Assembly (NCBI GenBank): GCA_028708845.1
Contig: JAQVXZ010000009.1
Coordinates: 1 to 64,000 of the forward strand
DNA: 64,000 bases
Direction of reading: 5' to 3'
Origin: Bacteroidales bacterium
GTDB taxonomy: Bacteria; Bacteroidota; Bacteroidia; Bacteroidales; P3
Below the pieces are notes generated by a model, which made no database searches, was not told the DNA's origin, and saw only the letters and a program-made list of their open reading frames with translations. Of this stretch, positions 1 through 64,000 are shown one piece after another; positions within the stretch are counted from its first letter, which is position 1, and each line of letters starts with the position of its first letter. Both the position numbers and the translations under genes were made by a program.

Positions 1-9
1 AACATAATG

Positions 10-17
10 CAAAAATA
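10..17 (-). promoter_or_regulatory. Putative -7 element for a gene beyond the left edge
   Basis: The minus strand reads TATTTTTG, matching the Bacteroidota -7 consensus TAnnTTTG. It points leftward out of the window, so the gene it would serve cannot be seen. Confidence 0.3.
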
Positions 18-75
18 ACATTTATTTTCGTCCGATTCACCCTAAAAAGTGAAGCAAAAAATACAGATAACTATA

Positions 76-456
76 TTACAGCGAATTATAAGTTAAAAGA
101 AAAATAAGTGTCAAAGTCAGGAAAACAGCTTGTTTGAAATCATAAGTAGGCTTAATCTTAAATTGAAAAATACTATAATCATCCTTTGTTTCAATCTCTT
201 TTTGAGAATGGTGCATTTGAAGAGATCGAATGTGATTAACCTGCTCCTTACAAACCTTTATCAAGAGAGTTTCAAGTTTAATGTCTTCTTGAATAATAGC
301 TATATGATTATGAAAAGTCATTATAGGCAGGTCTTTCCCATCATCATTAAGAGGAGACTCCCTCCAAAGAGAATTGATATTTTCAAAGCTTAGACTCTTT
401 CTCGAATCAATAGTATCCAACAACCATATATAGCGATTAAATAAATTCTTAGCCAT
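76..456 (-). pseudogene. Truncated WYL-domain regulator copy
   Basis: This is a decayed duplicate of the WYL protein at 671-1585. From the start codon at 456 (MAKNLFNRYIWLLDTI) it follows the intact copy for about 53 residues, through the SPLNDDGKDLP segment. It then jumps to the equivalent of intact residue 213 or so (LETLLIKV against KKETVLIKV), losing roughly 160 residues that include the core WYL domain. It tracks the parent again to TYDFKQAVF and then enters unrelated sequence and a stop. The frame stays open upstream of 456, but homology to the intact copy and the -7 element at 480-487 favour 456 as the ancestral start. It is probably non-functional. Confidence 0.85.
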
Positions 457-479
457 AAACTTAATAATTAAGTGATATG

Positions 480-487
480 CAAAGATA
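480..487 (-). promoter_or_regulatory. -7 promoter element of the WYL pseudogene
   Basis: The minus strand reads TATCTTTG. The same element and flanks (GATATGCAAAGATAA on the plus strand) occur before the intact WYL gene, so the promoter was duplicated with the gene. Confidence 0.5.
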
Positions 488-568
488 ATATTTATGATAA
501 AAGTATAGTATTTTACAGCTCTGCTTCTTTTTGGCAGATTGATGTTGTTAATTTGCATTATAATTCTT

Positions 569-595
569 GAAAGAAGAAATAAGATAGGCTTTTAA
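569..595 (+). pseudogene. C-terminal scrap of an AAA ATPase gene
   Basis: The frame reads ERRNKIGF and then stop. The larger AAA remnant ends ERKPKSSKIGFK at 2119-2148, and the DNA around AAGATAGGCTTT is shared. The scrap lies just upstream of the WYL pseudogene, in the same relative place that the larger remnant holds next to the intact WYL gene, so it is read as the matching piece of a duplicated pair. It is too short to stand without that context. Confidence 0.5.
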
Positions 596-670
596 TGACC
601 CCCAACAACAACCTCCCACGTAAGTTTTGTTTAGCTAGCCTATCTTCAAAAAGCTAAATAAATATTAATC

Positions 671-1585
671 TTACGATGGGAGTTTTTTATATAATCCAGC
701 CATCCTATCTATTGTTTCTTTAATCTCTTCTCTAAAGCTAAGAGGACTTATTATTTCAAACTCATCCATGTTTGAAAAAACAGCTTGCTTAAAATCATAA
801 GTGGGTCTTATCTTATATTGGAAAATACTATAATCAGCTTTCGTTTCAATTTCCTTTTGAGAATGATGAATAGGAAGAGCGCGAATATATTTGACCTTAT
901 CCTTATAAACTTTAATAAGAACAGTTTCTTTCTTTACATTTTCAATAACAGTAACTCCAAAATAATCATTAAAATAATCCTCGGAATTTAATTTCTTAGG
1001 AAACTCAAAGCAAGAATCATTCATTTTCAGATCCACAATCCTATCCAAAGCATACATTCTAATGGCTTTTTTGTTCTTATTATAGGCAACCACATACCAG
1101 ATTTGCTTAAAGAGTTTAATAAAATAAGGATGAATAATAGACAATGAATTTTTATCAGAATAATAAGTTCTATAAGTAATAGTCATGGTTCTATTGTTTT
1201 TCATAGCATCAAGAAAGATTGAAAGATACTTATGACTTGAAGGAATAAACTCTGTAACTATTCTGTCTTTGAGCCCTACCTTTTCAGAAATCGCCTTGTT
1301 TACAGCAAGGGTTTCAAAAAGCCAGTTCTTAATGTTACCACCCTTTAAATCAGAAAGATTATCAATATAATAGCCATTGACTTCTCGGCTATAGATTATT
1401 TCTAAGCCAAATTGGTCTAAAATTGCCTGCCTGTGATTGTGAAAAGTTCTTAATGGCAAGTCTTTTCCATCATCATTAAGAGGGGAATCTCTCCAAAGAT
1501 TATTAATTTCTTGATAAGAAATATTTGGTCTTAAATTGATAGTATCCAACAACCAAACATAACGATTAAAAATATTCTTAGCCAT
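671..1585 (-). CDS. WYL domain-containing transcriptional regulator
   Basis: A 304-residue protein, normal for the family. Residues 1-65 look like a winged-helix DNA-binding region (LPLRTFHNHRQAIL), about 130-190 form the WYL sensor domain (TITYRTYY; QIWYVVAYNK; MYALDRIVDLK), and 215-300 a WYL C-terminal extension. WYL proteins act in the cytoplasm as regulators, often beside defence or mobile genes; the ligand and target here are unknown. A -7 element at 1610-1617 supports the start. The gene is divergent from a truncated AAA ATPase at 1774-2148, and a decayed copy of it lies at 76-456, so it sits in a degenerating accessory locus. It may have lost its partner. Confidence 0.88.
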   Translation of the reverse strand: MAKNIFNRYVWLLDTINLRPNISYQEINNLWRDSPLNDDGKDLPLRTFHNHRQAILDQFGLEIIYSREVNGYYIDNLSDLKGGNIKNWLFETLAVNKAISEKVGLKDRIVTEFIPSSHKYLSIFLDAMKNNRTMTITYRTYYSDKNSLSIIHPYFIKLFKQIWYVVAYNKNKKAIRMYALDRIVDLKMNDSCFEFPKKLNSEDYFNDYFGVTVIENVKKETVLIKVYKDKVKYIRALPIHHSQKEIETKADYSIFQYKIRPTYDFKQAVFSNMDEFEIISPLSFREEIKETIDRMAGLYKKLPS

Positions 1586-1609
1586 AATACTTAATGATTA
1601 AATGATATG

Positions 1610-1617
1610 CAAAGATA
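1610..1617 (-). promoter_or_regulatory. -7 promoter element of the WYL gene
   Basis: The minus strand reads TATCTTTG, an exact TAnnTTTG match about 25 bases upstream of the WYL start codon. Confidence 0.6.
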
Positions 1618-1637
1618 ACAATTAAGAGATAGAAAAA

Positions 1638-1740
1638 TGAAACGCTGTTTTAAGAAAATGAATCAAAGAAAGAATTTCATGAAACGAAGAAATAAGAAAT
1701 TAATACGAAGATCTAATTTTGTGAAACGAAGATTCATTTT
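1638..1740. repeat. AAACGAAG-family intergenic repeat cluster 1
   Basis: Contains ATGAAACGCTGTTTTA, ATGAAACGAAGAA and GTGAAACGAAGATTC, spaced some 25-40 bases apart. Related clusters occur at about 20227, 26640, 36980, 46022 and 57189. It lies between the WYL gene and the AAA remnant, where the N-terminal part of the ATPase gene would be expected. Confidence 0.6.
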
Positions 1741-1773
1741 ACTAATCGGATTTTTACAATTTATATTGGTTAG

Positions 1774-2148
1774 ATGCTGTATTTTGGCATAAGAGACTTT
1801 AGTCACCTTAAACGTTCCTTGAAAACAAAGACAAATCCATTACTTAGAATTGGCTATATAGAAAACTCTGATGATAGAAGCTTTGTTGATCCGAATTACT
1901 TTAAAATGACTGATAAGGCCAAGGAAAAAATCTGGAAGTCTATGCTGAAAGGGATTAAGTCAAAGGATGCTAATTTACTTTCTGAGAGCTATGATTTTAG
2001 TGGGGCTCAGATAGAGAATATAACTAGAAAACACTTAATTAAAAAGGTTATATCAGGAAAGAAACTTTGTATTGATGATATAAAGAAGCTTTGTGGTGTT
2101 GAACTAATTGAAAGAAAACCAAAAAGCAGTAAGATAGGCTTTAAATAA
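1774..2148 (+). pseudogene. C-terminal fragment of an AAA family ATPase
   Basis: The 124-residue frame resembles the end of the AAA ATPases (MoxR/Vps4-like fold) common in Bacteroidales. FKMTDKAKEKIWKSML looks like the region after the sensor segment, ESYDFSGAQIENITRKH is the C-terminal helical lid with its sensor-2-like motif, and it closes with SKIGFK. Walker A, Walker B and arginine-finger regions are all absent, so it cannot be an active ATPase. The upstream 130 bases hold a repeat cluster instead of the missing coding sequence. An intact small protein using only the lid is possible but less likely. A terminator follows directly. Confidence 0.75.
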
Positions 2149-2150
2149 CA

Positions 2151-2187
2151 AAAAAGACTTCACAGATTTACTCTGTGAAGTCTTTTT
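2151..2187. terminator. Bidirectional intrinsic terminator
   Basis: A perfect 15-bp stem (2151-2165 with 2173-2187) encloses a 7-base loop. It has A-runs on the left and T-runs on the right, so it can end transcription from the AAA remnant on the plus strand and atpC on the minus strand. Confidence 0.85.
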
Positions 2188-2208
2188 CATTTCAATTAAT
2201 TAATCCTT

Positions 2209-2442
2209 TTATTGAACTAGTATTTGTATATTATTATTTGAGCATTCTATTACACCACTATTGATTGGGATGAAAAGCTCTTCGTCTTTTGTAACTAAAC
2301 GAATCTTTCCTTTTGCAAGAACAGAAATTATGGATGCGTGGTTGTTTAATATTTGAAATGAACCATCTATTCCTGGTAATTGCAATAGGGTTACTTCCCC
2401 CTGGTAAACCAATTTTTCTGGTGAAATTATATTAACTTTCAT
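2209..2442 (-). CDS. atpC: F1Fo ATP synthase subunit epsilon (short form)
   Basis: Epsilon subunit of the F1 rotor stalk of ATP synthase, acting at the cytoplasmic face of the inner membrane. The 77 residues make up only the N-terminal beta-sandwich (MKVNIISPEKLVYQGEVTLL; LPGIDGSFQILNNHASII; GVIECSNN). The usual C-terminal two-helix domain, which can inhibit ATP hydrolysis, is missing. This short form is common in Bacteroidota, so it is not read as a truncation. It follows atpD by 16 bases on the same strand, and no other ATP synthase gene is present in the window. Confidence 0.92.
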   Translation of the reverse strand: MKVNIISPEKLVYQGEVTLLQLPGIDGSFQILNNHASIISVLAKGKIRLVTKDEELFIPINSGVIECSNNNIQILVQ

Positions 2443-2458
2443 TTCTATAAATATAAGT

Positions 2459-3976
<1,518 letters not shown>

Positions 3977-4012
3977 CTATATTTTTTAACTAAACAATCT
4001 TTATTTAAGGTG

Positions 4013-4020
4013 CGAATTTA
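4013..4020 (-). promoter_or_regulatory. Possible -7 element for atpDC
   Basis: The minus strand reads TAAATTCG, one base off TAnnTTTG. It is a weak match; a similar variant (TAATTTCG) precedes ilvE. Confidence 0.3.
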
Positions 4021-4092
4021 CATCATTTCTTTGAGAAAAAGGAAGAAAAACAAAAAAATATATCTAAAAGCCTTTAAACAAAGTATTTTTAG

Positions 4093-4100
4093 TAATTTTG
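4093..4100 (+). promoter_or_regulatory. -7 promoter element of ribF
   Basis: TAATTTTG matches TAnnTTTG exactly. It lies within the upstream open frame of ribF, which argues that translation begins after it, near 4124, rather than at the ATG at 4010. Confidence 0.55.
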
Positions 4101-4123
4101 CAAATCAAATAAAACTACAGATA

Positions 4124-5059
4124 TTGAATATTATACCCTTCGACGAAACGATAGATTTAGGATATTGTCCTGTGATGACTGTTGGAATGTTTGACGGTGT
4201 TCATATTGGACATCAGAAACTTCTATCAAACCTAAAAGAAAAAGCTGAGTTATATAACACAAAGCCTATTGTTATAACTTTTGACAAACACCCACAACTT
4301 GTTATAAAACCAGAGCTTTTCGACAAAATAAGTCTTCTTCAAACAAATGAAGAAAGATTTAATAAACTTAACTCTTTAGGGATTGAAAACATCATAGTAA
4401 TCCACTTCACAAAAGAGTTTGCAAAGCTAAGTGCACAAGAGTTTCTAGACCTACTGGTCAAGAAATACTCTCCTCAATACTTCTTATTAGGATACGACAA
4501 TCATTTTGGAAGCAAAACCTCTGAAGAATTTAACAATATAGCTCTTGACTATAAAGAGAAAGGACTTGTGCTTGAAAGGACAAGCGATTGTGTTATCCAT
4601 AAGAATATTGAAGTTAGTTCAACTCAAATTAGAAAAGCGCTTGCAAAAGGATATATCGAACTAGCTAATTCAATGTTAAATGAAGAATATATTATAAGTG
4701 GAGAGGTTGTTCATGGGAATAAAATAGGTAAAACCATAGGATTCCCTACTGCAAACGTTAAGGTTGAAAGGCATAAGCTACTTCCTCTTTTTGGAGTTTA
4801 TTTATGTAAAGTTGAAGTTGAGGGAAAAGATTATCCAGGAATAGTAAATATTGGACTGCGTCCTACAATTATAGACTCACCTATTACAGTTGAAGCATAT
4901 ATATTAGATTTTGATAAAAACATATATGGAGAAATAATCAAGATTAAGCTAAAAGAGTTTTTAAGAGAGGAGATTAAGTTTGATAGCTTAGATAAGCTAA
5001 AATATCAAATCAACTTGGATATGGAGAAAGCTCATCATTATTTCAGGGAGAATGAATAA
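4124..5059 (+). CDS. ribF: Bifunctional riboflavin kinase / FAD synthetase
   Basis: Converts riboflavin to FMN and FMN to FAD in the cytoplasm. The N-terminal FAD synthetase domain has the nucleotidyltransferase motif TVGMFDGVHIGHQKLL and SSTQIRKAL; the C-terminal riboflavin kinase domain has GKTIGFPTANVKV and YPGIVNIGLRPTI. The frame is open from an ATG at 4010, but the lysine-rich extra N-terminus has no family counterpart and a TAAT-TTTG promoter element lies inside it at 4093-4100. A TTG at 4124 gives a 311-residue protein of normal length and is chosen, though the ATG at 4010 cannot be excluded. The end overlaps the next gene by 8 bases. Confidence 0.92.
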   Translation: MNIIPFDETIDLGYCPVMTVGMFDGVHIGHQKLLSNLKEKAELYNTKPIVITFDKHPQLVIKPELFDKISLLQTNEERFNKLNSLGIENIIVIHFTKEFAKLSAQEFLDLLVKKYSPQYFLLGYDNHFGSKTSEEFNNIALDYKEKGLVLERTSDCVIHKNIEVSSTQIRKALAKGYIELANSMLNEEYIISGEVVHGNKIGKTIGFPTANVKVERHKLLPLFGVYLCKVEVEGKDYPGIVNIGLRPTIIDSPITVEAYILDFDKNIYGEIIKIKLKEFLREEIKFDSLDKLKYQINLDMEKAHHYFRENE

Positions 5060-5552
5060 GCTAATAATCATTTTATTATTATCAATAAACTCATTTGGTT
5101 TTGCACAAAAAAATGGTTATTTTAATAATCTCGATTCTGCTCTTGTATATCCTAATTCAGTTATTACGCTTGACTTAGAAAAACAAAAACTAAAGCAAGT
5201 TCCAAAAGAGATTCTAATGTTCCCAAACTTAGATAAGCTAATTCTTAAAAGAAACTACATTAAAGAAGTTCCAAAAGAATTATCGAGTCTTTCAAGGCTT
5301 AGATATTTAGATTTATCATCTAATAATATCACGGAATTACCAAAGGAGCTGAGTGCATTAAAACTTGATACATTAATTATTTGGGACAATAGAATTAGGA
5401 GTTTCCCAAATGAGTTTAAAGAAATGTCAGAAACCCTCAAATACTTAGACCTTAGAGCCATTCAAATGAATAAAGAAGAGCAAAAAGAAATCAAAGCCCT
5501 GTTTCCAAAAACCAAAATAAGACTTGCTCACCCCTGCAATTGCAATAGATAA
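5052..5552 (+). CDS. Secreted leucine-rich repeat protein
   Basis: 166 residues with an N-terminal signal peptide (LIIILLLSINSFGFAQ, cleavage probably after the AQ near residue 19). The body is four to five leucine-rich repeats of the LxxLxLxxNxIxxLP type (LDKLILKRNYIKEVP; LRYLDLSSNNITELP; LDTLIIWDNRIRSFP). The tail carries CNC near the C-terminus. LRR folds bind proteins or other ligands; the partner is unknown. It is translationally coupled to ribF by an 8-base overlap, which suggests co-transcription, but no functional link to flavin synthesis is evident. Confidence 0.8.
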   Translation: MNKLIIILLLSINSFGFAQKNGYFNNLDSALVYPNSVITLDLEKQKLKQVPKEILMFPNLDKLILKRNYIKEVPKELSSLSRLRYLDLSSNNITELPKELSALKLDTLIIWDNRIRSFPNEFKEMSETLKYLDLRAIQMNKEEQKEIKALFPKTKIRLAHPCNCNR

Positions 5553-5628
5553 TCCCTTATATTATTCCCAAAACATAGTTTCAGTAAATATATATTGCAT
5601 CTAATTATTGAAATACACAAATAAGTAG

Positions 5629-5636
5629 TAAATTTG
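5629..5636 (+). promoter_or_regulatory. -7 promoter element of the amidase gene
   Basis: TAAATTTG, an exact TAnnTTTG match, 27 bases upstream of the start codon at 5664. Confidence 0.6.
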
Positions 5637-5663
5637 CAATCTAAAACCTAACTTAATATACAA

Positions 5664-6428
5664 ATGAAAGTAGCAATTTTTCAAGCTAATACCGTTGATA
5701 ATGAAGCTGAATCGAACCTAAGAAGATATGATTCTTTCTTAGAACAATTAGATACCGACACAGAACTATTGGTCTTTCCCGAAATGTTCACAACCAGCTT
5801 TTCAATAGATACTAACTACGCTCAAACAATGGAGGGAAGTAGTTTGAAGTGGATGAGAGATAAAGCAGTTGAAAAAGGGATTGCAATTTCAGGCACATTA
5901 TTAATTGAAGAGAACAAGAAATATGTTAATCGTCATTTCTTTGTTTTCCCTGATGGAAACTATGAATATTACGACAAGAAACACCTTTTTTGTTTGAGTA
6001 AGGAGCCAAAAGTAATAACTCCTGGTAATAAAAAGAAAATAGTGAACTACAAGGGATGGAATATTGCCCTTTATACTTGTTATGATATTAGATTCCCGTC
6101 TTGGTGTAGGAACACTTATAAGGACGGAGAATATGGATATGATATTGCAATTTACTGCGCATCGTGGGAGTCTGCAAGAAACTTTGCATGGACAAACCTT
6201 TTAGTAAGTAGAGCTATTGAAAACTTTGCCTATGTAATAGGAGTAAATAGGGTTGGTATTGATAAGGCAAATTTAAACTATTTGGGATGTTCAACAATCT
6301 TGAACTATAAGGGAGAAACACTTGTTGGAACTCACCAAAACAAAGAAGAGATTGCTTATCGTGTATTAGACAAACAATCTCTTATATCATTCCGAGAATA
6401 CTTCCCTGTTGGAGAAGATTGGGATTAG
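5664..6428 (+). CDS. Carbon-nitrogen hydrolase, omega-amidase (YafV/Nit2) type
   Basis: A nitrilase-superfamily amidase of 254 residues. The Glu-Lys-Cys catalytic set is visible: E40 in FPEMFTTSF, K105 in YDKKHLF and C139 in LYTCYDIRFP. The FPEMF, YDKKHLF and CYDIRFP words are those of the YafV/Nit2 omega-amidases, which hydrolyse alpha-ketoglutaramate and alpha-ketosuccinamate left by glutamine and asparagine transaminases, a metabolite-repair role in the cytoplasm. It has its own -7 element at 5629-5636 and stands alone, convergent with the lipoprotein gene at 6444. The substrate assignment is from family resemblance. Confidence 0.9.
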   Translation: MKVAIFQANTVDNEAESNLRRYDSFLEQLDTDTELLVFPEMFTTSFSIDTNYAQTMEGSSLKWMRDKAVEKGIAISGTLLIEENKKYVNRHFFVFPDGNYEYYDKKHLFCLSKEPKVITPGNKKKIVNYKGWNIALYTCYDIRFPSWCRNTYKDGEYGYDIAIYCASWESARNFAWTNLLVSRAIENFAYVIGVNRVGIDKANLNYLGCSTILNYKGETLVGTHQNKEEIAYRVLDKQSLISFREYFPVGEDWD

Positions 6429-6443
6429 TTTATTTCTGATCTA

Positions 6444-6890
6444 TTAGTTTACATCAGATTTATAATCTCCACTTAAATCAAATTCTAAGACTTTAGATTC
6501 TTTCTTTTTAGTAAGGATTCTTGCGTGATATGTCTTTTTGTTTTTGAAATCTACAATTGAAACCTCATTTATCTTAGCGCCAGGATAAGTTTCATTTATA
6601 TAATCTGTTATTTGTGAAGGAACATATTCCATTGGTACTATCCAGTCAGTTTCTGTACCAGTTTTTAGGTATTTGACTCTAACTTGGTTGCCATTTTCAA
6701 CAAAATAAACATTATAGGAAGTAGAGTCAATCATTTCCCATGTTCTCTTTTCAATATTTGGACGAGTCCTTTTCAAATCATTCACGTAACGCTCTGGAAC
6801 CTCACGCTCATTAACTGATTTATAACTTTGTTTGGTGGAGCATGAAAAAACCACAACAGAACACAAAGCTAATAGAAAGATTTTTTTCAT
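6444..6890 (-). CDS. PepSY-like domain lipoprotein
   Basis: A 148-residue lipoprotein with a signal peptide and lipobox (VVVFSC, modified cysteine at about residue 17). The rest fits the Bacteroidota PepSY-like (DUF2874/BLIP-like) fold: a TWEMIDSTSYNVYF strand, a charged hairpin (VKYLKTGTETDWIVPMEY), a helix (QITDYINETYPGAKINEV) and paired strands ending KVLEFDLSGDY. These proteins are periplasmic or outer-membrane anchored and poorly characterised. A -7 element lies at 6933-6940. The family call is moderately sure; the function is unknown. Confidence 0.65.
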   Translation of the reverse strand: MKKIFLLALCSVVVFSCSTKQSYKSVNEREVPERYVNDLKRTRPNIEKRTWEMIDSTSYNVYFVENGNQVRVKYLKTGTETDWIVPMEYVPSQITDYINETYPGAKINEVSIVDFKNKKTYHARILTKKKESKVLEFDLSGDYKSDVN

Positions 6891-6932
6891 ATCTAGAATT
6901 TTTAATTATTTAGTTATTGTGTATTATTCTGG

Positions 6933-6940
6933 CAAAGATA
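6933..6940 (-). promoter_or_regulatory. -7 promoter element of the PepSY-like lipoprotein gene
   Basis: The minus strand reads TATCTTTG, about 43 bases upstream of the start at 6890. Confidence 0.55.
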
Positions 6941-7003
6941 CAAAATAAGAAATTAACTAAAGCAGAATAACAGATAATATTTTAATATAAAGCTTTAAAT
7001 TAT

Positions 7004-7432
7004 TTATTTTAATTTCCTATTCAATAAGTAATCCACTGAAAATTTCCCACTACCAACAATTAGGACAAAGAAATAAATAGCTAAATATAACACAGGCATT
7101 TCTTTCATTGCAAATGGGTCAGAGGCGTGAGCCACAAAAATTGCAACAAGCATTGTAATAATCAAAGGAATGGTTGCTAAGCGAGTGAATAAACCAAAAA
7201 TAAGCAATATTGAACATCCAAATTCAGCAAAAATAACCAAAATCAGATTCCACTGACTGCCTATTCCCAAAATATCTGGAAATTGACTTGACATCATTTC
7301 AAAATTACTTAACTTAGCAAAGCCATGAGTTAACATCAACACCCCAATAACAAGGCGAAAGAATAATATTCCAATTGAAAAAGTATTATTTTCAACGGTA
7401 TTTCCTAAAATCCAATTAATTTTCGATTTCAT
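7004..7432 (-). CDS. DoxX family integral membrane protein
   Basis: 142 residues with four predicted membrane helices (FSIGILFFRLVIGVLML; WNLILVIFAEFGCSILLIFG; ATIPLIITMLVAIFVAH; LYLAIYFFVLIVGSG). The early LTHGFAKL and mid FAEFGC motifs are typical of DoxX. The family is named after a thiosulfate:quinone oxidoreductase subunit, but most bacterial members have no proven reaction; some take part in membrane redox or detoxification complexes. It appears monocistronic on the minus strand, upstream of the PepSY-like gene but separated from it by about 110 bases. The family is confident, the role unknown. Confidence 0.88.
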   Translation of the reverse strand: MKSKINWILGNTVENNTFSIGILFFRLVIGVLMLTHGFAKLSNFEMMSSQFPDILGIGSQWNLILVIFAEFGCSILLIFGLFTRLATIPLIITMLVAIFVAHASDPFAMKEMPVLYLAIYFFVLIVGSGKFSVDYLLNRKLK

Positions 7433-7591
7433 AACAAAAAAATTAAGTTAATAATATGTAAAAACATTTTGTTTACATTATATACGTATTCTAATAGAGA
7501 TTTATTCTATAATGATGAAAATATTCTGAAAAAAGTCAGAAGTAAAAAGTAAAAGGTAAAATCCGTGAAAATCCCTGAAATCCGTGGACAC

Positions 7592-7619
7592 AAAAAGGGC
7601 GAACACACAGGTTCGCCCC
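7592..7619 (-). terminator. Terminator downstream of the HU-related gene
   Basis: An 8-bp GC-rich stem (GGGCGAAC 7597-7604 with GTTCGCCC 7611-7618) is followed on the minus strand by TTTTTG. It sits just past the stop at 7652. The GGGCGAAC...GTTCGCCC word is a dispersed hairpin seen in many genomes. Confidence 0.65.
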
Positions 7620-7651
7620 AACATTAATCATTAACCATTAATAATTAACCA

Positions 7652-8059
7652 TTACTGAATAACCAATCCTTTTGGAACAGGGTACTTGAATGCAAATCCA
7701 GCAGACTTCAATTTGTTTTTGAACCTAACGTTAGGATAGAAATTCACCCTTAAGCGTTTTATGCTTTGAGCATTAGCTTCATTCTCTGTTTCCACTGCCT
7801 TAGAATTAAGGAATGGCGTGAAGTTCCCGAGCTGTTTTAATTGAACTGTGATGCCATTCATTGTTGCATCAGCAATAACCATTTGAAGAGCAGCCAATGC
7901 CGACAATACGTCATTGTAAGCCAATGAGCTCATCTCAGCAATTCTGTCAGCCAACTGTTCTTGACTCATAACACCATTGCGGTTGATAACACAGATGTAC
8001 TTATTGCCTGGATTTAAGCCAACTGAAATTGCGCGTTTTACAATATTGTAATTCACCAT
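7652..8059 (-). CDS. HU-related DNA-binding protein (TIGR01201 type)
   Basis: A 135-residue member of the Bacteroidota HU-related family. The N-terminus (VKRAISVGLNPGNKYICVI) and the SQEQLADRIAEMSSLAYNDVLSALAALQMVIADA helix pair form the HU-like dimer core. QLKQLGNFTPFLN matches the LG.F.P.L segment, and the C-terminus (LRVNFYPNVRFKNKL) is the DNA-contacting arm region. In Bacteroides, genes of this type commonly neighbour a VirE/BT4734 primase, as here, where the helicase/primase pair lies 580 bases upstream on the same strand. A -7 element is at 8157-8164. It probably shapes DNA for that cassette or acts as a nucleoid protein. Confidence 0.85.
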   Translation of the reverse strand: MVNYNIVKRAISVGLNPGNKYICVINRNGVMSQEQLADRIAEMSSLAYNDVLSALAALQMVIADATMNGITVQLKQLGNFTPFLNSKAVETENEANAQSIKRLRVNFYPNVRFKNKLKSAGFAFKYPVPKGLVIQ

Positions 8060-8156
8060 ACTAAAATGCGATTAACCTTCAAATTACTATCGCCAGGTTT
8101 TTTGTTCATAATTGTGGACTTGTGAGCATAAACATATATGCTTTTAAAATCTTTTA

Positions 8157-8164
8157 CAAAGATA
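8157..8164 (-). promoter_or_regulatory. -7 promoter element of the HU-related gene
   Basis: The minus strand reads TATCTTTG, about 98 bases upstream of the start at 8059, implying a leader of roughly 90 bases. Confidence 0.5.
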
Positions 8165-8280
8165 CAAAATCTTTTTCATATAACCAAATAAATATCAAGA
8201 AATTATCAATAATTTTACTATAAAAATTGATGCTTTTAATTCCTATTTTTTCTATAAAAAAGAACCTGATTTTAAAAAAA

Positions 8281-8322
8281 AAGACGCCGACTTTTTGGAA
8301 AAAGACGCCGACTTTTTGGAAA
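8281..8322. repeat. Tandem 21-bp repeat, two perfect units
   Basis: Two identical 21-bp units (AAGACGCCGACTTTTTGGAAA) at 8281-8301 and 8302-8322, followed by more diverged units (AAGAGCTTGATTTGTGACAG and AACCCTGATTTT). A short open frame crosses it but its sequence is just the repeat read as protein (TPTFWKK twice). Confidence 0.85.
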
Positions 8323-8523
8323 AAGAGCTTGATTTGTGACAGAAAAACCCTGATTTTTTTTGAAATCGTAGGCTTGTTTTTCTCCTTTCTTTTCTTATTT
8401 TATTTAATTCTTAAAATTAAATATTAGATATTAAATAAAACAATAGAGGGTTGAATATATTTATTATTAGTTCTAAAATTAGGATTAGAGAATAGTGAAA
8501 AAGAGAAAGGAGAATAACAAAAA

Positions 8524-8624
8524 GTTGCCGAAGTTGCCGAAAGTGCCTAAGAATGAAAAGTGTTTCAGAATAAAAAAATAAAAATAGTTTTCAAAAAATA
8601 GGCACTTTCGGCACTTTGGGCAAC
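8524..8624. repeat. Iteron-like 9-bp repeats forming an inverted pair
   Basis: The left arm (8524-8548) is GTTGCCGAA, GTTGCCGAA, AGTGCCT; the right arm (8600-8624) is its near-complement built of GGCACTTTC, GGCACTTTG, GGCAAC. The arms match at about 22 of 25 positions and are separated by 51 AT-rich bases. It lies 17 bases past the end of the helicase gene. It could be an intrinsic terminator for that gene, or a set of protein-binding iterons. Confidence 0.7.
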
Positions 8625-8640
8625 TAAGAAGCAAAATTAA

Positions 8641-10047
8641 TTAGAATGGAGGTTCTTTTTCATCAGGAAAGTAATCATCTGCCTCTAATAAATTTGCTTT
8701 ATTTTCAATGATTTGCTTTTCTTGAGCAATAATTTCATTTTTCTTACTATCAATTTCAAGCCATACATAAGTTTGATTACCAGTTCCTCCTTTCTCAACT
8801 TTAAAACCTAAAGATTTCATTCTGCTTGAAAATGTTCTATTACTCATTGTTCTAAATCCATTTCCATTTGAGAAAGTATCAAATTCATTATATAGTTGAG
8901 ATAGAAGTTGTTTGTTTTTTAGTGAAGGAATATACATCTTCTCATCTAAGAACATACTTACATTATCCGATTCTATTCTATATTCATTTTGCAAAGCTTC
9001 AATAGTAGGACTATAAGTGAATTTCTTGTTTTCTCTAAGTCTTCTAACTCCCTCCAATAACCAATTCAAGATGCCTGCCGACTCCTGACAAAGCTCCTCT
9101 TTTAAATTTGGATTCACTTTTTCTTTTGGAATTGTTACATTAAAAGGAATAAAACGAAACCTACGATAGAAGCCTTCACTAAAATCATCACTTTGAGGCA
9201 TTGAATTAGAAGCCATAAGAGATTGAGGATAGTTTGTAGTTGAATAAGAGTCTTGATATAATCTTTTAACATTAAGAGCTTCTCCTGATATATAACTTTT
9301 CAAAGCCGAAGTATCAAAAATCTTAGAGCTATTCTCATAAGAAATATTTATTAGCTTATTCTCCATTTGCTGAAGAGCAAGCCCATCATTCTTTGTAATA
9401 TTAATTAAAGGAACATGACTTACATTTTCATTCCCAAGAACATTTGTAATTACCTCAAGGCTAAGACTCTTCCCATTCCTTCCATTTCCAAATAGATAGA
9501 TAATCTTTTCTAAATGCATTTTGCTTAAAGGATAAGCCAATGCTTCTTGAATTGCTATTTGCAAGTCCTCTTGTGGAAGTACTTCTTTAATAAATGCTTT
9601 CCATTTTGGGCAATCTGCCTGAGCATCATAATCATAGGACAGACAATGAAACACAAAATCATCCTTTCGATGCTCTCTAAAAACCATATTATCCAATTCA
9701 TAACTACCGTTTTTAAAATTAATCACTCCTTTATTTGAACTTATTTCTGTGTAGAAATCCAGCATAGCTTGATTATATAAATCATCAGCTTTTTTATAAG
9801 GCTTATAATATTTTTCATCAAAACCCCTTTCATAAGCAAAGTTTTGAATAAATTTCTTAATTAAATATTCATCTTTCTTTTGCCAATAGCCATCCTCATA
9901 GAAATAGAAATTATTATTAAAAATTAGTTCATCAGAACTTTGTTTTAGTTGATCAATAATAAGAGTAATAACCTCAGATTTTTCAGGAATAAAAGAAATA
10001 CTCTTTCTTCTATTTTCATTATTATAAACTGCTAAACTATTTTCCAT
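8641..10047 (-). CDS. Phage/plasmid-type superfamily 3 helicase (D5/P4-like)
   Basis: 468 residues. Around 105-175 is a D5-type N-terminal region (GVINFKNGSYELDN; CPKWKAFIKEVLP), followed by an SF3 helicase core with Walker A GNGRNGKS at 187-194, a Walker B-like INISYENS segment, and the SF3 sensor region PQSLMASNSMPQSDDFSEGFYRRFRFIPF. The C-terminus resembles a winged helix (FRTMSNRTFSSRMKSLGFKV). Such proteins unwind origins of phages, plasmids and integrative elements. The start overlaps the stop of the upstream primase-like gene (TAATG), so the two are translationally coupled. No integrase or capsid gene is nearby, which suggests an orphan or decayed element. Confidence 0.88.
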   Translation of the reverse strand: MENSLAVYNNENRRKSISFIPEKSEVITLIIDQLKQSSDELIFNNNFYFYEDGYWQKKDEYLIKKFIQNFAYERGFDEKYYKPYKKADDLYNQAMLDFYTEISSNKGVINFKNGSYELDNMVFREHRKDDFVFHCLSYDYDAQADCPKWKAFIKEVLPQEDLQIAIQEALAYPLSKMHLEKIIYLFGNGRNGKSLSLEVITNVLGNENVSHVPLINITKNDGLALQQMENKLINISYENSSKIFDTSALKSYISGEALNVKRLYQDSYSTTNYPQSLMASNSMPQSDDFSEGFYRRFRFIPFNVTIPKEKVNPNLKEELCQESAGILNWLLEGVRRLRENKKFTYSPTIEALQNEYRIESDNVSMFLDEKMYIPSLKNKQLLSQLYNEFDTFSNGNGFRTMSNRTFSSRMKSLGFKVEKGGTGNQTYVWLEIDSKKNEIIAQEKQIIENKANLLEADDYFPDEKEPPF

Positions 10048-11132
10048 TATGCAATATTTTCGTTATTAGATTTATTGATTAGATATTGATTATATGGCTT
10101 GTACTCATTTTTAAATCCACTTCTAACACATTTTGTGATTTCTTTTTCATCAAAATCAGATGCCCCAAAACGATTTAGAGCATATTGAATAACTTCCTCT
10201 TGACTTATACCAAAGAACTTTGCTTGCATAGCCGTTTGAAAAACAATACAATTACGACTTTGAATAATTCCTTTAAAGAAAACATCAACAATATTATCCA
10301 TTAACTGATAGCTTGGAATTGAAGAAGTATTGCTTTCACAGTACTCTTTCATAACTTGTTTAGGTTTAGAACAATAAGACCAAATAATTTCAAAGCAAGA
10401 TGAATTAGGATTGTAAAATATCTTTTCGTCCCCACTTATATAAGTCCCACCTTGAATATTAGTAGCGCATTTATCAATATTCAATTCATACTTAGTAGAA
10501 TAGTATTTTTCAACAAAAGAATAAGCAGTTTTATGAAAGTCTTTAAGTTTCTCAATCAATAACTTCCTTTCCTCGTTTGATATATCTTCCTTTAACCTAA
10601 GATTAATATCTTTAATAGCTTGAGGAAGTTTAACCTCAACAATTATCTTCAAGCCATAGTTTTTTCCTTTTGGAGAAAAGAAAGCAGCTTTAGTAAATAA
10701 GTCTTTAGAAATAATATTTTTAACTAAATCATACTTTTCTCTCAAATAAGGATTGTCCTTATCATCTATGTCTAAAACTATCAACCCAGTGTATTTGATA
10801 ATATTATTATCAGAACGCTTAGGGTACATGAAGCAAGTTATACTTATAAGAGGCAACTGGGCTTTCATTTGCTTATACCTTTGCTCTAATTCCTCATCTC
10901 CTGTTTCGTAATACTCTTTAATATTCTTCCTCATTTCAATAAAAAAAGGATTAGAGTTATTACTTATGATTTGAGAAACCAATTCCTCCAAATCAACAAC
11001 AATAAAATCTTTAGTTGAAGTTGCCATCTCCCATTTTTGGACTTTATTCTCAAAATCCTTTGGAAGAATATTATTATAAGGCTTTCCTTTGATAGACGTT
11101 ATTACTCCTTCATTTACTTTTTTTTGTTCCAT
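10047..11132 (-). CDS. BT4734/BF3469 (VirE N-terminal) family primase-like protein
   Basis: 361 residues. The central part matches the BT4734/VirE N-terminal domain of Bacteroidota primases: CFMYPKRSDNNIIKYTGLIVLDIDDKDNP, then FFSPKGKNYGLKIIVEV and YELNIDKCATNIQGGTYISGDEKIFYNP in order. The LDIDD acidic pair and the SPKGKNYGLK strand are reminiscent of archaeo-eukaryotic primase active sites. It is expected to prime replication for the adjoining SF3 helicase, in many genomes as one fused protein and here as two coupled genes. A -7 element lies at 11210-11217. The catalytic assignment is an inference from the family. Confidence 0.82.
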   Translation of the reverse strand: MEQKKVNEGVITSIKGKPYNNILPKDFENKVQKWEMATSTKDFIVVDLEELVSQIISNNSNPFFIEMRKNIKEYYETGDEELEQRYKQMKAQLPLISITCFMYPKRSDNNIIKYTGLIVLDIDDKDNPYLREKYDLVKNIISKDLFTKAAFFSPKGKNYGLKIIVEVKLPQAIKDINLRLKEDISNEERKLLIEKLKDFHKTAYSFVEKYYSTKYELNIDKCATNIQGGTYISGDEKIFYNPNSSCFEIIWSYCSKPKQVMKEYCESNTSSIPSYQLMDNIVDVFFKGIIQSRNCIVFQTAMQAKFFGISQEEVIQYALNRFGASDFDEKEITKCVRSGFKNEYKPYNQYLINKSNNENIA

Positions 11133-11464
11133 AATATTATTTTTTGTAATAAAAATTTCTTATCTTTGCGATTGATTCTAAACAGAATAAATCCTATAGA
11201 TTTATTTTGCAAATATACGAAAAATAAATTTACTTTTACTAATTTTAACAATTTTATTTAGTATGAATTTTTAAACAATAATTGTTAAAAGTAGTGGAAG
11301 CATTAATAAAATAAGGGGAATTGAATAGGTATTATTTGTAATATTTTTTTTAAAATTAGTATCAAATTCAGATTAGTAATTATGATTTTAGAGCAAAAAG
11401 AGAGAAATAAAAGATAATATTCACATATAAAATTAGTCTTTTGCAACAAAAAAAAAGAAATATT
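11133..11464. other. Intergenic region with divergent promoter elements
   Basis: No gene is seen. It is very AT-rich. The minus-strand -7 element of the primase operon is at 11210-11217, and a plus-strand TATCTTTG at 11161-11168 could drive the small gene at 11465 with a long leader. A frame also opens from a TTG at 11441 into that gene. Confidence 0.5.
11210..11217 (-). promoter_or_regulatory. -7 promoter element of the primase/helicase operon
   Basis: The minus strand reads TATATTTG, an exact TAnnTTTG match about 78 bases upstream of the start at 11132. Confidence 0.5.
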
Positions 11465-11785
11465 ATGGCTTTAGATTCAAAAAGTATCAAGAAATTAAAT
11501 TCAATGTACGTATTTGTCCAATCTTCACTTGAAAATATTGAAAGTATTATTGAATATGCGAATAAAAAGAAAGAAGATAAAGAAGAACGTTATGACAAGT
11601 ACAATGAAAAAGAGGAACTAACCGATAGACAACAAGACATTGCCGATAGATTAGAGGATGAAATTGATTCACTTGAAGAGGACATAGACGTATTAGAAGA
11701 AATACAAAATTATTTTGAAGATTTGTCTTTCTCTTTTTCAAACCTAAATGATTTTATTAATAGCAAAACTATAGAAAAGGAATAG
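11465..11785 (+). CDS. Small acidic coiled-coil protein, unknown function
   Basis: 106 residues from the ATG at 11465 (MALDSKSIKKLNSM). A TTG at 11441 would add eight residues but lacks support. The protein is strongly acidic and heptad-like from about residue 25 to 90 (YANKKKEDKEERYDKYNEKE; DRLEDEIDSLEEDIDVLEEI), so it is probably a helical hairpin or coiled-coil dimer. It has no signal peptide or known motif. It lies between the primase operon and the SIMPL gene with no tight coupling to either. Acidic coiled-coil proteins of this size are frequent in mobile elements, but no function is claimed. Confidence 0.6.
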   Translation: MALDSKSIKKLNSMYVFVQSSLENIESIIEYANKKKEDKEERYDKYNEKEELTDRQQDIADRLEDEIDSLEEDIDVLEEIQNYFEDLSFSFSNLNDFINSKTIEKE

Positions 11786-11853
11786 CTATATAATATTAGA
11801 TTATTTAATAAAAAATAATTCCCAAATCATCACTTTAGTATAAAAAAAGATTG

Positions 11854-11861
11854 TATATTTG
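11854..11861 (+). promoter_or_regulatory. -7 promoter element of the SIMPL gene
   Basis: TATATTTG, an exact TAnnTTTG match; a TTTAG about 20 bases upstream could be the -33 contact. The predicted leader of about 85 bases carries the hairpin at 11889-11939. Confidence 0.6.
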
Positions 11862-11888
11862 TCGCATATTTCTTAAGGGACTTAAAAA

Positions 11889-11939
11889 GGGAACTTCTGT
11901 CCTTTAAAAAATAAATAATATATATTATTAGAAGTTCCC
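11889..11939 (+). other. Leader hairpin before the SIMPL gene
   Basis: A perfect 10-bp inverted repeat (GGGAACTTCT 11889-11898 with AGAAGTTCCC 11930-11939) encloses 31 AT-rich bases. The right arm ends about 14 bases before the start codon, so folding could affect ribosome access. It may instead be an operator. Confidence 0.55.
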
Positions 11940-11953
11940 AATAGTAAATAGAA

Positions 11954-12907
11954 ATGAAAAAGACTTTTATTTTAGTAATAAGTATTATCTTAAGTAATCT
12001 ACTTTTTGGACAAGCCTCTGGAAATATCAACTATCAGAATCAAACAAGATATCCTGAACAAAACATTAGTGTTTCTAACCCCTCAACATCAAATATTTTA
12101 TTAAGTGTGAAAGGATTAGCAAATATTAAAGCAGATTCATATGTAGCAATCTTTAGCGTAAATCAAGTTGGTAAGACAAGCCAGGAGGTAAATGATTTAA
12201 TTGATAAAAGGATAAAACAATCGGTAGATGAAATAAATAAACACAAGGAAACAGAGGTATTTATAGATATGATCTCATTTGTTCCTATCTATGAATTTGA
12301 AATAGAAAAGAAGATATTTAGCAAAACAAACTATAATGAAATTCCAAAATCCTTTGAATTAAAAAAGAATATTCATATAAAATATCATGACCAAAATCAA
12401 CTAAATGATTTTATTAGTATCCTATCAAACCAAGATATATACAATTTAGTAAGAGTAGATTATTTCGCTAACAACCAAGATTCTATAAAAAAACAACTAA
12501 TGAATAAGTCGAAACAAATACTCCAAGAAAAAATAAAAACCTATCAATCATTATTAGGAATTTCCTTTGACACATTAGATAAGAGCCTATCCGATGGATA
12601 TAAAGTTCTTTTCCCAGTTGAAATGTATAAATCATTTGAAGCATATAATAGTTCTTCGTTAAATGAAAAGAAATCTCAAAATATAAATTTAGCAGACAAA
12701 TCCCCCACCCTATACTACCAACCAATAGTAAATAAGGAATTTGACCTTGTAATCAATCCAATAATAACAGAACCCGTTATTCAAATAATGTACGAGATAA
12801 AATTACTAATAAACAAAGAAAAGACAAATAAAGAAATCAACCCTCAATCCAAAAAAGAATACATCCTAATAAGTCCTAATGGAGAGTTGAAAAATATTAA
12901 CTTGTAA
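11954..12907 (+). CDS. Secreted SIMPL (DUF541) domain protein
   Basis: 317 residues with a signal peptide (TFILVISIILSNLLFGQ) ending near residue 21. The rest has the SIMPL pattern: an opening strand (LLSVKGLANIKADSYVAIFSV), a helix with repeated polar residues (DLIDKRIKQSVDEINKH), and a second alpha/beta lobe (IKKQLMNKSKQILQEKIKTYQSLLGI). SIMPL proteins are periplasmic or outer-membrane linked and assemble into oligomers; their cargo is mostly unknown. The gene has its own promoter and a 10-bp leader hairpin, and is bounded downstream by REP-like hairpins. The family call is moderately sure. Confidence 0.7.
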   Translation: MKKTFILVISIILSNLLFGQASGNINYQNQTRYPEQNISVSNPSTSNILLSVKGLANIKADSYVAIFSVNQVGKTSQEVNDLIDKRIKQSVDEINKHKETEVFIDMISFVPIYEFEIEKKIFSKTNYNEIPKSFELKKNIHIKYHDQNQLNDFISILSNQDIYNLVRVDYFANNQDSIKKQLMNKSKQILQEKIKTYQSLLGISFDTLDKSLSDGYKVLFPVEMYKSFEAYNSSSLNEKKSQNINLADKSPTLYYQPIVNKEFDLVINPIITEPVIQIMYEIKLLINKEKTNKEINPQSKKEYILISPNGELKNINL

Positions 12908-12921
12908 TTATAAAATGATTT

Positions 12922-13107
12922 CCGTCGTGCGGGATTTCCGACTCCCGCACTATATTACTATATGGATTTGTAATCTGATATTTATTTCCTTCGTGCGGGA
13001 TTTCTTTGCTGTGCAAAGCAACAAGGTCGATTTCCTACTCCCGCACTATATTATTATAATGATTTCTTGCTTAGGGCAAGCGGTAAACCGATAAGTAATC
13101 TGATATT
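12922..13107. repeat. REP/MITE-like hairpin element, copy E1 (rearranged)
   Basis: Begins CCGTCGTGCGGGATTTCC and contains two CGGGATT...CCCGCAC hairpins, then the GCTTAGGGCAAGCGGTAAACCG word and GTAATCTGATATTTC. It is related to elements at 44582, 45530 and 55015 but is shuffled and lacks the CGACGG end. It ends about 10 bases before the left 251-bp repeat. Confidence 0.65.
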
Positions 13108-13116
13108 TCATTAAAA

Positions 13117-13367
13117 AACCACGAAAATGAAAAATCTTTTATTCTATTCCATAGCCTTTATCATTACAATGGTTATTATATTGTTTATGTCTTATCAAGA
13201 TGAGAAACAAGCTCTGTTAGTCAATATTGGTTAGGTATGTGTTATTTACATGGATTAGGAACTGATACCAATTTAAAGGAATATGATTATTGGATTAATG
13301 AATCATCAAAGAATGGTTATAAATTTAAAGAATAATCTTTCGGATAACATATCCTAATAATAAAGAA
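13117..13367 (+). repeat. Left 251-bp direct repeat flanking the restriction island
   Basis: Aligns without gaps to 19803-20053, also 251 bp and in the same orientation, with only a handful of mismatches (about 7 seen by eye). It carries a broken small gene at 13127-13335. Outside the two ends the flanks differ. Confidence 0.9.
13127..13335 (+). pseudogene. Broken Sel1-repeat type protein gene, left copy
   Basis: The first frame encodes 35 residues, mostly one membrane-spanning or signal segment (LLFYSIAFIITMVIILFMSY), and stops at 13234. An overlapping frame continues YWLGMCYLHGLGTDTNLKEY and on to a stop at 13335. This reads like one Sel1-type TPR repeat (LGxCYxxGxGxxxNxxxAxxW). A frame change thus separates the anchor from the repeat. 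The same disruption is present in the second copy, so it predates the duplication. Expression as two tiny peptides is unlikely. Confidence 0.6.
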
Positions 13368-13527
13368 TTGCGGCATAACATATACCGCACGATGGAAACA
13401 CAATAATTACTCTCTCTCTTTATTGCGAGACATAGGCATTGCTTATCGGTTTGCTGCTTTAGTCAGAAAGAATCATGATAAACATATTTATTAAACTAAA
13501 AAGTCAAGTTAAATTATTTTTTATTTG
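13368..13527. other. Intergenic region with partial REP words
   Basis: Contains a TTGCGGCATAACATATACCGCACG hairpin just after the repeat and a GCTTATCGGTTTGCTGCTTTAG word related to the REP-like elements. No gene is seen. The mod promoter follows at 13528. Confidence 0.5.
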
Positions 13528-13535
13528 TATCTTTG
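13528..13535 (+). promoter_or_regulatory. -7 promoter element of the mod-res operon
   Basis: TATCTTTG, an exact TAnnTTTG match 27 bases before the mod start. It lies inside the island, so the operon carries its own promoter. Confidence 0.6.
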
Positions 13536-13561
13536 GGGATTAAAATGAATATGAAAAAATT

Positions 13562-15208
13562 ATGCCTGAATTAACTTGGATTGGAAAAGAAAAAGTTATT
13601 ACACATCATCAAGATGTACCTTATAGAGTATTAGAACATAAATATGGTTTTAGTGTTGAAGGTGGAGAAAGAGAAAAAGAAACTAAGAGTGGGAATAAAA
13701 TTATTCATGGTGATAATCTTGAAGCCTTAAAATCATTACTTCCTGAATATGAAGGGAAAATCAAATGTATCTATATAGATCCTCCGTATAATACGGGAAA
13801 TGAGAAATGGGTGTATAACGATAATGTAAACCATCCAAAGATTAAGAAATGGCTTAATGAAGTTGTAGGAACAGAAGGAGAAGACCTAACCCGCCACGAC
13901 AAATGGCTTTGCATGATGTACCCCCGCCTAAAACTCCTACACAAACTCCTCTCCGAAGACGGCGCAATCTTTATATCAATAGACGACAACGAACAAGCCA
14001 ACCTAAAACTAATCTGCGACGAAATCTTTGGTAAAAGTAATTTTGTTACAAACTTTATATGGGAAAGAAAAAAGAAACCAGCATTTTTAAAGAAGCAAGT
14101 AGGGTCAATAACTGAATATATAATGTGTTTTGCTAAAAACTACAACATGCTAAATTCTTTTACTTCTTCTGATTTTAAAACTACTGAAGGGAAAAAATAT
14201 CCAATTAATAATGCAGGAAATGGAATGGCAATATTAACTTTTCCACCGAACTCAGTAAAATTTGGATATAAAAATAGTGTAATTGAACCTCAAGATATGT
14301 CTGAAGGCAATATTAAGACAGAATTACTAACTAAAGTAATAATTGAAAATAATTACAACATTAATGAATTCCAATTAAATGGAGAGTGGAGATATTCTCA
14401 GAATACTCTTGATGAAATTATTAATAATGGAGAAGAAATAACAATATCAAAAATTCCTTTTAGACCTAATCATATAAAAAATGGAGGAGAAGATAAAAAG
14501 ATTCACAACTTTTTAAGTTATAGAACATATAATATTCAAACAAATGAGGATGCAAGTTTAGAAATACAAAATATTTTTAAAGATAAGGTATTTGATTTTT
14601 CTAAACCTAATAATTTGATTGGATTTTTTATTGATATTATTAATGACAAAGATTCTATTATTTTAGATTCTTTTGCTGGAAGTGGTACTACTGGGCATGC
14701 GGTTTTGAATTTGAATAAGTTGGATGGGGGGAATAGGAAATTTATTTTGGTGGAAATGGAAGATTATGCTCAGGATATTACTGCGGAAAGGGTTAAGAGG
14801 GTTATTAAAGGTTATGGAGAAGGGAATAAGAAGGTTGAGGGAACTGGTGGAGAGTTTGATTATTATGAGTTGGGGGAAAGGCTATTTTTAGAGGATAATA
14901 ATTTGAATGAGGAAGTGGGAGAAGAAAAGATTAGAGAATATATTTATTACACTGAAACTAAAGAATTCCTTTCAAGAAAAAGAACAAAAGAGAATTATTA
15001 TTTACTTGATAATTATTTAAATACTGGATATTATTTCTACTATGAAAAAGATAGTTTGACTGCTCTAAGTGTTGACACTACAAATATCGTTACTCAAAAG
15101 GCTGAACAATATGTTATTTATGCTGATGTTTGTCTTTTGGATAAAGAGTTTATGCTTAAAAATAATATTATCTTTAAGAAGATTCCAAGGGATATAAAGC
15201 GTTTCTAA
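13562..15208 (+). CDS. mod: Type III restriction-modification methyltransferase (Mod)
   Basis: DNA adenine methyltransferase and specificity subunit of a type III system. The 548 residues have catalytic motif IV DPPYNTG at 73-79 and, later, the SAM-binding motif I SFAGSGTTG near 370, the beta-class order of type III Mod proteins. The region between them (about 165-350) is the presumed target-recognition domain. A stretch at about 13882-14030 is rich in C-ending codons (CTC, GAC, AAC), unlike the A/T-ending codons around it, and 14690-14890 is G-rich, so the gene looks mosaic. It leads a co-directional set: ORF6N-PLD gene 2 bases on, then res. It has its own promoter. Confidence 0.95.
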   Translation: MPELTWIGKEKVITHHQDVPYRVLEHKYGFSVEGGEREKETKSGNKIIHGDNLEALKSLLPEYEGKIKCIYIDPPYNTGNEKWVYNDNVNHPKIKKWLNEVVGTEGEDLTRHDKWLCMMYPRLKLLHKLLSEDGAIFISIDDNEQANLKLICDEIFGKSNFVTNFIWERKKKPAFLKKQVGSITEYIMCFAKNYNMLNSFTSSDFKTTEGKKYPINNAGNGMAILTFPPNSVKFGYKNSVIEPQDMSEGNIKTELLTKVIIENNYNINEFQLNGEWRYSQNTLDEIINNGEEITISKIPFRPNHIKNGGEDKKIHNFLSYRTYNIQTNEDASLEIQNIFKDKVFDFSKPNNLIGFFIDIINDKDSIILDSFAGSGTTGHAVLNLNKLDGGNRKFILVEMEDYAQDITAERVKRVIKGYGEGNKKVEGTGGEFDYYELGERLFLEDNNLNEEVGEEKIREYIYYTETKEFLSRKRTKENYYLLDNYLNTGYYFYYEKDSLTALSVDTTNIVTQKAEQYVIYADVCLLDKEFMLKNNIIFKKIPRDIKRF

Positions 15209-15210
15209 AT

Positions 15211-16146
15211 ATGGAAAAGACAAAAAAGAGCATGAGGTCACAAATTGTGACCTCACCTGAAAAACAAGAAATCAATACTCAAATTGTTTCTACAAATGAT
15301 ATTGAGAGAAAGATCCTAAATATTCGTAATCTACAAGTTATTTTAGATAAAGATTTAGCTTTTTTTTATGAGGTTAAACCTATAAGACTTAGGGAACAAT
15401 TGAAAAGAAATCCCAATCGCTTCCCCTCAGACTTTGTTTTTCAATTAACTAAGAATGAGGTTGATTATTTGGTATCGCAAAATGCGATACCTTCCATACA
15501 AAGTCTTGGTGGTTATCTTCCATATGCTTTTACAGAACAGGGAGTTGCTGCTGTTTCGGCTGTATTAAAATCTGAAAAAGCTGCTGAGGTTAGTATTAAT
15601 ATTATTCGCACCTTTGTTGCAATGCGTAAATTTATTCTTACTAATGCTCAAGTTTTTCAAAGATTAGAATCATTAGAGATAAAACAAATAGGAAATGATA
15701 AGAACTTTGAAAGAATATTTAATGCTCTTGATCAAAACAAAGGTGTAAAAACTCAGGGTATATTCTTCGATGGACAGATTTATGATGCTTATAGTTTTGT
15801 TGTTGATTTGATACGGAAGGCTGAAAAAGAAATTGTTCTTATTGATGGTTATGTTGATAATGATGTTTTAGATATGCTTTCAAAAAAACAGACAAATGTA
15901 AGTGTAATATTATATACTTTGCCTAATGCAAATATTAATAAAACAGATATTAAAAAGTTTAATGCTCAATATCCAACATTGACAGATAATAGAACAGCAA
16001 AAGTACACGATAGATATTTGATAATAGATAATAATGAGCTTTATACTATTGGTGCTTCATTAAAAGACTTAGGTAAGAAGTGCTTTTCTTTTACCAAAAT
16101 GGAAGAGAAAGGTTTAATTACTGAATTATTAAATAGATTGGTTTAA
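15211..16146 (+). CDS. ORF6N domain protein with C-terminal PLD-like domain
   Basis: 311 residues. Residues 30-140 hold the ORF6N DNA-binding domain found in phage and mobile-element regulators (RNLQVILDKDLAFFYEV; RNPNRFPSDFVFQLT; LPYAFTEQGVAAVSAVL). Residues 185-305 resemble a phospholipase D-like domain (KEIVLIDGYVDNDVLDML; VHDRYLIIDNNELYTIGASL), with the histidine near 265 as the HKD-like residue; the usual HxK lysine is an arginine one place on. It lies 2 bases after mod and 11 before res, clearly in the operon. A role as regulator or DNA-binding nuclease accessory is possible but unproven. Such genes are recurrent passengers inside restriction loci. Confidence 0.85.
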   Translation: MEKTKKSMRSQIVTSPEKQEINTQIVSTNDIERKILNIRNLQVILDKDLAFFYEVKPIRLREQLKRNPNRFPSDFVFQLTKNEVDYLVSQNAIPSIQSLGGYLPYAFTEQGVAAVSAVLKSEKAAEVSINIIRTFVAMRKFILTNAQVFQRLESLEIKQIGNDKNFERIFNALDQNKGVKTQGIFFDGQIYDAYSFVVDLIRKAEKEIVLIDGYVDNDVLDMLSKKQTNVSVILYTLPNANINKTDIKKFNAQYPTLTDNRTAKVHDRYLIIDNNELYTIGASLKDLGKKCFSFTKMEEKGLITELLNRLV

Positions 16147-16157
16147 ATAATTAAATT

Positions 16158-18785
16158 ATGGAATTAAAATCATACCAACAAGAAGTTATTAATGACTTAA
16201 CAACATATCTTGAGGAATTAAATATTACAAGTGATATAAGTCAAGCTTTTAAAAATTTATGGGAAAGCAAAGGAGTTTATTTTTCTACTTTAGAGGATAG
16301 ATATTTAAGACCTTATGATAATTCGATTAAAGGAGTCCCAAGAGTTACAGTTAAAGTTCCTACAGCTGGAGGTAAAACATTTATTGCATGTAATTCTATA
16401 AAAACGATATTTGATAAACTACCAGCTGAAAAGACTAAAGTTGTTGTTTGGTTTGTTCCTTCCGATACCATTTTGCAACAAACTTATAAGAACTTAAATG
16501 ATACTTCTCATCCTTACAGACAAAAGATTGATTCTCATTTTGGAAGTGCTGTTAGGGTATATGATAAACAAACTTTGTTGTATGGGCAAAACTTTAACCC
16601 AATTGAGGTAAGAGAACAATTAAGTATTTTAGTTTTAAGTATTCAATCTTTTGCTTCAAATAAAAAAGAAGGCAGGAAGGTTTTTCAAGAAAATGAAAAC
16701 CTTGTTAGCTTTACAAAGGATAAAAGTTATAACACTAATCAAATTGAGGATGCAGAAGACAGTGCTTTAATTCAAGTAATTGCTAATTTAAACCCTGTTG
16801 TTATTATTGATGAAAGCCATAATTATGAATCTAATTTGAGATTAGATTTACTCAATTTAATTAATCCAAGTTTTATTTTAGACCTTACGGCTACTCCAAG
16901 AGAGAAATCAAATATTATTAGTTTTGTTGATGCAATGAAACTAAAGAAGAATAATATGGTTAAATTGCCTGTTATTGTTTATAAGAATAGAAATACAGAA
17001 GAAGTTATTTCAAGTGCTATTGAGTTTCAGAAGAAGTTGGAAGAGGTTGCAATAGAGAATGAAAAAGAAACTGGATTATATATTAGACCAATTGTTCTTT
17101 TTCAGGCTCAACCAAAGACTGATGATGATAATATTACTTTTGACAAAATTAAAGGGCAACTTATTGAGGCTGGTATTCCTGAAAATCAAATTAAAATAAA
17201 GACTTCAAAATATGATGAGATAAAAAATATTGATTTGTTGAGTAGGGATTGTGAAATTAGATTTATTATTACTATTAATGCTTTAAAAGAGGGTTGGGAT
17301 TGTCCTTTTGCTTATATATTGGCTTCTTTAGCAAATAAAACTTCAAATGTTGATGTTGAACAAATATTAGGTAGAACTCTTCGACTTCCTCATGTTACAA
17401 AACATAGTAATCATTTATTAAATAGTTCTTATGTTTTTTCCTCTTCATCCGATTTTCAAAAAACTTTAGAGAATATTATTAGTGCTTTGAATAGAGCAGG
17501 GTTTAGTAAAAAAGATTATAGATATAAAGAAGTTGAAACTAAAGTTGAAAAGGGAGATGATTTAACTCTATTATTTGAAGAGCCAATTCAACAAACAATT
17601 AATGAAAATGATATTGATTTTGATGTTGAAATTGATACAGAAAAAATAAAAGAATATTCACAAACTCCAGAATCAAGGCAATTTGTTGAAAATATTACTA
17701 CAATTGCAAATGAGAAATCAATGGAATATGAAAAGGAAGTTGAGGAATCAATAAAAGAAGAACAATCAATACCAACTGATATAATAGATAAAGTGAAGAC
17801 AAGTAAATTAAAAGATAGTTTTAAAGAAGAAGTAAAAGGCATAAAACTACCTGCTTTTTACATCAAATCTAATATAGAATCATTATTTAATAGCAAAGAT
17901 GAATCAATTAAATTAACTAAAAATTATTTACTAAATGGATTTGATTTAAGTACGCAGGATAAAAATATAGATTTAACTATTACTTCTACAGATATGGCAA
18001 AGATTGATTTGAGTGAAAGACTTAAAGATGAATTTGTGCCTCAATATCAAAAGATGTCTGCAAACGTAAGGGAAGGATTTGTTGAATATTTTAAAGGACT
18101 TACTCCACAAGGAAAGAAAAATAAGATAGTTGAAAGCATTTCAAGAATTATTGGAAGCATTAATGAGATTTCTCAACCTGATATAAAAAACTATGTTAGC
18201 GATATTATTTCAAAATTAGAAGGTGATAAAATTAATGAGATTGCCAATGATGAATTTGGTTATGCACAAGTTGTTAGCCGAAAGATTGAGCAATTGTGTA
18301 ATAAGTATGCTCAAGAGCAATTTTATAGATTATTAGATTTAGGATTAATTAAGTGTGAAGATAGTTTTGAATTTCCTGAAAGGATTATACCTAAAGATAG
18401 TATTGGTTATATTCAAAAGAATCTATATACAGAAGAAGATTCAATGAATCCTTTTGAAGAGAGAATTATTACTCAGATTGCAGGATTAGATAATGTTGTT
18501 TTTTGGCATCGAAATTTATCAAAAGGAAGAGGTTTTATGATAAATGGATTTATAAATCATTACCCTGACTTTATTGTGAAACTAAGAAATGGAAAGATAT
18601 TATTAATTGAAACTAAAGGAGACCATTTAGATAATTCAGATAGTATGGATAAAATTAGATTAGGAAAAATGTGGGAATCAAAAGCAGGTGATAATTTCCG
18701 TTACTATATGGTTTTTGATAGTAAAAAATTAGATGGAGCAAAAAGTATAGGTGAATTAATTGATATTGTAAAGAATATTCAATAA
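16158..18785 (+). CDS. res: Type III restriction enzyme, Res subunit
   Basis: ATP-dependent translocase and endonuclease subunit that, with Mod, cuts DNA carrying unmethylated inverted sites. The 875 residues contain helicase motif I PTAGGKTF near 68, DEAD-type motif II DESH near 218, motif III DLTATP, motif VI QILGRTLRLP near 400, and a C-terminal PD-(D/E)XK nuclease (YPDFIVKLRNGKILLIETKG, near 800-820). All key motifs are intact, so the enzyme should be active. Spacing of 11 bases from the ORF6N gene and the shared strand indicate one operon with mod. AT-rich codon use is uniform along it. Confidence 0.96.
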   Translation: MELKSYQQEVINDLTTYLEELNITSDISQAFKNLWESKGVYFSTLEDRYLRPYDNSIKGVPRVTVKVPTAGGKTFIACNSIKTIFDKLPAEKTKVVVWFVPSDTILQQTYKNLNDTSHPYRQKIDSHFGSAVRVYDKQTLLYGQNFNPIEVREQLSILVLSIQSFASNKKEGRKVFQENENLVSFTKDKSYNTNQIEDAEDSALIQVIANLNPVVIIDESHNYESNLRLDLLNLINPSFILDLTATPREKSNIISFVDAMKLKKNNMVKLPVIVYKNRNTEEVISSAIEFQKKLEEVAIENEKETGLYIRPIVLFQAQPKTDDDNITFDKIKGQLIEAGIPENQIKIKTSKYDEIKNIDLLSRDCEIRFIITINALKEGWDCPFAYILASLANKTSNVDVEQILGRTLRLPHVTKHSNHLLNSSYVFSSSSDFQKTLENIISALNRAGFSKKDYRYKEVETKVEKGDDLTLLFEEPIQQTINENDIDFDVEIDTEKIKEYSQTPESRQFVENITTIANEKSMEYEKEVEESIKEEQSIPTDIIDKVKTSKLKDSFKEEVKGIKLPAFYIKSNIESLFNSKDESIKLTKNYLLNGFDLSTQDKNIDLTITSTDMAKIDLSERLKDEFVPQYQKMSANVREGFVEYFKGLTPQGKKNKIVESISRIIGSINEISQPDIKNYVSDIISKLEGDKINEIANDEFGYAQVVSRKIEQLCNKYAQEQFYRLLDLGLIKCEDSFEFPERIIPKDSIGYIQKNLYTEEDSMNPFEERIITQIAGLDNVVFWHRNLSKGRGFMINGFINHYPDFIVKLRNGKILLIETKGDHLDNSDSMDKIRLGKMWESKAGDNFRYYMVFDSKKLDGAKSIGELIDIVKNIQ

Positions 18786-18843
18786 AAACTTATTTGGAGA
18801 TTTTTATCATTACATGTTTGAAAAATTATAAAGTTTGTAGATT

Positions 18844-19764
18844 ATGAGCAAAATAACATTATACAAATTAGAAGCTGATAATAGAGCTGAAATCGTTAGT
18901 GAGAAGCCTTTTAAGTTAGAAAGAGATATGCAAAGGGTTTTTGAGGATAATTTGGGTTTGATTATGGGCTTGGAAATGGTTAAGTCGGAGTTTACAATCA
19001 AGGATAAGAGAATTGATACATTGGCTTTTGATAGGCAAAGTAATTCTTTTGTGATTATTGAATACAAGAGAGATAAAAACAATTCTGTTTTTGACCAAGG
19101 TATTACTTACTTAAATCTTATGCTTAATTATAAGGCTGATTTTGTTTTGGAGTATAATGAGAACATGAAAAACAATTTGCTTAGGGATGATGTTGATTGG
19201 TCTCAATCAAGAGTTGTATTTGTTAGTTCAGATTTTACAGAAAATCAAATTCAAGCTACCAATTTCAAGGATTTTGCTATTGAGCTTTGGGAAGTAAAGA
19301 GATATAGCAATAATACTATTTCGATTAATAATATTGGAAAATCAAAATCAGCACCATCAATTAAACCAATTTTAGAAAAGAATAATACTTATCAAGATAT
19401 TTCAAAGGAAATAAAGGTTTATACAGAAGAAGATCATTTGCAAAGTAAGTCCGATGAGATAATTGAATTATATGAGAAGTTCAAGAATGCAATTCTTAAT
19501 TTGAAAGAGGGGATTGAAGTTGTTTATAGAAAATACTATATAGGCTTTAAATTGAATAATAGTAATATAAGTGATGTTGAAATTCAGTCTAAATCATTAA
19601 AGTTATATATTAATCTAAACAAAGGACACTTAGATGATCCAAAAGGACTAATGAGAGATATTTCAAATGTTGGACATTGGGGAAATGGAGATTATCAAAT
19701 TATTGTAAAGAATGATGATGATTTGGAATATATAATGAGTTTGATTAAACAGGCTATAAAATAG
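18844..19764 (+). CDS. PD-(D/E)XK nuclease-like protein with DUF5655 C-terminus
   Basis: 306 residues. The N-terminal half has a PD-(D/E)XK pattern, D58 in KRIDTLAFD, then E73 and K75 in VIIEYKR, the DUF91/NucS-like arrangement. The C-terminal 100 residues (NLKEGIEVVYRKYYIGFKLN; KSLKLYINLNKGHLDDPKGL; GHWGNGDYQIIV) match the DUF5655 type. No helicase or specificity domain is present. It follows res by 58 bases on the same strand and ends 38 bases before the right repeat, so it travels with the restriction island. It could be an extra nuclease or a sensor of modified DNA; the biochemical role is not established. Confidence 0.82.
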   Translation: MSKITLYKLEADNRAEIVSEKPFKLERDMQRVFEDNLGLIMGLEMVKSEFTIKDKRIDTLAFDRQSNSFVIIEYKRDKNNSVFDQGITYLNLMLNYKADFVLEYNENMKNNLLRDDVDWSQSRVVFVSSDFTENQIQATNFKDFAIELWEVKRYSNNTISINNIGKSKSAPSIKPILEKNNTYQDISKEIKVYTEEDHLQSKSDEIIELYEKFKNAILNLKEGIEVVYRKYYIGFKLNNSNISDVEIQSKSLKLYINLNKGHLDDPKGLMRDISNVGHWGNGDYQIIVKNDDDLEYIMSLIKQAIK

Positions 19765-19802
19765 TAAGGATAAATATCAGCACAACGATTATAAAAGTAA
19801 GA

Positions 19803-20053
19803 AACCATGAAAACAAAAAATCTTTTATTCTATTCCATAGCCTTTATCATTACAATGGTTATTATTTTGTTTATGTCTTATCAAGATGAGAAACAAGCTC
19901 TGTTAGTCAATATTGGTTAGGGATGTGTTATTTACATGGAATAGGTACTGATACCAATTTAAAGGAATATGATTATTGGATTAATGAATCATCAAAGAAT
20001 GGTTATAAATTTAAAGAATAATCTTTCGGATAACATATCCTAATAATAAAGAA
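19803..20053 (+). repeat. Right 251-bp direct repeat flanking the restriction island
   Basis: The partner of 13117-13367: same length, same orientation, about 97 percent identical by eye. The unit spacing is 6686 bp and encloses all four island genes. Confidence 0.9.
19807..20021 (+). pseudogene. Broken Sel1-repeat type protein gene, right copy
   Basis: Like the left copy: a 37-residue frame with a single membrane segment stopping at 19920, then an overlapping frame with YWLGMCYLHGIGTDTNLKEY ending at 20021. It has one extra codon pair at the start because its ATG lies six bases further upstream. The frame break is identical to the left copy. Confidence 0.6.
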
Positions 20054-20079
20054 GTGCGGGAGTACAAATCCCGCACTTC
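20051..20079. repeat. REP-like hairpin, copy E2
   Basis: A perfect 11-bp stem (GAAGTGCGGGA 20051-20061 with TCCCGCACTTC 20069-20079) at the very end of the right 251-bp repeat. It may also act as a terminator for the island. Confidence 0.7.
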
Positions 20080-20226
20080 AAAATAACTTATGCAAAAATG
20101 TTAAGAATATTTTAAACAATGTCCCAATCTTTTGCCCAATTATGCATTAGTTAATAGTATTTGTATAGAAAAAGACTTGATTTGTGCATCTTTTAGACCA
20201 AGTTTACAGAACAAAGAGCAAAAAAA

Positions 20227-20336
20227 GTGAAACAAAGACTTAAGAAATTAAAACGAAGAGTTAGGAAAATGAAACGAAGAAAGAAAATCCTAACTCTTCG
20301 TTTTAATTTCTTGAAACGAAGAGTTAGGATTCTTAT
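20227..20336. repeat. AAACGAAG-family repeat cluster 2 with a 25-bp perfect hairpin
   Basis: Five AAACGAAG or AAACAAAG words, one inverted. Bases 20242-20266 and 20288-20312 are perfect complements (25 bp) around a 21-base loop that holds another word. The cluster lies between the convergent island and Spy-like gene, so it could stop transcription from both sides. Confidence 0.8.
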
Positions 20337-20370
20337 ATAAGGACTTAATTTAACTTAATTTGTGTGGGTT

Positions 20371-20961
20371 TTATCTTCTATGGGATTTTGCTCTCTTGCC
20401 TTCAGGATTTCTATCAGTCTTATTTGTATTATTGGTGCAGTCACCTCTATGGTTTTTCCAAGACTTACCAATTACATCACTTATATATCTTTTTTCCAAC
20501 ATAAATAGCATCATAATTTTTTGCGTTGGAATAGCTTTTTTAAATTCTTTTGAGTATTTATCTTGAATATCAATGATTTCTCTTTTTGATTTTAGGTGTC
20601 GATTAATCATATCTTGAGCTTCTTTCTCTGTCATCTTAAGAAAATCAGGACGCATAGGAAAACCTTCTTTGGTAGTATCTCTTGGTCTCATTTTTTCTCT
20701 TACCGCATTCATTTCATCTTCATAATTATTGAATATTGGCCAAAACTTTTGAGCCTCTTCAACACTTAAATCAAGTTTATCGGTTAAGTAAGCTATTTTG
20801 TTAACCTTCATTTTGTTTGTAAAGTTATCCATAGCATGTCTTTTTTCTCCTTGTCTATTAGAAGCATCGCAAGTCTGATCTCTTTTTTGTATTTGTGCGT
20901 TTATTGTTGGAATTGCCATAAGAGAAAGAACCAACATTAAAATAAATCTTTTCATTTTCAT
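20371..20961 (-). CDS. Spy/CpxP-like periplasmic protein of an ECF sigma operon
   Basis: 196 residues with a signal peptide (FILMLVLSLMAIPTINAQ). The mature part is helical and charged: KIAYLTDKLDLSVEEAQKFWPIFNNYEDEM is the Spy-like helix with the LTxKLxLSxEEAxKFWP pattern common in Bacteroidota proteins of ECF sigma loci. Spy-like proteins are periplasmic chaperones or stress sensors. Its start overlaps the stop of the anti-sigma-like gene by four bases (ATGA), so it is the last gene of the sigma operon and probably senses or buffers envelope stress for it. Confidence 0.8.
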   Translation of the reverse strand: MKMKRFILMLVLSLMAIPTINAQIQKRDQTCDASNRQGEKRHAMDNFTNKMKVNKIAYLTDKLDLSVEEAQKFWPIFNNYEDEMNAVREKMRPRDTTKEGFPMRPDFLKMTEKEAQDMINRHLKSKREIIDIQDKYSKEFKKAIPTQKIMMLFMLEKRYISDVIGKSWKNHRGDCTNNTNKTDRNPEGKRAKSHRR

Positions 20962-21425
20962 AAGTCTACATCGTTATATGTTATATAATCATTTAATACA
21001 TCCATCTCTAAGTAATACTCTAAATAATCTAATTCTTCTTCTGTAAGTTCCAATTCTTGAAAAGCTTGCTGCTCTACTTGTGTTTGAGCTTTATGGTTTT
21101 CATTTTTGAAACTTTCTATTTCATTAGAAGAAATAGTAGGCTCATCTATCACTAAGCTTTCAACATTCTGACCTATTGAATCTATTGTTTGTGATTGTGA
21201 GATTTGATTTGAAGCATCACTTAAATCTGAGGGCTGAATCCATAATACCATACCACCAACAGACAATAACAATAATAATGCTGCAGCATATCTTATTAGA
21301 GTTTTGCTATTAGAGAATAAGTATTTCTTCTTTGGAGCAAGTTGTACTTTTGCAAGTATCTCTTTTTCCAAGTCATCAAAATAGTTATTTGTTACTTTAA
21401 ATGGTGATTTGTTCTTAGCCATCAT
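20958..21425 (-). CDS. Putative anti-sigma factor, single-pass membrane protein
   Basis: 155 residues. An N-terminal cytoplasmic part (PFKVTNNYFDDLEKEILAKV) precedes one membrane helix (TLIRYAAALLLLLSVGGMVLW, about 45-65) and an acidic periplasmic tail rich in Q, S and E (ELTEEELDYLEYYLEMDVL). The N-terminal word PxVPxNYFxxLxxxIxxK recurs in Bacteroidota membrane proteins encoded after ECF sigma factors. It lies 41 bases after the sigma gene and overlaps the Spy-like gene. It would hold the sigma factor at the inner membrane; a zinc-binding anti-sigma motif is not visible. Confidence 0.7.
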   Translation of the reverse strand: MMAKNKSPFKVTNNYFDDLEKEILAKVQLAPKKKYLFSNSKTLIRYAAALLLLLSVGGMVLWIQPSDLSDASNQISQSQTIDSIGQNVESLVIDEPTISSNEIESFKNENHKAQTQVEQQAFQELELTEEELDYLEYYLEMDVLNDYITYNDVDL

Positions 21426-21466
21426 TTCTGGATTTTGTATATTAGACTGATAAAAATGTGAAAGGT

Positions 21467-22033
21467 TTAATCTGGGAAGTCAAAATTATGAATTTCATCC
21501 TTTAAAAGCTGTTCTTTTATCTTCTTTGCAGCAAAATGATATGTTGCTTTTAAGGAACTTTCTGTTGTTTCTAAGATTTGCTCCATTTCCTTAAAGGGCA
21601 TTTCATCGTAGTATCGTAAGTTGAAAACCAATCGCTGCTTATCTGGAAGAAGGAGTATTGCTTTTTGAAGCTTAAGTTCAATTTCGTCTGCCTCAAAACT
21701 AGTATCAGACTTTAGGCTTTCGAACATTGCATCCTCAATAGAGGTAAATTTGAACCTATATCTTTGACGTTTGGATGAAAGAAAATTAAGGGTATGATTT
21801 AATGCAATTCGGTATATCCAAGTTGATAGGGTGGAATCGCCTTTGAAAGAATCTATATTTTGGAATACTTTAATAAAAACCTCTTGAACTAAGTCGTTGG
21901 AGTCTTCATGAGATAAGACCATATGCCTTATCTGCCAATAAACTCTTTCCTTAAAATCGTGAACTAAGACAGAGAACCCTTTTTCTCGAGTACTTATATC
22001 TTTAAGTAATTCGAATAGTTCAGTATCTGTCAT
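21467..22033 (-). CDS. ECF-type RNA polymerase sigma factor
   Basis: 188 residues with region 2 (HMVLSHEDSNDLVQEVFIKVFQNIDSFKGDSTLSTWIYRIALN) and region 4 (LQKAILLLPDKQRLVFNLRYYDEMPFKEMEQILETTESSLKATYHFAAKKI) of the RpoE group. It directs RNA polymerase to a small regulon, probably including its own operon. It lies 27 bases downstream of a TPR gene and is followed by the anti-sigma-like and Spy-like genes, a common Bacteroidota envelope-stress layout. The start at 22033 gives a usual N-terminus. Confidence 0.93.
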   Translation of the reverse strand: MTDTELFELLKDISTREKGFSVLVHDFKERVYWQIRHMVLSHEDSNDLVQEVFIKVFQNIDSFKGDSTLSTWIYRIALNHTLNFLSSKRQRYRFKFTSIEDAMFESLKSDTSFEADEIELKLQKAILLLPDKQRLVFNLRYYDEMPFKEMEQILETTESSLKATYHFAAKKIKEQLLKDEIHNFDFPD

Positions 22034-22060
22034 TTGATTTTTATTATTAATAGGAAAGGC

Positions 22061-22336
22061 TTAGTGGTTATACAAATCAGTGTTGAAGAAATTCAAGACC
22101 TCAATGCACATATCTTTTGCTTGAACGGCAGGTGAATCAGGGTTTATATCAATTGCTTTGACATAGTTATTTATTGCATTTGCCCAGTCTTGCTTTTTCC
22201 TATATATGTTTCCTTTTAAATAATAAGCCATTTCTTGCTTATCGTCTTTTGAAATAATATCGTCTAGTTTCTCAATAGCCTCTTCGTTTTTATTTTCTTC
22301 AATTAGGGCTTTGATTATTTTATATTTCTCTTCCAT
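22061..22336 (-). CDS. Small TPR protein
   Basis: 91 residues containing two tetratricopeptide repeats (NEEAIEKLDDIISKDDKQEMAYYLKGNIY; DWANAINNYVKAIDINPDSP). There is no signal peptide, so it is cytoplasmic and probably a protein-interaction adaptor. It is 27 bases upstream of the ECF sigma gene and on the same strand, so it may be the first gene of that operon. The partner is not known. Confidence 0.82.
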   Translation of the reverse strand: MEEKYKIIKALIEENKNEEAIEKLDDIISKDDKQEMAYYLKGNIYRKKQDWANAINNYVKAIDINPDSPAVQAKDMCIEVLNFFNTDLYNH

Positions 22337-22451
22337 TATTCTGTTTTTTATTATTAATAAATTATATTATCAATACCGATTAATCGCTTATCTAGTACCG
22401 ACCTCATATATATCGGAAAAAACTATGAAATATTATATCCTTTGGAAAATT

Positions 22452-23741
22452 TTAGATAATTTCACCTATTAAATCAAACTCAACAGCATCAACTATCTTA
22501 ACTTTATAGAACTTTCCTACTTCCAATTTATATGTATCTGATATTAGAACTTCATTGTCAACCTCAGGGCTATCATACTGTGTTCTTGCTATCCAAAAAT
22601 CTAGTTCTCTTCTATCAATAACAACTTCAATTTCTTTTCCTATCTTGGTTTGATTGATTTCTAATGATATTTCTTGTTGGATATCTAATATTTCATCGAA
22701 ACGCTCTTGTTTTACTTCATCTGATACATCATCTTCTAGCTCATAAGCCGGAGTTCCTTCCTCTGGAGAATACATAAACGAGCCCATTCTCTCGAAACGC
22801 ATTTCTGAAACAAATGATTTCAAGTTTTCAAAATCTTCTTCAGTTTCACCAGGGTAACCAACAATAAAAGTTGTTCTAAATGCAATATCAGGAACAATGC
22901 TTCTGATTTGCTTAACTAAGTTTTTAGTCTCTTCTGATGTAATATTCCTATTCATTGAAGAAAGGATTGAATCACTTATATGCTGAAGAGGTAGGTCGAT
23001 ATAATTACATATCTTCTCTTCCTTTTGCATTAGTTCAATTACATCCATTGGGAATTGATGTGGATAGGTGTATTGGAGGCGAATCCATTTCAAATTGTCA
23101 ATCTTTACCAGCTCTCTTAATAGGTCAGCAAGTCTTCTTTCTTTATAAATATCGAGTCCATAATAGGTAGTGTCTTGTGCAATAAGAATTATCTCTCTTA
23201 CACCTGACTTAACTAGTCTTTTTGCTTCTTCAACCAAATCTTCAATCGGCCTAGATATGTTTTTTCCTCTAATTAATGGGATTGCACAATAGGAACAACT
23301 CCTATCGCAACCCTCTGCAATCTTTAAGTAAGCATAGTGTTTTGGAGTGCTAATTACTCTTTCGGTATAATAAGATCCTTTTACATCGGTATCTAGATAT
23401 TCTAATATCTTTTCATATTCAAATACTCCAAAAAACTCGTCAACTGATGGTATTTCTTCTTTTAAGTCTGCCATATAGCGTTGAGAAAGGCAACCACATA
23501 CTATAACTTTACCTACCTTTTGGGTTTGTTTTAATGCACATTGAAGTAATATATTATTAATTGATTCCTCTTTGGCATCACCAATAAACCCACATGTGTT
23601 AACAATTACTACATCGAAGTATTGCTTTGCTCCTTCAAAAGTTACATTATGTCCTTTTTTTAGTAAGTGACCTGCCAAGAACTCTGAATCTACTGTGTTT
23701 TTTGAACAACCTAGAGTAACGATATTTATATTTAAACTCAT
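22452..23741 (-). CDS. rimO: Ribosomal protein uS12 methylthiotransferase
   Basis: Radical-SAM enzyme that adds a methylthio group to the conserved aspartate of ribosomal protein uS12. The 429 residues hold an N-terminal UPF0004 domain with cluster cysteines C12, C50 and C84, the radical-SAM motif CxxxCxxC at 145, 149 and 152 (GCDRSCSYCAIP), and a C-terminal TRAM domain (about 365-429). The motif order and the GCSKNTVDSE start separate it from MiaB. It sits near ftsY, DUF4295 and rpmG, a conserved Bacteroidota neighbourhood, but with an outer-membrane protein gene inserted between rimO and ftsY. Confidence 0.96.
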   Translation of the reverse strand: MSLNINIVTLGCSKNTVDSEFLAGHLLKKGHNVTFEGAKQYFDVVIVNTCGFIGDAKEESINNILLQCALKQTQKVGKVIVCGCLSQRYMADLKEEIPSVDEFFGVFEYEKILEYLDTDVKGSYYTERVISTPKHYAYLKIAEGCDRSCSYCAIPLIRGKNISRPIEDLVEEAKRLVKSGVREIILIAQDTTYYGLDIYKERRLADLLRELVKIDNLKWIRLQYTYPHQFPMDVIELMQKEEKICNYIDLPLQHISDSILSSMNRNITSEETKNLVKQIRSIVPDIAFRTTFIVGYPGETEEDFENLKSFVSEMRFERMGSFMYSPEEGTPAYELEDDVSDEVKQERFDEILDIQQEISLEINQTKIGKEIEVVIDRRELDFWIARTQYDSPEVDNEVLISDTYKLEVGKFYKVKIVDAVEFDLIGEII

Positions 23742-23751
23742 CTTTATTTTA

Positions 23752-24465
23752 TTATAGTTTTATTCTAACTCCTACTGAAAAATCTAAACGGTAAAGACTT
23801 TCTGAATGATTTAAGGTTTGCTTATCTTCTCCAACAGTTAATTTATTAATATTTGCTCCAAGAAGCCCTGCATTAAAACCAACTGAAAGGAAATCATTTA
23901 TTGAATAATCTATTCCTCCATCTAGCCCCCAACCAAAATTATGGCCAGTGTAAACAGAACTTTTAGCAACAGTTGTTAGAGTAGGGCTTATCCCAACCTT
24001 TATTTCTGAATTTCTAAGAGACATATATCCTATTGTTGCTCTTGCATAAAAGTTATATCTATCTGAAAATGTTGGAAAAATATATTTGAAAGATGGTCCA
24101 ACATAGAAAATATACATATCGTCTTTAGCCTCTACACCTGAGTTTGCAAGTAAGTTAGCATCAGATGAAAGTGCATTTCCAGAAGTAAAAGCAGATGTTT
24201 TAAATCCAAAAGCTAAAGATGGTTTAAAGATATAATCGTATGCAAAATTGATTTGAAATCCGTTTCTAAGCTTACTATAATGATTCGAATTAGAGGTTTG
24301 ATTATGAAATAACTCATTTGGCTCTGCGGATAATCTAAAAGAATAACCTAAGTCCATTGAGAAATTATGACGATTGGTTGTGAATTGTTTTTCTTGTTTT
24401 TCTTGAGCATTCACCATTAGGGATGAAAAAAGAAATGTAAATAATAAGATTCTACTTAGTTTCAT
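23752..24465 (-). CDS. Outer-membrane beta-barrel protein
   Basis: 237 residues with a signal peptide (ILLFTFLFSSLMVNAQ). The mature part alternates polar and hydrophobic residues in strands typical of an eight-stranded OmpA/PorT-like barrel (FSMDLGYSFRLSA; GFQINFAYDYIF; YFYARATIGYMSLRN; FGWGLDGGIDYSI) and ends YRLDFSVGVRIKL, a C-terminal beta signal. The function is unknown; no OmpA peptidoglycan domain is present. It lies 10 bases upstream of rimO and 49 bases downstream of ftsY on the same strand. Confidence 0.82.
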   Translation of the reverse strand: MKLSRILLFTFLFSSLMVNAQEKQEKQFTTNRHNFSMDLGYSFRLSAEPNELFHNQTSNSNHYSKLRNGFQINFAYDYIFKPSLAFGFKTSAFTSGNALSSDANLLANSGVEAKDDMYIFYVGPSFKYIFPTFSDRYNFYARATIGYMSLRNSEIKVGISPTLTTVAKSSVYTGHNFGWGLDGGIDYSINDFLSVGFNAGLLGANINKLTVGEDKQTLNHSESLYRLDFSVGVRIKL

Positions 24466-24514
24466 TTTGATATTTATTTAGTTTGTTAGTTTATTGGCTT
24501 ATTAGTTTCTTTAT

Positions 24515-25468
24515 TTATTGTTCAAATAGACTATTAACAAAGGCTTGTCGATTGAAAAGCTGAAGGTCTTCCATCTTTTCTCCAAGTCCGATATATCTTA
24601 CAGGGATTTTGAATTGGTCTGATATTCCAATTACTACACCACCCTTTGCTGTTCCGTCAAGCTTAGTTAGTGCTAAGGCATTAACCTGTGTTACGGCAGT
24701 AAATTGTTTTACTTGTTCTACTGCGTTTTGACCTGTTGATGCATCAAGTACTAGAAGAACTTCGTGAGGTGCGCTTGGAATAACCTTTTGCATCACATTA
24801 CGAATCTTCGACAATTCATTCATTAGTCCTATTTTGTTGTGTAGCCTTCCTGCGGTGTCAATAATTACAACATCTGCGTGCTTTGCAACTGCTGATTTGA
24901 GGGTATCAAAAGCAACTGATGCAGGGTCGGCATTCATCCCTTGAGATACAATTTCAACCCCTACCCTTTCTGACCAAATGGTTATTTGATCAACTGCAGC
25001 TGCACGAAAGGTATCGGCAGCACCCAAAACAACAGTCTTGCCTGCCTTTTTGAATTGATAAGCTAGTTTTCCTATTGTTGTTGTTTTGCCTACTCCATTC
25101 ACCCCTACAACCATAATTACATACGGCTCTTTCCCATCTGGAAATGCAAAACTTTCTCTCTCCTCTAATTCATTTTCTTGGAGAAGCTCAACAATCTCTT
25201 CTTTTAAAATCTTGTTTAGCTCTGCTGTTCCTAAGTACTTATCTTTTGAAACTCTTTTCTCTATCCTGTCGATTATTCTTATAGTGGTTTCAACGCCTAC
25301 ATCAGATTCAACAAGTATTTGTTCAAGGTTATCTAAGACTTCTTCATCTACCTTAGACTTCCCTATTATTGCTTTAGAGATTTTAGAAAATACAGATTTC
25401 TTTGTCTTTTCTAAACCGCTATCTAATATTTCTTTTTTATCTTTTGAAAAAAATGAAAAAATTCCCAT
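24515..25468 (-). CDS. ftsY: Signal recognition particle receptor FtsY
   Basis: GTPase that docks SRP-ribosome complexes at the inner membrane. The 317 residues comprise a short N-terminal extension with MGIFSFFSKDKKE, the helical N domain (25-105), and the G domain with P-loop GVNGVGKTTT at about 122-131, DTFRAAA, DTAGR and TKLDGTAKGG. The long acidic A domain of the Escherichia coli protein is absent, as usual in Bacteroidota. It is preceded by a terminator at 25535-25569, so it appears to have its own promoter rather than reading through from the rpmG cluster. Confidence 0.97.
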   Translation of the reverse strand: MGIFSFFSKDKKEILDSGLEKTKKSVFSKISKAIIGKSKVDEEVLDNLEQILVESDVGVETTIRIIDRIEKRVSKDKYLGTAELNKILKEEIVELLQENELEERESFAFPDGKEPYVIMVVGVNGVGKTTTIGKLAYQFKKAGKTVVLGAADTFRAAAVDQITIWSERVGVEIVSQGMNADPASVAFDTLKSAVAKHADVVIIDTAGRLHNKIGLMNELSKIRNVMQKVIPSAPHEVLLVLDASTGQNAVEQVKQFTAVTQVNALALTKLDGTAKGGVVIGISDQFKIPVRYIGLGEKMEDLQLFNRQAFVNSLFEQ

Positions 25469-25534
25469 GATGCTTTTTTTATTTTAATAATCCGCTAAAA
25501 TAAGAAAAATATTAATACCTTAGCTTCAAACAAT

Positions 25535-25569
25535 AAAAAAGTTGTCCTTCCCTTACAGAAAGACAACTT
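25535..25569 (-). terminator. Terminator between DUF4295 and ftsY
   Basis: On the minus strand an 8-bp stem (AAGTTGTC 25539-25546 with GACAACTT 25562-25569) is followed by a run of T. It would end the rpmG-DUF4295 transcript. Confidence 0.75.
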
Positions 25570-25602
25570 CTTAACTACATATCAATCTATAATTGTTATG
25601 TA

Positions 25603-25758
25603 TTATTTCTTTGCCAAATAATCTTGAACATGCTCTGAAACAATGATTTCTTCCTTAAAGGTATAAGCACCTGTTTTAGGAGAACGAGCCATACGAATAA
25701 CCTTAGCGTAATTTTTACCTATGGTTGTTTTTAATGTTGCAACTACTTTCTTTGCCAT
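25603..25758 (-). CDS. DUF4295 family small protein
   Basis: A 51-residue protein, read directly from the minus strand: MAKKVVATLKTTIGKNYAKV, then IRMARSPKTGAYTFKEEIIV and SEHVQDYLAKK. This is the Bacteroidota-specific DUF4295 family, encoded next to rpmG. It is basic, like ribosomal proteins, and is suspected to be ribosome associated, though its function is not proven. It starts 20 bases after rpmG on the same strand, preceded by an AGGAATTAAGAT leader, and the transcript ends at the terminator at 25535-25569. Confidence 0.92.
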   Translation of the reverse strand: MAKKVVATLKTTIGKNYAKVIRMARSPKTGAYTFKEEIIVSEHVQDYLAKK

Positions 25759-25778
25759 ATCTTAATTCCTCCGTAGAT

Positions 25779-25967
25779 TTATTTAATTTCTTTATGTACT
25801 GTTACACGCTTAAGGATTGAGTTATATTTCTTTAACTCTAAACGTTCTGGTGTATTTTTCTTCGATTTAGTTGTTATATAGCGAGATGTACCAGGCATAC
25901 CTGATGTCTTGTGTTCTGTACATTCCATGATAACTTGAATTCTTGCGTCTTTTGTTTTCTTTGCCAT
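25779..25967 (-). CDS. rpmG: Large ribosomal subunit protein bL33
   Basis: 62 residues with the bL33 words [16 protein letters not shown] and [23 protein letters not shown] single cysteine is visible, so this is the form without the zinc-ribbon cysteine pairs. It is a structural protein of the 50S subunit near the E site. The usual Bacteroidota partner rpmB (bL28) is not next to it; the gene upstream is an unknown secreted protein. It has its own -7 element at 25990-25997 and is co-transcribed with DUF4295. Confidence 0.96.
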
Positions 25968-25989
25968 TTCTATTCTGATTTTGGGAGTG

Positions 25990-25997
25990 CAAAACTA
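25990..25997 (-). promoter_or_regulatory. -7 promoter element of rpmG
   Basis: The minus strand reads TAGTTTTG, an exact TAnnTTTG match about 23 bases upstream of the start at 25967. Confidence 0.6.
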
Positions 25998-26013
25998 CAA
26001 ACTATTTTTTTAC

Positions 26014-26574
26014 CTACCTAATTTTCTTCCAAAAAAATAGTTTTTTAATTCTTGCACTGAAGGTTTTCTTATCTTGTTTATCTTCTATTTTCTGAATATC
26101 AATATCCTTTTGATCTAAATTTAATTCAATTTGACTATCCTCTTTTGCCTTATTTTCATTATAAATATAGTTATCTGCCAATTTACCAATAAAAAAAGCT
26201 CTGTTATAAGTATTTTTGGAGTAGTTGCGATAGAAACCTTGTATTGAATGGTCGCCTTTTTCAAAGCTATGAGATATTCTTCCAACATAACCATCTCTAC
26301 AATCTACTTCCAAAGAAAGAAACTGAATGTCGCCCTCTTTTTTCTTTTTGGTTGACGGTTCTCTAATTACATCAAATTCAATAAAACGAATTGTTGTAAA
26401 TTTCAAAAGCTTAGTCCTGATTTCCAACAATTCCTTATCGGTTGTTTGGGCTCTAATACCAATAACCACCAAAGTGTCGTCAATATATATTGGAGCATTG
26501 TTGAGTCGCTCAACCTGAGCTGTTGCAATCCCCGTTATTATAGAAAACACTATTAAGAAAAACAATTTCTTCAT
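26014..26574 (-). CDS. Secreted protein of unknown function
   Basis: 186 residues with a signal peptide (FFLIVFSIITGIATAQ). The mature part begins with short strands (IYIDDTLVVIGIRAQTTDKE), includes FLSLEVDCRDGYVGRISHSFE, and ends in a very basic tail (KKTFSARIKKLFFWKKIR). I do not recognise the family. The basic C-terminus and lone cysteine are the only clear features. A -7 element at 26596-26603 supports the start. It occupies the place upstream of rpmG where rpmB is often found. Confidence 0.65.
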   Translation of the reverse strand: MKKLFFLIVFSIITGIATAQVERLNNAPIYIDDTLVVIGIRAQTTDKELLEIRTKLLKFTTIRFIEFDVIREPSTKKKKEGDIQFLSLEVDCRDGYVGRISHSFEKGDHSIQGFYRNYSKNTYNRAFFIGKLADNYIYNENKAKEDSQIELNLDQKDIDIQKIEDKQDKKTFSARIKKLFFWKKIR

Positions 26575-26595
26575 ATATTACTTTGTATTTTGGTG

Positions 26596-26603
26596 CAAAA
26601 ATA
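26596..26603 (-). promoter_or_regulatory. -7 promoter element of the unknown secreted protein gene
   Basis: The minus strand reads TATTTTTG, about 22 bases before the start at 26574. Confidence 0.55.
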
Positions 26604-26639
26604 ACAAACTTTCCTTAGAATAGAAGAATATATCAGTTT

Positions 26640-26757
26640 TTTCTTTCTTCGTTTTAATTTACTAGATCTTTGTTTTATTTTTTTCTTTCTTTGATTCAGG
26701 AAATTCTTTCAGCGTTTTAATTTCGTGAATCTTTGTTTCATTTTCTCTTTTGAGCAT
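26640..26757. repeat. AAACGAAG-family repeat cluster 3
   Basis: Inverted forms of the word: TTTCTTCGTTTTAATTT, GATCTTTGTTTTATTT, TTTCAGCGTTTTAATTT and GAATCTTTGTTTCATTTT. It lies between the divergent unknown secreted gene and lpxC, just upstream of the lpxC promoter. Confidence 0.65.
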
Positions 26758-26797
26758 GGTTTTTCCACTTTATGATGTAAGCTTTGAAAAAATATTA

Positions 26798-26805
26798 TAT
26801 CTTTG
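26798..26805 (+). promoter_or_regulatory. -7 promoter element of lpxC/fabZ
   Basis: TATCTTTG, an exact TAnnTTTG match 15 bases before the start codon at 26820. Confidence 0.6.
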
Positions 26806-26819
26806 CAAACTGATTAACT

Positions 26820-28208
26820 ATGGAGCAACAAAACACAATTAAATCGAAACTTACTCTTAGTGGTAAGGGGTTACATTTTGGAAAAGATGTAACGGTATCT
26901 ATATTACCTGCTAATGCTAATACTGGCATTAATTTTTGTAGGATTGATTTAGATCAAAGGCCTATTATTCCTGCCTTGATTGAAAATGTAACCGATACTT
27001 CTAGAGGGACTACTCTTGAAAAAAATGGAGTTAAGATTGCAACAATGGAACACCTAATGGCTGCTCTTCATTTTTTTAAAATTGACAATGCTCTAATTGA
27101 AATAGATTCAGAAGAGGTGCCAATTTTGGATGGAAGTTCAAAGCTATGGGTTCAGGCTATAAATAAGGTTGGCATTCAACCTCAACATGTAATTAGATAT
27201 TATTATTCTGTTAGAGAACCTATACATTATACTGACGAAAAAAGAGGTATTGAACTTAGTGTTTTACCTTACGATGGATTTAAGGTTGATATTACTATTG
27301 ATTATAACTCCTCAGTTCTTGAAAGACAATCTCATAGCATTGAATCTCTTGATAGTTTCGATACAGAAATTGCAAATTGTAGAACCTTTGTTTTCCTACA
27401 TGAAATAGAACAATTGCTTAAACTTAACTTGATTAAGGGGGGTGATTTAGATAATGCACTAGTATTTGTTGAAGAGGCTTTAAATCAAGAGCAGATTGAA
27501 CATTTGGCTAAAGTATTTAATAAAGACCCAAAGAATGTTAAGGCTGAAAAAGGCATCCTTAATCATAATATTAAACATTTCGATAACGAACCTGCAAGGC
27601 ATAAACTATTAGATTTTATTGGAGATATAAAACTATTAGGAATAAATATTAAGGGACATTTTATTTTAAAACGTCCAGGACATCATGCTAACACAGAATT
27701 TGCAAAACTAATAAAGAAAGTAATTATGGAAAAAATGATAGGGGCACCTCACTACGACCCAGACAAAGAACCAGTATTCACTATCAACGATATTAAAAAC
27801 TTTTTACCACATAGATATCCAATGCTACTGGTTGATAAAATCATTGAAGTTGGCGAAGAATATATTGTTGGTGTTAAAAACGTTACTGGTAATGAAGAGT
27901 TTTTCAATGGACATTTCCCTGAAGAACCTGTTATGCCAGGAGTTTTAGTTGTTGAGGCAATGGCTCAAACTGGAGGTATTTTAGTTCTAAAAGACTACGA
28001 AGCCCCTGAGAATTATGCAACATATTTCTTAAAAATTGATGGAGTTAAGTTTCGTGGAAAAGTTGTTCCAGGAGACACTCTAATCTTCCGTTTATCTTTA
28101 ATTGAACCTGTAAGAAGAGGTCTTGTGAAGATGAGAGGTGAGGCTTATGTTGGCTCAAAACTAGTTGTGGAGGCAGAGCTTATGGCTCAAATTGCTAAAA
28201 ATAAATAA
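26820..28208 (+). CDS. lpxC/fabZ: Fused LpxC deacetylase / FabZ dehydratase
   Basis: A bifunctional enzyme typical of Bacteroidota. Residues 1-305 are LpxC, the zinc deacetylase committing UDP-acyl-GlcNAc to lipid A (MEHLMAALHFF; HNIKHFDNEPARHKLLDFIGD carries the metal and catalytic residues). Residues 315-462 are FabZ, the 3-hydroxyacyl-ACP dehydratase of fatty acid synthesis (LPHRYPMLLVDKI with the catalytic histidine; GHFPEEPVMPGVLVVEAMAQ with the glutamate). Fusion ties use of the shared hydroxyacyl-ACP pool to one protein. It is followed 16 bases on by lpxA. Confidence 0.97.
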   Translation: MEQQNTIKSKLTLSGKGLHFGKDVTVSILPANANTGINFCRIDLDQRPIIPALIENVTDTSRGTTLEKNGVKIATMEHLMAALHFFKIDNALIEIDSEEVPILDGSSKLWVQAINKVGIQPQHVIRYYYSVREPIHYTDEKRGIELSVLPYDGFKVDITIDYNSSVLERQSHSIESLDSFDTEIANCRTFVFLHEIEQLLKLNLIKGGDLDNALVFVEEALNQEQIEHLAKVFNKDPKNVKAEKGILNHNIKHFDNEPARHKLLDFIGDIKLLGINIKGHFILKRPGHHANTEFAKLIKKVIMEKMIGAPHYDPDKEPVFTINDIKNFLPHRYPMLLVDKIIEVGEEYIVGVKNVTGNEEFFNGHFPEEPVMPGVLVVEAMAQTGGILVLKDYEAPENYATYFLKIDGVKFRGKVVPGDTLIFRLSLIEPVRRGLVKMRGEAYVGSKLVVEAELMAQIAKNK

Positions 28209-28224
28209 CAATTAAAACAAAACT

Positions 28225-29001
28225 ATGAATCATCCATTAGCTTATATTCACCCTGATGCCAAAATTGGAAAGAATGTTAAGATTGAACCTTTTGCGGTAA
28301 TATATGAGGATGTAGAAATTGGGGACGATTGTTGGATTGGACCTCATGTTACTATTTTTCCTGGTGCAAGAATTGGTAAAAACAATAAGATTTTCCCTTA
28401 TGCATCAATAAGTGCTATTCCTCAGGATTTAAAATTTGCAGGAGAAAAAACTACTGTTATAATTGGAGACAACAATACAATTAGAGAATCTGTGACAATC
28501 AATAGAGGGACTGTTGCCTTAGGACATACTAAGATTGGTAGCAATAATCTTATTATGGCTTATGCTCACATTGCTCATGATTGTGTTATTGGAGACAACT
28601 GCGTTTTGGCTAATGGTGCAACGCTTGCTGGTCATATTGAAGTTGGAGACTATGCAATTATTGGAGGTCTGAGTGCAATTCATCAATTTACAAGAATTGG
28701 ATCTCATGTAATTCTTATGGGAGGCTCATTAGTAGATAAAGATGTTCCACCATATATAAAAGGGGGTAAATTTCCTTTATCTTATTGTGGCATAAACTCT
28801 GTTGGATTATCTAGAAGAGGATTTGACCAAGCTACAATAAACAAAATAAAAGAATATTACACCGTAGTTTTCCAATCAGGACTTAACTATACAAAAGCAT
28901 TTGAAGAGTTAAAGAAACTACCTGAAACTCCAGCTCTAAAAGAAATAATAGATTTTATATCTAAAGCAGAAAGAGGACTAATTAAGGGTTTCAGAGAATA
29001 G
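28225..29001 (+). CDS. lpxA: UDP-N-acetylglucosamine acyltransferase
   Basis: First enzyme of lipid A synthesis, moving a 3-hydroxyacyl chain from ACP to UDP-GlcNAc in the cytoplasm. The 258 residues show hexapeptide repeats of the left-handed beta helix (IGKNVKIEPFAVIYEDVEIG and many more) and the catalytic histidine region NLIMAYAHIAHDCVIG. The C-terminal helical part (RRGFDQATINKIKEYYTVV) is normal. It is in an operon with lpxC/fabZ, and a bidirectional terminator follows at 29046-29079. Confidence 0.97.
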   Translation: MNHPLAYIHPDAKIGKNVKIEPFAVIYEDVEIGDDCWIGPHVTIFPGARIGKNNKIFPYASISAIPQDLKFAGEKTTVIIGDNNTIRESVTINRGTVALGHTKIGSNNLIMAYAHIAHDCVIGDNCVLANGATLAGHIEVGDYAIIGGLSAIHQFTRIGSHVILMGGSLVDKDVPPYIKGGKFPLSYCGINSVGLSRRGFDQATINKIKEYYTVVFQSGLNYTKAFEELKKLPETPALKEIIDFISKAERGLIKGFRE

Positions 29002-29045
29002 AAAGAATTCTATCCGACAAATACAGAAGTATAATACATAATAAA

Positions 29046-29079
29046 AAAAATAGAGAGGATTTATATTCTCTCTATTTTT
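29046..29079. terminator. Bidirectional terminator between lpxA and tsaE
   Basis: A perfect 12-bp stem (29046-29057 with 29068-29079) around a 10-base loop with flanking A and T runs. The stem overlaps the last codons of tsaE. Confidence 0.85.
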
Positions 29080-29483
29080 ATTTCTCTTTGCTTATTTTCA
29101 ACCTCAGTAATAATTACTTTAATATAATGAGCGGGAATAAGGTTTTTAATCTTCTGACTCCATTCCAAAAAACAATAATCACCGCTATAAAGATACTCTT
29201 CAATCCCAATATCAAAGGCTTCTTCCTCTTTGTTTAATCTATAGAAATCAAAGTGAAATATCTTCCCTACTTTACTAGATAAGTATTCATTAATTATTGC
29301 AAAGGTTGGAGAACAAACGTTTTCTTCTACCTCGAAGTAATCACAAATTGCTTTGATTAGGGTTGTCTTTCCTGCTCCCATCTCCCCTTCCAATAGGAAT
29401 ATCCTTTCTTTTGGGTTTTCTTCAATAATTTGTTTTGCAATTTGCGGTAAATCTTCTAATGTAGCAGCTATATATTTAGTCAT
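29061..29483 (-). CDS. tsaE: tRNA t6A threonylcarbamoyl-adenosine synthesis ATPase
   Basis: ATPase that supports the TsaD-TsaB complex in making t6A at position 37 of ANN-decoding tRNAs. The 140 residues have the P-loop EGEMGAGKTTLIKAI (about 32-46), the switch SPTFAIINEY, and the conserved FHFDFYRL and FLEWSQKI segments. It starts 5 bases after the end of porX on the same strand, so it is probably co-transcribed with it; there is no known mechanistic link between the two. Confidence 0.95.
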   Translation of the reverse strand: MTKYIAATLEDLPQIAKQIIEENPKERIFLLEGEMGAGKTTLIKAICDYFEVEENVCSPTFAIINEYLSSKVGKIFHFDFYRLNKEEEAFDIGIEEYLYSGDYCFLEWSQKIKNLIPAHYIKVIITEVENKQREIKIERI

Positions 29484-29488
29484 TTTCT

Positions 29489-31033
29489 CTATTTAGGTTT
29501 TATTGAAACAAAAGGAATCATTACCTCTTCCATTGAAATTCCACCATGTTGGAATGTTGTCATATAGTATTGAACGTATTGATTATAGTTGTTTGGATAT
29601 GCAAAGAAATCATTACTACGTGCGAAAATATAAGGTGATGTTATAGCTAATTTAGGAAGAAAAATTTGAGTACAGTCCTTAATTTCAAAAACTTCTTTTG
29701 GGTTATAATCTAGAAGACGACCTACTTTATATCGGAGATTAGTAGAAATTCCTTTATCTCCCTTTACCTTAATTGGCCTGTCAACCTTAACCGAACCATG
29801 GTCTGTTGTAATAACTATATTTACTTTTTTTGTACTAAGATATTTCAATACATCCATTAGGGCAGAATGTTCAAACCAAGTTTGTGTTACCGAACGATAA
29901 GCTTTCTCATCTTCTGCTAATTCTCTAACTAGTTCGTTTTCTGTTCTAGCATGAGAAAGCATATCAATGAAATTATATACTATGACGTTTAAATCATTTT
30001 GAAGCATATTTGATAAATTATCAATCATCCTCTTACCATATTGTGCATTAAGTACCTTATGATAGGTTGTTTTTAGATTGAATCCATATCGTTTAAGATT
30101 TTCTTTTAAAAAGTCATGCTCATATTGATTCTTATTACCCTCTTTGTCTTCATTTGTCCAAAGATTTGGATATTTCTTTTCTATTTCAGAAGGCATTAAG
30201 CCAGCAAACATTGCATTTCTTGCATACTGCGTTGTTGTTGGGATTATACTATAATATATATCTTCTTTATCTGTTCTAAAGAACTCTTCCACCATAGGTT
30301 GAATCGCTTTCCACTGGTCGAAACGGAAGTTGTCAATAACAATAAAAAATGTTGGAAGTCCTTCTTTAAGGATAGGGAATAACTTTTCTTTTAAAACGGT
30401 ATGAGAAAGCAAAGGCTTGCCATCTTCTCCTTTTAGCCAATCTATATAGTTTTTTTCATAAAACTTACAAAACTGAGTATTAGCTTCATCTTTTTGCTGA
30501 CGAAGTATATCGTATATGCTTTCGTCTTGAGAGGTTGCCAAGTCTAATTCCCAAAATACTAATTTTTTATATACATCAATCCATTCCCTAGAGTCCATCC
30601 TGTCCATAAGACGCATAGAAATCTCACGAAACTGTTGTTGATAGTTTTGAGTTGAAGTTTCACTTATTAGACGTTTTGTTTGAAGGTGCTTTTTGAGTGC
30701 AAGAAGAATTTGATTTGGATTAACCGGCTTAATTAGGTAGTCAGAAATCTTAGAGCCAATAGCTTGCTCCATAATTTGCTCTTCCTCACTCTTTGTTATC
30801 ATTATAACAGGAAGGCTTGGGTATTTATTCTTTATTAGGCTTAGAGTTTCCAAACCAGATAAGCCTGGCATGTTTTCATCTAGAAAAACAATCTCAACCA
30901 ACTGATCCTCTAAAATATCCATAGCCTCATTCCCATCGGTTGCAGGAACAACTTCATAACCTTTTGTTGCAAGGAAAAGTATATGAGGTTTCAATAGATC
31001 AATCTCATCATCTACCCAAAGAATTCTTACCAT
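29489..31033 (-). CDS. porX: PorX-type response regulator with PglZ domain
   Basis: 514 residues. The N-terminal receiver domain (1-120) has the acidic pair at D8-D9, phospho-acceptor D52 in VFLDENMPG, and MITKSEEE. After a helical linker, the PglZ domain (about 205-510) of the alkaline-phosphatase fold has VIDNFRFDQWKAI and ITTDHGSVKV, which hold metal-binding residues. PorX is the response regulator of the PorX/PorY system controlling T9SS genes; members are reported to be zinc-dependent phosphodiesterases. The partner kinase is not in the window. A T9SS cargo protein at 53844 confirms the organism uses that system. Confidence 0.92.
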   Translation of the reverse strand: MVRILWVDDEIDLLKPHILFLATKGYEVVPATDGNEAMDILEDQLVEIVFLDENMPGLSGLETLSLIKNKYPSLPVIMITKSEEEQIMEQAIGSKISDYLIKPVNPNQILLALKKHLQTKRLISETSTQNYQQQFREISMRLMDRMDSREWIDVYKKLVFWELDLATSQDESIYDILRQQKDEANTQFCKFYEKNYIDWLKGEDGKPLLSHTVLKEKLFPILKEGLPTFFIVIDNFRFDQWKAIQPMVEEFFRTDKEDIYYSIIPTTTQYARNAMFAGLMPSEIEKKYPNLWTNEDKEGNKNQYEHDFLKENLKRYGFNLKTTYHKVLNAQYGKRMIDNLSNMLQNDLNVIVYNFIDMLSHARTENELVRELAEDEKAYRSVTQTWFEHSALMDVLKYLSTKKVNIVITTDHGSVKVDRPIKVKGDKGISTNLRYKVGRLLDYNPKEVFEIKDCTQIFLPKLAITSPYIFARSNDFFAYPNNYNQYVQYYMTTFQHGGISMEEVMIPFVSIKPK

Positions 31034-31116
31034 AATGTCAAGTGTTTTAAATTTTATTCAATTCTAAAACGCAGAACTTCTTGAAATGTTATTGAAATGA
31101 GAATAAGTATTTTTAC

Positions 31117-31350
31117 TTATAACTCAGAACAGTTTAGATAATATTCTACTCCATTATCACTTATCTCTGGTATATCACTAGAGGATATACTACTACAACT
31201 ACCACCCCAATCATATACAGGATAGGTTTGAGATGCGGCTGAAGAAGTAGATTTTTTCATTTGAGTTGCTACGCAAGTACAATCATTTTGTGTGCATGAA
31301 ACTAAAGATATGCAACCTATTGCCATAATAAATAAAAGTGTTTTTTTCAT
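31117..31350 (-). CDS. Small cysteine-rich lipoprotein A
   Basis: 77 residues. The signal peptide (LLFIMAIGCISLVSC) ends at lipobox cysteine C19. The mature peptide carries four more cysteines: C24 and C26 in NDCTCVA, C52 in GGSCSS and C74 in YYLNCSEL. The same spacing is found in the 93-residue lipoprotein at 32360-32641, so the two are paralogues. They flank the MauE/thioredoxin-like membrane protein; the stop of that gene's coding frame and this start are 4 bases apart. A redox or metal-binding role at the envelope is suggested by the cysteines but not shown. Confidence 0.75.
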   Translation of the reverse strand: MKKTLLFIMAIGCISLVSCTQNDCTCVATQMKKSTSSAASQTYPVYDWGGSCSSISSSDIPEISDNGVEYYLNCSEL

Positions 31351-31354
31351 AATA

Positions 31355-32287
31355 TTAATTTTTATTTGTTAAAAACTCTACAATGTATCCTTCGTCAATA
31401 GTAGTTAGTTTATAGAGTTTAATAACCTCTCCATCTTCCAATAAGAAGATAACAGGCATTAACCCCCCAGTTGTGTTTATAAATGGAATCACAGGAATAA
31501 AAGCTTTGTTTAGAGGCTCTGTCCCCGATTCCTTATAGAATTCAAGAAGTGGTTTTTCTTGTCCTCCAAATATTTCTACAAAATCTTCTTTGTTTAGATT
31601 ATGCCTATCAATAATAATATCAATTTTTTTTGCAGCCCTTTTACAATACCTACAACCTGTTCCATACCAACAAACAACCTTCCTACCCTTATCTATGTTT
31701 AGAGCCTTAACATTATCAAGTTGTTTAACATATTCAAATACTTCTGTATTTATTTCAACGCTGTGTTTATATATTTTAGCTTGAATGAAGTCTGGCGGTT
31801 TTACCACAAAACTCACTCCAAGCACAAGAACTATTAAACCTGTAAGTATGTATTTCCTATATTTTGGTTTCCACGCCTTAGCCCATGAAAGGGTAAATGC
31901 CATTAGAATTAAAATAATATTCTTAACTATTGTTTGGGTGTCAGAAAGTTGAATTTTATCTCCAAAGCAAAAACAATTCTCTTGTGATACATCAAAAATT
32001 AAAGGTTTAATAAAAAGATAAAGCGTAAATCCAATTAGAGATACGAAAGTTAGTATTTTTGTTACCTTAGGATATATTCCAATAACAAGCATAAGTCCTA
32101 TTATTGCTTCAAAAGCTATTAATAGTCTTGATGCAAATGTTGTAACTACCCAAGGGAGTAACTTGTGGTCGAAAAAGAACAATTCAACTGCTTCAATAGA
32201 TAGGTATTTTAAAACTGCAGATAGAATAAATACTAATCCAATAAGTATTCGAAATATTGTTCCTATTAAAGGTTTGTTTATTTTCAT
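31355..32287 (-). CDS. MauE/DoxX-like membrane protein with thioredoxin-like tail
   Basis: 310 residues. Residues 5-165 hold about five membrane helices of the DoxX/MauE type, with the cysteine motif CFCFGD at 105-110 on a loop, as in MauE proteins. After the last helix, the periplasmic part (170-310) looks like a thioredoxin fold with CWYGTGCRYCKRAAKKI, C212 and C215 forming a CxxC pair. Such proteins pass electrons between a membrane carrier and a periplasmic partner. It lies between two paralogous cysteine-rich lipoproteins, which are candidate clients. The reaction is inferred. Confidence 0.78.
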   Translation of the reverse strand: MKINKPLIGTIFRILIGLVFILSAVLKYLSIEAVELFFFDHKLLPWVVTTFASRLLIAFEAIIGLMLVIGIYPKVTKILTFVSLIGFTLYLFIKPLIFDVSQENCFCFGDKIQLSDTQTIVKNIILILMAFTLSWAKAWKPKYRKYILTGLIVLVLGVSFVVKPPDFIQAKIYKHSVEINTEVFEYVKQLDNVKALNIDKGRKVVCWYGTGCRYCKRAAKKIDIIIDRHNLNKEDFVEIFGGQEKPLLEFYKESGTEPLNKAFIPVIPFINTTGGLMPVIFLLEDGEVIKLYKLTTIDEGYIVEFLTNKN

Positions 32288-32301
32288 TTATTTTTTTGAT
32301 T

Positions 32302-32337
32302 AAAAAAGGGGATATTACCTTAAGCAATAACCCCTTT
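32302..32337 (-). terminator. Terminator downstream of lipoprotein B
   Basis: On the minus strand an AAAGGGG...CCCCTTT stem (32305-32311 with 32331-32337), extended by a TATT/AATA pairing, is followed by TTTT. It lies between lipoprotein B and the MauE-like gene. Confidence 0.65.
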
Positions 32338-32359
32338 AATTAAATTTTTAGGCTTTCGC

Positions 32360-32641
32360 TTACATTTCTTTACATTTTAAAACGAAGTCAACTCCCATAT
32401 CAGCCCATTTAGAAGACTGAAGATCTGCCCATACAACATCGCTACATTCACCGTCAAAATCAACAACATCAAGGCTAGTACCTACGTCTTTGTTCTTGTC
32501 AGCATCTTTTACATACTTTTCACTTGCTATAAAAACAGAGCCCTCAGTATCTAAGATAGCACAAGCGCAATCATTTTTTCCATTACATCCTACTAAAGAC
32601 ATTGCTGCAAAAGCACCTAATACAAATAAAGTTTTTTTCAT
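32360..32641 (-). CDS. Small cysteine-rich lipoprotein B
   Basis: 93 residues with a signal peptide and lipobox (FAAMSLVGC, C19). The mature part has C25 and C27 in NDCACAI, C66 in DGECSDV and C90 in FVLKCKEM, matching the four-cysteine layout of the 77-residue lipoprotein at 31117-31350. The region between the CxC and the third cysteine is longer here. It is probably anchored to the periplasmic face of a membrane. A terminator after it partly separates it from the MauE/thioredoxin-like gene, so levels of the lipoprotein may exceed those of the membrane protein. Confidence 0.75.
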   Translation of the reverse strand: MKKTLFVLGAFAAMSLVGCNGKNDCACAILDTEGSVFIASEKYVKDADKNKDVGTSLDVVDFDGECSDVVWADLQSSKWADMGVDFVLKCKEM

Positions 32642-32995
32642 AATATTTAAATTGTTTTTGATAATCTCTACTCTATTTTGGATTTTCGAGCTTCTCCATT
32701 AATTAACTAAGAGCAAAAGTAATCAAATTTATAATAATAATAATACTTTTTCGCATATTTTTAACTACAAAACATATTTTAACACTGTTTTTCAAGTGTT
32801 AAGCTAACATAATAATTTTCCATTTAAGTGGAAAAAGCATCATTTAAACATAAAGAATACGCTTTTAAGATTAATTATAAGACTATTGATTACCTTTCTA
32901 ATAGCATATTAAAGTAAAATTATCCCTCAAAACCTGCTTTTCGTTTAATTATATTGTATTTTTGCACTTTATAATCTCAGATTAACGAAAACATT
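32642..32995. other. Divergent intergenic region before sufB
   Basis: No gene or RNA is recognised. It is AT-rich. The plus-strand -7 element of sufB is at 32957-32964; the minus strand must hold the promoter of lipoprotein B, but no exact TAnnTTTG match was pinned down. Confidence 0.5.
32957..32964 (+). promoter_or_regulatory. -7 promoter element of the sufB operon
   Basis: TATTTTTG, an exact TAnnTTTG match, about 32 bases upstream of the start codon at 32996. Confidence 0.6.
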
Positions 32996-34432
32996 ATGGA
33001 AAAAGAGAATAATTTAATAGAAGATATTACTAATAGTGAATATAAATATGGCTTTGTTACCGATATAGAAACAGATGTAATTGCAAAAGGATTAAGCGAA
33101 GATGTAGTTAGATTTATATCGAAAATGAAGAAAGAGCCTCAGTGGCTATTAGATTTTAGATTAAAGGCATATAATAAATGGCTAACAATGAAAATGCCTA
33201 CCTGGGCTCACTTAACAATACCAGAAATAGACTTCCAAGATGTTATATACTATGCAGCTCCTAAACAAAACCTTGATAGTGGTCAGGTTGATGCAGAACT
33301 AGTTGACACTTTTAAACGTCTAGGAATTGATTTAAATGACGAAAAACAAATGAGCGGCGTTGCTGTCGATGCTGTTATGGATAGCGTTTCAGTAAAAACA
33401 ACATTCTCAGAAGCTCTTTCAAAACAAGGAATAATATTTTGTTCTTTTAGTGATGCTGTTCAAAACCACCCTGAACTTGTTCAAAAACATATGGGCTCAG
33501 TAGTTCCTGCTGGAGACAATTACTTTGCTGCTCTAAATTCAGCAGTCTTTAGTGATGGTTCTTTTTGCTATATTCCAAAAGGTGTTAAATGCCCTATAGA
33601 GCTTTCAACCTATTTTAGAATCAATGCAGAGAACTCTGGACAATTTGAAAGGACATTAATAATAGCAGATGAAGAAGCCTATGTATCATATATGGAAGGA
33701 TGCACAGCTCCAAAAAGAGACAATAACCAACTCCATGCAGCAATTGTTGAGATTGTAGTTATGAAAGATGCAGAGGTAAAGTATTCAACTGTTCAAAACT
33801 GGTATCCAGGAGACAAAGACGGTAATGGAGGTATTTATAATTTTGTTACCAAGAGAGCAATTTGCAAGGGTAATAACTCAAAGATATCTTGGACTCAAGT
33901 TGAAACAGGATCAGCAATAACTTGGAAGTACCCAAGCTGTATCTTAAAAGGAGATAATTCAATAGGTGAATTCTATTCAGTTGCAGTAACCAATAACCAC
34001 CAACAAGCCGACACAGGAACAAAAATGATTCATATTGGTCAAAACACAAAGAGTACAATAATATCAAAAGGTATTTCAGCAGGTAAGAGCCAAAACGCAT
34101 ATAGAGGATTAGTTAGAATTACTAAAGGAGCTACAAACTCTCGAAACTATTCTCAATGTGACTCCCTACTTCTTGGAGACAAATGTGGAGCACATACATT
34201 CCCATACATTGAAACCGACAACCATACCTCTATTGTTGAACACGAAGCAACAACATCCAAAATATCAGAAGATCAATTGTTTTATTGCCGCCAAAGAGGT
34301 ATATCTCAAGAAGGAGCAATTGGATTAATTGTTAATGGATATGCAAAAGAAGTTTTAAATAAGCTACCAATGGAATTTGCAGTTGAGGCACAAAAATTAT
34401 TAAATATAAGTTTAGAAGGAAGCGTAGGATAA
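32996..34432 (+). CDS. sufB: Fe-S cluster assembly scaffold SufB
   Basis: Scaffold subunit of the SUF iron-sulfur assembly machinery in the cytoplasm. The 478 residues show the SufB hallmarks [60 protein letters not shown] and a C-terminal [20 protein letters not shown] segment. Length is typical. The expected partners sufC, sufD and sufS do not follow; instead a glycosyltransferase begins 6 bases on. Either the suf genes are split in this organism or the others lie elsewhere. Confidence 0.97.
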
Positions 34433-34437
34433 CAAAA

Positions 34438-35451
34438 ATGGACAATCACCCCAAAATCTTAATTATTCGTCTTAGTTCAATTGGAGACATTGTTTTGACA
34501 ACTCCAATATTGCGTTGTATAAAAAAACAAATGCCAAATGCTAAAATACATTATTTAGTTAAGGTAAGCAATGCAATTATACTAAGTAATAACCCTTATG
34601 TTGATAAAACAATTTACTATTCTAATTCTATTTCAGAAACAATAAAGAAGCTGAAGGAGGAAAACTACGATTATATTATTGATCTTCACAATCAACTTAG
34701 GTCATTCTTAATACGCTTAAGGCTACACAAACCATCAAAAGTATTAAACTCAATAAGGTTTAAGAAATGGCTTTTGGTGAAATGGAAAATCAATAAAATG
34801 CCAAACAAACATATTGTTGATAGGTATTTTGATGTTGTAAAAAGCCTTGGAGTAGTTAATGATAATGAGGGACTAGATTATTTCCTTAGCGAAGAAGACT
34901 ATATTTCACCCGATGCTCTGCCACTAAGTTTTCAAGAAGGATATATTGCTATTGTTGTTGGAAGCAAGCATAATACCAAGCAAATGCCAACCGACATGCT
35001 AATTGAACTTTGTGAGGGAATAGACAAACCAATAGTACTTCTTGGTGATAAGGACGATAGAAAAAAAGCAATAACAATTGAAAACACAGTTGGGGCAAAA
35101 GTATTTAATGCATGCGGAGCCTATAACCTCAATCAAACATCTTCTCTCATTAAGAATTCATACGGAGTCATCACCCCCGATACAGGCCTTATGCATATTA
35201 GTGCAGCCCTAAACAAAAACATTATTAGCGTTTGGGGAAATACAGTTCCAGAATTTGGAATGTACCCTTATATGGCTGAAGACTCAAAAGCTGAGGTGCA
35301 TATTTTTGAAGAAAAAAACTTGAATTGCCGTCCTTGTCACAAACATGGCTATGCTAAATGTCCTAAAACACATTTCAAATGCATTAGAAATCTTAGTGTT
35401 GATGCTATGGTTGAAATTGCAAACTCTTGGACAGACAACGGCAAAAGCTGA
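34438..35451 (+). CDS. Glycosyltransferase family 9 (heptosyltransferase-like)
   Basis: 337 residues of the GT9 (GT-B) fold. The N-terminus ILIIRLSSIGDIVLTTPILRCIK is the classic heptosyltransferase opening, and the C-terminal nucleotide-sugar domain has VIVLLGDKDD-like and YGVITPDTGLMHISAALNK segments, the TxxHxA-type pocket. GT9 enzymes add heptose or related sugars to lipopolysaccharide core on the inner membrane. The C-terminus has CRPCHKHGYAKC, with several cysteines, as in many members. It is 6 bases downstream of sufB, so co-transcription is likely though function differs. Confidence 0.9.
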   Translation: MDNHPKILIIRLSSIGDIVLTTPILRCIKKQMPNAKIHYLVKVSNAIILSNNPYVDKTIYYSNSISETIKKLKEENYDYIIDLHNQLRSFLIRLRLHKPSKVLNSIRFKKWLLVKWKINKMPNKHIVDRYFDVVKSLGVVNDNEGLDYFLSEEDYISPDALPLSFQEGYIAIVVGSKHNTKQMPTDMLIELCEGIDKPIVLLGDKDDRKKAITIENTVGAKVFNACGAYNLNQTSSLIKNSYGVITPDTGLMHISAALNKNIISVWGNTVPEFGMYPYMAEDSKAEVHIFEEKNLNCRPCHKHGYAKCPKTHFKCIRNLSVDAMVEIANSWTDNGKS

Positions 35452-35479
35452 TTGACTAGAAGACTTAGAACAAAGACTT

Positions 35480-36268
35480 ATGGAAAAAGACATTAGACGC
35501 AAAGAAACCCTAGAGAGTTTCTCTAAACTCCTATCCATTATGGATGAACTTAGAGAAAAATGCCCTTGGGATAAGAAACAAACCTTCGAAACCCTACGCC
35601 ACCTAACAATTGAAGAGACATACGAGCTAGCAGATGCAATAATTGAAAATGATAGCGAAGAAATCAAAAAAGAAGTCGGCGATTTACTACTACATATTGT
35701 CTTCTATGCAAAGATAGGTTCTGAAAACAATCAATTTGATATGAAAGATATAATTGATAGTTTAAGTGAAAAACTAATCCGTCGCCATCCTCATATCTAT
35801 TCTGACACAGTGGCTGATGATGCTAAGCAAGTTTCTGAAAACTGGGAGCAAATCAAACTAAGGGAAGGAAGAAAATCAACCCTAGAAGGAGTTCCAAAAA
35901 CACTGCCAGCACTTGTTAAGGCATATAGAATACAAGACAAAGCAAGAGGAGTTGGCTTTGACTGGGATAATATTGAACAAGTTTGGGATAAGGTTGAGGA
36001 AGAGATACAGGAAATGAAATTTGAGATAAAACAAGGCAATAAAGACAAGATAGAACAAGAATTTGGCGACACATTATTTGCCCTTATAAACTATTCTCGC
36101 TTTATTGACGTTAATCCAGAGACAGCATTAGAAAGAACAAATAAGAAATTTATAAATCGTTTTCAATTTATCGAACAAGAGGTCTTGAAACAAAACAAAG
36201 ATATGAGGGAAATGACGCTTTCGGACTTGGATAAAATATGGAACAAAGCTAAAAAACTAGAATTATGA
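35480..36268 (+). CDS. mazG: Nucleoside triphosphate pyrophosphohydrolase MazG
   Basis: Hydrolyses NTPs and dNTPs to monophosphate and PPi, limiting mutagenic or stress nucleotides. The 262 residues contain two MazG domains: the first with CPWDKKQTFETLRHLTIEETYEL and EIKKEVGDLLLHIVFYA, the second with EEEIQEMKFEIKQGNKDK and EQEFGDTLFALINYSRF. The metal-binding EExxE/ExxD pattern is visible in both. Its end overlaps the MBL hydrolase start by four bases (ATGA), so the two are coupled. Confidence 0.95.
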   Translation: MEKDIRRKETLESFSKLLSIMDELREKCPWDKKQTFETLRHLTIEETYELADAIIENDSEEIKKEVGDLLLHIVFYAKIGSENNQFDMKDIIDSLSEKLIRRHPHIYSDTVADDAKQVSENWEQIKLREGRKSTLEGVPKTLPALVKAYRIQDKARGVGFDWDNIEQVWDKVEEEIQEMKFEIKQGNKDKIEQEFGDTLFALINYSRFIDVNPETALERTNKKFINRFQFIEQEVLKQNKDMREMTLSDLDKIWNKAKKLEL

Positions 36269-36900
36269 CAAGCGTACTAACATTTAACCATTTTGAGGTT
36301 AATTGCAGTGTAATATTCGACCAAACAAAAGAATGTGTTTTGGTTGATGTTGGCTGCCAGAGTGAAGCAGAAAGAAAAGAACTACTTGATTTTATTCAAA
36401 AAAACGAATTAGTAGTTAAACACATACTCCTTACCCATGCACATATTGACCACGTTTGTGGATCAGGCTGGATAACAAAGGAATTTAATCTTCCCTTAGA
36501 GCTTCATAAAGACGGCGATAAAATGATTGGACTTCTTGATGCTCAAGCAGAAATGATGGGTTTCAATATTGAAGGCATGGAAGATGTAAAATTCAAATAC
36601 ATTGATAAAAACGATAAAATAAAATACGGCAACAGTGAACTTATTATTCTTGAAACACCAGGGCATTGTGCAGGTAGTCTTTGTTTTTATAATGAAAAAG
36701 AAAGATTTGTTGTCGTTGGCGATGTTTTATTCCAAAACTCAATAGGTAGAACAGACCTTCCGACAGGGAACTTCGACACCCTAATGAAGAGCATAAAGGA
36801 AAATCTTTTCACCCTACCAGACACAACCGTTGTTATCTCAGGACATGGTCCAGCAACAAAGATAGGCTACGAAAAAGAGAATAATCCTTTTATCAATTAG
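36265..36900 (+). CDS. MBL-fold metallohydrolase (glyoxalase II-like)
   Basis: 211 residues of the metallo-beta-lactamase fold. The HxHxDH metal motif is intact (LLTHAHIDHVCGSG), followed by TPGHCAGSLCFYNE, VVGDVLFQNSIGRTDLPTG and SGHGPATKIGYEKENNP. This pattern matches the short glyoxalase II/hydroxyacylglutathione hydrolase-like family, which lacks the C-terminal glutathione-binding domain, so the substrate is uncertain. It overlaps mazG by four bases and is the last gene of the sufB-GT9-mazG run. Confidence 0.9.
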   Translation: MTSVLTFNHFEVNCSVIFDQTKECVLVDVGCQSEAERKELLDFIQKNELVVKHILLTHAHIDHVCGSGWITKEFNLPLELHKDGDKMIGLLDAQAEMMGFNIEGMEDVKFKYIDKNDKIKYGNSELIILETPGHCAGSLCFYNEKERFVVVGDVLFQNSIGRTDLPTGNFDTLMKSIKENLFTLPDTTVVISGHGPATKIGYEKENNPFIN

Positions 36901-36977
36901 AAGATTTGCTTTTCTAAAACACTATTCTAAATTCTTATAACTGCATTATATTTTAGGGCATCAGCGTTTCGCCCCTA

Positions 36978-37160
36978 CAAATCTTTGTTTCAAACTTTTC
37001 TTTCTTTGTTTTGAACTCACGACATGGGTATGTCACACTCCCTCACATACCCATGTCGCACCTCGTGACATACCCATGTCAGAGAGTGTGACATGGGTAT
37101 GTCAGGAGTGTAATTCTTCGTTTCAAGAGTATAAGTCTTTGTTTCAAGAACTTAGAACGA
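36978..37160. repeat. Repeat cluster 4: AAACGAAG words around GACATGGGTATGTC hairpins
   Basis: Flanking words ATCTTTGTTTCA, TTCTTTGTTTTGA, TTCTTCGTTTCAAG, GTCTTTGTTTCAAG and AGAACGAAGAAA surround four copies of the palindrome-like GACATGGGTATGTC. These pair as two hairpins: 37020-37033 with 37045-37058 (14 bp), and 37066-37081 with 37089-37104 (16 bp). The cluster lies between the convergent MBL and beta-barrel genes. Confidence 0.8.
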
Positions 37161-37263
37161 AGAAAAAACACTATAAAATAGAGATTTTGACAAGGAAAAA
37201 CCTTGAAATAATGGGGTGGAAATAAGAGAAAATATGAGGAGGTTTAGGATGATTTTTATGAGT

Positions 37264-37878
37264 TTAGAACCTATATCCAAAGATAAATGCCATATAGTTG
37301 TGGCGCTGATTATTTTGTTCTTTAAGGCTTATATCATAAATTTCTGCATCACCACTTCTTATGCTATACAAGGAATAATTATAAGTCCAGGTTAAACTAA
37401 ATTTTTCAGAGAAGAAATAAGTCATTCCAGCTTGTCCAATAACTCCAAATCTTCTAAATGCAGGTGCTTCATTGGGGATTTGCTCAATGCCTGTTGGGGT
37501 ATATTCTTTTGAGGTTAATAGTACATTGGGAGTAAGTCCTATTCGAAAATGAAGGGTTTCAAATAGTTTATAAATATAGTTTAGACTTATATCAATATTT
37601 GTGGTACTTACCTGCCAAAGGTTGGGGTCTGTGCTCTTTGGACTTGTCTTGCTGCCTTTCATTGAATAGAGGATTTCGGCCTGGTAACGAGAGAGTTTGC
37701 CAATATCACGATACACAAATAAACCTCCACTAAAACCTGCCTTATAGAAGCCAGACATTCTATCGCCATCAACTTGTGTGGCAAGGACACCTCCAAGCAA
37801 TCCTGCCTTAAACTCTTGAGAAAAGACAAAATAGGAAGATAGGATTAGGAAAGCAAAAATTACAATATATTTCTTCAT
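37264..37878 (-). CDS. PorT-family outer-membrane beta-barrel protein
   Basis: 204 residues with a signal peptide (IVIFAFLILSSYFVFSQ). The mature part (EFKAGLLGGVLATQVDGD; FSGGLFVYRDI; AEILYSMKGSK; VIGQAGMTYFFSEKFSLTWTYNYSL; YMAFIFGYRF) has the alternating strands and closing aromatic of the eight-stranded PorT-like barrels. YFxxGxxGGxxxxQVDGD is a common motif in this family. PorT itself belongs to T9SS, but many paralogues exist and this one cannot be assigned to secretion. It is monocistronic. Confidence 0.82.
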   Translation of the reverse strand: MKKYIVIFAFLILSSYFVFSQEFKAGLLGGVLATQVDGDRMSGFYKAGFSGGLFVYRDIGKLSRYQAEILYSMKGSKTSPKSTDPNLWQVSTTNIDISLNYIYKLFETLHFRIGLTPNVLLTSKEYTPTGIEQIPNEAPAFRRFGVIGQAGMTYFFSEKFSLTWTYNYSLYSIRSGDAEIYDISLKEQNNQRHNYMAFIFGYRF

Positions 37879-38119
37879 AGGGCTTGATTTACTTCTTTGA
37901 TTAGTTTTACAAAGTAAATAATAATAATTCGATAATCAAAAAGAAATCAAAGTTATTTGAAATAAGCAAGGTTTATTTTCGAGTTTATGGGCTAAAATTA
38001 AGCATGAATTTGCTATAATCTCACAAAACTAAGTTTGAGTCTGGGTTTAATTTGTTCAAGTATTTATTAATCATCTAATCAAAGTATAGATTTTTATTAG
38101 ATTATATCTATTAATTTTG

Positions 38120-38127
38120 TATCTTTG
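38120..38127 (+). promoter_or_regulatory. -7 promoter element of the acyltransferase operon
   Basis: TATCTTTG, an exact TAnnTTTG match. A frame opening from a TTG at 38117 overlaps it, so translation is placed at the ATG at 38150. Confidence 0.6.
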
Positions 38128-38149
38128 CTCATATATTTTGCCATTAATA

Positions 38150-39049
38150 ATGAATAAAGAGATTACAAATCAGGACAATAAGGACAGTTCACAAATCACT
38201 GAGCAATATATATCTTTAAAACGAATACTAGCGAGTAAAAACAAGAATGCACTTAAGTATATTCCTAAGCCTCTTCTTAAATGGTTCGAAAAGATTATTC
38301 ATCTTGAGAGGATAAACCGAACTATTTATCAGTATCGTGACTATAAGGGAGTGAGTTTTGCAACTTGTGTTTTAGAAGATATTAAGGTTGATGTGGAAGT
38401 TGTGAACCCTGAAAACATTCCAAAGACTGGAAGACCCTTAGTTATTAGCAATCATCCTCTTGGAGGAATTGATGGAATGGCTTTGATTTCTGAGGTTGGG
38501 AAATTCCGCTCGGATATTGTTTTCCCTGTTAATGATATTCTTTGCAAGCTACCTGGCTTAAAGGATGTTTTTATTCCTGTAAATAAATATGGACGCAATA
38601 ACGAAAACCACAAAATTCTTGAAGATGCATTTGCAAGTGATAGTTGCATGATGTTCTTTCCTGCCGGCATGGTATCGAGGAAACATAATAATATTATTCG
38701 TGACCTAGATTGGAAGAAGTCTTTTATCAAGAAATCAATAGAATATAACCGTGATATTATCCCTGTTTATACTGATGCAAGGAATTCTAATTTCTTTTAT
38801 AGGTTTTCTAATATAAGAAAGAAGATAGGGATGAAGTTTAATATTGAACTAATATTCCTTCCTGATGAAATGTTTAAGCAAAAGGGAAAGAAGATAAGGC
38901 TTATATTTGGTAAGCCAATCCCTTTTGAGACATTCGACAAGAGGTTTTCCCAAAAACAGTGGGCAGATATCTTAAAAGAATTTGTTTATTCCTTAGCCAA
39001 AGACCCTAAGGCAGAATTTAAAGTTGAGAACTATATAAAAAACCAATAG
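38150..39049 (+). CDS. Lysophospholipid acyltransferase family protein (GlsA-like)
   Basis: 299 residues of the PlsC-type fold. The catalytic motif HPLGGIDG (SNHPLGGIDGMAL) is the NHxxxxD motif with its histidine and aspartate; FFPAGMVSRKHNN is the second acyl-binding motif. It carries no membrane helix, unlike many PlsC enzymes. Four bases on is a GNAT N-acyltransferase-like gene. In Bacteroides, an adjoining pair of this kind (glsA O-acyltransferase and glsB N-acyltransferase) makes glycine lipids; the pairing here is an inference from neighbourhood and motif. The start at 38150 follows the promoter at 38120-38127. Confidence 0.85.
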   Translation: MNKEITNQDNKDSSQITEQYISLKRILASKNKNALKYIPKPLLKWFEKIIHLERINRTIYQYRDYKGVSFATCVLEDIKVDVEVVNPENIPKTGRPLVISNHPLGGIDGMALISEVGKFRSDIVFPVNDILCKLPGLKDVFIPVNKYGRNNENHKILEDAFASDSCMMFFPAGMVSRKHNNIIRDLDWKKSFIKKSIEYNRDIIPVYTDARNSNFFYRFSNIRKKIGMKFNIELIFLPDEMFKQKGKKIRLIFGKPIPFETFDKRFSQKQWADILKEFVYSLAKDPKAEFKVENYIKNQ

Positions 39050-39052
39050 AAA

Positions 39053-39982
39053 ATGGACACATCTTATGTTATCCCACAAGTGGATAAAGAGCTAATCAAG
39101 GAAGAACTTACTAAAGATATATTCTTTCGTAAGACAAATAAAGGAGGAAGGGATATATATATCACTACTGCTCATCAGTCTCCAAACATTATGCGAGAAA
39201 TAGGACGTTTGAGAGAGATTAGCTTTGGAGCCGAGGGTGGTGGTAGCGGAAAGGACTGTGATATTGATGAATTTGATATTGCACCAGAGCCACATTGCTA
39301 CAAACAATTATTTGTTTGGGACCCTGTGGATGAAGAGATAATTGGAGGATATAGATATATATTAGGAAATGATATCTTTATTGAATCAAGTGGAGAGTTA
39401 TTAAGTGCAACAGCAGGGCTTTTCTATTTTACAGATATCTTCAAAGAAAACTACTTAGCAAACACTCTCGAACTTGGACGTTCATTTGTTCGCCCCGACT
39501 ACCAACCAACTCATAGCTTAAGAAAGGGTATGTTCTCTTTAGATAACCTCTGGGATGGACTTGGAGCAATGGCAAAGACTCATCCTGAGATTAAGTATTT
39601 CTTTGGCAAGATAACAATGTATCCATCCTTAGACACTAAGGCAAGAGATTATATTCTGTATTTCTATAAGAAACACTTCCCAGACAATGAAGGAATGGTT
39701 TATCCTAAAGAGCCTGTTGAAATTGAGACAGACTATAACGAACTAGTTAAGCTATTCAATGGAAGAAGCTATAAAGAAGATTACCTAATTTTGGTTAAGG
39801 CAATTAGAGAAAGAAATGAACACTTACCACCACTTGTGAATGCTTATATGAACCTTTCTTCAACAATGAAATCATTTGGAACATCAGTTAACACACATTT
39901 TAGCAATGTTGAGGAAACTGGCATTTTAGTTACCATTGATGATATTTATCCTGACAAGAAGCAGCGTTATATGCACTATTAA
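39053..39982 (+). CDS. GNAT-type N-acyltransferase (OlsB/GlsB-like)
   Basis: 309 residues of the OlsB/hemolysin-like GNAT family. Motifs seen are IMREIGRLREISFGAEGGGSG, YKQLFVWDPVDEEIIGGYRY, LGRSFVRPDYQP and LWDGLGAMAKTHPEIKYFFGKI. OlsB proteins N-acylate an amino acid with a 3-hydroxyacyl chain, giving lyso-ornithine or lyso-glycine lipid. With the PlsC-like gene four bases upstream this forms a likely two-step aminolipid pathway on the inner membrane. The amino acid used cannot be told from sequence. Confidence 0.88.
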   Translation: MDTSYVIPQVDKELIKEELTKDIFFRKTNKGGRDIYITTAHQSPNIMREIGRLREISFGAEGGGSGKDCDIDEFDIAPEPHCYKQLFVWDPVDEEIIGGYRYILGNDIFIESSGELLSATAGLFYFTDIFKENYLANTLELGRSFVRPDYQPTHSLRKGMFSLDNLWDGLGAMAKTHPEIKYFFGKITMYPSLDTKARDYILYFYKKHFPDNEGMVYPKEPVEIETDYNELVKLFNGRSYKEDYLILVKAIRERNEHLPPLVNAYMNLSSTMKSFGTSVNTHFSNVEETGILVTIDDIYPDKKQRYMHY

Positions 39983-40003
39983 TTTAAAAAGAAAAGACCT
40001 CAT

Positions 40004-40618
40004 ATGCAAATTAAAACAGCTGAGTTTATTGTAAGTAACTCCGATCACAAACTATGCCCCCCACCAGATAAGGCAGAAATAGCTTTTATTGGAAGGAGTA
40101 ATGTTGGTAAGAGTTCTCTTATTAATATGCTCACAAATAAAAAGAACCTTGCTAAAACAAGTTCTACACCTGGGAAGACCCAGCTAATTAACCATTTTGA
40201 GATTAATGGTAATTGGTATTTGGTTGACCTTCCTGGTTATGGATATGCTGTAACATCAAAGAAGAATAGAGCAACATGGGGTAAGATGATTTCAAATTAT
40301 ATACTACAAAGAGAAAGTCTAATATCAATCTTTGTACTTGTTGATTCAAGAATTTCACCACAGAAGATAGACTTAGAGTTTCTTAGTTTCTTAGGCGAAA
40401 ATGGAATACCTTTTTCAATTATCTTTACAAAGATAGATAAGCAAACACCAAGAATAACTCAGAAAAACATAGATGAGTTTATTAAAGCCCTACAAAAAGA
40501 TTGGGTTGAACTACCAAAATACTTTACCTCCTCAGCAATTAGCAAGATAGGACAAGAAGAAATCCTTACAGAAATAGAAGACCTATTAACATATTTCAAA
40601 CCAGAAGAAAAAGAATAA
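40004..40618 (+). CDS. engB: Ribosome biogenesis GTP-binding protein EngB
   Basis: GTPase that assists late 50S ribosomal subunit assembly. The 204 residues hold G1 GRSNVGKSSL, the switch I region KTSSTPGKTQLIN, G3 DLPGYGYAV, G4 TKIDK and G5 SSAIS. It is 22 bases after the acyltransferase and 7 before pfkA, in one co-directional run with mixed housekeeping functions. Length and motifs are normal. Confidence 0.96.
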   Translation: MQIKTAEFIVSNSDHKLCPPPDKAEIAFIGRSNVGKSSLINMLTNKKNLAKTSSTPGKTQLINHFEINGNWYLVDLPGYGYAVTSKKNRATWGKMISNYILQRESLISIFVLVDSRISPQKIDLEFLSFLGENGIPFSIIFTKIDKQTPRITQKNIDEFIKALQKDWVELPKYFTSSAISKIGQEEILTEIEDLLTYFKPEEKE

Positions 40619-40624
40619 CGGACG

Positions 40625-41719
40625 ATGAAAAGACTTATGGTTCTTACAGGGGGAGGCGATTGTCCAGGATTAAATGCTGTGATAAGGGCAATTGTTAAGA
40701 GAGCCTCACAAGAAAAAGATTGGGAAGTTATTGGTTGCATAGAATCATTTAATGGAGTGTTGAAAGAACCAACTGAAATTGTTGTCTTAGACCCAGCAAG
40801 TGTTTCTGGAATAATAGTTAAGGGTGGAACAATATTAGGTACAACAAATAAGGGAGGTCCCTTTGCTTGGCCAATAAAGAATAATGACAATACATATAGT
40901 TATGTTGATAGGTCTGATGAAATGATTAGGAAACTACAAATCCTTGGCGTTGATGCAGTAATTAATATTGGAGGAGATGGTTCTCAAAGAATTTCACAAG
41001 CTTTATTTGAAAAAGGATTAAATATCATTGGAGTTCCAAAGACAATTGATAACGATCTTTCAGCAACTGACTTTACTTTTGGATTTCAAACAGCAGTTCA
41101 AACAGTAACAGAGGCAATTGATAAGCTTGTAACAACAGCCACAAGTCATAATAGAGTTTTCATAATGGAAGTTATGGGAAGAGATGCAGGTTGGATAGCT
41201 CTCCATAGTGCAATTGCAGGGGGTGCTGATGTTTGCATTATTCCAGAGATGCCTTATAAGATTGAAAAGATAAAAGAAAAGATAGATTCAAGATATAATA
41301 AAGGTAAAGGATTTTGTATAATTATTGTTGCCGAGGGTGCTCATTCAGCCACTCAAGGTAAGATAAGCAAAATATCATCTGAGATTGGATACACTAATGA
41401 TAACCTTGGCGGTATAGGTAATGTACTTATGCAAGAGCTTAAAGATGCAGGAGTTGAACACGATATAAGGCTAACTGTCTTAGGACATATTCAAAGAGGA
41501 GGAACACCAACTGCTTATGATAGAATTTTGGCTTCAGAGTTTGGAGTCAAGGCTTTTGAACTTGTTTTGGAAGGAAAGTTTGGAGAAATGGTTGCTTACC
41601 GTCATCCAGAAATAGTTAGTGTTAGCATAGGTAAAGCAATTAGCAAACCTCATCTTGTTTCCCCTAGCTCAAGAATGGTTAAGACAGCCAAAGGATTAGA
41701 TATTGAATTTGGTAATTAA
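40625..41719 (+). CDS. pfkA: 6-phosphofructokinase, mixed ATP/PPi-type signature
   Basis: Phosphorylates fructose 6-phosphate in glycolysis. The 364 residues have GGGDCPGLNAVIR at the N-terminus, GGDGS at 116-120 and PKTIDND at 138-144. The glycine at the GGDG position (E. coli G104) is the ATP-type residue, whereas lysine 139 (E. coli G124 equivalent) is typical of PPi-dependent or group III enzymes. The phosphoryl donor is therefore uncertain. VMGRDAGWIAL and the C-terminal LGHIQRGG are present. Seven bases separate it from engB. Confidence 0.93.
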   Translation: MKRLMVLTGGGDCPGLNAVIRAIVKRASQEKDWEVIGCIESFNGVLKEPTEIVVLDPASVSGIIVKGGTILGTTNKGGPFAWPIKNNDNTYSYVDRSDEMIRKLQILGVDAVINIGGDGSQRISQALFEKGLNIIGVPKTIDNDLSATDFTFGFQTAVQTVTEAIDKLVTTATSHNRVFIMEVMGRDAGWIALHSAIAGGADVCIIPEMPYKIEKIKEKIDSRYNKGKGFCIIIVAEGAHSATQGKISKISSEIGYTNDNLGGIGNVLMQELKDAGVEHDIRLTVLGHIQRGGTPTAYDRILASEFGVKAFELVLEGKFGEMVAYRHPEIVSVSIGKAISKPHLVSPSSRMVKTAKGLDIEFGN

Positions 41720-41757
41720 TATATAGATATAATAATTTTTTGATTAAAAGAGTGAAG

Positions 41758-43275
41758 ATGAAGAAGATTAAGAGCGCATTAGTTTCAGTATTTTACAAAG
41801 ATGGACTTGAGGAGATTGTAAGAAAGCTAGACGAGTTGGGAATAACAATTTATTCAACCGGAGGAACATATAGTTTTATTGAAGGATTAGGAATTAAGCC
41901 TATTTCTGTTGAAACACTAACAGGTTATCCTTCTATCCTTGGAGGTAGGGTTAAAACTCTACACCCACAAGTTATGGGAGGGATTCTTAACCGTAGAGAT
42001 AACGAGCAAGATAAAAAAGAGATATTAGAGTATGGTATTCCTGAAATAGATTTAGTTATTGTTGACCTCTACCCTTTTGAAAAGACCGTTTCATCAGATG
42101 CTAAGGAGGAAGATATTATTGAGAAAATAGATATTGGTGGCATTTCTCTAATTAGAGCTTGTGCAAAGAACTTCAACGATGTTATCATTGTTCCATCTGT
42201 TGACTACTATACTGAGTTCTTAGATATACTTAATGAAAAGCAAGGCATCACAGACCTATCAACAAGAAGAAGATTTGCAACCTATGCTTTTGAAGTTTCT
42301 TCTCACTACGACACTGCAATATTCAATTATTTCAATCAAGAAATAAAAATACCTATTTTCAAGAAGAGTTTTTCAAATGTAAAGACTCTTCGTTATGGAG
42401 AAAACCCACATCAAAAAGGAATGTTCTTTGGCGACCTTGATGCTTGCTTTGAACAGTTCAATGGTAAGGAGATTTCATATAATAATATAGGAGATATTGA
42501 TGCAGCTTGCTCTTTGATTGATGACTTTGAAGACACAACCTTTGCTATCATCAAACATACTAATGCTTGTGGCTTAGCAAGTAGAAACACTTTAAAACAA
42601 TCATACCTAGATGCACTTGAGGCCGATCCTCTATCAGCTTTTGGAGGTGTTTTAGTAACTAATAGAACTATAGATATTGAAACAGCACAAGAGATGAATA
42701 AGCTATTTATGGAAATCTGCATAGCACCAGACTATAGTAAGGAAGCATTAGACTTATTAAAGTCAAAGAAGAACAGGATACTACTAAAACGTAAGCAAAT
42801 TAAAAACGAAACTATTCAGTTCCGCTCGGCACTAAATGGGATAATGGTACAAGATAAAGACTTAGTGGTTGAGAAAGCTGAGACAATGGAAAGCGTTACC
42901 TCTACCCCACTTACAAAAGAACAAAAACAAGACCTTAGTTTTGCAAATAGAATTGTGAAACATACCAAATCAAATGCAATTGTGCTTGTAAAGAACAATC
43001 AATTAATAGCATCAGGAACAGGACAGACCTCAAGAATAGATGCCCTAAACCAAGCAATTGAAAAAGCAAAACACTTTGGCTTTGACCTTAATGGTGCTGT
43101 TATGGCATCCGACGCCTTCTTCCCTTTCCCTGACTGTGTTGAGATAGCTCATAATGCAGGAATAGTTGCAATTGTTCACCCTGGGGGAAGCGTTAACGAT
43201 CAAAAATCAATTGATTATTGTGAGCAAAACAATATGGCTATGACCTTAACAGGCTATCGTCATTTTAAACATTAA
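41758..43275 (+). CDS. purH: Bifunctional AICAR formyltransferase / IMP cyclohydrolase
   Basis: Carries out the last two steps of de novo IMP synthesis. The N-terminal MGS-like IMP cyclohydrolase domain (1-200) has SALVSVFYKDGLEEIVRKL, YSTGGTYSFIEG and GGRVKTLHP; the AICAR formyltransferase domain has LRYGENPHQK, IIKHTNACGLAS and the C-terminal AFFPFPDCVEIAHNAGIVAIVHPGGSVND. The usual KHxNPCG motif reads KHTNACG. The ATG at 41758 is chosen over a TTG at 41740 because it follows AAAAGAGTGAAG and gives the standard start. It follows pfkA by 38 bases. Confidence 0.96.
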   Translation: MKKIKSALVSVFYKDGLEEIVRKLDELGITIYSTGGTYSFIEGLGIKPISVETLTGYPSILGGRVKTLHPQVMGGILNRRDNEQDKKEILEYGIPEIDLVIVDLYPFEKTVSSDAKEEDIIEKIDIGGISLIRACAKNFNDVIIVPSVDYYTEFLDILNEKQGITDLSTRRRFATYAFEVSSHYDTAIFNYFNQEIKIPIFKKSFSNVKTLRYGENPHQKGMFFGDLDACFEQFNGKEISYNNIGDIDAACSLIDDFEDTTFAIIKHTNACGLASRNTLKQSYLDALEADPLSAFGGVLVTNRTIDIETAQEMNKLFMEICIAPDYSKEALDLLKSKKNRILLKRKQIKNETIQFRSALNGIMVQDKDLVVEKAETMESVTSTPLTKEQKQDLSFANRIVKHTKSNAIVLVKNNQLIASGTGQTSRIDALNQAIEKAKHFGFDLNGAVMASDAFFPFPDCVEIAHNAGIVAIVHPGGSVNDQKSIDYCEQNNMAMTLTGYRHFKH

Positions 43276-43381
43276 TCATAAAAGCAAGTAAATAAAAATA
43301 ATGATGTAACTGTTTGGTGTGATTTGCGTAAAAACTGCAAACATTATAAAGAGGAACAAAAAAAGGAATAGATAAAAAATT

Positions 43382-44404
43382 ATGGGTTTATTTTCATTTT
43401 TAACAAGAGAAGTAGCAATAGACTTAGGCACTGCCAACTCAGTAATTATCTTTAATGATAAGGTTGTAGTTGATGAGCCTTCTATTGTGGCGAAAGACAG
43501 AAGAACTAATAAGATCATTGCAATTGGTAAAAAAGCTATGCAAATGCATGGTAGAACCCACCAAAATATAGAAACAATAAGACCTTTAAGAGATGGTGTT
43601 ATTGCAGACTTTGAGACAGCAAACCAATTGATTAGAGAGTTAATCAAGATGATTAATGTTAGAAAATCAATTATTCCACCAGCACTAAAAATGGTTATCT
43701 GTATACCTTCTGGGATTACCAACGTTGAGGAAAGAGCTGTTAGAGATGCAGCTGAGCAAGCAGGAGCAAAGGAAGTTAAGTTAATACATGAACCAATGGC
43801 AGCCGCAATTGGAATTGGTATTGATGTCTTAGAACCAGTTGGGAATATGATTGTTGATATCGGTGGGGGAACTTCCGAAATTGCAGTTATAGCTCTTGGA
43901 GGTATTGTATGTAACAAATCAATTCGCATTGCAGGTGATGAATTCAATCAAGATATTATAGAATATATGCGCAAGCAACATAATATTAATATTGGAGAAA
44001 GAATGGCAGAGCAAATAAAGATAGGTGTTGGAGCCGCTATTCCAGACCTTGAAACCCCACCAGATGACTATGCAGTTCAAGGAAGGGATGTTTTGACAGG
44101 AATTCCAAAAGAGATATTAGTTAACTACAAAGAAATAGCTCACGCCTTAGACAAATCAATTGCAAAGATAGAAAGTGCAGTCTTAGAAGCCCTAGCTCTA
44201 ACACCACCCGAACTTGCATCTGACATATTCCACACAGGCATTTATTTAGCTGGAGGAGGTTCCCTTCTAAGAGGATTAGACAAACGTATCTCTGCAAAAA
44301 CCAAACTAACAGTTCACGTAGCAGACGACCCACTTCGTGCAGTTGCAAGAGGAACAGGTATAGCACTTAGAAACTACGATAAGTTTACTTTCTTAATAAA
44401 ATAA
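43382..44404 (+). CDS. mreB: Rod shape-determining actin homologue MreB
   Basis: 340 residues of the bacterial actin family. It has phosphate-1 EVAIDLGTANSVI, the DGVIADFE segment, phosphate-2 IVDIGGGTSEIAVI and the adenosine motif GIYLAGGGSLLRG. MreB filaments on the inner membrane guide peptidoglycan synthesis in rod-shaped cells. Usual partners mreC and mreD do not follow; a terminator and then REP-like DNA come next. In many Bacteroidota purH-mreB-mreC are neighbours, so the break after mreB may reflect insertion of the accessory block at 44.5-46 kb. Confidence 0.96.
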   Translation: MGLFSFLTREVAIDLGTANSVIIFNDKVVVDEPSIVAKDRRTNKIIAIGKKAMQMHGRTHQNIETIRPLRDGVIADFETANQLIRELIKMINVRKSIIPPALKMVICIPSGITNVEERAVRDAAEQAGAKEVKLIHEPMAAAIGIGIDVLEPVGNMIVDIGGGTSEIAVIALGGIVCNKSIRIAGDEFNQDIIEYMRKQHNINIGERMAEQIKIGVGAAIPDLETPPDDYAVQGRDVLTGIPKEILVNYKEIAHALDKSIAKIESAVLEALALTPPELASDIFHTGIYLAGGGSLLRGLDKRISAKTKLTVHVADDPLRAVARGTGIALRNYDKFTFLIK

Positions 44405-44430
44405 GATAGTTCATAACAAGAATACACAAA

Positions 44431-44466
44431 GAAAGGGAGTTGATTTTATTATCAATTCCCTTTTTC
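44431..44466 (+). terminator. Terminator of the mreB operon
   Basis: A 12-bp stem with one G-T pair (AAAGGGAGTTGA with TCAATTCCCTTT) is followed by a T-run, 27 bases past the mreB stop. Confidence 0.8.
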
Positions 44467-44581
44467 TATTTCTCCATCATGCAGGATATATTCTTATTGT
44501 TAAAATAGATTGCTTGCATTATCTTGACATTCTTTTCCATTACTGATTACTAATCTATTTACCGTTTGCCTTAGTAAGACT

Positions 44582-44737
44582 CCGTCGTGCGGGATTTGTA
44601 ATCTCGCACTTCTTTACTATTAGGATTTTCAATCCGATACTTATTCATATTTCTTTGCATTATCTTGACTTTGTTTATATTACGGATTACAAATCCTAAT
44701 AGTAATGATGAGGTGGAGTGCAAATCCACCTCGACGG
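44582..44737. repeat. REP/MITE-like multi-hairpin element, copy E3
   Basis: A 156-bp element with CCGTCG at the left and CGACGG at the right. Inside are a GTGCGGGATT...CTCGCAC hairpin, a TATTAGGATT...AATCCTAATA long-range pairing with AATCCGATA against TACGGATT, and a GAGGTGGA...TCCACCTC hairpin. E4 (45530-45740) is a close copy in direct orientation. No coding capacity is credible. Confidence 0.8.
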
Positions 44738-44787
44738 AATTACTTACATCATCAACTACAAATCTGATACACTACCCACTACCGACA

Positions 44788-45504
44788 CTACCATTCATAT
44801 TTTACGCCCCTATCACCCGCATCATAAGGACCATTAATTGGAAAAATAAATTCAGAAGAACATATTATCTTATTATTTTTATCAATAAAATATGAATTGA
44901 TTACTATTTGATTTAGATAATAACCTAATTCTCCTTCTTTAAATTCATACGCTCCATCTAATATATCAATTTTCAAATCTCTTAATAATTGTTTTATAGG
45001 TATTTTAATTGGGGATAAGATATTTTTCCCAGAAAATAGAATCTTATATGTATCTTTCAAATCAATCTCTTGATTCAATAAAAGAATAGGCTTTGATAGC
45101 ATAGGATTAATAACATTATAACTATCTTGATATAATCCATATTTAAAACTAAGTTCTGATTTTATTCTAATTTTCTCTCCTTTTTTGATAGAATCTTCTT
45201 CCAAAGCTGTTGAAAGACCGATATCTAAATCAATTATTAATATTTCTGGAATCTTTTTTGATTTATCCGAATTTACTTTTTCCCAAAAATCAACAAATAA
45301 AGAATCAGGAATTGATTCAGGGGAGATATCATTTTCATAATACCAGTAATCTTTAAAATATGTTATTTTTGTTGAATCACTTTTATAATTACTGTATAAA
45401 GTAGGTTTAATTTTCCAATATCTACAAACAAAATCTTGATTTGACTGAGCAGAAATATTATTTGCTATAAAAAGGATAGTAATTAATGTTAATTTTATTT
45501 TCAT
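44788..45504 (-). CDS. Secreted protein of unknown function between REP elements
   Basis: 238 residues with a signal peptide (LTLITILFIANNISAQ). No known motif is recognised. It has mixed alpha/beta composition and many short strands (KITYFKDYWYYENDI; EILIIDLDIGLSTAL; LGYYLNQIVINSYFIDKNNKII), and two cysteines (VCRYW near the start, ICSSE near the end) that could pair. It is bracketed by direct copies of the same REP-like element, E3 and E4, and its AT-rich codons are like those of other accessory genes here. It may be an inserted cargo gene between mreB and corA. Confidence 0.65.
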   Translation of the reverse strand: MKIKLTLITILFIANNISAQSNQDFVCRYWKIKPTLYSNYKSDSTKITYFKDYWYYENDISPESIPDSLFVDFWEKVNSDKSKKIPEILIIDLDIGLSTALEEDSIKKGEKIRIKSELSFKYGLYQDSYNVINPMLSKPILLLNQEIDLKDTYKILFSGKNILSPIKIPIKQLLRDLKIDILDGAYEFKEGELGYYLNQIVINSYFIDKNNKIICSSEFIFPINGPYDAGDRGVKYEW

Positions 45505-45529
45505 ACTTTACTGTTTTTTGTCTATTATT

Positions 45530-45740
45530 CCGTCGTGCGGGATTTGTAATTCCGCACTTCTTTACTATTAGGATTTTCAATCCGATACTTATTTATATTT
45601 CTTTGCATTATTTTGACTTTGTTTATATTACGTATTACATCATCGGCTTGCCGCTTGCCTTAGCAAGAATCCTAATAGCAATTAAGAGGTGGAATACTTA
45701 TCGGTTTACCGCTTGCAAGGCAAGTAATCCACCTCGACGG
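45530..45740. repeat. REP/MITE-like multi-hairpin element, copy E4
   Basis: A direct copy of E3: the first 110 bases match closely, including CCGTCG and TATTAGGATTTTCAATCCGATAC. It is longer because of extra GCTTGCCTTAGCAAG and TTATCGGTTTACCGCTTGC words, and ends CCACCTCGACGG. A long open frame crosses it but is only the repeat read as protein. Confidence 0.8.
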
Positions 45741-45955
45741 ATGTATTGTATTTCTCTTTCACGCGTCAAAGATAGGAAATTGTTTTGGAATAGATTGCAA
45801 TGTTTATTGGAAAAGTTAAAAATAATGGGTACTACTTACTTATTTTATGGTTGAGGGGGATAGAAATTGAGGGGGAATAAGGGAAAAGAATTACAAAACT
45901 AAGGAATAATCTTGTAATTCAAAGGTTTAGTTTAGTAAAACAAAGTAATAATTGA

Positions 45956-46021
45956 GTAAGGTGGCAGGTTACTCATAGTAAGGTGGCGGGTTACTGGTAG
46001 TAAGGTGGCAGGTTACTGAAA
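45956..46021. repeat. Three tandem 22-bp repeats
   Basis: Units GTAAGGTGGCAGGTTACTCATA, at 45956-45977, 45978-45999 and 46000-46021, differ at one to four positions. Each unit has GTAA...TTAC ends and so is partly palindromic. No gene crosses it. Confidence 0.85.
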
Positions 46022-46105
46022 TGAAACGCTGTTTTAGGAAATCCTTTCTTTGATTTAAGAAATTCTTTCAGCGTTTTAATTATTTATTACAGCGATTCAT
46101 TTTCA
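46022..46105. repeat. AAACGAAG-family repeat cluster 5
   Basis: ATGAAACGCTGTTTTA, then TTTCTTTGATTTAAG, TTCAGCGTTTTAATT and CAGCGATTCATTTTC. It directly follows the 22-bp tandem repeat and precedes the corA stop. Confidence 0.6.
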
Positions 46106-46137
46106 CAAGACTTTGAAACAGTATTTTGGCTTAGTTA

Positions 46138-47055
46138 TTATAGCCAACGTTTCTTTTTGAACCAGATTAGGAAACCTATTGCCAGGATAACCATAAGTGC
46201 CATAATGCCTTCGAAAACCCATTTGTCATTCATAAATGGAAGCATGACGTTCATTCCGTAGATTCCAGAAAGTAGTGTTAGTGGGAGCATAATGGTTGAG
46301 ATAAAGGTTAGTATCTTCATTATCTCGTTGGTTTTGTTGGTTTGTAGGGAATCAAAGGTTTTGGATAAGCCTTCAATTAGCTCTCCATAGTCTTCAATTA
46401 AGTCAAACATCTTTTGATACTGGTCTAATATATTTCCCCAGTAATCTTCCATATCTTCTTCATACCCTTTTATTCCCCCTGATTCAAACTTGTGGAATAC
46501 CCTAACTTGAGGTTTAAAGGTGGTGTTTAGGGATATGATATTCTTTCTTGTTATTGATAATTGCTCAATTACCTTTTCTGATTTCTTGGTGAAGATATCG
46601 TAATTTATGCCGTCAACCTCTGTTCCTATTCTAAGGATTAGGGTATAGGTTTCGACCATTAATCTATCTAATATATTATAAAGAAGACTATCTGAGCTTT
46701 CTATTATCTCTGCTAAGTCTTCGCTATGTGTTTCTTTCTTTTCTTTAAGGTCTTTGAATAGGTTTTTCACAACCCAGTGCGAGCGACCAATGGTTACGAT
46801 ATAGTCTTTACCCCAAAATATTTTTACTTCCTTAACTCTAATAAATTTATTTGCTTTATCGAAAAATGGGAAATGAAGTACAAGGAAGTAATAGTCGTCG
46901 TATTCGTCAATCTTTGGACGCTGGTTAACCGATCGGCAGTCCTCAATGTCAAGAGGGTGAAATTCGTATTCTTCTATAAGATAATCAAAATCTTCTTCAC
47001 TTGGGTTAAGGATATGCAACCACTTAACGTTCTCAAAATTTATAGTTTCTATCAT
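46138..47055 (-). CDS. corA: CorA family magnesium/cobalt transporter
   Basis: 305 residues. The large N-terminal cytoplasmic domain (1-240) ends in a long helix (EGLSKTFDSLQTNKTNEI), followed by two membrane helices. The signature GIYGMNV, with the GMN selectivity motif, is at the end of the first, and the second is WVFEGIMALMVILAIGFLIWF. CorA pentamers take up Mg2+ along its gradient. An unusually strong ribosome-binding site (GGAGGATATTGC) precedes the start at 47055, and a -7 element is at 47086-47093. Confidence 0.95.
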   Translation of the reverse strand: MIETINFENVKWLHILNPSEEDFDYLIEEYEFHPLDIEDCRSVNQRPKIDEYDDYYFLVLHFPFFDKANKFIRVKEVKIFWGKDYIVTIGRSHWVVKNLFKDLKEKKETHSEDLAEIIESSDSLLYNILDRLMVETYTLILRIGTEVDGINYDIFTKKSEKVIEQLSITRKNIISLNTTFKPQVRVFHKFESGGIKGYEEDMEDYWGNILDQYQKMFDLIEDYGELIEGLSKTFDSLQTNKTNEIMKILTFISTIMLPLTLLSGIYGMNVMLPFMNDKWVFEGIMALMVILAIGFLIWFKKKRWL

Positions 47056-47085
47056 GCAATATCCTCCTTTCTAAAAAATGCTTTG

Positions 47086-47093
47086 CAAAAATA
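47086..47093 (-). promoter_or_regulatory. -7 promoter element of corA
   Basis: The minus strand reads TATTTTTG, an exact TAnnTTTG match about 31 bases upstream of the start codon. Confidence 0.6.
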
Positions 47094-47186
47094 GGAAAAA
47101 AATGGTAAACAACAACACTATACTATGAATAAAATAAATTTTCACTTCATTTTTGCTCTTAAGTTTTTTCTTTATTATTTATTTTA

Positions 47187-47194
47187 TACCTTTG
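47187..47194 (+). promoter_or_regulatory. -7 promoter element of the pgk operon
   Basis: TACCTTTG, an exact TAnnTTTG match. The predicted leader to pgk is about 140 bases. Confidence 0.5.
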
Positions 47195-47340
47195 TAGTCA
47201 AATAAGAAATGAATTAACAAAATAGATTATTTAAGTTTCTGCTAATTGTTTAGTAATGGCTAACTAGAATTTATGCTATTATCAAAAAAGGATAGAAACT
47301 TATAAGAAATAGAGTATAATAACTAAAAACAACCAAGGAT

Positions 47341-48534
47341 ATGAAATCAATAAACGACGTAAACTTCAAAGGAAAAAAGGTATTATTAAGAGTTGACTTT
47401 AATGTGCCTTTGAATGAGAGAAAAGAAATAACTGATGATACACGTATGCGTGAGTCTATGCCTACGATAAAGAAATTACTTAATGATGGGGCTGCTCTTA
47501 TTATTATGGCTCACTTTGGAAGACCTAAGAAGGGTGGTTTTGAGGAAGAGTTCTCATTGAATCCTGTTGCAAAGCATCTTTCTGAAATGTTAGGTAAGAG
47601 TGTTTTGTTTACACAAGAAATCCTTGTTGATAAAGTGGCTGGATTTACTGCTAACCTTGAGGATGGAGATGTTATGCTGCTTGAAAACATTCGTTTTTAC
47701 CCTGAGGAAACAAAGGGAGACGTTGCATTTGCTGAAAAGCTTGCTAAACTTGGAGATGCTTATGTTAATGATGCTTTTGGAACTGCTCACCGTGAACACG
47801 CTTCAACTGCAACTATAGCTCGCTTCTTCCCTAACGATAAGTATTTTGGTTTCCTTATGGAAAGCGAAGTGAAGAATCTTGAAAAGTTAATGAATAACCC
47901 TGATAAACCTTTCACCGCAATTGTTGGAGGTTCAAAGGTTAGTTCTAAGATTGATATTTTGAAAAACCTTGCTCCTATTGTTGATAATATAATAATTGGA
48001 GGTGGAATGACATATACCTTCCTTAAAGCAATGGGAATAAATATTGGAACTTCTATTTGCGAAGAAGATAAGGTTGAGATAGCAAAGGAACTAATGAAAG
48101 ATATGGAAAGGAATAATACTAAGCTTATTCTTCCAATTGATCATATTATTGCAGATAAGTTTAGCAATGATGCAAATACAAGAATGACCACAGACCAATC
48201 AATACCTGATGGCTTTATGGGAATGGATATTGGCGATAAATCAATAGAACTATTTAAGAATATTATTTTAGACTCCAAGACCATACTTTGGAACGGACCA
48301 ATGGGAGTTTTTGAAATGCCTTCATTTGCTAAAGGAACATTTGCTATTGCAGAATATATTGCAAAGGCTACAAAACAAGGAGCTTTCTCAGCAGTTGGTG
48401 GTGGAGATTCTGTTGCAGCAATCAATCAATCAGGATTTGCAAAAGATGTTTCTTATATCTCAACAGGCGGTGGAGCTATGTTAGAATATTTAGAAGGAAA
48501 AGTATTACCTGGAATTAAAGCGATAATTGATTAA
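47341..48534 (+). CDS. pgk: Phosphoglycerate kinase
   Basis: Glycolytic enzyme making ATP and 3-phosphoglycerate from 1,3-bisphosphoglycerate. The 397 residues have the N-terminal RVDFNVPLNE, AHFGRPK and ENIRFYPEETKGD segments with the substrate-binding arginines and histidines, the mid GGSKVSSKIDILKNL, and the C-terminal nucleotide-binding LWNGPMGVFE and GGGDSVAAI motifs. It heads a tight operon: SDR starts 4 bases later, then meaB, the META lipoprotein and priA. Confidence 0.97.
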   Translation: MKSINDVNFKGKKVLLRVDFNVPLNERKEITDDTRMRESMPTIKKLLNDGAALIIMAHFGRPKKGGFEEEFSLNPVAKHLSEMLGKSVLFTQEILVDKVAGFTANLEDGDVMLLENIRFYPEETKGDVAFAEKLAKLGDAYVNDAFGTAHREHASTATIARFFPNDKYFGFLMESEVKNLEKLMNNPDKPFTAIVGGSKVSSKIDILKNLAPIVDNIIIGGGMTYTFLKAMGINIGTSICEEDKVEIAKELMKDMERNNTKLILPIDHIIADKFSNDANTRMTTDQSIPDGFMGMDIGDKSIELFKNIILDSKTILWNGPMGVFEMPSFAKGTFAIAEYIAKATKQGAFSAVGGGDSVAAINQSGFAKDVSYISTGGGAMLEYLEGKVLPGIKAIID

Positions 48535-48537
48535 TAA

Positions 48538-49296
48538 ATGAATAAGATAGTTTGTATTAGTGGAGCAACATCTGGAATAGGATATTACTCAGCAGCTGAG
48601 TTTGCAAAGTTAGGATATAACCTTATTATTACTGGAAGAAGAAAAGAACGCTTAGTTGAAATTGAAAAAGAACTTAGAGATAAATACAAGGTTGACATTA
48701 TTGCTTTGAACTTCGACGTTAGAGTAAGAGAAGAGGTGGAAGAAAACCTAAACTCTTTGCCAAAAGATTGGAAAAATATCGATGTGTTAATTAATAACGC
48801 TGGTCTTGCAGCAGGTAAAGAACCAATCTTTGAAGGAGATTACCGTGATTGGGATCAGATGATAGATACTAATGTTAAGGGACTTCTCTATGTTTCAAGA
48901 GTTATTATTCCTTGGATGAAAGAAAGGGAGTCAGGTCATATAATCAATATTTGTTCAATTGCAGGTAAGGAAGTTTATGCAGAGGGTGCTGTTTACTGTG
49001 CTAGTAAGTCGGCAGTTAATTCCATTTCACAAGGGATGAGAATAGATTGTGCCCCATATAATATTAAGGTAACTAATATTTGTCCTGGTGCTGTTGAAAC
49101 AGAGTTTTCAATGGTTAGGTTTAAAGGGAATAAGGAAAAAGCTGATGCAACCTATAAGGGATATAAACCTCTAACGGGAGAAGATATTGCTAATACAATT
49201 GTGTATTGTGCTACATTGCCAAGCCATATTTGTATTAATGATTTACTAATAACTCCTACTGCACAAGCTAATGCAACAACTTTTAATAGAAAGTAA
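48538..49296 (+). CDS. Short-chain dehydrogenase/reductase (YdfG-like)
   Basis: 252 residues of the SDR fold. Cofactor motif TSGIGYYSA in CISGATSGIG, the NNAG motif (INNAGLAAG), the active-site serine region NICSIAGKEVY and YCASK with catalytic tyrosine and lysine are intact. The arginines after beta-2 (TGRRKERL) suggest NADP preference. It resembles the YdfG 3-hydroxy acid/serine dehydrogenase family. It is 4 bases after pgk and 6 before meaB. The natural substrate is not identifiable by sequence alone. Confidence 0.9.
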   Translation: MNKIVCISGATSGIGYYSAAEFAKLGYNLIITGRRKERLVEIEKELRDKYKVDIIALNFDVRVREEVEENLNSLPKDWKNIDVLINNAGLAAGKEPIFEGDYRDWDQMIDTNVKGLLYVSRVIIPWMKERESGHIINICSIAGKEVYAEGAVYCASKSAVNSISQGMRIDCAPYNIKVTNICPGAVETEFSMVRFKGNKEKADATYKGYKPLTGEDIANTIVYCATLPSHICINDLLITPTAQANATTFNRK

Positions 49297-49301
49297 AAAC
49301 A

Positions 49302-50411
49302 ATGTACGATAAAATAATTAACCCTGATGATAAACACTCTGCCCTAAAGGTTAGTCCTCCAATAGAGCAACCAGGGCAGGTTAATGAGGAATTTCTTAAA
49401 AGGCATGTTAAGACAAAAGAACTTAGCGTAGATGATTATGTTGATGGTATTTTAAGTAAGAATAGAACAATATTATCAAGAGCCATTACTTTGGTTGAAA
49501 GTTCAAGATATGACCACCAAGAAATTGCACAACAAATCATAGAACGCTGCCTTCCTCACGCAGGAAAGAGCATAAGATTAGGAATAACAGGAGTTCCAGG
49601 AGTTGGAAAGTCAACTGTTATTGATGTACTTGGAACTAACCTAACAAAGACAGGACATAAGGTAGCAGTGCTAGCAATTGACCCAAGCAGTGAAAGAAGC
49701 AAGGGCTCAATACTTGGAGATAAGACAAGGATGGAAGACCTATCAACTGACCCTAATGCTTTTATTCGTCCTTCTCCATCGGCAGGAAGTTTAGGTGGAG
49801 TTGCAAGAAAGACAAGAGAGATTATTATTCTTTGTGAGGCAGCAGGCTTCGATGTTGTTATTGTGGAAACTGTTGGTGTTGGACAATCGGAAATCGTTGC
49901 TCACTCTATGGTTGACTTCTTCCTACTTCTTCAACTGGCAAATGCTGGCGATGAACTACAAGGCATTAAGAGAGGAATTATGGAGATGGCTGATGCTATT
50001 GCAATTAATAAGGCTGAGGGCGAAAACAAACAAAAGGCAGAAATTTCAGCAGGGCAATATAGAAATGCTCTTCATCTTTTCCCAATGACAGAAAGCGGTT
50101 GGACGCCTAATGTATTTACTTGTTCTGCTTATGAGAATATAAATATTGATAAGATTTGGGAGACTGTTAACGATTATGTTATCCACACTAAGCAAAATAA
50201 CTATTTCTATAAGAGGAGGAATGAACAAAACCTTAAAATCCTTTCTGAATCAATAGATGCTCATCTAAAAGAAAGCTTCTATACTAGTCCTGATATTAAA
50301 GAAAAGATTCTTGCAGCTCAAAAGGATATACTAGAAGACAAGATTAGTGCTTATATTGCTGCACAAAAATTAATTGACGATTACTTCGCAGATATCAAAA
50401 ACAAAAAGTAA
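49302..50411 (+). CDS. meaB: Methylmalonyl-CoA mutase-associated GTPase MeaB
   Basis: G3E-family GTPase that loads and protects the adenosylcobalamin of methylmalonyl-CoA mutase. The 369 residues have the P-loop GVPGVGKST near 98-106, the loop AIDPSSERSKGSILGDKTRME, FIRPSPSAGSLGGV, and VETVGVGQSE. Methylmalonyl-CoA mutase is widely used in Bacteroidota for propionate and succinate metabolism but its genes are not in this window. It lies in the pgk-priA operon. Confidence 0.95.
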   Translation: MYDKIINPDDKHSALKVSPPIEQPGQVNEEFLKRHVKTKELSVDDYVDGILSKNRTILSRAITLVESSRYDHQEIAQQIIERCLPHAGKSIRLGITGVPGVGKSTVIDVLGTNLTKTGHKVAVLAIDPSSERSKGSILGDKTRMEDLSTDPNAFIRPSPSAGSLGGVARKTREIIILCEAAGFDVVIVETVGVGQSEIVAHSMVDFFLLLQLANAGDELQGIKRGIMEMADAIAINKAEGENKQKAEISAGQYRNALHLFPMTESGWTPNVFTCSAYENINIDKIWETVNDYVIHTKQNNYFYKRRNEQNLKILSESIDAHLKESFYTSPDIKEKILAAQKDILEDKISAYIAAQKLIDDYFADIKNKK

Positions 50412-50413
50412 TT

Positions 50414-50866
50414 ATGAGAAAGCAAGTATTATTAATAATATTATCAGTCTTTATATTTTCAAGTTGCAGTATCTTCAACCAGAGAGACTACCCAACCTAT
50501 GATAATGAAAAGCTTAACCAAACAATTGGCTTATATCAAACCGAATGGGAGCTAATAAAGATGGGCTCAACAAAACCTAAGCTAACAGATACTGATGAGA
50601 AAATTACTATTATATTTTCTAAAGACAACTCTCATATTGCTGGATTTAGTGGTTGCAATAGATATGGTGGACAATTCACTATTAAAAAGGATGTTCTAAG
50701 CTTTGAATCTTTGTTTTCAACAAAGATGGCTTGTCCTGAAATCAATATGAATTTTGAACATAACTATCTAAACACATTGGATAAAGTAACTGGCTATAAA
50801 ATTGTTGGAGATACTCTCTTCCTTAATAAGGGAGAAAGACCGGCATTGATATATATAGCAAAATAA
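50414..50866 (+). CDS. META (HslJ-like) domain lipoprotein
   Basis: 150 residues. The signal peptide and lipobox (VFIFSSC, cysteine near residue 18) mark it as a lipoprotein. The META domain runs from about 40 to 148: WELIKMGST, ITIIFSKDNSHIAGFSGCNRYGGQF, SFESLFSTKMACPE and DTLFLNKGERPALIYIAK. The two cysteines C75-C100 approximately (SGCN and MACPE) are the conserved pair of the HslJ family. HslJ-like proteins are linked to envelope stress and drug tolerance. It is 2 bases after meaB. Confidence 0.9.
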   Translation: MRKQVLLIILSVFIFSSCSIFNQRDYPTYDNEKLNQTIGLYQTEWELIKMGSTKPKLTDTDEKITIIFSKDNSHIAGFSGCNRYGGQFTIKKDVLSFESLFSTKMACPEINMNFEHNYLNTLDKVTGYKIVGDTLFLNKGERPALIYIAK

Positions 50867-50870
50867 TATA

Positions 50871-53348
50871 ATGTCAGAACGAATAACTCTTTTTGCAGAA
50901 GTAATACTTCCACTACCCCTACCCTCAACTTATACCTATAGAATTCCTTTTGAATGGAATGATTTGGTTAAAAAAGGTCAAAGAGTGGTTGTTCAACTTG
51001 GAAATAAAAAGATTTATTCAGGCATTGTTTTCGATGTTCACGACAAAGCTCCTAAGGTAAGCAGTGTAAAATACATACTATCTATCTTAGATGAGGAGCC
51101 AATAATCAGCGAACTTAGTTTTAGTCTTTGGCTGTGGGTTGCTTCTTATTATATGTGCTATTTAGGAGATGTGATGTCAGCAGCTCTTCCTTCTGCTCTT
51201 AGATTAAAGTCAGAGACAAAAATCATTATGCATCCAGATTTCGATGGTGATATAACTTCTCTTAGTGAAGACGAGTCAAAGGTTTTTGAAGTAGTTTCAA
51301 GGAAGGAAAGCATAGAGATAAAAGATGCAATAGAGACCACAGGGAACAATAATATACTTCCCCTTCTTAATTCAATGATAAGAAAGAACCTTATTATTAC
51401 TGAAGAAGAACTTAATAGCAAATATAGACCTAAGGTTGAAGAGTATATTTCTATATCCAATAATTATAAGGATGAGGAAAAACTCAAAGAACTATTTACT
51501 CGCTTAGAGAGTAAGAAAACCCTTCAAAAACAATACGAAGCTATTCTTATCTTTCTTTCCCTTGCTAAGAATAAGGACAATGAAATTAAGAAATCAGACC
51601 TAACAAAACAACCAAATATATCAGCTTCTGCAATAAAAACTCTTATAAGGGATGAAGTATTTCATATTGAAAAGAAGATTCAAAGTCGTTTGGTGAAAAG
51701 GGAATCTAACCTATCGGTCGATAAGCTTATCTTAAGCGAAGAACAATCAATAGCCTATAATAGCATTATTGAGAAATGGGATGAAAAGCCTGTGTCTCTA
51801 ATACATGGTATTACTGGTAGCGGTAAGACTGAATTATATATTAAGCTAATTAATGATGTTATTAAGGAAGGTAGACAAGTTCTATTCCTTCTTCCTGAAA
51901 TAGCTCTAACAAGTCATTTAATTACACGTTTAGAAAAATACTTTGGCAATAGGATTGGTGTATTTCATTCAAGGTTTTCAAATGAAGAAAGAATTGAAAT
52001 TTGGAATAAGGTAAGAAATCCAATAAAAGAAAGCCGCTATGATATTATTCTTGGCTCTCGTTCTTCCATATTCCTTCCCTTTATTGATTTAGGACTAATT
52101 ATTGTTGATGAAGAACACGACCCTTCCTATAAGCAATACGACCCATCACCACGATACAATGCAAGAGATACAGCAATTGTATTAGCTAATCTTCATAAGG
52201 CAAAGACCGTTCTTGGTTCTGCAACCCCTTCTTTGGAAAGCTATTTCAATGCAAAGGACGATAAATATCAACTATTGGAGCTTAAACAAAGGTATTCAGG
52301 AACTCTATTGCCAGAAGTTTTTCTTGCAGATATAAAAGAATCAACCAAGGCAAAGAAGATGTATTCTCACTTCACAAAAACCTTACTTGAGAATATGGGA
52401 GAGGCTCTAAAGAATAAAGAACAAATAATATTATTTCAAAATAGAAGAGGGTTTGCAAGACATTTACAATGTGAGGCCTGCTCTTGGATCCCTTCATGTG
52501 AACGTTGTGATGTATCTCTTACCTATCATAAGCAATCGGAACTTTTGAAATGCCATTACTGTGGTTATTCCATTAATATACCTCAACAATGCCCAGAATG
52601 CAATAGTCATGGGGTGAAGATGGTTGGCTTTGGAACAGAAAAGATTGAAGAAGATTTAAATATATTCTTTCCAGATGCTAGAATTGCAAGAATGGACTTA
52701 GATACCACAAGAGCAAAATCATCTTACGAAACCCTGATTACAGATTTCCAAGATAGGAAGATAGATATATTGGTTGGGACGCAAATGATAACAAAGGGCT
52801 TAGACTTCGATAATGTATCAATAGTTGGAATCTTGAATGCTGACTCAATAATTAACTTCCCTGATTTCCGCTCCTACGAAAGAGCCTTCCAACAAATGGT
52901 TCAGGTTAGTGGAAGAGCAGGAAGGAAGTTTAAGAGAGGAAGAGTAATAATACAGACCTTCAACCCATATCATCCAGCCATAAAAGATGTTATTAGTAGC
53001 GACTATAATTCAATGTATGAGAGCCAAATCTTAGAAAGGAAAGTATTTAAGTATCCCCCATTCTATCGTTTGATAAAGATAAGTCTTCGCCATAGAGAAA
53101 AAAATGTTGTAGATAAGTCATCAGAAGAGTTTGCTCTTGAAATAAGAAAGATATTTGGTGGAAGAATTCTTGGACCTGAATATCCACTAATACCAAGAAT
53201 AAGAAACTACTACTCCAAAGAGTTTTGGCTAAAAGTGGAGAAAGAAGCCTCCATAACACAAGTAAAACAAGAGATTAAAGTCCTAATGGAGAAATTCCAA
53301 GCCTCCCACAAACAACTCAGAATATCCATTGACGTTGACCCAGTATAA
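50871..53348 (+). CDS. priA: Primosomal replication helicase PriA
   Basis: 3'-5' helicase that restarts stalled replication forks. The 825 residues have the N-terminal DNA-end-binding domain (PLPSTYTYRIP; GQRVVVQLGNKKIYSGIVF), Walker A GITGSGKTELY, DEEH motif (IIVDEEHDPSYK), the zinc-binding insert with eight cysteines (CEACSWIPSCERCD; CHYCGY; CPEC) and QVSGRAGRKFKRGRV. All are intact. It is the last gene of the pgk operon; a terminator, part of a duplicated segment shared with the ilvE 3' end, overlaps its stop. Confidence 0.97.
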   Translation: MSERITLFAEVILPLPLPSTYTYRIPFEWNDLVKKGQRVVVQLGNKKIYSGIVFDVHDKAPKVSSVKYILSILDEEPIISELSFSLWLWVASYYMCYLGDVMSAALPSALRLKSETKIIMHPDFDGDITSLSEDESKVFEVVSRKESIEIKDAIETTGNNNILPLLNSMIRKNLIITEEELNSKYRPKVEEYISISNNYKDEEKLKELFTRLESKKTLQKQYEAILIFLSLAKNKDNEIKKSDLTKQPNISASAIKTLIRDEVFHIEKKIQSRLVKRESNLSVDKLILSEEQSIAYNSIIEKWDEKPVSLIHGITGSGKTELYIKLINDVIKEGRQVLFLLPEIALTSHLITRLEKYFGNRIGVFHSRFSNEERIEIWNKVRNPIKESRYDIILGSRSSIFLPFIDLGLIIVDEEHDPSYKQYDPSPRYNARDTAIVLANLHKAKTVLGSATPSLESYFNAKDDKYQLLELKQRYSGTLLPEVFLADIKESTKAKKMYSHFTKTLLENMGEALKNKEQIILFQNRRGFARHLQCEACSWIPSCERCDVSLTYHKQSELLKCHYCGYSINIPQQCPECNSHGVKMVGFGTEKIEEDLNIFFPDARIARMDLDTTRAKSSYETLITDFQDRKIDILVGTQMITKGLDFDNVSIVGILNADSIINFPDFRSYERAFQQMVQVSGRAGRKFKRGRVIIQTFNPYHPAIKDVISSDYNSMYESQILERKVFKYPPFYRLIKISLRHREKNVVDKSSEEFALEIRKIFGGRILGPEYPLIPRIRNYYSKEFWLKVEKEASITQVKQEIKVLMEKFQASHKQLRISIDVDPV

Positions 53349-53448
53349 ACAAAGAAAAGACCGAGATTCGCATCTGGGTCTTTTCGGTTCATTTGTCATG
53401 AAATTTAAGAAAAAACGTATCTTTTTTATTTTTTAATTAGTCAACTAT
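53343..53448. repeat. Duplicated ilvE-end/terminator segment, copy A
   Basis: Matches 55209-55311 in direct orientation, from GTATAAACAAAG through the terminator and TCATGAAATTTAA to TTAGTCAACTAT (the complement of the ilvE stop region). By eye it is about 85 percent identical with a few small gaps. Copy A includes the priA stop codon. The T9SS cargo gene lies between the two copies. Confidence 0.8.
53353..53385 (+). terminator. Terminator after priA
   Basis: An AAAAGACC...GGTCTTTT stem (53355-53362 with 53377-53384) extended by AGA/TCT across one G-G mismatch. It starts 5 bases past the priA stop and is bidirectional by symmetry. Confidence 0.75.
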
Positions 53449-53557
53449 TGTCTTCCATCTGAACTTTTCTCCCTCTCTTAATAACAGCTATGTACTTTAA
53501 TCCTGGATTGGGTCCAACTACTATGTTTCGTTGAACTCGAATAAATTCAATTGCCAT
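53441..53557 (-). pseudogene. HU-related protein remnant joined to an ilvE tail
   Basis: From a start at 53557 the minus strand reads MAIEFIRVQRNIVVGPNPGL, then KYIAVIKRGRKVQMEDNS and stop. The first 30 residues follow the N-terminus of the HU-related protein at 7652-8059 (VKRAISVGLNPGNKYICVIN). The end of the frame comes from ilvE-derived sequence: GGAAGACA then ATAGTTGACTAA, as in ilvE but lacking 25 bases between. The fragment is therefore a chimera and is not expected to work. Confidence 0.65.
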
Positions 53558-53666
53558 AATACAATAATTTTGGTTAATAAATAATTTATTTACTTAAAAG
53601 GAGACTCTCGTCCCTATATCTAAACACTTATTTATCATCGAGATAGACCCTTGTCCTTATCATAAA

Positions 53667-53777
53667 AAAAGCAGACAACGTCTAAACCAAAAGCAGACAA
53701 CGTCTAATGACCCATTTGATAACGGCAAACTACCCATTAGACAACGGCAAACTACCCATTAGACGTTGTCTACTTTT
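53667..53777. repeat. Word-repeat cluster with AGACAACGTCT palindromes
   Basis: AAAAGCAGACAACGTCTA occurs at 53667-53684 and 53689-53706, and its near-complement TAGACGTTGTCTACTTTT is at 53760-53777, allowing an 18-bp stem with one mismatch. Between them AACGGCAAACTACCCATTAG occurs twice, at 53721-53740 and 53743-53762. It sits upstream of the HU remnant and downstream of the T9SS cargo gene. Confidence 0.8.
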
Positions 53778-53843
53778 CACCTAGCCTTTCTTTAATCCTC
53801 AAAAAGCCTTTTAAGAACTATAAAAATGCCGTTTTCGTGTCTT

Positions 53844-54884
53844 TTATTCCACAAGCAATTTCTTTGTTGCAATTCCTCTTGGGGTATAAAGCTTTACGAT
53901 ATATGTTCCTGAAATTAGGTCTGAAATATCTATATACTTCTCATAAGCGTTTATAGAAACAGTCTTTAGTTTCACTCCTCTTATATCATATATCTCAATA
54001 TCCTTAACCTTAAATTGACTTATTACCTTAATATTATCTCTTGCAGGATTTGGTAATACATTGCAAGTGTTGTTAATATCAATTGCATTAACCAAACTTA
54101 AAGAATCAGGTCTTGGAACCAAAATGATTGGGAACCAACCTATATGTTTCTTTCTATAATACTTATAAAGAGAATCATTATCAAACCTTGTCCATTGTGT
54201 AGAATTTCTTTTTAGTAAATAAGGATATTCTCCCTCATAACAACCTCTATCTATTTTCAAACATACCTCATCAGTAAATGATATAGTATGGTCAAACGAA
54301 TACTCAGATCCTCCTCCATAAGCATATTCCTGAGCACTTGGCATATCCACTGCAATATAAAAATCCTTTAACGTTACTTGATTATTGAAATAGTATTTTC
54401 CTTGTATAATGTTCCAAAGTGAAGGAATTGGACCTGGAGTTGAACCAAGAAAAGGAACGGCAACAGTAGCTATTTCAGTTTTTGTTGAATCCATTAAACG
54501 GAAATAATTATAAGCTTGACTCATTCCTGGTTTTGTTCCTCCAACCTTTGCGGCAACACCAATAACCAAAACTGCAGTGTCTAAGTGGTAGGGTTGAGCA
54601 AATGCTCTTGTGTTTACATGGTTTGTATCTTGTGGACCTATTACAGGAGCGTAAGTATCAATCATAGGTAAGTTTAAATCACAAGTTCGTCTCATTAAAC
54701 TATAATGATAAAAAACATTATAATAACCCGAAGGGTCTATAGGATCCCATATTTCTACCGAATCCATCCACATTGGACAATTTAAAACTGTAGGTGGATA
54801 ATAGATTATTGTATCATATATTTGCTGTGATTTACCTTGCAAGCCAATCAAGATAAATGCTGCTACTAGTATTAGTTTTTTCAT
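53844..54884 (-). CDS. Secreted protein with T9SS type A C-terminal sorting domain
   Basis: 346 residues from the ATG at 54884 (MKKLILVAAFILIGLQGKSQ, a signal peptide); a frame open to 54911 adds nine residues that spoil it. The C-terminal 80 residues are a T9SS type A sorting domain: CNVLPNPARDNIKVIS, IEIYDIRGVKLKT, DISDLISGTYIVKLYT and ATKKLLVE. The central part has no domain that I recognise. The protein should cross the outer membrane by T9SS and be anchored or released. It is flanked by the two copies of an ilvE-terminator segment, which suggests late insertion between priA and ilvE. Confidence 0.9.
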   Translation of the reverse strand: MKKLILVAAFILIGLQGKSQQIYDTIIYYPPTVLNCPMWMDSVEIWDPIDPSGYYNVFYHYSLMRRTCDLNLPMIDTYAPVIGPQDTNHVNTRAFAQPYHLDTAVLVIGVAAKVGGTKPGMSQAYNYFRLMDSTKTEIATVAVPFLGSTPGPIPSLWNIIQGKYYFNNQVTLKDFYIAVDMPSAQEYAYGGGSEYSFDHTISFTDEVCLKIDRGCYEGEYPYLLKRNSTQWTRFDNDSLYKYYRKKHIGWFPIILVPRPDSLSLVNAIDINNTCNVLPNPARDNIKVISQFKVKDIEIYDIRGVKLKTVSINAYEKYIDISDLISGTYIVKLYTPRGIATKKLLVE

Positions 54885-55014
54885 ATTATTTGTTATTAAT
54901 TGGTTAAACATTTAATTTATTATCTCTTCTATTAACCTTAACAAAAGTTTAGGTGGAAAAGTAAGTGAAACTATAAAATATAATTTATTCTTACCTTGAA
55001 AACATGTAATATTC

Positions 55015-55169
55015 CCGTCGTGCTGGATTTGTCCTTAACGTTGAACTGGATTTCTTTCTTTGCATTGTCTTGACTTTATTTATATTACGGATTATAAAGC
55101 TTTATTATAATGAGAGGTGGAGTGCTTGTAGGTTTACCGCTTGCAAAGTAAGAAATCCACCTTGAGGGA
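55015..55169. repeat. REP/MITE-like element, copy E5 (diverged)
   Basis: Begins CCGTCGTGCTGGATTTG and contains TTTCTTTGCATTGTCTTGAC, TTATATTACGGATTA, GAGGTGGAGTGC and AATCCACCTTGAGGG in the order of E3 and E4, but with more changes and a lost CGACGG end. It fills most of the gap between the T9SS gene and ilvE. Confidence 0.75.
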
Positions 55170-55208
55170 GTTTACTAATTGATACTGCAAATGTATAAAA
55201 CTAATTCT

Positions 55209-55311
55209 GTATAAACAAAGAAAAGACCGAGATTCACATCTGGGTCTTTTCAACTGATTATCATGAAATTTAAAAAAACGTGTCTTTATTATTTTATGAT
55301 TAGTCAACTAT
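55209..55311. repeat. Duplicated ilvE-end/terminator segment, copy B
   Basis: The partner of 53343-53448. It contains the ilvE stop codon and an AAAAGACC...GGTCTTTT terminator for ilvE on the minus strand. Being attached to intact ilvE, it is probably the original copy. Confidence 0.8.
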
Positions 55312-56313
55312 CTCGTTCCAATTATGGGTGTCAGGATGTCTTCCGTCTTGTATTCCTGTTAACATATCATAAAGTTTTGTACAAACAGGACCTGCTTCGG
55401 TTCCGTAGTCATAAACTTTTCCAGTAGATCTTTCTTGAATTTGGCAAATTGGAGAAATAACTGCTGCTGTTCCGCAAGCTGCTACTTCGTCAAATGTTGA
55501 TAATTCTTCAACTGGAATTGGTCTTTCTTCAACACTCATACCAATATCCTTTGCTAGTTGGCGAAGTGACATATTGGTGATTGATTGAAGGATAGATGGT
55601 GATTTAGGAGTACAATAGGTATTGTTTTTAATACCAAAGAAGTTAGCAGCACCTGCTTCATCAATATATTTTTTGTGAATTGCGTCTAAGTATATGCAAT
55701 TTGAGAATCCTTCTTGAGCAGCTCTTTGTCCTGAGAAAAGAGAAGCAGCATAGTTTCCTCCAACTTTGTATGTTCCTGTTCCAAGTGGAGCAGCACGGTC
55801 AAAGTCATCAACTAATTGGAATTTCACTGGCTTAAATCCTTCTTTGAAATAAGGACCAACTGGACCAACGAAAATTATAAATAAGTACTCTTCTGCTGGT
55901 CTAACACCAACTTGAGGACCTGTTCCAATTAGTAGTGGACGAATATAAAGAGAAGCTCCTGAACCTGCTGGAGGAACAAATCTTTCATTTCTTTTAACAA
56001 CTTCTTTACATGCTCTAACAAACAATTCTTCTGGAACTGGTGCCATCATAATTCCCTTTGCAGTACGTTGAAGTCTTTTTGCATTTTCGTATGGGCGAAA
56101 CAAACGAATTTTTTCGTCAACTCCACGGAATGCTTTCATTCCCTCAAAGCCTTCTTGTCCATAATGTAGACAAGTTGCAGCCATATGCATAGTTATTTCT
56201 TCTGATTCATGGAATTCTAATTCACCCCATTTTCCATCACGATAGTAACAACGAACGTTACAATCAGTTTTGAAGTAGCCAAATGGTAGGCTTGACCAAT
56301 TTATATCACTCAT
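55300..56313 (-). CDS. ilvE: Branched-chain amino acid aminotransferase
   Basis: PLP-dependent class IV aminotransferase interconverting Val, Leu and Ile with their 2-oxo acids. The 337 residues show CLHYGQEGFEGMKAFRG, FRPYENAKRL, GSGASLYIRPLLIGTGPQVGV, the PLP lysine in GTYKVGGNYA, LDAIHKKYIDEAGAANFFGI and EVAACGTAAVISPI. This is the group II (eukaryote-like) branch used by Bacteroidota. It is monocistronic on the minus strand with its terminator in the duplicated segment at 55209-55311. Confidence 0.97.
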   Translation of the reverse strand: MSDINWSSLPFGYFKTDCNVRCYYRDGKWGELEFHESEEITMHMAATCLHYGQEGFEGMKAFRGVDEKIRLFRPYENAKRLQRTAKGIMMAPVPEELFVRACKEVVKRNERFVPPAGSGASLYIRPLLIGTGPQVGVRPAEEYLFIIFVGPVGPYFKEGFKPVKFQLVDDFDRAAPLGTGTYKVGGNYAASLFSGQRAAQEGFSNCIYLDAIHKKYIDEAGAANFFGIKNNTYCTPKSPSILQSITNMSLRQLAKDIGMSVEERPIPVEELSTFDEVAACGTAAVISPICQIQERSTGKVYDYGTEAGPVCTKLYDMLTGIQDGRHPDTHNWNEIVD

Positions 56314-56387
56314 TTTCTTAAAAATTTATTGTGTTTTCTGATTCTTATTCTTGTGCGAAATTACGAATTATTATCTATATGGCAAAA

Positions 56388-57143
56388 TTATAATTGAAAG
56401 AAAAGCTCTTTCTCGTATTTAATATTGTGTAAGAACAAAGCCTTAGCAGGAAATGAAGCACCTGCTCTCTTCCTATCCTTAGCCTCAATTATTTCACAAA
56501 ATTCTCTAATGCTTATTTTCTCTATCCCCACCTCAACCAATGTTCCAACAATACTCCTTACCATATTTCTTAAGAAACGATTAGCCTCAATTGTAAAGAC
56601 CACCATATCACCCTCCTTTTCCCAACGAGCATAAATTATTGTACAGTTATTATTATTGACCTGTGTGTGTAGTTTTGAGAAACTTGTAAAGTCAGTATAA
56701 GAAATTAGCTTTTGGCAAGCCTCATTCATTTTATCAATATTTAATGGTCTTGAAAAGTAATGAGAGAAATCATTATTAAAAGGTTGTTTCTCTTGTGCAA
56801 TATAGTATTTATAGGTTCTAGTTCCTGCATCAAAACGTGCATGTGCATCGGGTTTCATCTTAAAAATCCCCATTATCTTTATATCGAAGCCAAAATAACG
56901 GTTAAGTTTAAATATTAGCTCCTCTATTTCCTGATTAGAAATCTCTTTATAGTCGAAATGAGCATAGTAATTTAGGGCATGAACCCCTGTGTCTGTTCTT
57001 CCGCAGCCTGTAATATCTATTTTTTCTTTTAGAAGGTGAAAAAAAGCTGTCTCTAAACTTTCTTGAATAGATGGCTCATTGGGCTGAACTTGCCAACCAC
57101 AAAAATTTGTTCCGTTATATGATAGATGTAAAAAATACCTCAT
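56388..57143 (-). CDS. truA: tRNA pseudouridine(38-40) synthase
   Basis: Isomerises uridines at positions 38, 39 and 40 of the anticodon stem-loop. The 251 residues have YNGTNFCGWQVQ, the catalytic aspartate in GCGRTDTGVHALN, YKYYI, FTSFSK and NRFLRNMVRSIVGTLVEVG. Length is normal. A -7 element lies at 57161-57168. It stands between ilvE and a repeat cluster and is transcribed on its own. Confidence 0.96.
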   Translation of the reverse strand: MRYFLHLSYNGTNFCGWQVQPNEPSIQESLETAFFHLLKEKIDITGCGRTDTGVHALNYYAHFDYKEISNQEIEELIFKLNRYFGFDIKIMGIFKMKPDAHARFDAGTRTYKYYIAQEKQPFNNDFSHYFSRPLNIDKMNEACQKLISYTDFTSFSKLHTQVNNNNCTIIYARWEKEGDMVVFTIEANRFLRNMVRSIVGTLVEVGIEKISIREFCEIIEAKDRKRAGASFPAKALFLHNIKYEKELFFQL

Positions 57144-57160
57144 CTTGTTTCTTTCTTATG

Positions 57161-57168
57161 CAAAGATA
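57161..57168 (-). promoter_or_regulatory. -7 promoter element of truA
   Basis: The minus strand reads TATCTTTG, 18 bases upstream of the start at 57143. Confidence 0.55.
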
Positions 57169-57188
57169 AATAAAATCTACCACCTTCA

Positions 57189-57297
57189 AATGAAACGCTG
57201 TATTAATTTCGTAGATCTTCATAATAATTTATTAAAACGAAGATTCAGCAAATTCTTTCTTCGTTTCATTTTCCTAACTCTTGATTTCATTTCTTCA
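57189..57297. repeat. AAACGAAG-family repeat cluster 6
   Basis: AATGAAACGCTGTATTA, TATTAAAACGAAGATTC, TTTCTTCGTTTCATTTT and CTTGATTTCATTTCTTC. An ATTAAAACGAAG/CTTCGTTTCAT pairing could form an imperfect hairpin. It lies between truA and the iorB terminator. Confidence 0.6.
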
Positions 57298-57308
57298 ATA
57301 CAAAAGAC

Positions 57309-57342
57309 AAAAAAAAGGATCTCAAATTAATGAAATCCTTTT
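57309..57342 (-). terminator. Terminator of the iorA-iorB operon
   Basis: On the minus strand AAAAGGAT and ATCCTTTT (57335-57342 with 57313-57320) form an 8-bp stem followed by TTTT, about 20 bases past the iorB stop. Confidence 0.75.
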
Positions 57343-57362
57343 CTTATATTAGTTATTGTAGT

Positions 57363-57944
57363 TTACAATTTGTCTGCAACAGCTCTTCCTGCTCTTAGAG
57401 AATTGATGTTTGATTCAACAATTGCTTCACCTTTTCTAGAGAAAGTATCTGTAATTGCTTTTTCAAGTTGTTCAATATCTATTTTTAAGTATTTAGAAGC
57501 TGCTCCAAGAACTACCATATTAGTTCCTTTGAAGTTCCCTAGTTCTATTGCTATCTTGTCTGCATCAAATACAATGCTGTTTTTTAATTTTCTAATCTCA
57601 GCCAAAATATCTTCCTTTTCTGGATAGTTTGGAATATTGATAAATGGATTTTCGTTAGTTATTACCCAACCGTTTTCTTTGTCAAGATATGGTAAGTAAC
57701 GTAGTGCTTCCATTGGTTCAACAGAGATTATCAAATCGCATTCTCCCTCTGGAATAAGGTCAGATGAAATTTCTTTATCGCTAAGGCGAAGATGAGACTG
57801 AACATCTCCTCCTCTTTGTGACATGCCATGCGTTTCTGCTTGCTTCATAAACATTCCCATGCCAAGAGCAGCTTTAGAGATTATGGCAGCAGAACTTAAA
57901 GCTCCCATTCCACCTACTCCGCATAATATTATATCTATCTTCAT
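57363..57944 (-). CDS. iorB: Indolepyruvate ferredoxin oxidoreductase, beta subunit
   Basis: Gamma-type subunit of the thiamine-dependent 2-oxoacid:ferredoxin oxidoreductases. The 193 residues contain IILCGVGGMGALSSAAIISKAA, ETHGMSQRGGDVQSHLRL and SVEPMEALRYLPYL, the standard IorB motifs. With IorA it oxidises aryl pyruvates from aromatic amino acid breakdown to aryl-acetyl-CoA with reduction of ferredoxin, an anaerobic reaction. It begins 22 bases after iorA and is followed by a terminator. Confidence 0.95.
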   Translation of the reverse strand: MKIDIILCGVGGMGALSSAAIISKAALGMGMFMKQAETHGMSQRGGDVQSHLRLSDKEISSDLIPEGECDLIISVEPMEALRYLPYLDKENGWVITNENPFINIPNYPEKEDILAEIRKLKNSIVFDADKIAIELGNFKGTNMVVLGAASKYLKIDIEQLEKAITDTFSRKGEAIVESNINSLRAGRAVADKL

Positions 57945-57966
57945 TTCTTTCTTTCTTTAAAGGTTA

Positions 57967-59571
57967 TTATTGTTTCTTTGCGTCCTTACGTTTCTTATTT
58001 GCATAAACTATACATTCTCTTCTTGGGATGATAACAGATACTCCTTGGTATGCTATTTCATCTTTAATTGTTTGAACGTTTTCTGCATGGAATTTCTTAA
58101 GTGGAGTAATTACTTTAATATGGTCTGGATCAACTCCAATACCTTCACATATTGCTTCAATTCTGCCTGTTGCTGAAGATTTTTGGGTTCCTGTCATTGC
58201 TGTAATTGCATTGTCAAGAATAAAGATTGTAACTGGCACATTATCGTTAACGCAGTCAAGAAGTCCTGTCATTCCTGAGTGAGTGAAAGTACTATCTCCA
58301 ATTACTGCAACCGCTGGAAGTAAACCAGATTCTGATGCACCCTTTGCCATTGTTATTGAAGCTCCCATACAAACTGTTGTACTGATACCATTGAATGGAG
58401 GAAGTGCTCCTAGGGTATAGCAACCAATATCTCCAAACACATGTCCTTTGCCGTGCTCTTCCATTGCTTCATTTAAAGCTCTGTATGTGTCAGCGTGAGG
58501 ACATCCTTCGCAAAGTTTTGGAGGCCTTGGTGCAACAATTGCTGGAATAGGTAGACCCTCAGAAACCTTTAAGCCTAATGCTTTTCCAACTATTGCTGGG
58601 TTTAACTCCCCAACTCTTGGAATGGTTCCGTCTATTCTGCCCATTATCTTTTTGCCTTTATTAAGAAGACCTAATATTTTATTTTCATAAACAGGTTGTC
58701 CTTCTTCAAGTACAAGAACTGAGTCACATTCTTCATATAGTCTGTTAACCATTTCAACAGGCATAGGATATTGTGAAATCTTTAAGATAGGATACTCACA
58801 AGCCTCATCTTGGAAATTTTCCATTAGATAGTTAAAAGATAAACCACAAGCTATAATACCTATTTTCTTATTCTTTCCGTCTATGTATTTGTTGAAGCCA
58901 TCATTCATTGCTGCATTTTCAAGTCCTTCTTGTTTTGCAATAAGTTCATTGTATTGACGGCGAGCATTAACTGGAAGTAAGATAAACTGTTTTGGGTTAT
59001 CAAGAAGTTTAATCTCGTTTTGTTTTCTTGCGTTTCTTCTTATGTTTACTGCTGCACGAGAATGTGCAAGGCGAGTTGTAACACGCAAAACAACTGGGGT
59101 CTTGAATTTTTCTGAAAGTTCATATCCGTAATGAACCATATCATAAGCCTCTTGTTGGTTTGATGGTTCAAGAACAGGTATCATTGCCCAGTCAGCAAAA
59201 TAACGTGAATCTTGTTCGTCTTGTGAAGAGTGCATTGAAGGGTCATCAGCTGCGATGTAAATAACTCCGCCATTAACACCTGTAATTGCTGAGTTCATAA
59301 AAGGGTCAGCCGCAACGTTTATTCCCACATGTTTACATGAGAACATTGCTCTTTTTCCTGTATAGCTCATTCCAAGAGTTGCTTCCATAGCAGTCTTTTC
59401 ATTACAAGCCCAATTACTGCGGATTCCTTTTTCCTTAGCTTCCTTTGAAGCCTGTATATATTCTGTAATCTCTGTTGAAGGGGTGCCAGGATAGGCAAAT
59501 ATGCCCGAAAGTCCTGCATCAATTGCGGCTTGAGCTATTGCTTCGTCACCTAATAGAAGTAATTTCTCCAT
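57967..59571 (-). CDS. iorA: Indolepyruvate ferredoxin oxidoreductase, alpha subunit
   Basis: 534 residues. The N-terminal pyrimidine-binding domain (AYPGTPSTEITEYI; GMSYTGKRAMFSCKHVG) and the C-terminal TPP-binding domain (CEGCPHADTYRAL; FGDIGCYTLGALPPFN; AVIGDSTFTHSGMTGLL) are intact. It ends IIPRRECIVYANKKRK without the C-terminal 2[4Fe-4S] ferredoxin domain present in longer archaeal IorA proteins, so electron transfer may use the remaining cysteines or a separate ferredoxin. A -7 element lies at 59616-59623. It forms an operon with iorB. Confidence 0.94.
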   Translation of the reverse strand: MEKLLLLGDEAIAQAAIDAGLSGIFAYPGTPSTEITEYIQASKEAKEKGIRSNWACNEKTAMEATLGMSYTGKRAMFSCKHVGINVAADPFMNSAITGVNGGVIYIAADDPSMHSSQDEQDSRYFADWAMIPVLEPSNQQEAYDMVHYGYELSEKFKTPVVLRVTTRLAHSRAAVNIRRNARKQNEIKLLDNPKQFILLPVNARRQYNELIAKQEGLENAAMNDGFNKYIDGKNKKIGIIACGLSFNYLMENFQDEACEYPILKISQYPMPVEMVNRLYEECDSVLVLEEGQPVYENKILGLLNKGKKIMGRIDGTIPRVGELNPAIVGKALGLKVSEGLPIPAIVAPRPPKLCEGCPHADTYRALNEAMEEHGKGHVFGDIGCYTLGALPPFNGISTTVCMGASITMAKGASESGLLPAVAVIGDSTFTHSGMTGLLDCVNDNVPVTIFILDNAITAMTGTQKSSATGRIEAICEGIGVDPDHIKVITPLKKFHAENVQTIKDEIAYQGVSVIIPRRECIVYANKKRKDAKKQ

Positions 59572-59615
59572 TGAAGTATGTTTTTAATTTTTTTATTCGC
59601 TGAATTTATAATGTG

Positions 59616-59623
59616 CAAAGTTA
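59616..59623 (-). promoter_or_regulatory. -7 promoter element of the iorAB operon
   Basis: The minus strand reads TAACTTTG, an exact TAnnTTTG match about 45 bases upstream of the iorA start. Confidence 0.55.
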
Positions 59624-59673
59624 TAAATTTAAAATCATTTTTCCAAACAAGAAAGACACCAAAAGCTTGAAAA

Positions 59674-60531
59674 TTAAATTTTAATTACTCTTTTGCTTAA
59701 TCTTTGTTTATCCAAGAAGCAAACTCCTATTTCTTTTAAATCAAAATTAAGTTTTGTGTGTTTGTTTCCAACGATTCTTTTCCAAGCTGTTTTCATCCCT
59801 TTTGACCATGATATATCGTCAAATATTATTATTGATTGCTCAGAAAGGTGAGGGAATATGATTTCAAAATATTTGATCGTTGCGTTTTGATCATGGTGCC
59901 CGTCAATAAAAACATAGTCTATTGGTTTATTGTCTTCCAATACCTTGTTTAAATTATCAGAGAACCTACCCTCAACTACTTCAATATTCATTAGTCCTAA
60001 ATAAGTGAAGTTTTCTCTTGACTTTTCAACCAAAGAACTTGAACCCTCCATTGTTATTAATTTCCCTGATGAGTAAATGGTTAATGCTGCTGCTTGGTAT
60101 GATGATGATATCCCAAGGCATGTGCCTAGCTCAAGAGCTGTTTTGGGCTTAAACTCGCTTATTATTTTATATAGTAGCAATGACCAAAACGGAGACTTGC
60201 TTGCAGTGCTTATTTCTGCAATTGTTGACCTACCTACTTGACCAATATGCATTTCACTATCCGAACGATTTGATTTGGAATCCCCAGCACCAAAGTCTGT
60301 TATAATAATCTCACTCTTGTCTCTACTTAAATCCTTACGCAAAGCCTCAATATTATCTACCCAAATCTTGTCTTCAATATTTAATCTTTTCTTTATGGTT
60401 TCAAATAATATGGAACCAAACCTTGAGACTATCTGGTCTGGATCCTTTATCATCTTCTTTGATTTTGTCTTTACTCTAAATAGCCAAATATTCCAGATAA
60501 TAAATCTTAGAAATGATTTTATATATTTCAT
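59674..60531 (-). CDS. Class I SAM-dependent methyltransferase (O-methyltransferase-like)
   Basis: 285 residues. After an N-terminal helical part (residues 1-110, including a basic KTKSKKMIKDP), the SAM-binding fold has motif I ALELGTCLGISSSYQAAAL, an acidic end of beta-2 (LITMEGSSSLVEKSRENF), VEVVEGRFSDNL-like and YVFIDGHHDQNATIKYFE. The DGHH segment resembles the metal-binding site of catechol O-methyltransferase-type enzymes. The substrate is unknown. It starts 2 bases after the alpha/beta hydrolase gene ends, so they are coupled, and could be expressed with the M16 peptidase upstream. Confidence 0.85.
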   Translation of the reverse strand: MKYIKSFLRFIIWNIWLFRVKTKSKKMIKDPDQIVSRFGSILFETIKKRLNIEDKIWVDNIEALRKDLSRDKSEIIITDFGAGDSKSNRSDSEMHIGQVGRSTIAEISTASKSPFWSLLLYKIISEFKPKTALELGTCLGISSSYQAAALTIYSSGKLITMEGSSSLVEKSRENFTYLGLMNIEVVEGRFSDNLNKVLEDNKPIDYVFIDGHHDQNATIKYFEIIFPHLSEQSIIIFDDISWSKGMKTAWKRIVGNKHTKLNFDLKEIGVCFLDKQRLSKRVIKI

Positions 60532-60533
60532 TA

Positions 60534-61961
60534 TTAGTTTTTAGTCTTTGTATGAGCTTTGATGAAATCTTTAATTTGTAATAGTATAACTGGTGATATG
60601 GTTTGTTCAATTGATGAATACTCGTCTATCATTCCTGTTGTGCTTTCTTGGAAAAGGTGATTCATCCCAACTGCTGTGTAGATTTGATAATGATTATTCT
60701 TAGCTTTCTTAAGAGCCTTCTCAATTGCAGGCAGGTTGTATTGGTAGAGAACTTGAATATCATTTGTTCCATTTATTGCAAAAACTGGTTGCTTAACTTT
60801 CTTCAAATAATCTGAAGGGTCAAGAGAAAGGAAGGTCCTCATCCATGGTGAACTTAATTGACTGTTAAATTGGGTTCTCATAGCAGGGCTTGTAAACTGA
60901 ATATCTTTTAGTTTATCCTTATCAATCTTTCTCAGCTCCTTATCATACCATTTATCCATTCTTTTGTTAACTTCCTTATTTATCAACCCTTTTTGAGTCA
61001 ATCCATATATTTGTTTTAGAGCTGCTAATTGGAAATCTAGTGCATGTTTTGGCATATTAGCTTTCTCGAAGAATGCTTTATTCTGTTGCATAAGAACATC
61101 AATACCTTTCATGCCTGGTCCTGCAAGAAGAACAATAAATTTAATATCAGAGTTTTCAGATGCTGCAATTGAAACTATTAGTCCTCCCTCACTATGACCT
61201 AACATACCAATATTGTCTTTGTCTATATTAGGATGAGTTTTTAGCATTTCATAAGCAGTCATTGCATCCACAGCATAATCAAGAGTAGTTGCATTTATGA
61301 TTGAAGAGTCAACGGTTTCTATTCCCCATCCCCTATCGTCATAACGGAAAACTGCAATTCCGTTACTTGTTAAATAATCTGCAATTACTTTAAATGGCTT
61401 ATGTCCAAATATTTCTTCATCTCTATCTTGCAAGCCTGAGCCAGTAACAAGAATTACGCAAGGGTAGGTCTTATCCTTTGAAGGGATGGTTAGAGTTCCT
61501 TTGAAATCGTAGTTTACACCTTTCACCTTAAAGCTTAACTCCTCTTCAATATATGAATATGGTGGCATTGGCTCTTGTGGACGTTTTAGCTCAAAAGTCT
61601 TATCAGTCTTAGCCATTACTAAGTCCTCTGTAAGGAATCCTTGTTTAAATTTTGCAAAGATTGTGTCCTTTGTTTCATTATACTTCCCTCTAAATACAAT
61701 TGACATATTTTTTATGGAAAAGATAACAGAATCTTCGCTAAGCCTTTGTTTTGTTACTCCAAACATATCTTTTGTTTGAGAGGGAGAGCCCATCATAATT
61801 ATTGTTGTGTCTGGACTTTGTTCTATTTTCAATGTTATTGGCAGAAGCTGTACCGAAACCTTTAGCTCTCCATACCAATTTGTTGTCTGAGCTTCTATGT
61901 TTTGATGAAATAAACTAACAAGCAAAACAACTGCTCCGACTAATAATCCTTTTCTTCTCAT
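60534..61961 (-). CDS. Secreted alpha/beta hydrolase family protein
   Basis: 475 residues with a signal peptide (LLVGAVVLLVSLFHQNIEAQ). Residues 25-140 are a beta-rich N-terminal domain (DUF3887/lipocalin-like), and from about 145 an alpha/beta hydrolase core carries VTGSGLQDRDEEIFGHKPF, YDDRGWGIETVDSS and the nucleophile elbow LGHSEGG; the C-terminal FAINGTNDIQV and VGMNHLFQ supply the acid and histidine. Such proteins are periplasmic esterases or peptidase-like hydrolases with unknown natural substrates. The second gene, a methyltransferase, follows 2 bases on. Confidence 0.88.
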   Translation of the reverse strand: MRRKGLLVGAVVLLVSLFHQNIEAQTTNWYGELKVSVQLLPITLKIEQSPDTTIIMMGSPSQTKDMFGVTKQRLSEDSVIFSIKNMSIVFRGKYNETKDTIFAKFKQGFLTEDLVMAKTDKTFELKRPQEPMPPYSYIEEELSFKVKGVNYDFKGTLTIPSKDKTYPCVILVTGSGLQDRDEEIFGHKPFKVIADYLTSNGIAVFRYDDRGWGIETVDSSIINATTLDYAVDAMTAYEMLKTHPNIDKDNIGMLGHSEGGLIVSIAASENSDIKFIVLLAGPGMKGIDVLMQQNKAFFEKANMPKHALDFQLAALKQIYGLTQKGLINKEVNKRMDKWYDKELRKIDKDKLKDIQFTSPAMRTQFNSQLSSPWMRTFLSLDPSDYLKKVKQPVFAINGTNDIQVLYQYNLPAIEKALKKAKNNHYQIYTAVGMNHLFQESTTGMIDEYSSIEQTISPVILLQIKDFIKAHTKTKN

Positions 61962-61997
61962 ATCTTTCCTTTTTTTTCAGACCTCTTAGTCTCTTAA

Positions 61998-64000
61998 TTA
62001 ATATCCAAATATTTCTTCTAAACTAAGTGTCTTAACTTTACCATATTTCTCTAAAGCTTTTAGATTTACTTGGTCTTTATTACCTAAAACAACATAGGTT
62101 CTTGGTTGGTTCTTGATATACTGATTATTAAATTTAACTATATCATTCATTGTTAGATTAGGAATTGTTTCAAACATCTTCTTACTTGGATTTGTTTTTC
62201 TTCCCATTTTCAAATCTTGTAAGTAAGAATATATAATTCTTTCTTTAATAATTCTTGATGTTCTATAATTAGATAGCATTGCATCCTTAGCTAAATTAAA
62301 ATTTTGCTGAGCAATAGGCATATCATCAAACAACTCATTGAAAGCATCAAAAGCATCAATTACCTTATCGTTTTGAGTTGCAATATGAGACATGTTTTGA
62401 TAGTATCCATCAAGGCGTGAAGGCACAATATATCTTGAAGATGATTGGTAAGCTAGTGAACGTTTTTCTCTCATTTCTTGAAAAACTATTGAATTCATAG
62501 ATCCTCCAAAATACTGATTGTAAAGAGCAATTACAGGAGCTTGGCTTTCGTCATAAACACCACCTCTTGTTAACTGGCGACAATAAGATTGTTTAGCATC
62601 ATAGTGAACAAAATAAACTGTATTTGCTTGTGTAGGAATTGGATTAACTCTCTTAACCTTTGGCGCTGCTTTTAATTTCTTTGGAGAAGAATTATGTTTT
62701 GCATTTAATAAGATTTTCAAATCCCCTATTGGCATATTACCATAGAAGTGAACCTTATGAACATAATTAGTTAAGCCTTTAATATCGCTTGTAATCATTT
62801 CCGGACTTAGCTTCATTAGTTCAGCCTCTGGGATAAAGTCGTAGAAAGCATTATCTTTTCCGTATGTAACATAGTTATTAAGTGCAGAGAAGCAACTAGC
62901 TTGTCTTGCCTTAGCATCATTTCTGCTTTTCAATATGCTTTTAACAATATTATCAAGAGCTTCCTTTTCTATCTTTGGATTAGATAGTATGTTTTCAAGT
63001 AGTGTTATTGCCTGAGGTAGGTTTTCTGTAAGACCACTTAGAGTAACTCTTGTGAAATCATCAGAAGAATATATTCTATAATCACAAGCTAAATTATAGA
63101 ATCCTGTTTTAATATCTTCAACAGAAAGACTTGGTGTTGAAAGTTGACTTTGGTAAGATCCTATTAAACCTAATCTCTTATTAGATAATACACCAAAATC
63201 ATATTCGTAAGCTAAGTAGAAGGTTTCGTTTTGTGTATTTGGAACATATATTATTTCTGCTCCATTATTAAGTTTTGCAAGTTGAAGGTCTTTTGTGTAA
63301 TCAACAAATACTGGTTCTATTTCCTTAACCTTTGCACTCTCTATTGACTCAAAGAATGTAGACTTTAAGTCTCTATTAACGTGAATTGGAGTAATAGGTG
63401 GTTTATCAACCTTTTCAACCTCCTTAGCCTCTCCTTGTAGTTTCTTAATCACAACATAGTTATTGTCTTGGAATATTTCTCTTGCAAATTTAACCAACTC
63501 ATCTTTTGTTACCTTTGACATCCTATCCATTTGACTTACTGTTTCTGCCCAGCTTTGTCTTGAAAGATAGCTTGTAACCATCTTCATTGCTCTTGAATTA
63601 TTAGTTTCAAGGCTCTTTATTTCAGATAATCTTTCATTATTGATAATAGCTTTTAGTATGCTTTCGTCCCAATCACCTGCTTTGAGTACTTCTAATTGTT
63701 TTAATAATAAGTCTCTTAATTCATCTAAGCTTTGTCCTGTCTTTGGTGTGCCACGAAGAATAAATGCCGCATAGTCATTAAGGTCATAAACTCCTGAACC
63801 TACATAAGATGCCAATTGTTTTTGATTAATGTTTATATCCATTATACCTGAGCTACCATTATTAAGTACCCTATCTAATAGATTTGCTAAAATAACTTCA
63901 TGAGATGTTGAACCGGCATTGATTCTAAACGCAATTGTTAGGTTTTCTGCTTCAAGCCCAACAACTTCAACTGTCTTAACTTCCTTAATTGCTTGTTCTG
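61998..64000 (-). CDS. M16 family peptidase, C-terminal part (5' end beyond the window)
   Basis: The frame is open to the right edge of the window, so the gene is partial: translation enters at EQAIKEVKTVEVVGLEAENL and continues through an internal methionine at 63842 to the stop at 61998. The visible part holds an M16 C-terminal repeat pair, ending with YFGGSMNSIVFQEMREKRSLAYQSSS and GYYQNMSHIATQNDKVIDAF, motifs of the non-catalytic substrate-clamp domains. The zinc-binding HxxEH motif must lie in the missing N-terminal half. Bacteroidota M16 peptidases of this type are often envelope-located and about 900-1000 residues. It is 36 bases upstream of the hydrolase gene. Confidence 0.93.
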   Translation of the reverse strand, partial: EQAIKEVKTVEVVGLEAENLTIAFRINAGSTSHEVILANLLDRVLNNGSSGIMDININQKQLASYVGSGVYDLNDYAAFILRGTPKTGQSLDELRDLLLKQLEVLKAGDWDESILKAIINNERLSEIKSLETNNSRAMKMVTSYLSRQSWAETVSQMDRMSKVTKDELVKFAREIFQDNNYVVIKKLQGEAKEVEKVDKPPITPIHVNRDLKSTFFESIESAKVKEIEPVFVDYTKDLQLAKLNNGAEIIYVPNTQNETFYLAYEYDFGVLSNKRLGLIGSYQSQLSTPSLSVEDIKTGFYNLACDYRIYSSDDFTRVTLSGLTENLPQAITLLENILSNPKIEKEALDNIVKSILKSRNDAKARQASCFSALNNYVTYGKDNAFYDFIPEAELMKLSPEMITSDIKGLTNYVHKVHFYGNMPIGDLKILLNAKHNSSPKKLKAAPKVKRVNPIPTQANTVYFVHYDAKQSYCRQLTRGGVYDESQAPVIALYNQYFGGSMNSIVFQEMREKRSLAYQSSSRYIVPSRLDGYYQNMSHIATQNDKVIDAFDAFNELFDDMPIAQQNFNLAKDAMLSNYRTSRIIKERIIYSYLQDLKMGRKTNPSKKMFETIPNLTMNDIVKFNNQYIKNQPRTYVVLGNKDQVNLKALEKYGKVKTLSLEEIFGY

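Follow-up and report, generated by a model that had tools for sequence, protein, structure and literature searches.

A predicted type III restriction-modification island lies between REP-ended direct repeats in a Bacteroidales genome

A four-gene island within the window – the whole stretch of 64,000 nucleotides analysed here – encodes a predicted type III restriction-modification (RM) system together with two accessory defence-candidate genes, and is bracketed by two direct repeats. The repeats are copies of one small element: the remnant of a dead Sel1 gene that ends in the palindrome of a dispersed REP family (Table 1). Our preferred explanation, to which we give about an even chance, is that recombination between members of this family brought the RM module together with a resident REP-ended element. 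The locus is a variant of known RM mobility, and it suggests that REP-ended elements act as joining points at which defence genes are added, lost and exchanged.

Table 1. Features of the island, its repeats and the associated transposase genes (positions are those of the window unless a locus is named)
Feature	Position	Strand	Characteristics
HU-like, D5_N and BT4734-like genes	7652..11132	-	gene order repeated upstream of the C14 copy
Outer left-end type REP, CCGTCGTGCGGG... tag and hairpin	12917..12982	-	covariance model match C41:12921-12976; hairpin -9.7 kcal/mol, z -3.8
Second left-end REP, long-loop variant	12984..13067	-	covariance model match 12987-13067 and sequence
Left repeat copy (L)	13112..13390	+	decayed Sel1 gene (start codon region, internal stop, Sel1 fragment), then right-end REP
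Right-end REP of L	13340..13396	+	hairpin GCGGCAT..ATACCGC, identical in G009
RM operon leader	13397..13561	+	TATCTTTG -7-like motif; 13397-13548 common (85%) to the type I RM operon leader on C58
mod, type III DNA methyltransferase, 548 aa	13562..15208	+	PF01555; PADLOC MTase_III, 599 bits
ORF6N protein with PLD-like C-terminal part, 311 aa	15211..16146	+	PF10543; PADLOC PDC-S05, 370 bits
res, type III restriction helicase-nuclease, 875 aa	16158..18785	+	PF04851; PADLOC REase_III, 234 bits
PD-(D/E)XK-like and DUF5655 protein, 306 aa	18844..19764	+	PF18899; PADLOC PDC-S18, 452 bits
Right repeat copy (R)	19798..20076	+	decayed Sel1 remnant as in L; without left-end REP
Right-end REP of R	20028..20079	+	outer end within 3 bp of the chromosomal junction; hairpin -14.8 kcal/mol, z -8.1
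RAYT genes	L020 3557-4102 and 6123-6671; L093 1572-2117; L094 157-705

The direct repeat is 279 nt long, its two copies agreeing at 95% without gaps at a spacing of 6,686 bp; a match of this length and identity cannot have arisen by chance. An earlier note on this DNA had described two gap-free segments of 251 bp in the same orientation, about 97% identical and 6.69 kb apart, and measurement agrees: segments 13117-13367 and 19803-20053 differ at seven positions (13122, 13128, 13129, 13180, 13236, 13255 and 13260), an identity of 97.2%. That note was also correct in placing mod, the ORF6N-PLD gene, res and the PD-(D/E)XK-DUF5655 gene between the repeats and in seeing no transposase or integrase: a Pfam scan that covered the four island genes and ORFs of at least 80 aa in the 8.6-12.9 kb flank detected no domain of either kind. 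The locus was taken from a draft genome assembly, and it is on that assembly that the two repeat copies rest.

Assignment to type III follows from an N6/N4-type Mod methyltransferase lying beside a Res helicase (PF01555 and PF04851, and the PADLOC calls). PADLOC also places the ORF6N-PLD and DUF5655 proteins among phage-defence candidates (PDC-S05 and PDC-S18). Two further features were read by eye: the PLD-like part of the ORF6N protein (HDRYLIID), which has no Pfam match, and the C-terminal PDFIVKLRNGKILLIETKG of Res, which resembles PD-(D/E)XK and for which no domain model gave a match.

A central issue is the nature of the repeated element. In each copy the frame that opens at the start codon hits a stop, the Sel1 part runs on out of frame, and the 3′ end is a dispersed REP palindrome. 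Four copies were found. Three belong to this genome, namely L, R and a copy on contig C14 that adjoins a type I hsdM; the fourth comes from the sister species G009. Because all four carry the identical defect, the element must have spread after the Sel1 gene died. The earlier note's suggestion that the island had inserted into a Sel1-type gene finds no support here, and insertion into an intact Sel1 gene is rejected: the dead frame is common to all copies and none is split by the island. Longer, open Sel1 relatives are also present in G002 and G009. A left-end REP accompanies three of the four copies and is missing from R; within the window the left-end REPs precede L only. The Sel1 remnant itself is rare, the genome holding three copies, two at the island and one by another RM gene. 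Matches to the repeat or its REP, sought in 41 genomes, were found within the genus and none beyond it.

Differences among the copies are informative. Pairwise identity ranges from 95 to 97%, and the site patterns form a mosaic: L agrees with the G009 copy in the REP hairpin and at its 5′ end, whereas its middle part agrees with R. Moreover, the differences between L and R are concentrated in the REP hairpin (6 of 28 positions, versus 8 of 251 elsewhere; Fisher p = 0.001). Judged from these sequences, recombination or gene conversion among pre-existing copies fits better than a fresh duplication, without this amounting to proof.

The REP ends belong to a much larger family. A covariance model built from 20 REPs, with the best 150 candidates scored, recognized among these 50 REPs at 26 separate sites in the genome. 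They are dispersed palindromes, partly arranged as inverted doublets, with hairpin z-scores from -8.1 to -2.6; a CGTC tag stands beside an 8-bp stem, and the sequence beside the large hairpin (CCTTATA versus CCTAATA) separates left ends from right ends. The earlier note had allowed that the repeats might simply be members of a common family; in part they are, given the third copy on C14 and REP ends at 26 sites.

Intact RAYT genes number four in this genome (90.6-98.2% nucleotide identity), and each lies between CGTC-tagged REPs; flanking REPs on both sides were recorded at C48, C2 and C12. RAYTs have, to our knowledge, usually been reported as single-copy genes. Their identity is backed by NCBIfam NF047646 (REP_Tyr_transpos; 100.9 bits against a cut-off of 80), and the motifs NHLH, WQ and YIHNNP, together with a length of about 180 aa (181 aa), fit subclass 2.6 of the TnpA_Y1 transposases, a group found mostly in Bacteroidetes and flanked by atypical REP structures (PMC6006769). 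The likeness to that subclass extends to REPs with copies elsewhere in the genome; the present case differs in having four near-identical RAYT copies in a single genome and REP doublets that flank passenger genes, RM operons included. A survey in 2013 reported CGTC REPs for which there was no linked transposase (PMC3733652): the REPs described here share the CGTC beside an 8-bp stem and the inverted dimers, but have a longer loop (some 6-7 nt) and stand on both sides of RAYT genes. Integron sites of the attC type were considered for the short repeat arrays and dropped, the repeats sitting directly downstream of RAYT genes.

In the sequence read, which covered the surroundings of REP sites and selected loci, several gene cassettes are bounded by REPs, and RM genes stand among the neighbours of REP sites. 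Besides the island in the window, such sites adjoin a type I operon and a DUF5655 gene fragment (C58), a truncated D12 methylase with an HNH gene (C1), hsdM (C14), hsdM and hsdS (C34), a DpnI/DpnA-like pair (C31; names by eye except for the PF01555 methylase), a type IIG enzyme and a PLD-helicase gene (C28), PglZ and BrxL (C57), and an AbiO/Nhi-like gene (C1). Five of 12 methyltransferase loci, drawn from two Pfam families, lie no more than 2 kb from a REP, where about 0.7 would be expected (fraction 0.056; p = 3e-4 in a post hoc test, made after the pattern had been noticed). Modules with differing cores share leaders: 152 bp at 85.5% in the case of the type III operon in the window and the type I operon on C58, while the DpnI/DpnA-like pair on C31 and the type I genes on C34 sit behind a common REP and leader (121 bp, 95%). 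In G005 a type II set and a DUF5655 gene of 91% identity lie between REPs. In G010 the association between RM genes and REPs proved weak on inspection, most of the REP sites inspected flanking small lipoprotein genes.

A second bracket within the window shows what may happen between REPs. Direct REP doublets at 44581-44738 and 45529-45730 (111 nt, 95%) enclose a single gene of 238 aa; at the orthologous site in G004 the right doublet is present together with an older left one, and the gene they enclose is a different, zinc-ribbon-like one. The cargo has therefore changed between the same REP sites.

Relatives without the island delimit what has been gained or lost. In G004 the left and right flanks are joined directly, and the point at which homology passes over to the right flank lies no more than 3 bp from where the right REP ends on its outer side. 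The insert relative to this genome, at about 6.95-20.08 kb, is larger than the repeat bracket and takes in the HU-like, D5_N and BT4734-like genes. DoxX, which is part of the core at this locus in most of the genus, is absent from G004, which makes its left side an unclean control; the site is usable for the right boundary. The earlier note had proposed searching for a related genome with a single repeat and no island, and G009 supplies one at about the same place: it shares DoxX and the HU tail with the window on the left, where its flank is cut by the end of the contig, and the right flank from position 20213 on, which one element adjoins. Between the REP of G009 and this common flank the island is absent, and the DUF5655 gene was not found in the G009 genome. 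The junction of G009 nonetheless lies some 125 bp to the right of that in the window, and with its contig ends a clean empty site was not obtained. What G009 demonstrates is that the element occurs singly, with no island; it does not establish this very allele as the ancestor of the window. A strain-level pair of empty and filled sites was not found among the relatives.

An orthologous RM operon in G006 (90.6% nucleotide identity) has a REP directly after res and none before mod, and is not bracketed; like the third copy on C14, it lies near HU and primase-type genes. Its mod (L123 12986-14611) matches that of the window at about 90% DNA identity except at 14045-14643, a diverged stretch that is probably an exchanged target recognition domain. 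The paralogous HU, D5_N and BT4734 order, seen again at L019 3157-6471, in both places precedes a REP-Sel1 element and an RM gene in matching relative orientation.

How, then, did the bracket come about? On the explanation we favour, the locus would first have held a single resident element, as that of G009 does; an incoming RM module bearing another copy would have recombined homologously with the resident one to leave one copy on each side, and the pair would stay a substrate for RecA-type loss or tandem amplification. We infer the recombination event, its direction and any present-day instability from several observations: the C14 copy, lying beside a type I hsdM and behind a matching HU, D5_N and BT4734 order; the single element without the island in G009 and the switch in G004 at the right REP end; the hairpin difference and mosaic patterns; and the shared leaders of RM modules with differing cores, the change of cargo at the second bracket and the closeness of methyltransferases to REPs. 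The earlier note's idea of recombination between the repeats is likewise plausible, as is loss or gain of the island with the repeat, given a sister species (G009, 93% nucleotide identity) with one copy and no island. Against recombination stand the want of an empty/filled strain pair, the offset junction in G009, the unbracketed operon in G006 and the lipoprotein genes beside the REPs of G010; RM genes and REPs may do no more than occupy the same variable regions, and a simple duplication followed by gene conversion involving other REPs could account for the difference between the L and R hairpins. Duplication of that kind is the substance of an alternative that we regard as unlikely, though it deserves to be taken seriously: the RM unit would have inserted at a resident REP-Sel1 remnant and duplicated about 279 bp, as has been described for RM systems of Helicobacter. 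It predicts the final structure – a direct target repeat on both sides of the RM unit and a single copy in a relative – and insertions of such kind are cited for all RM types (PMC3031569). A few of 60 related type III loci have tight direct repeats: at one, in another Bacteroidales MAG (L177), a related res is followed by a direct repeat of the 3′ end of a host gene (5457-5512 and 10858-10913; 56 bp, 91%), and at another (L215) the direct repeat measures 272 bp at 87%. In the insertions of Nobusato et al. 2000, to go by their citation in PMC3031569, an RM unit without its own transposase similarly lies between direct target repeats. Here, however, the repeat is no unique target: further copies of it exist within a REP-ended family. 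The unlike hairpins and mosaic site patterns weaken the duplication of a target segment that the earlier note had entertained.

The REP ends raise a further alternative, in which a RAYT acting on the REPs at the two outer limits, the left-end one preceding L and the right-end one following R, would have moved the 7-kb segment as single-stranded DNA. Four intact RAYT genes with flanking REPs, ends that can be told apart, a right boundary at the REP end and several REP-bounded cassettes all speak for such composite transposition. We nevertheless hold it to be improbable: compared with G004, the insert starts on its left near 6.95 kb rather than at the left REP, the 7-kb unit was not found a second time and no excision product is known, and RAYT units are reported not to transpose whole (PMC6006769). 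Least probable of all, in our estimation, is that REP-Sel1 elements landed independently on either side of an island that arrived otherwise (as cargo of the HU, D5_N and BT4734 genes, for instance), the bracket having no role. The dispersal of REPs (50 matches among the best 150 candidates scored) is in keeping with this, as are the HU and primase-type genes near the third copy and the G006 operon and the missing bracket of the latter; but the rarity of the Sel1 remnant, confined to the island and one RM gene, and the common orientation of the two copies in the window argue the other way. The island resembles IS-flanked RM composite units (PMC3031569), which likewise have direct mobile-element repeats on both sides and so allow co-integration, loss and tandem amplification; the flanks here differ in being non-coding REP-ended remnants rather than insertion sequences bearing a transposase.

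It has long been asked how RM systems that lack their own transposase move. Were short REP-ended elements to supply portable homology or transposition ends, the defence repertoire could change by cassette exchange at predictable places; REP/RAYT systems would gain a concrete effect, and CGTC-tagged REPs would be linked to a transposase. A wider proposal, which we put forward tentatively and consider doubtful, is that RAYT-linked REPs constitute a cassette system in the genus, in which REP ends with promoter-bearing leaders would bracket exchangeable genes, including type I, II and III RM operons, and cargo would be swapped at fixed sites between REP doublets, either by RAYT or by REP-REP recombination.

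The idea that the SIMPL-domain gene to the left of the island (11940-12921) belongs to the unit was rejected: C1 holds a 99% copy of this gene (L059 6613-7594), which points to a history of its own. On C1 an 8.1-kb stretch with the truncated D12 methylase and HNH gene separates the SIMPL gene from its upstream sequence (window 11802-11945).
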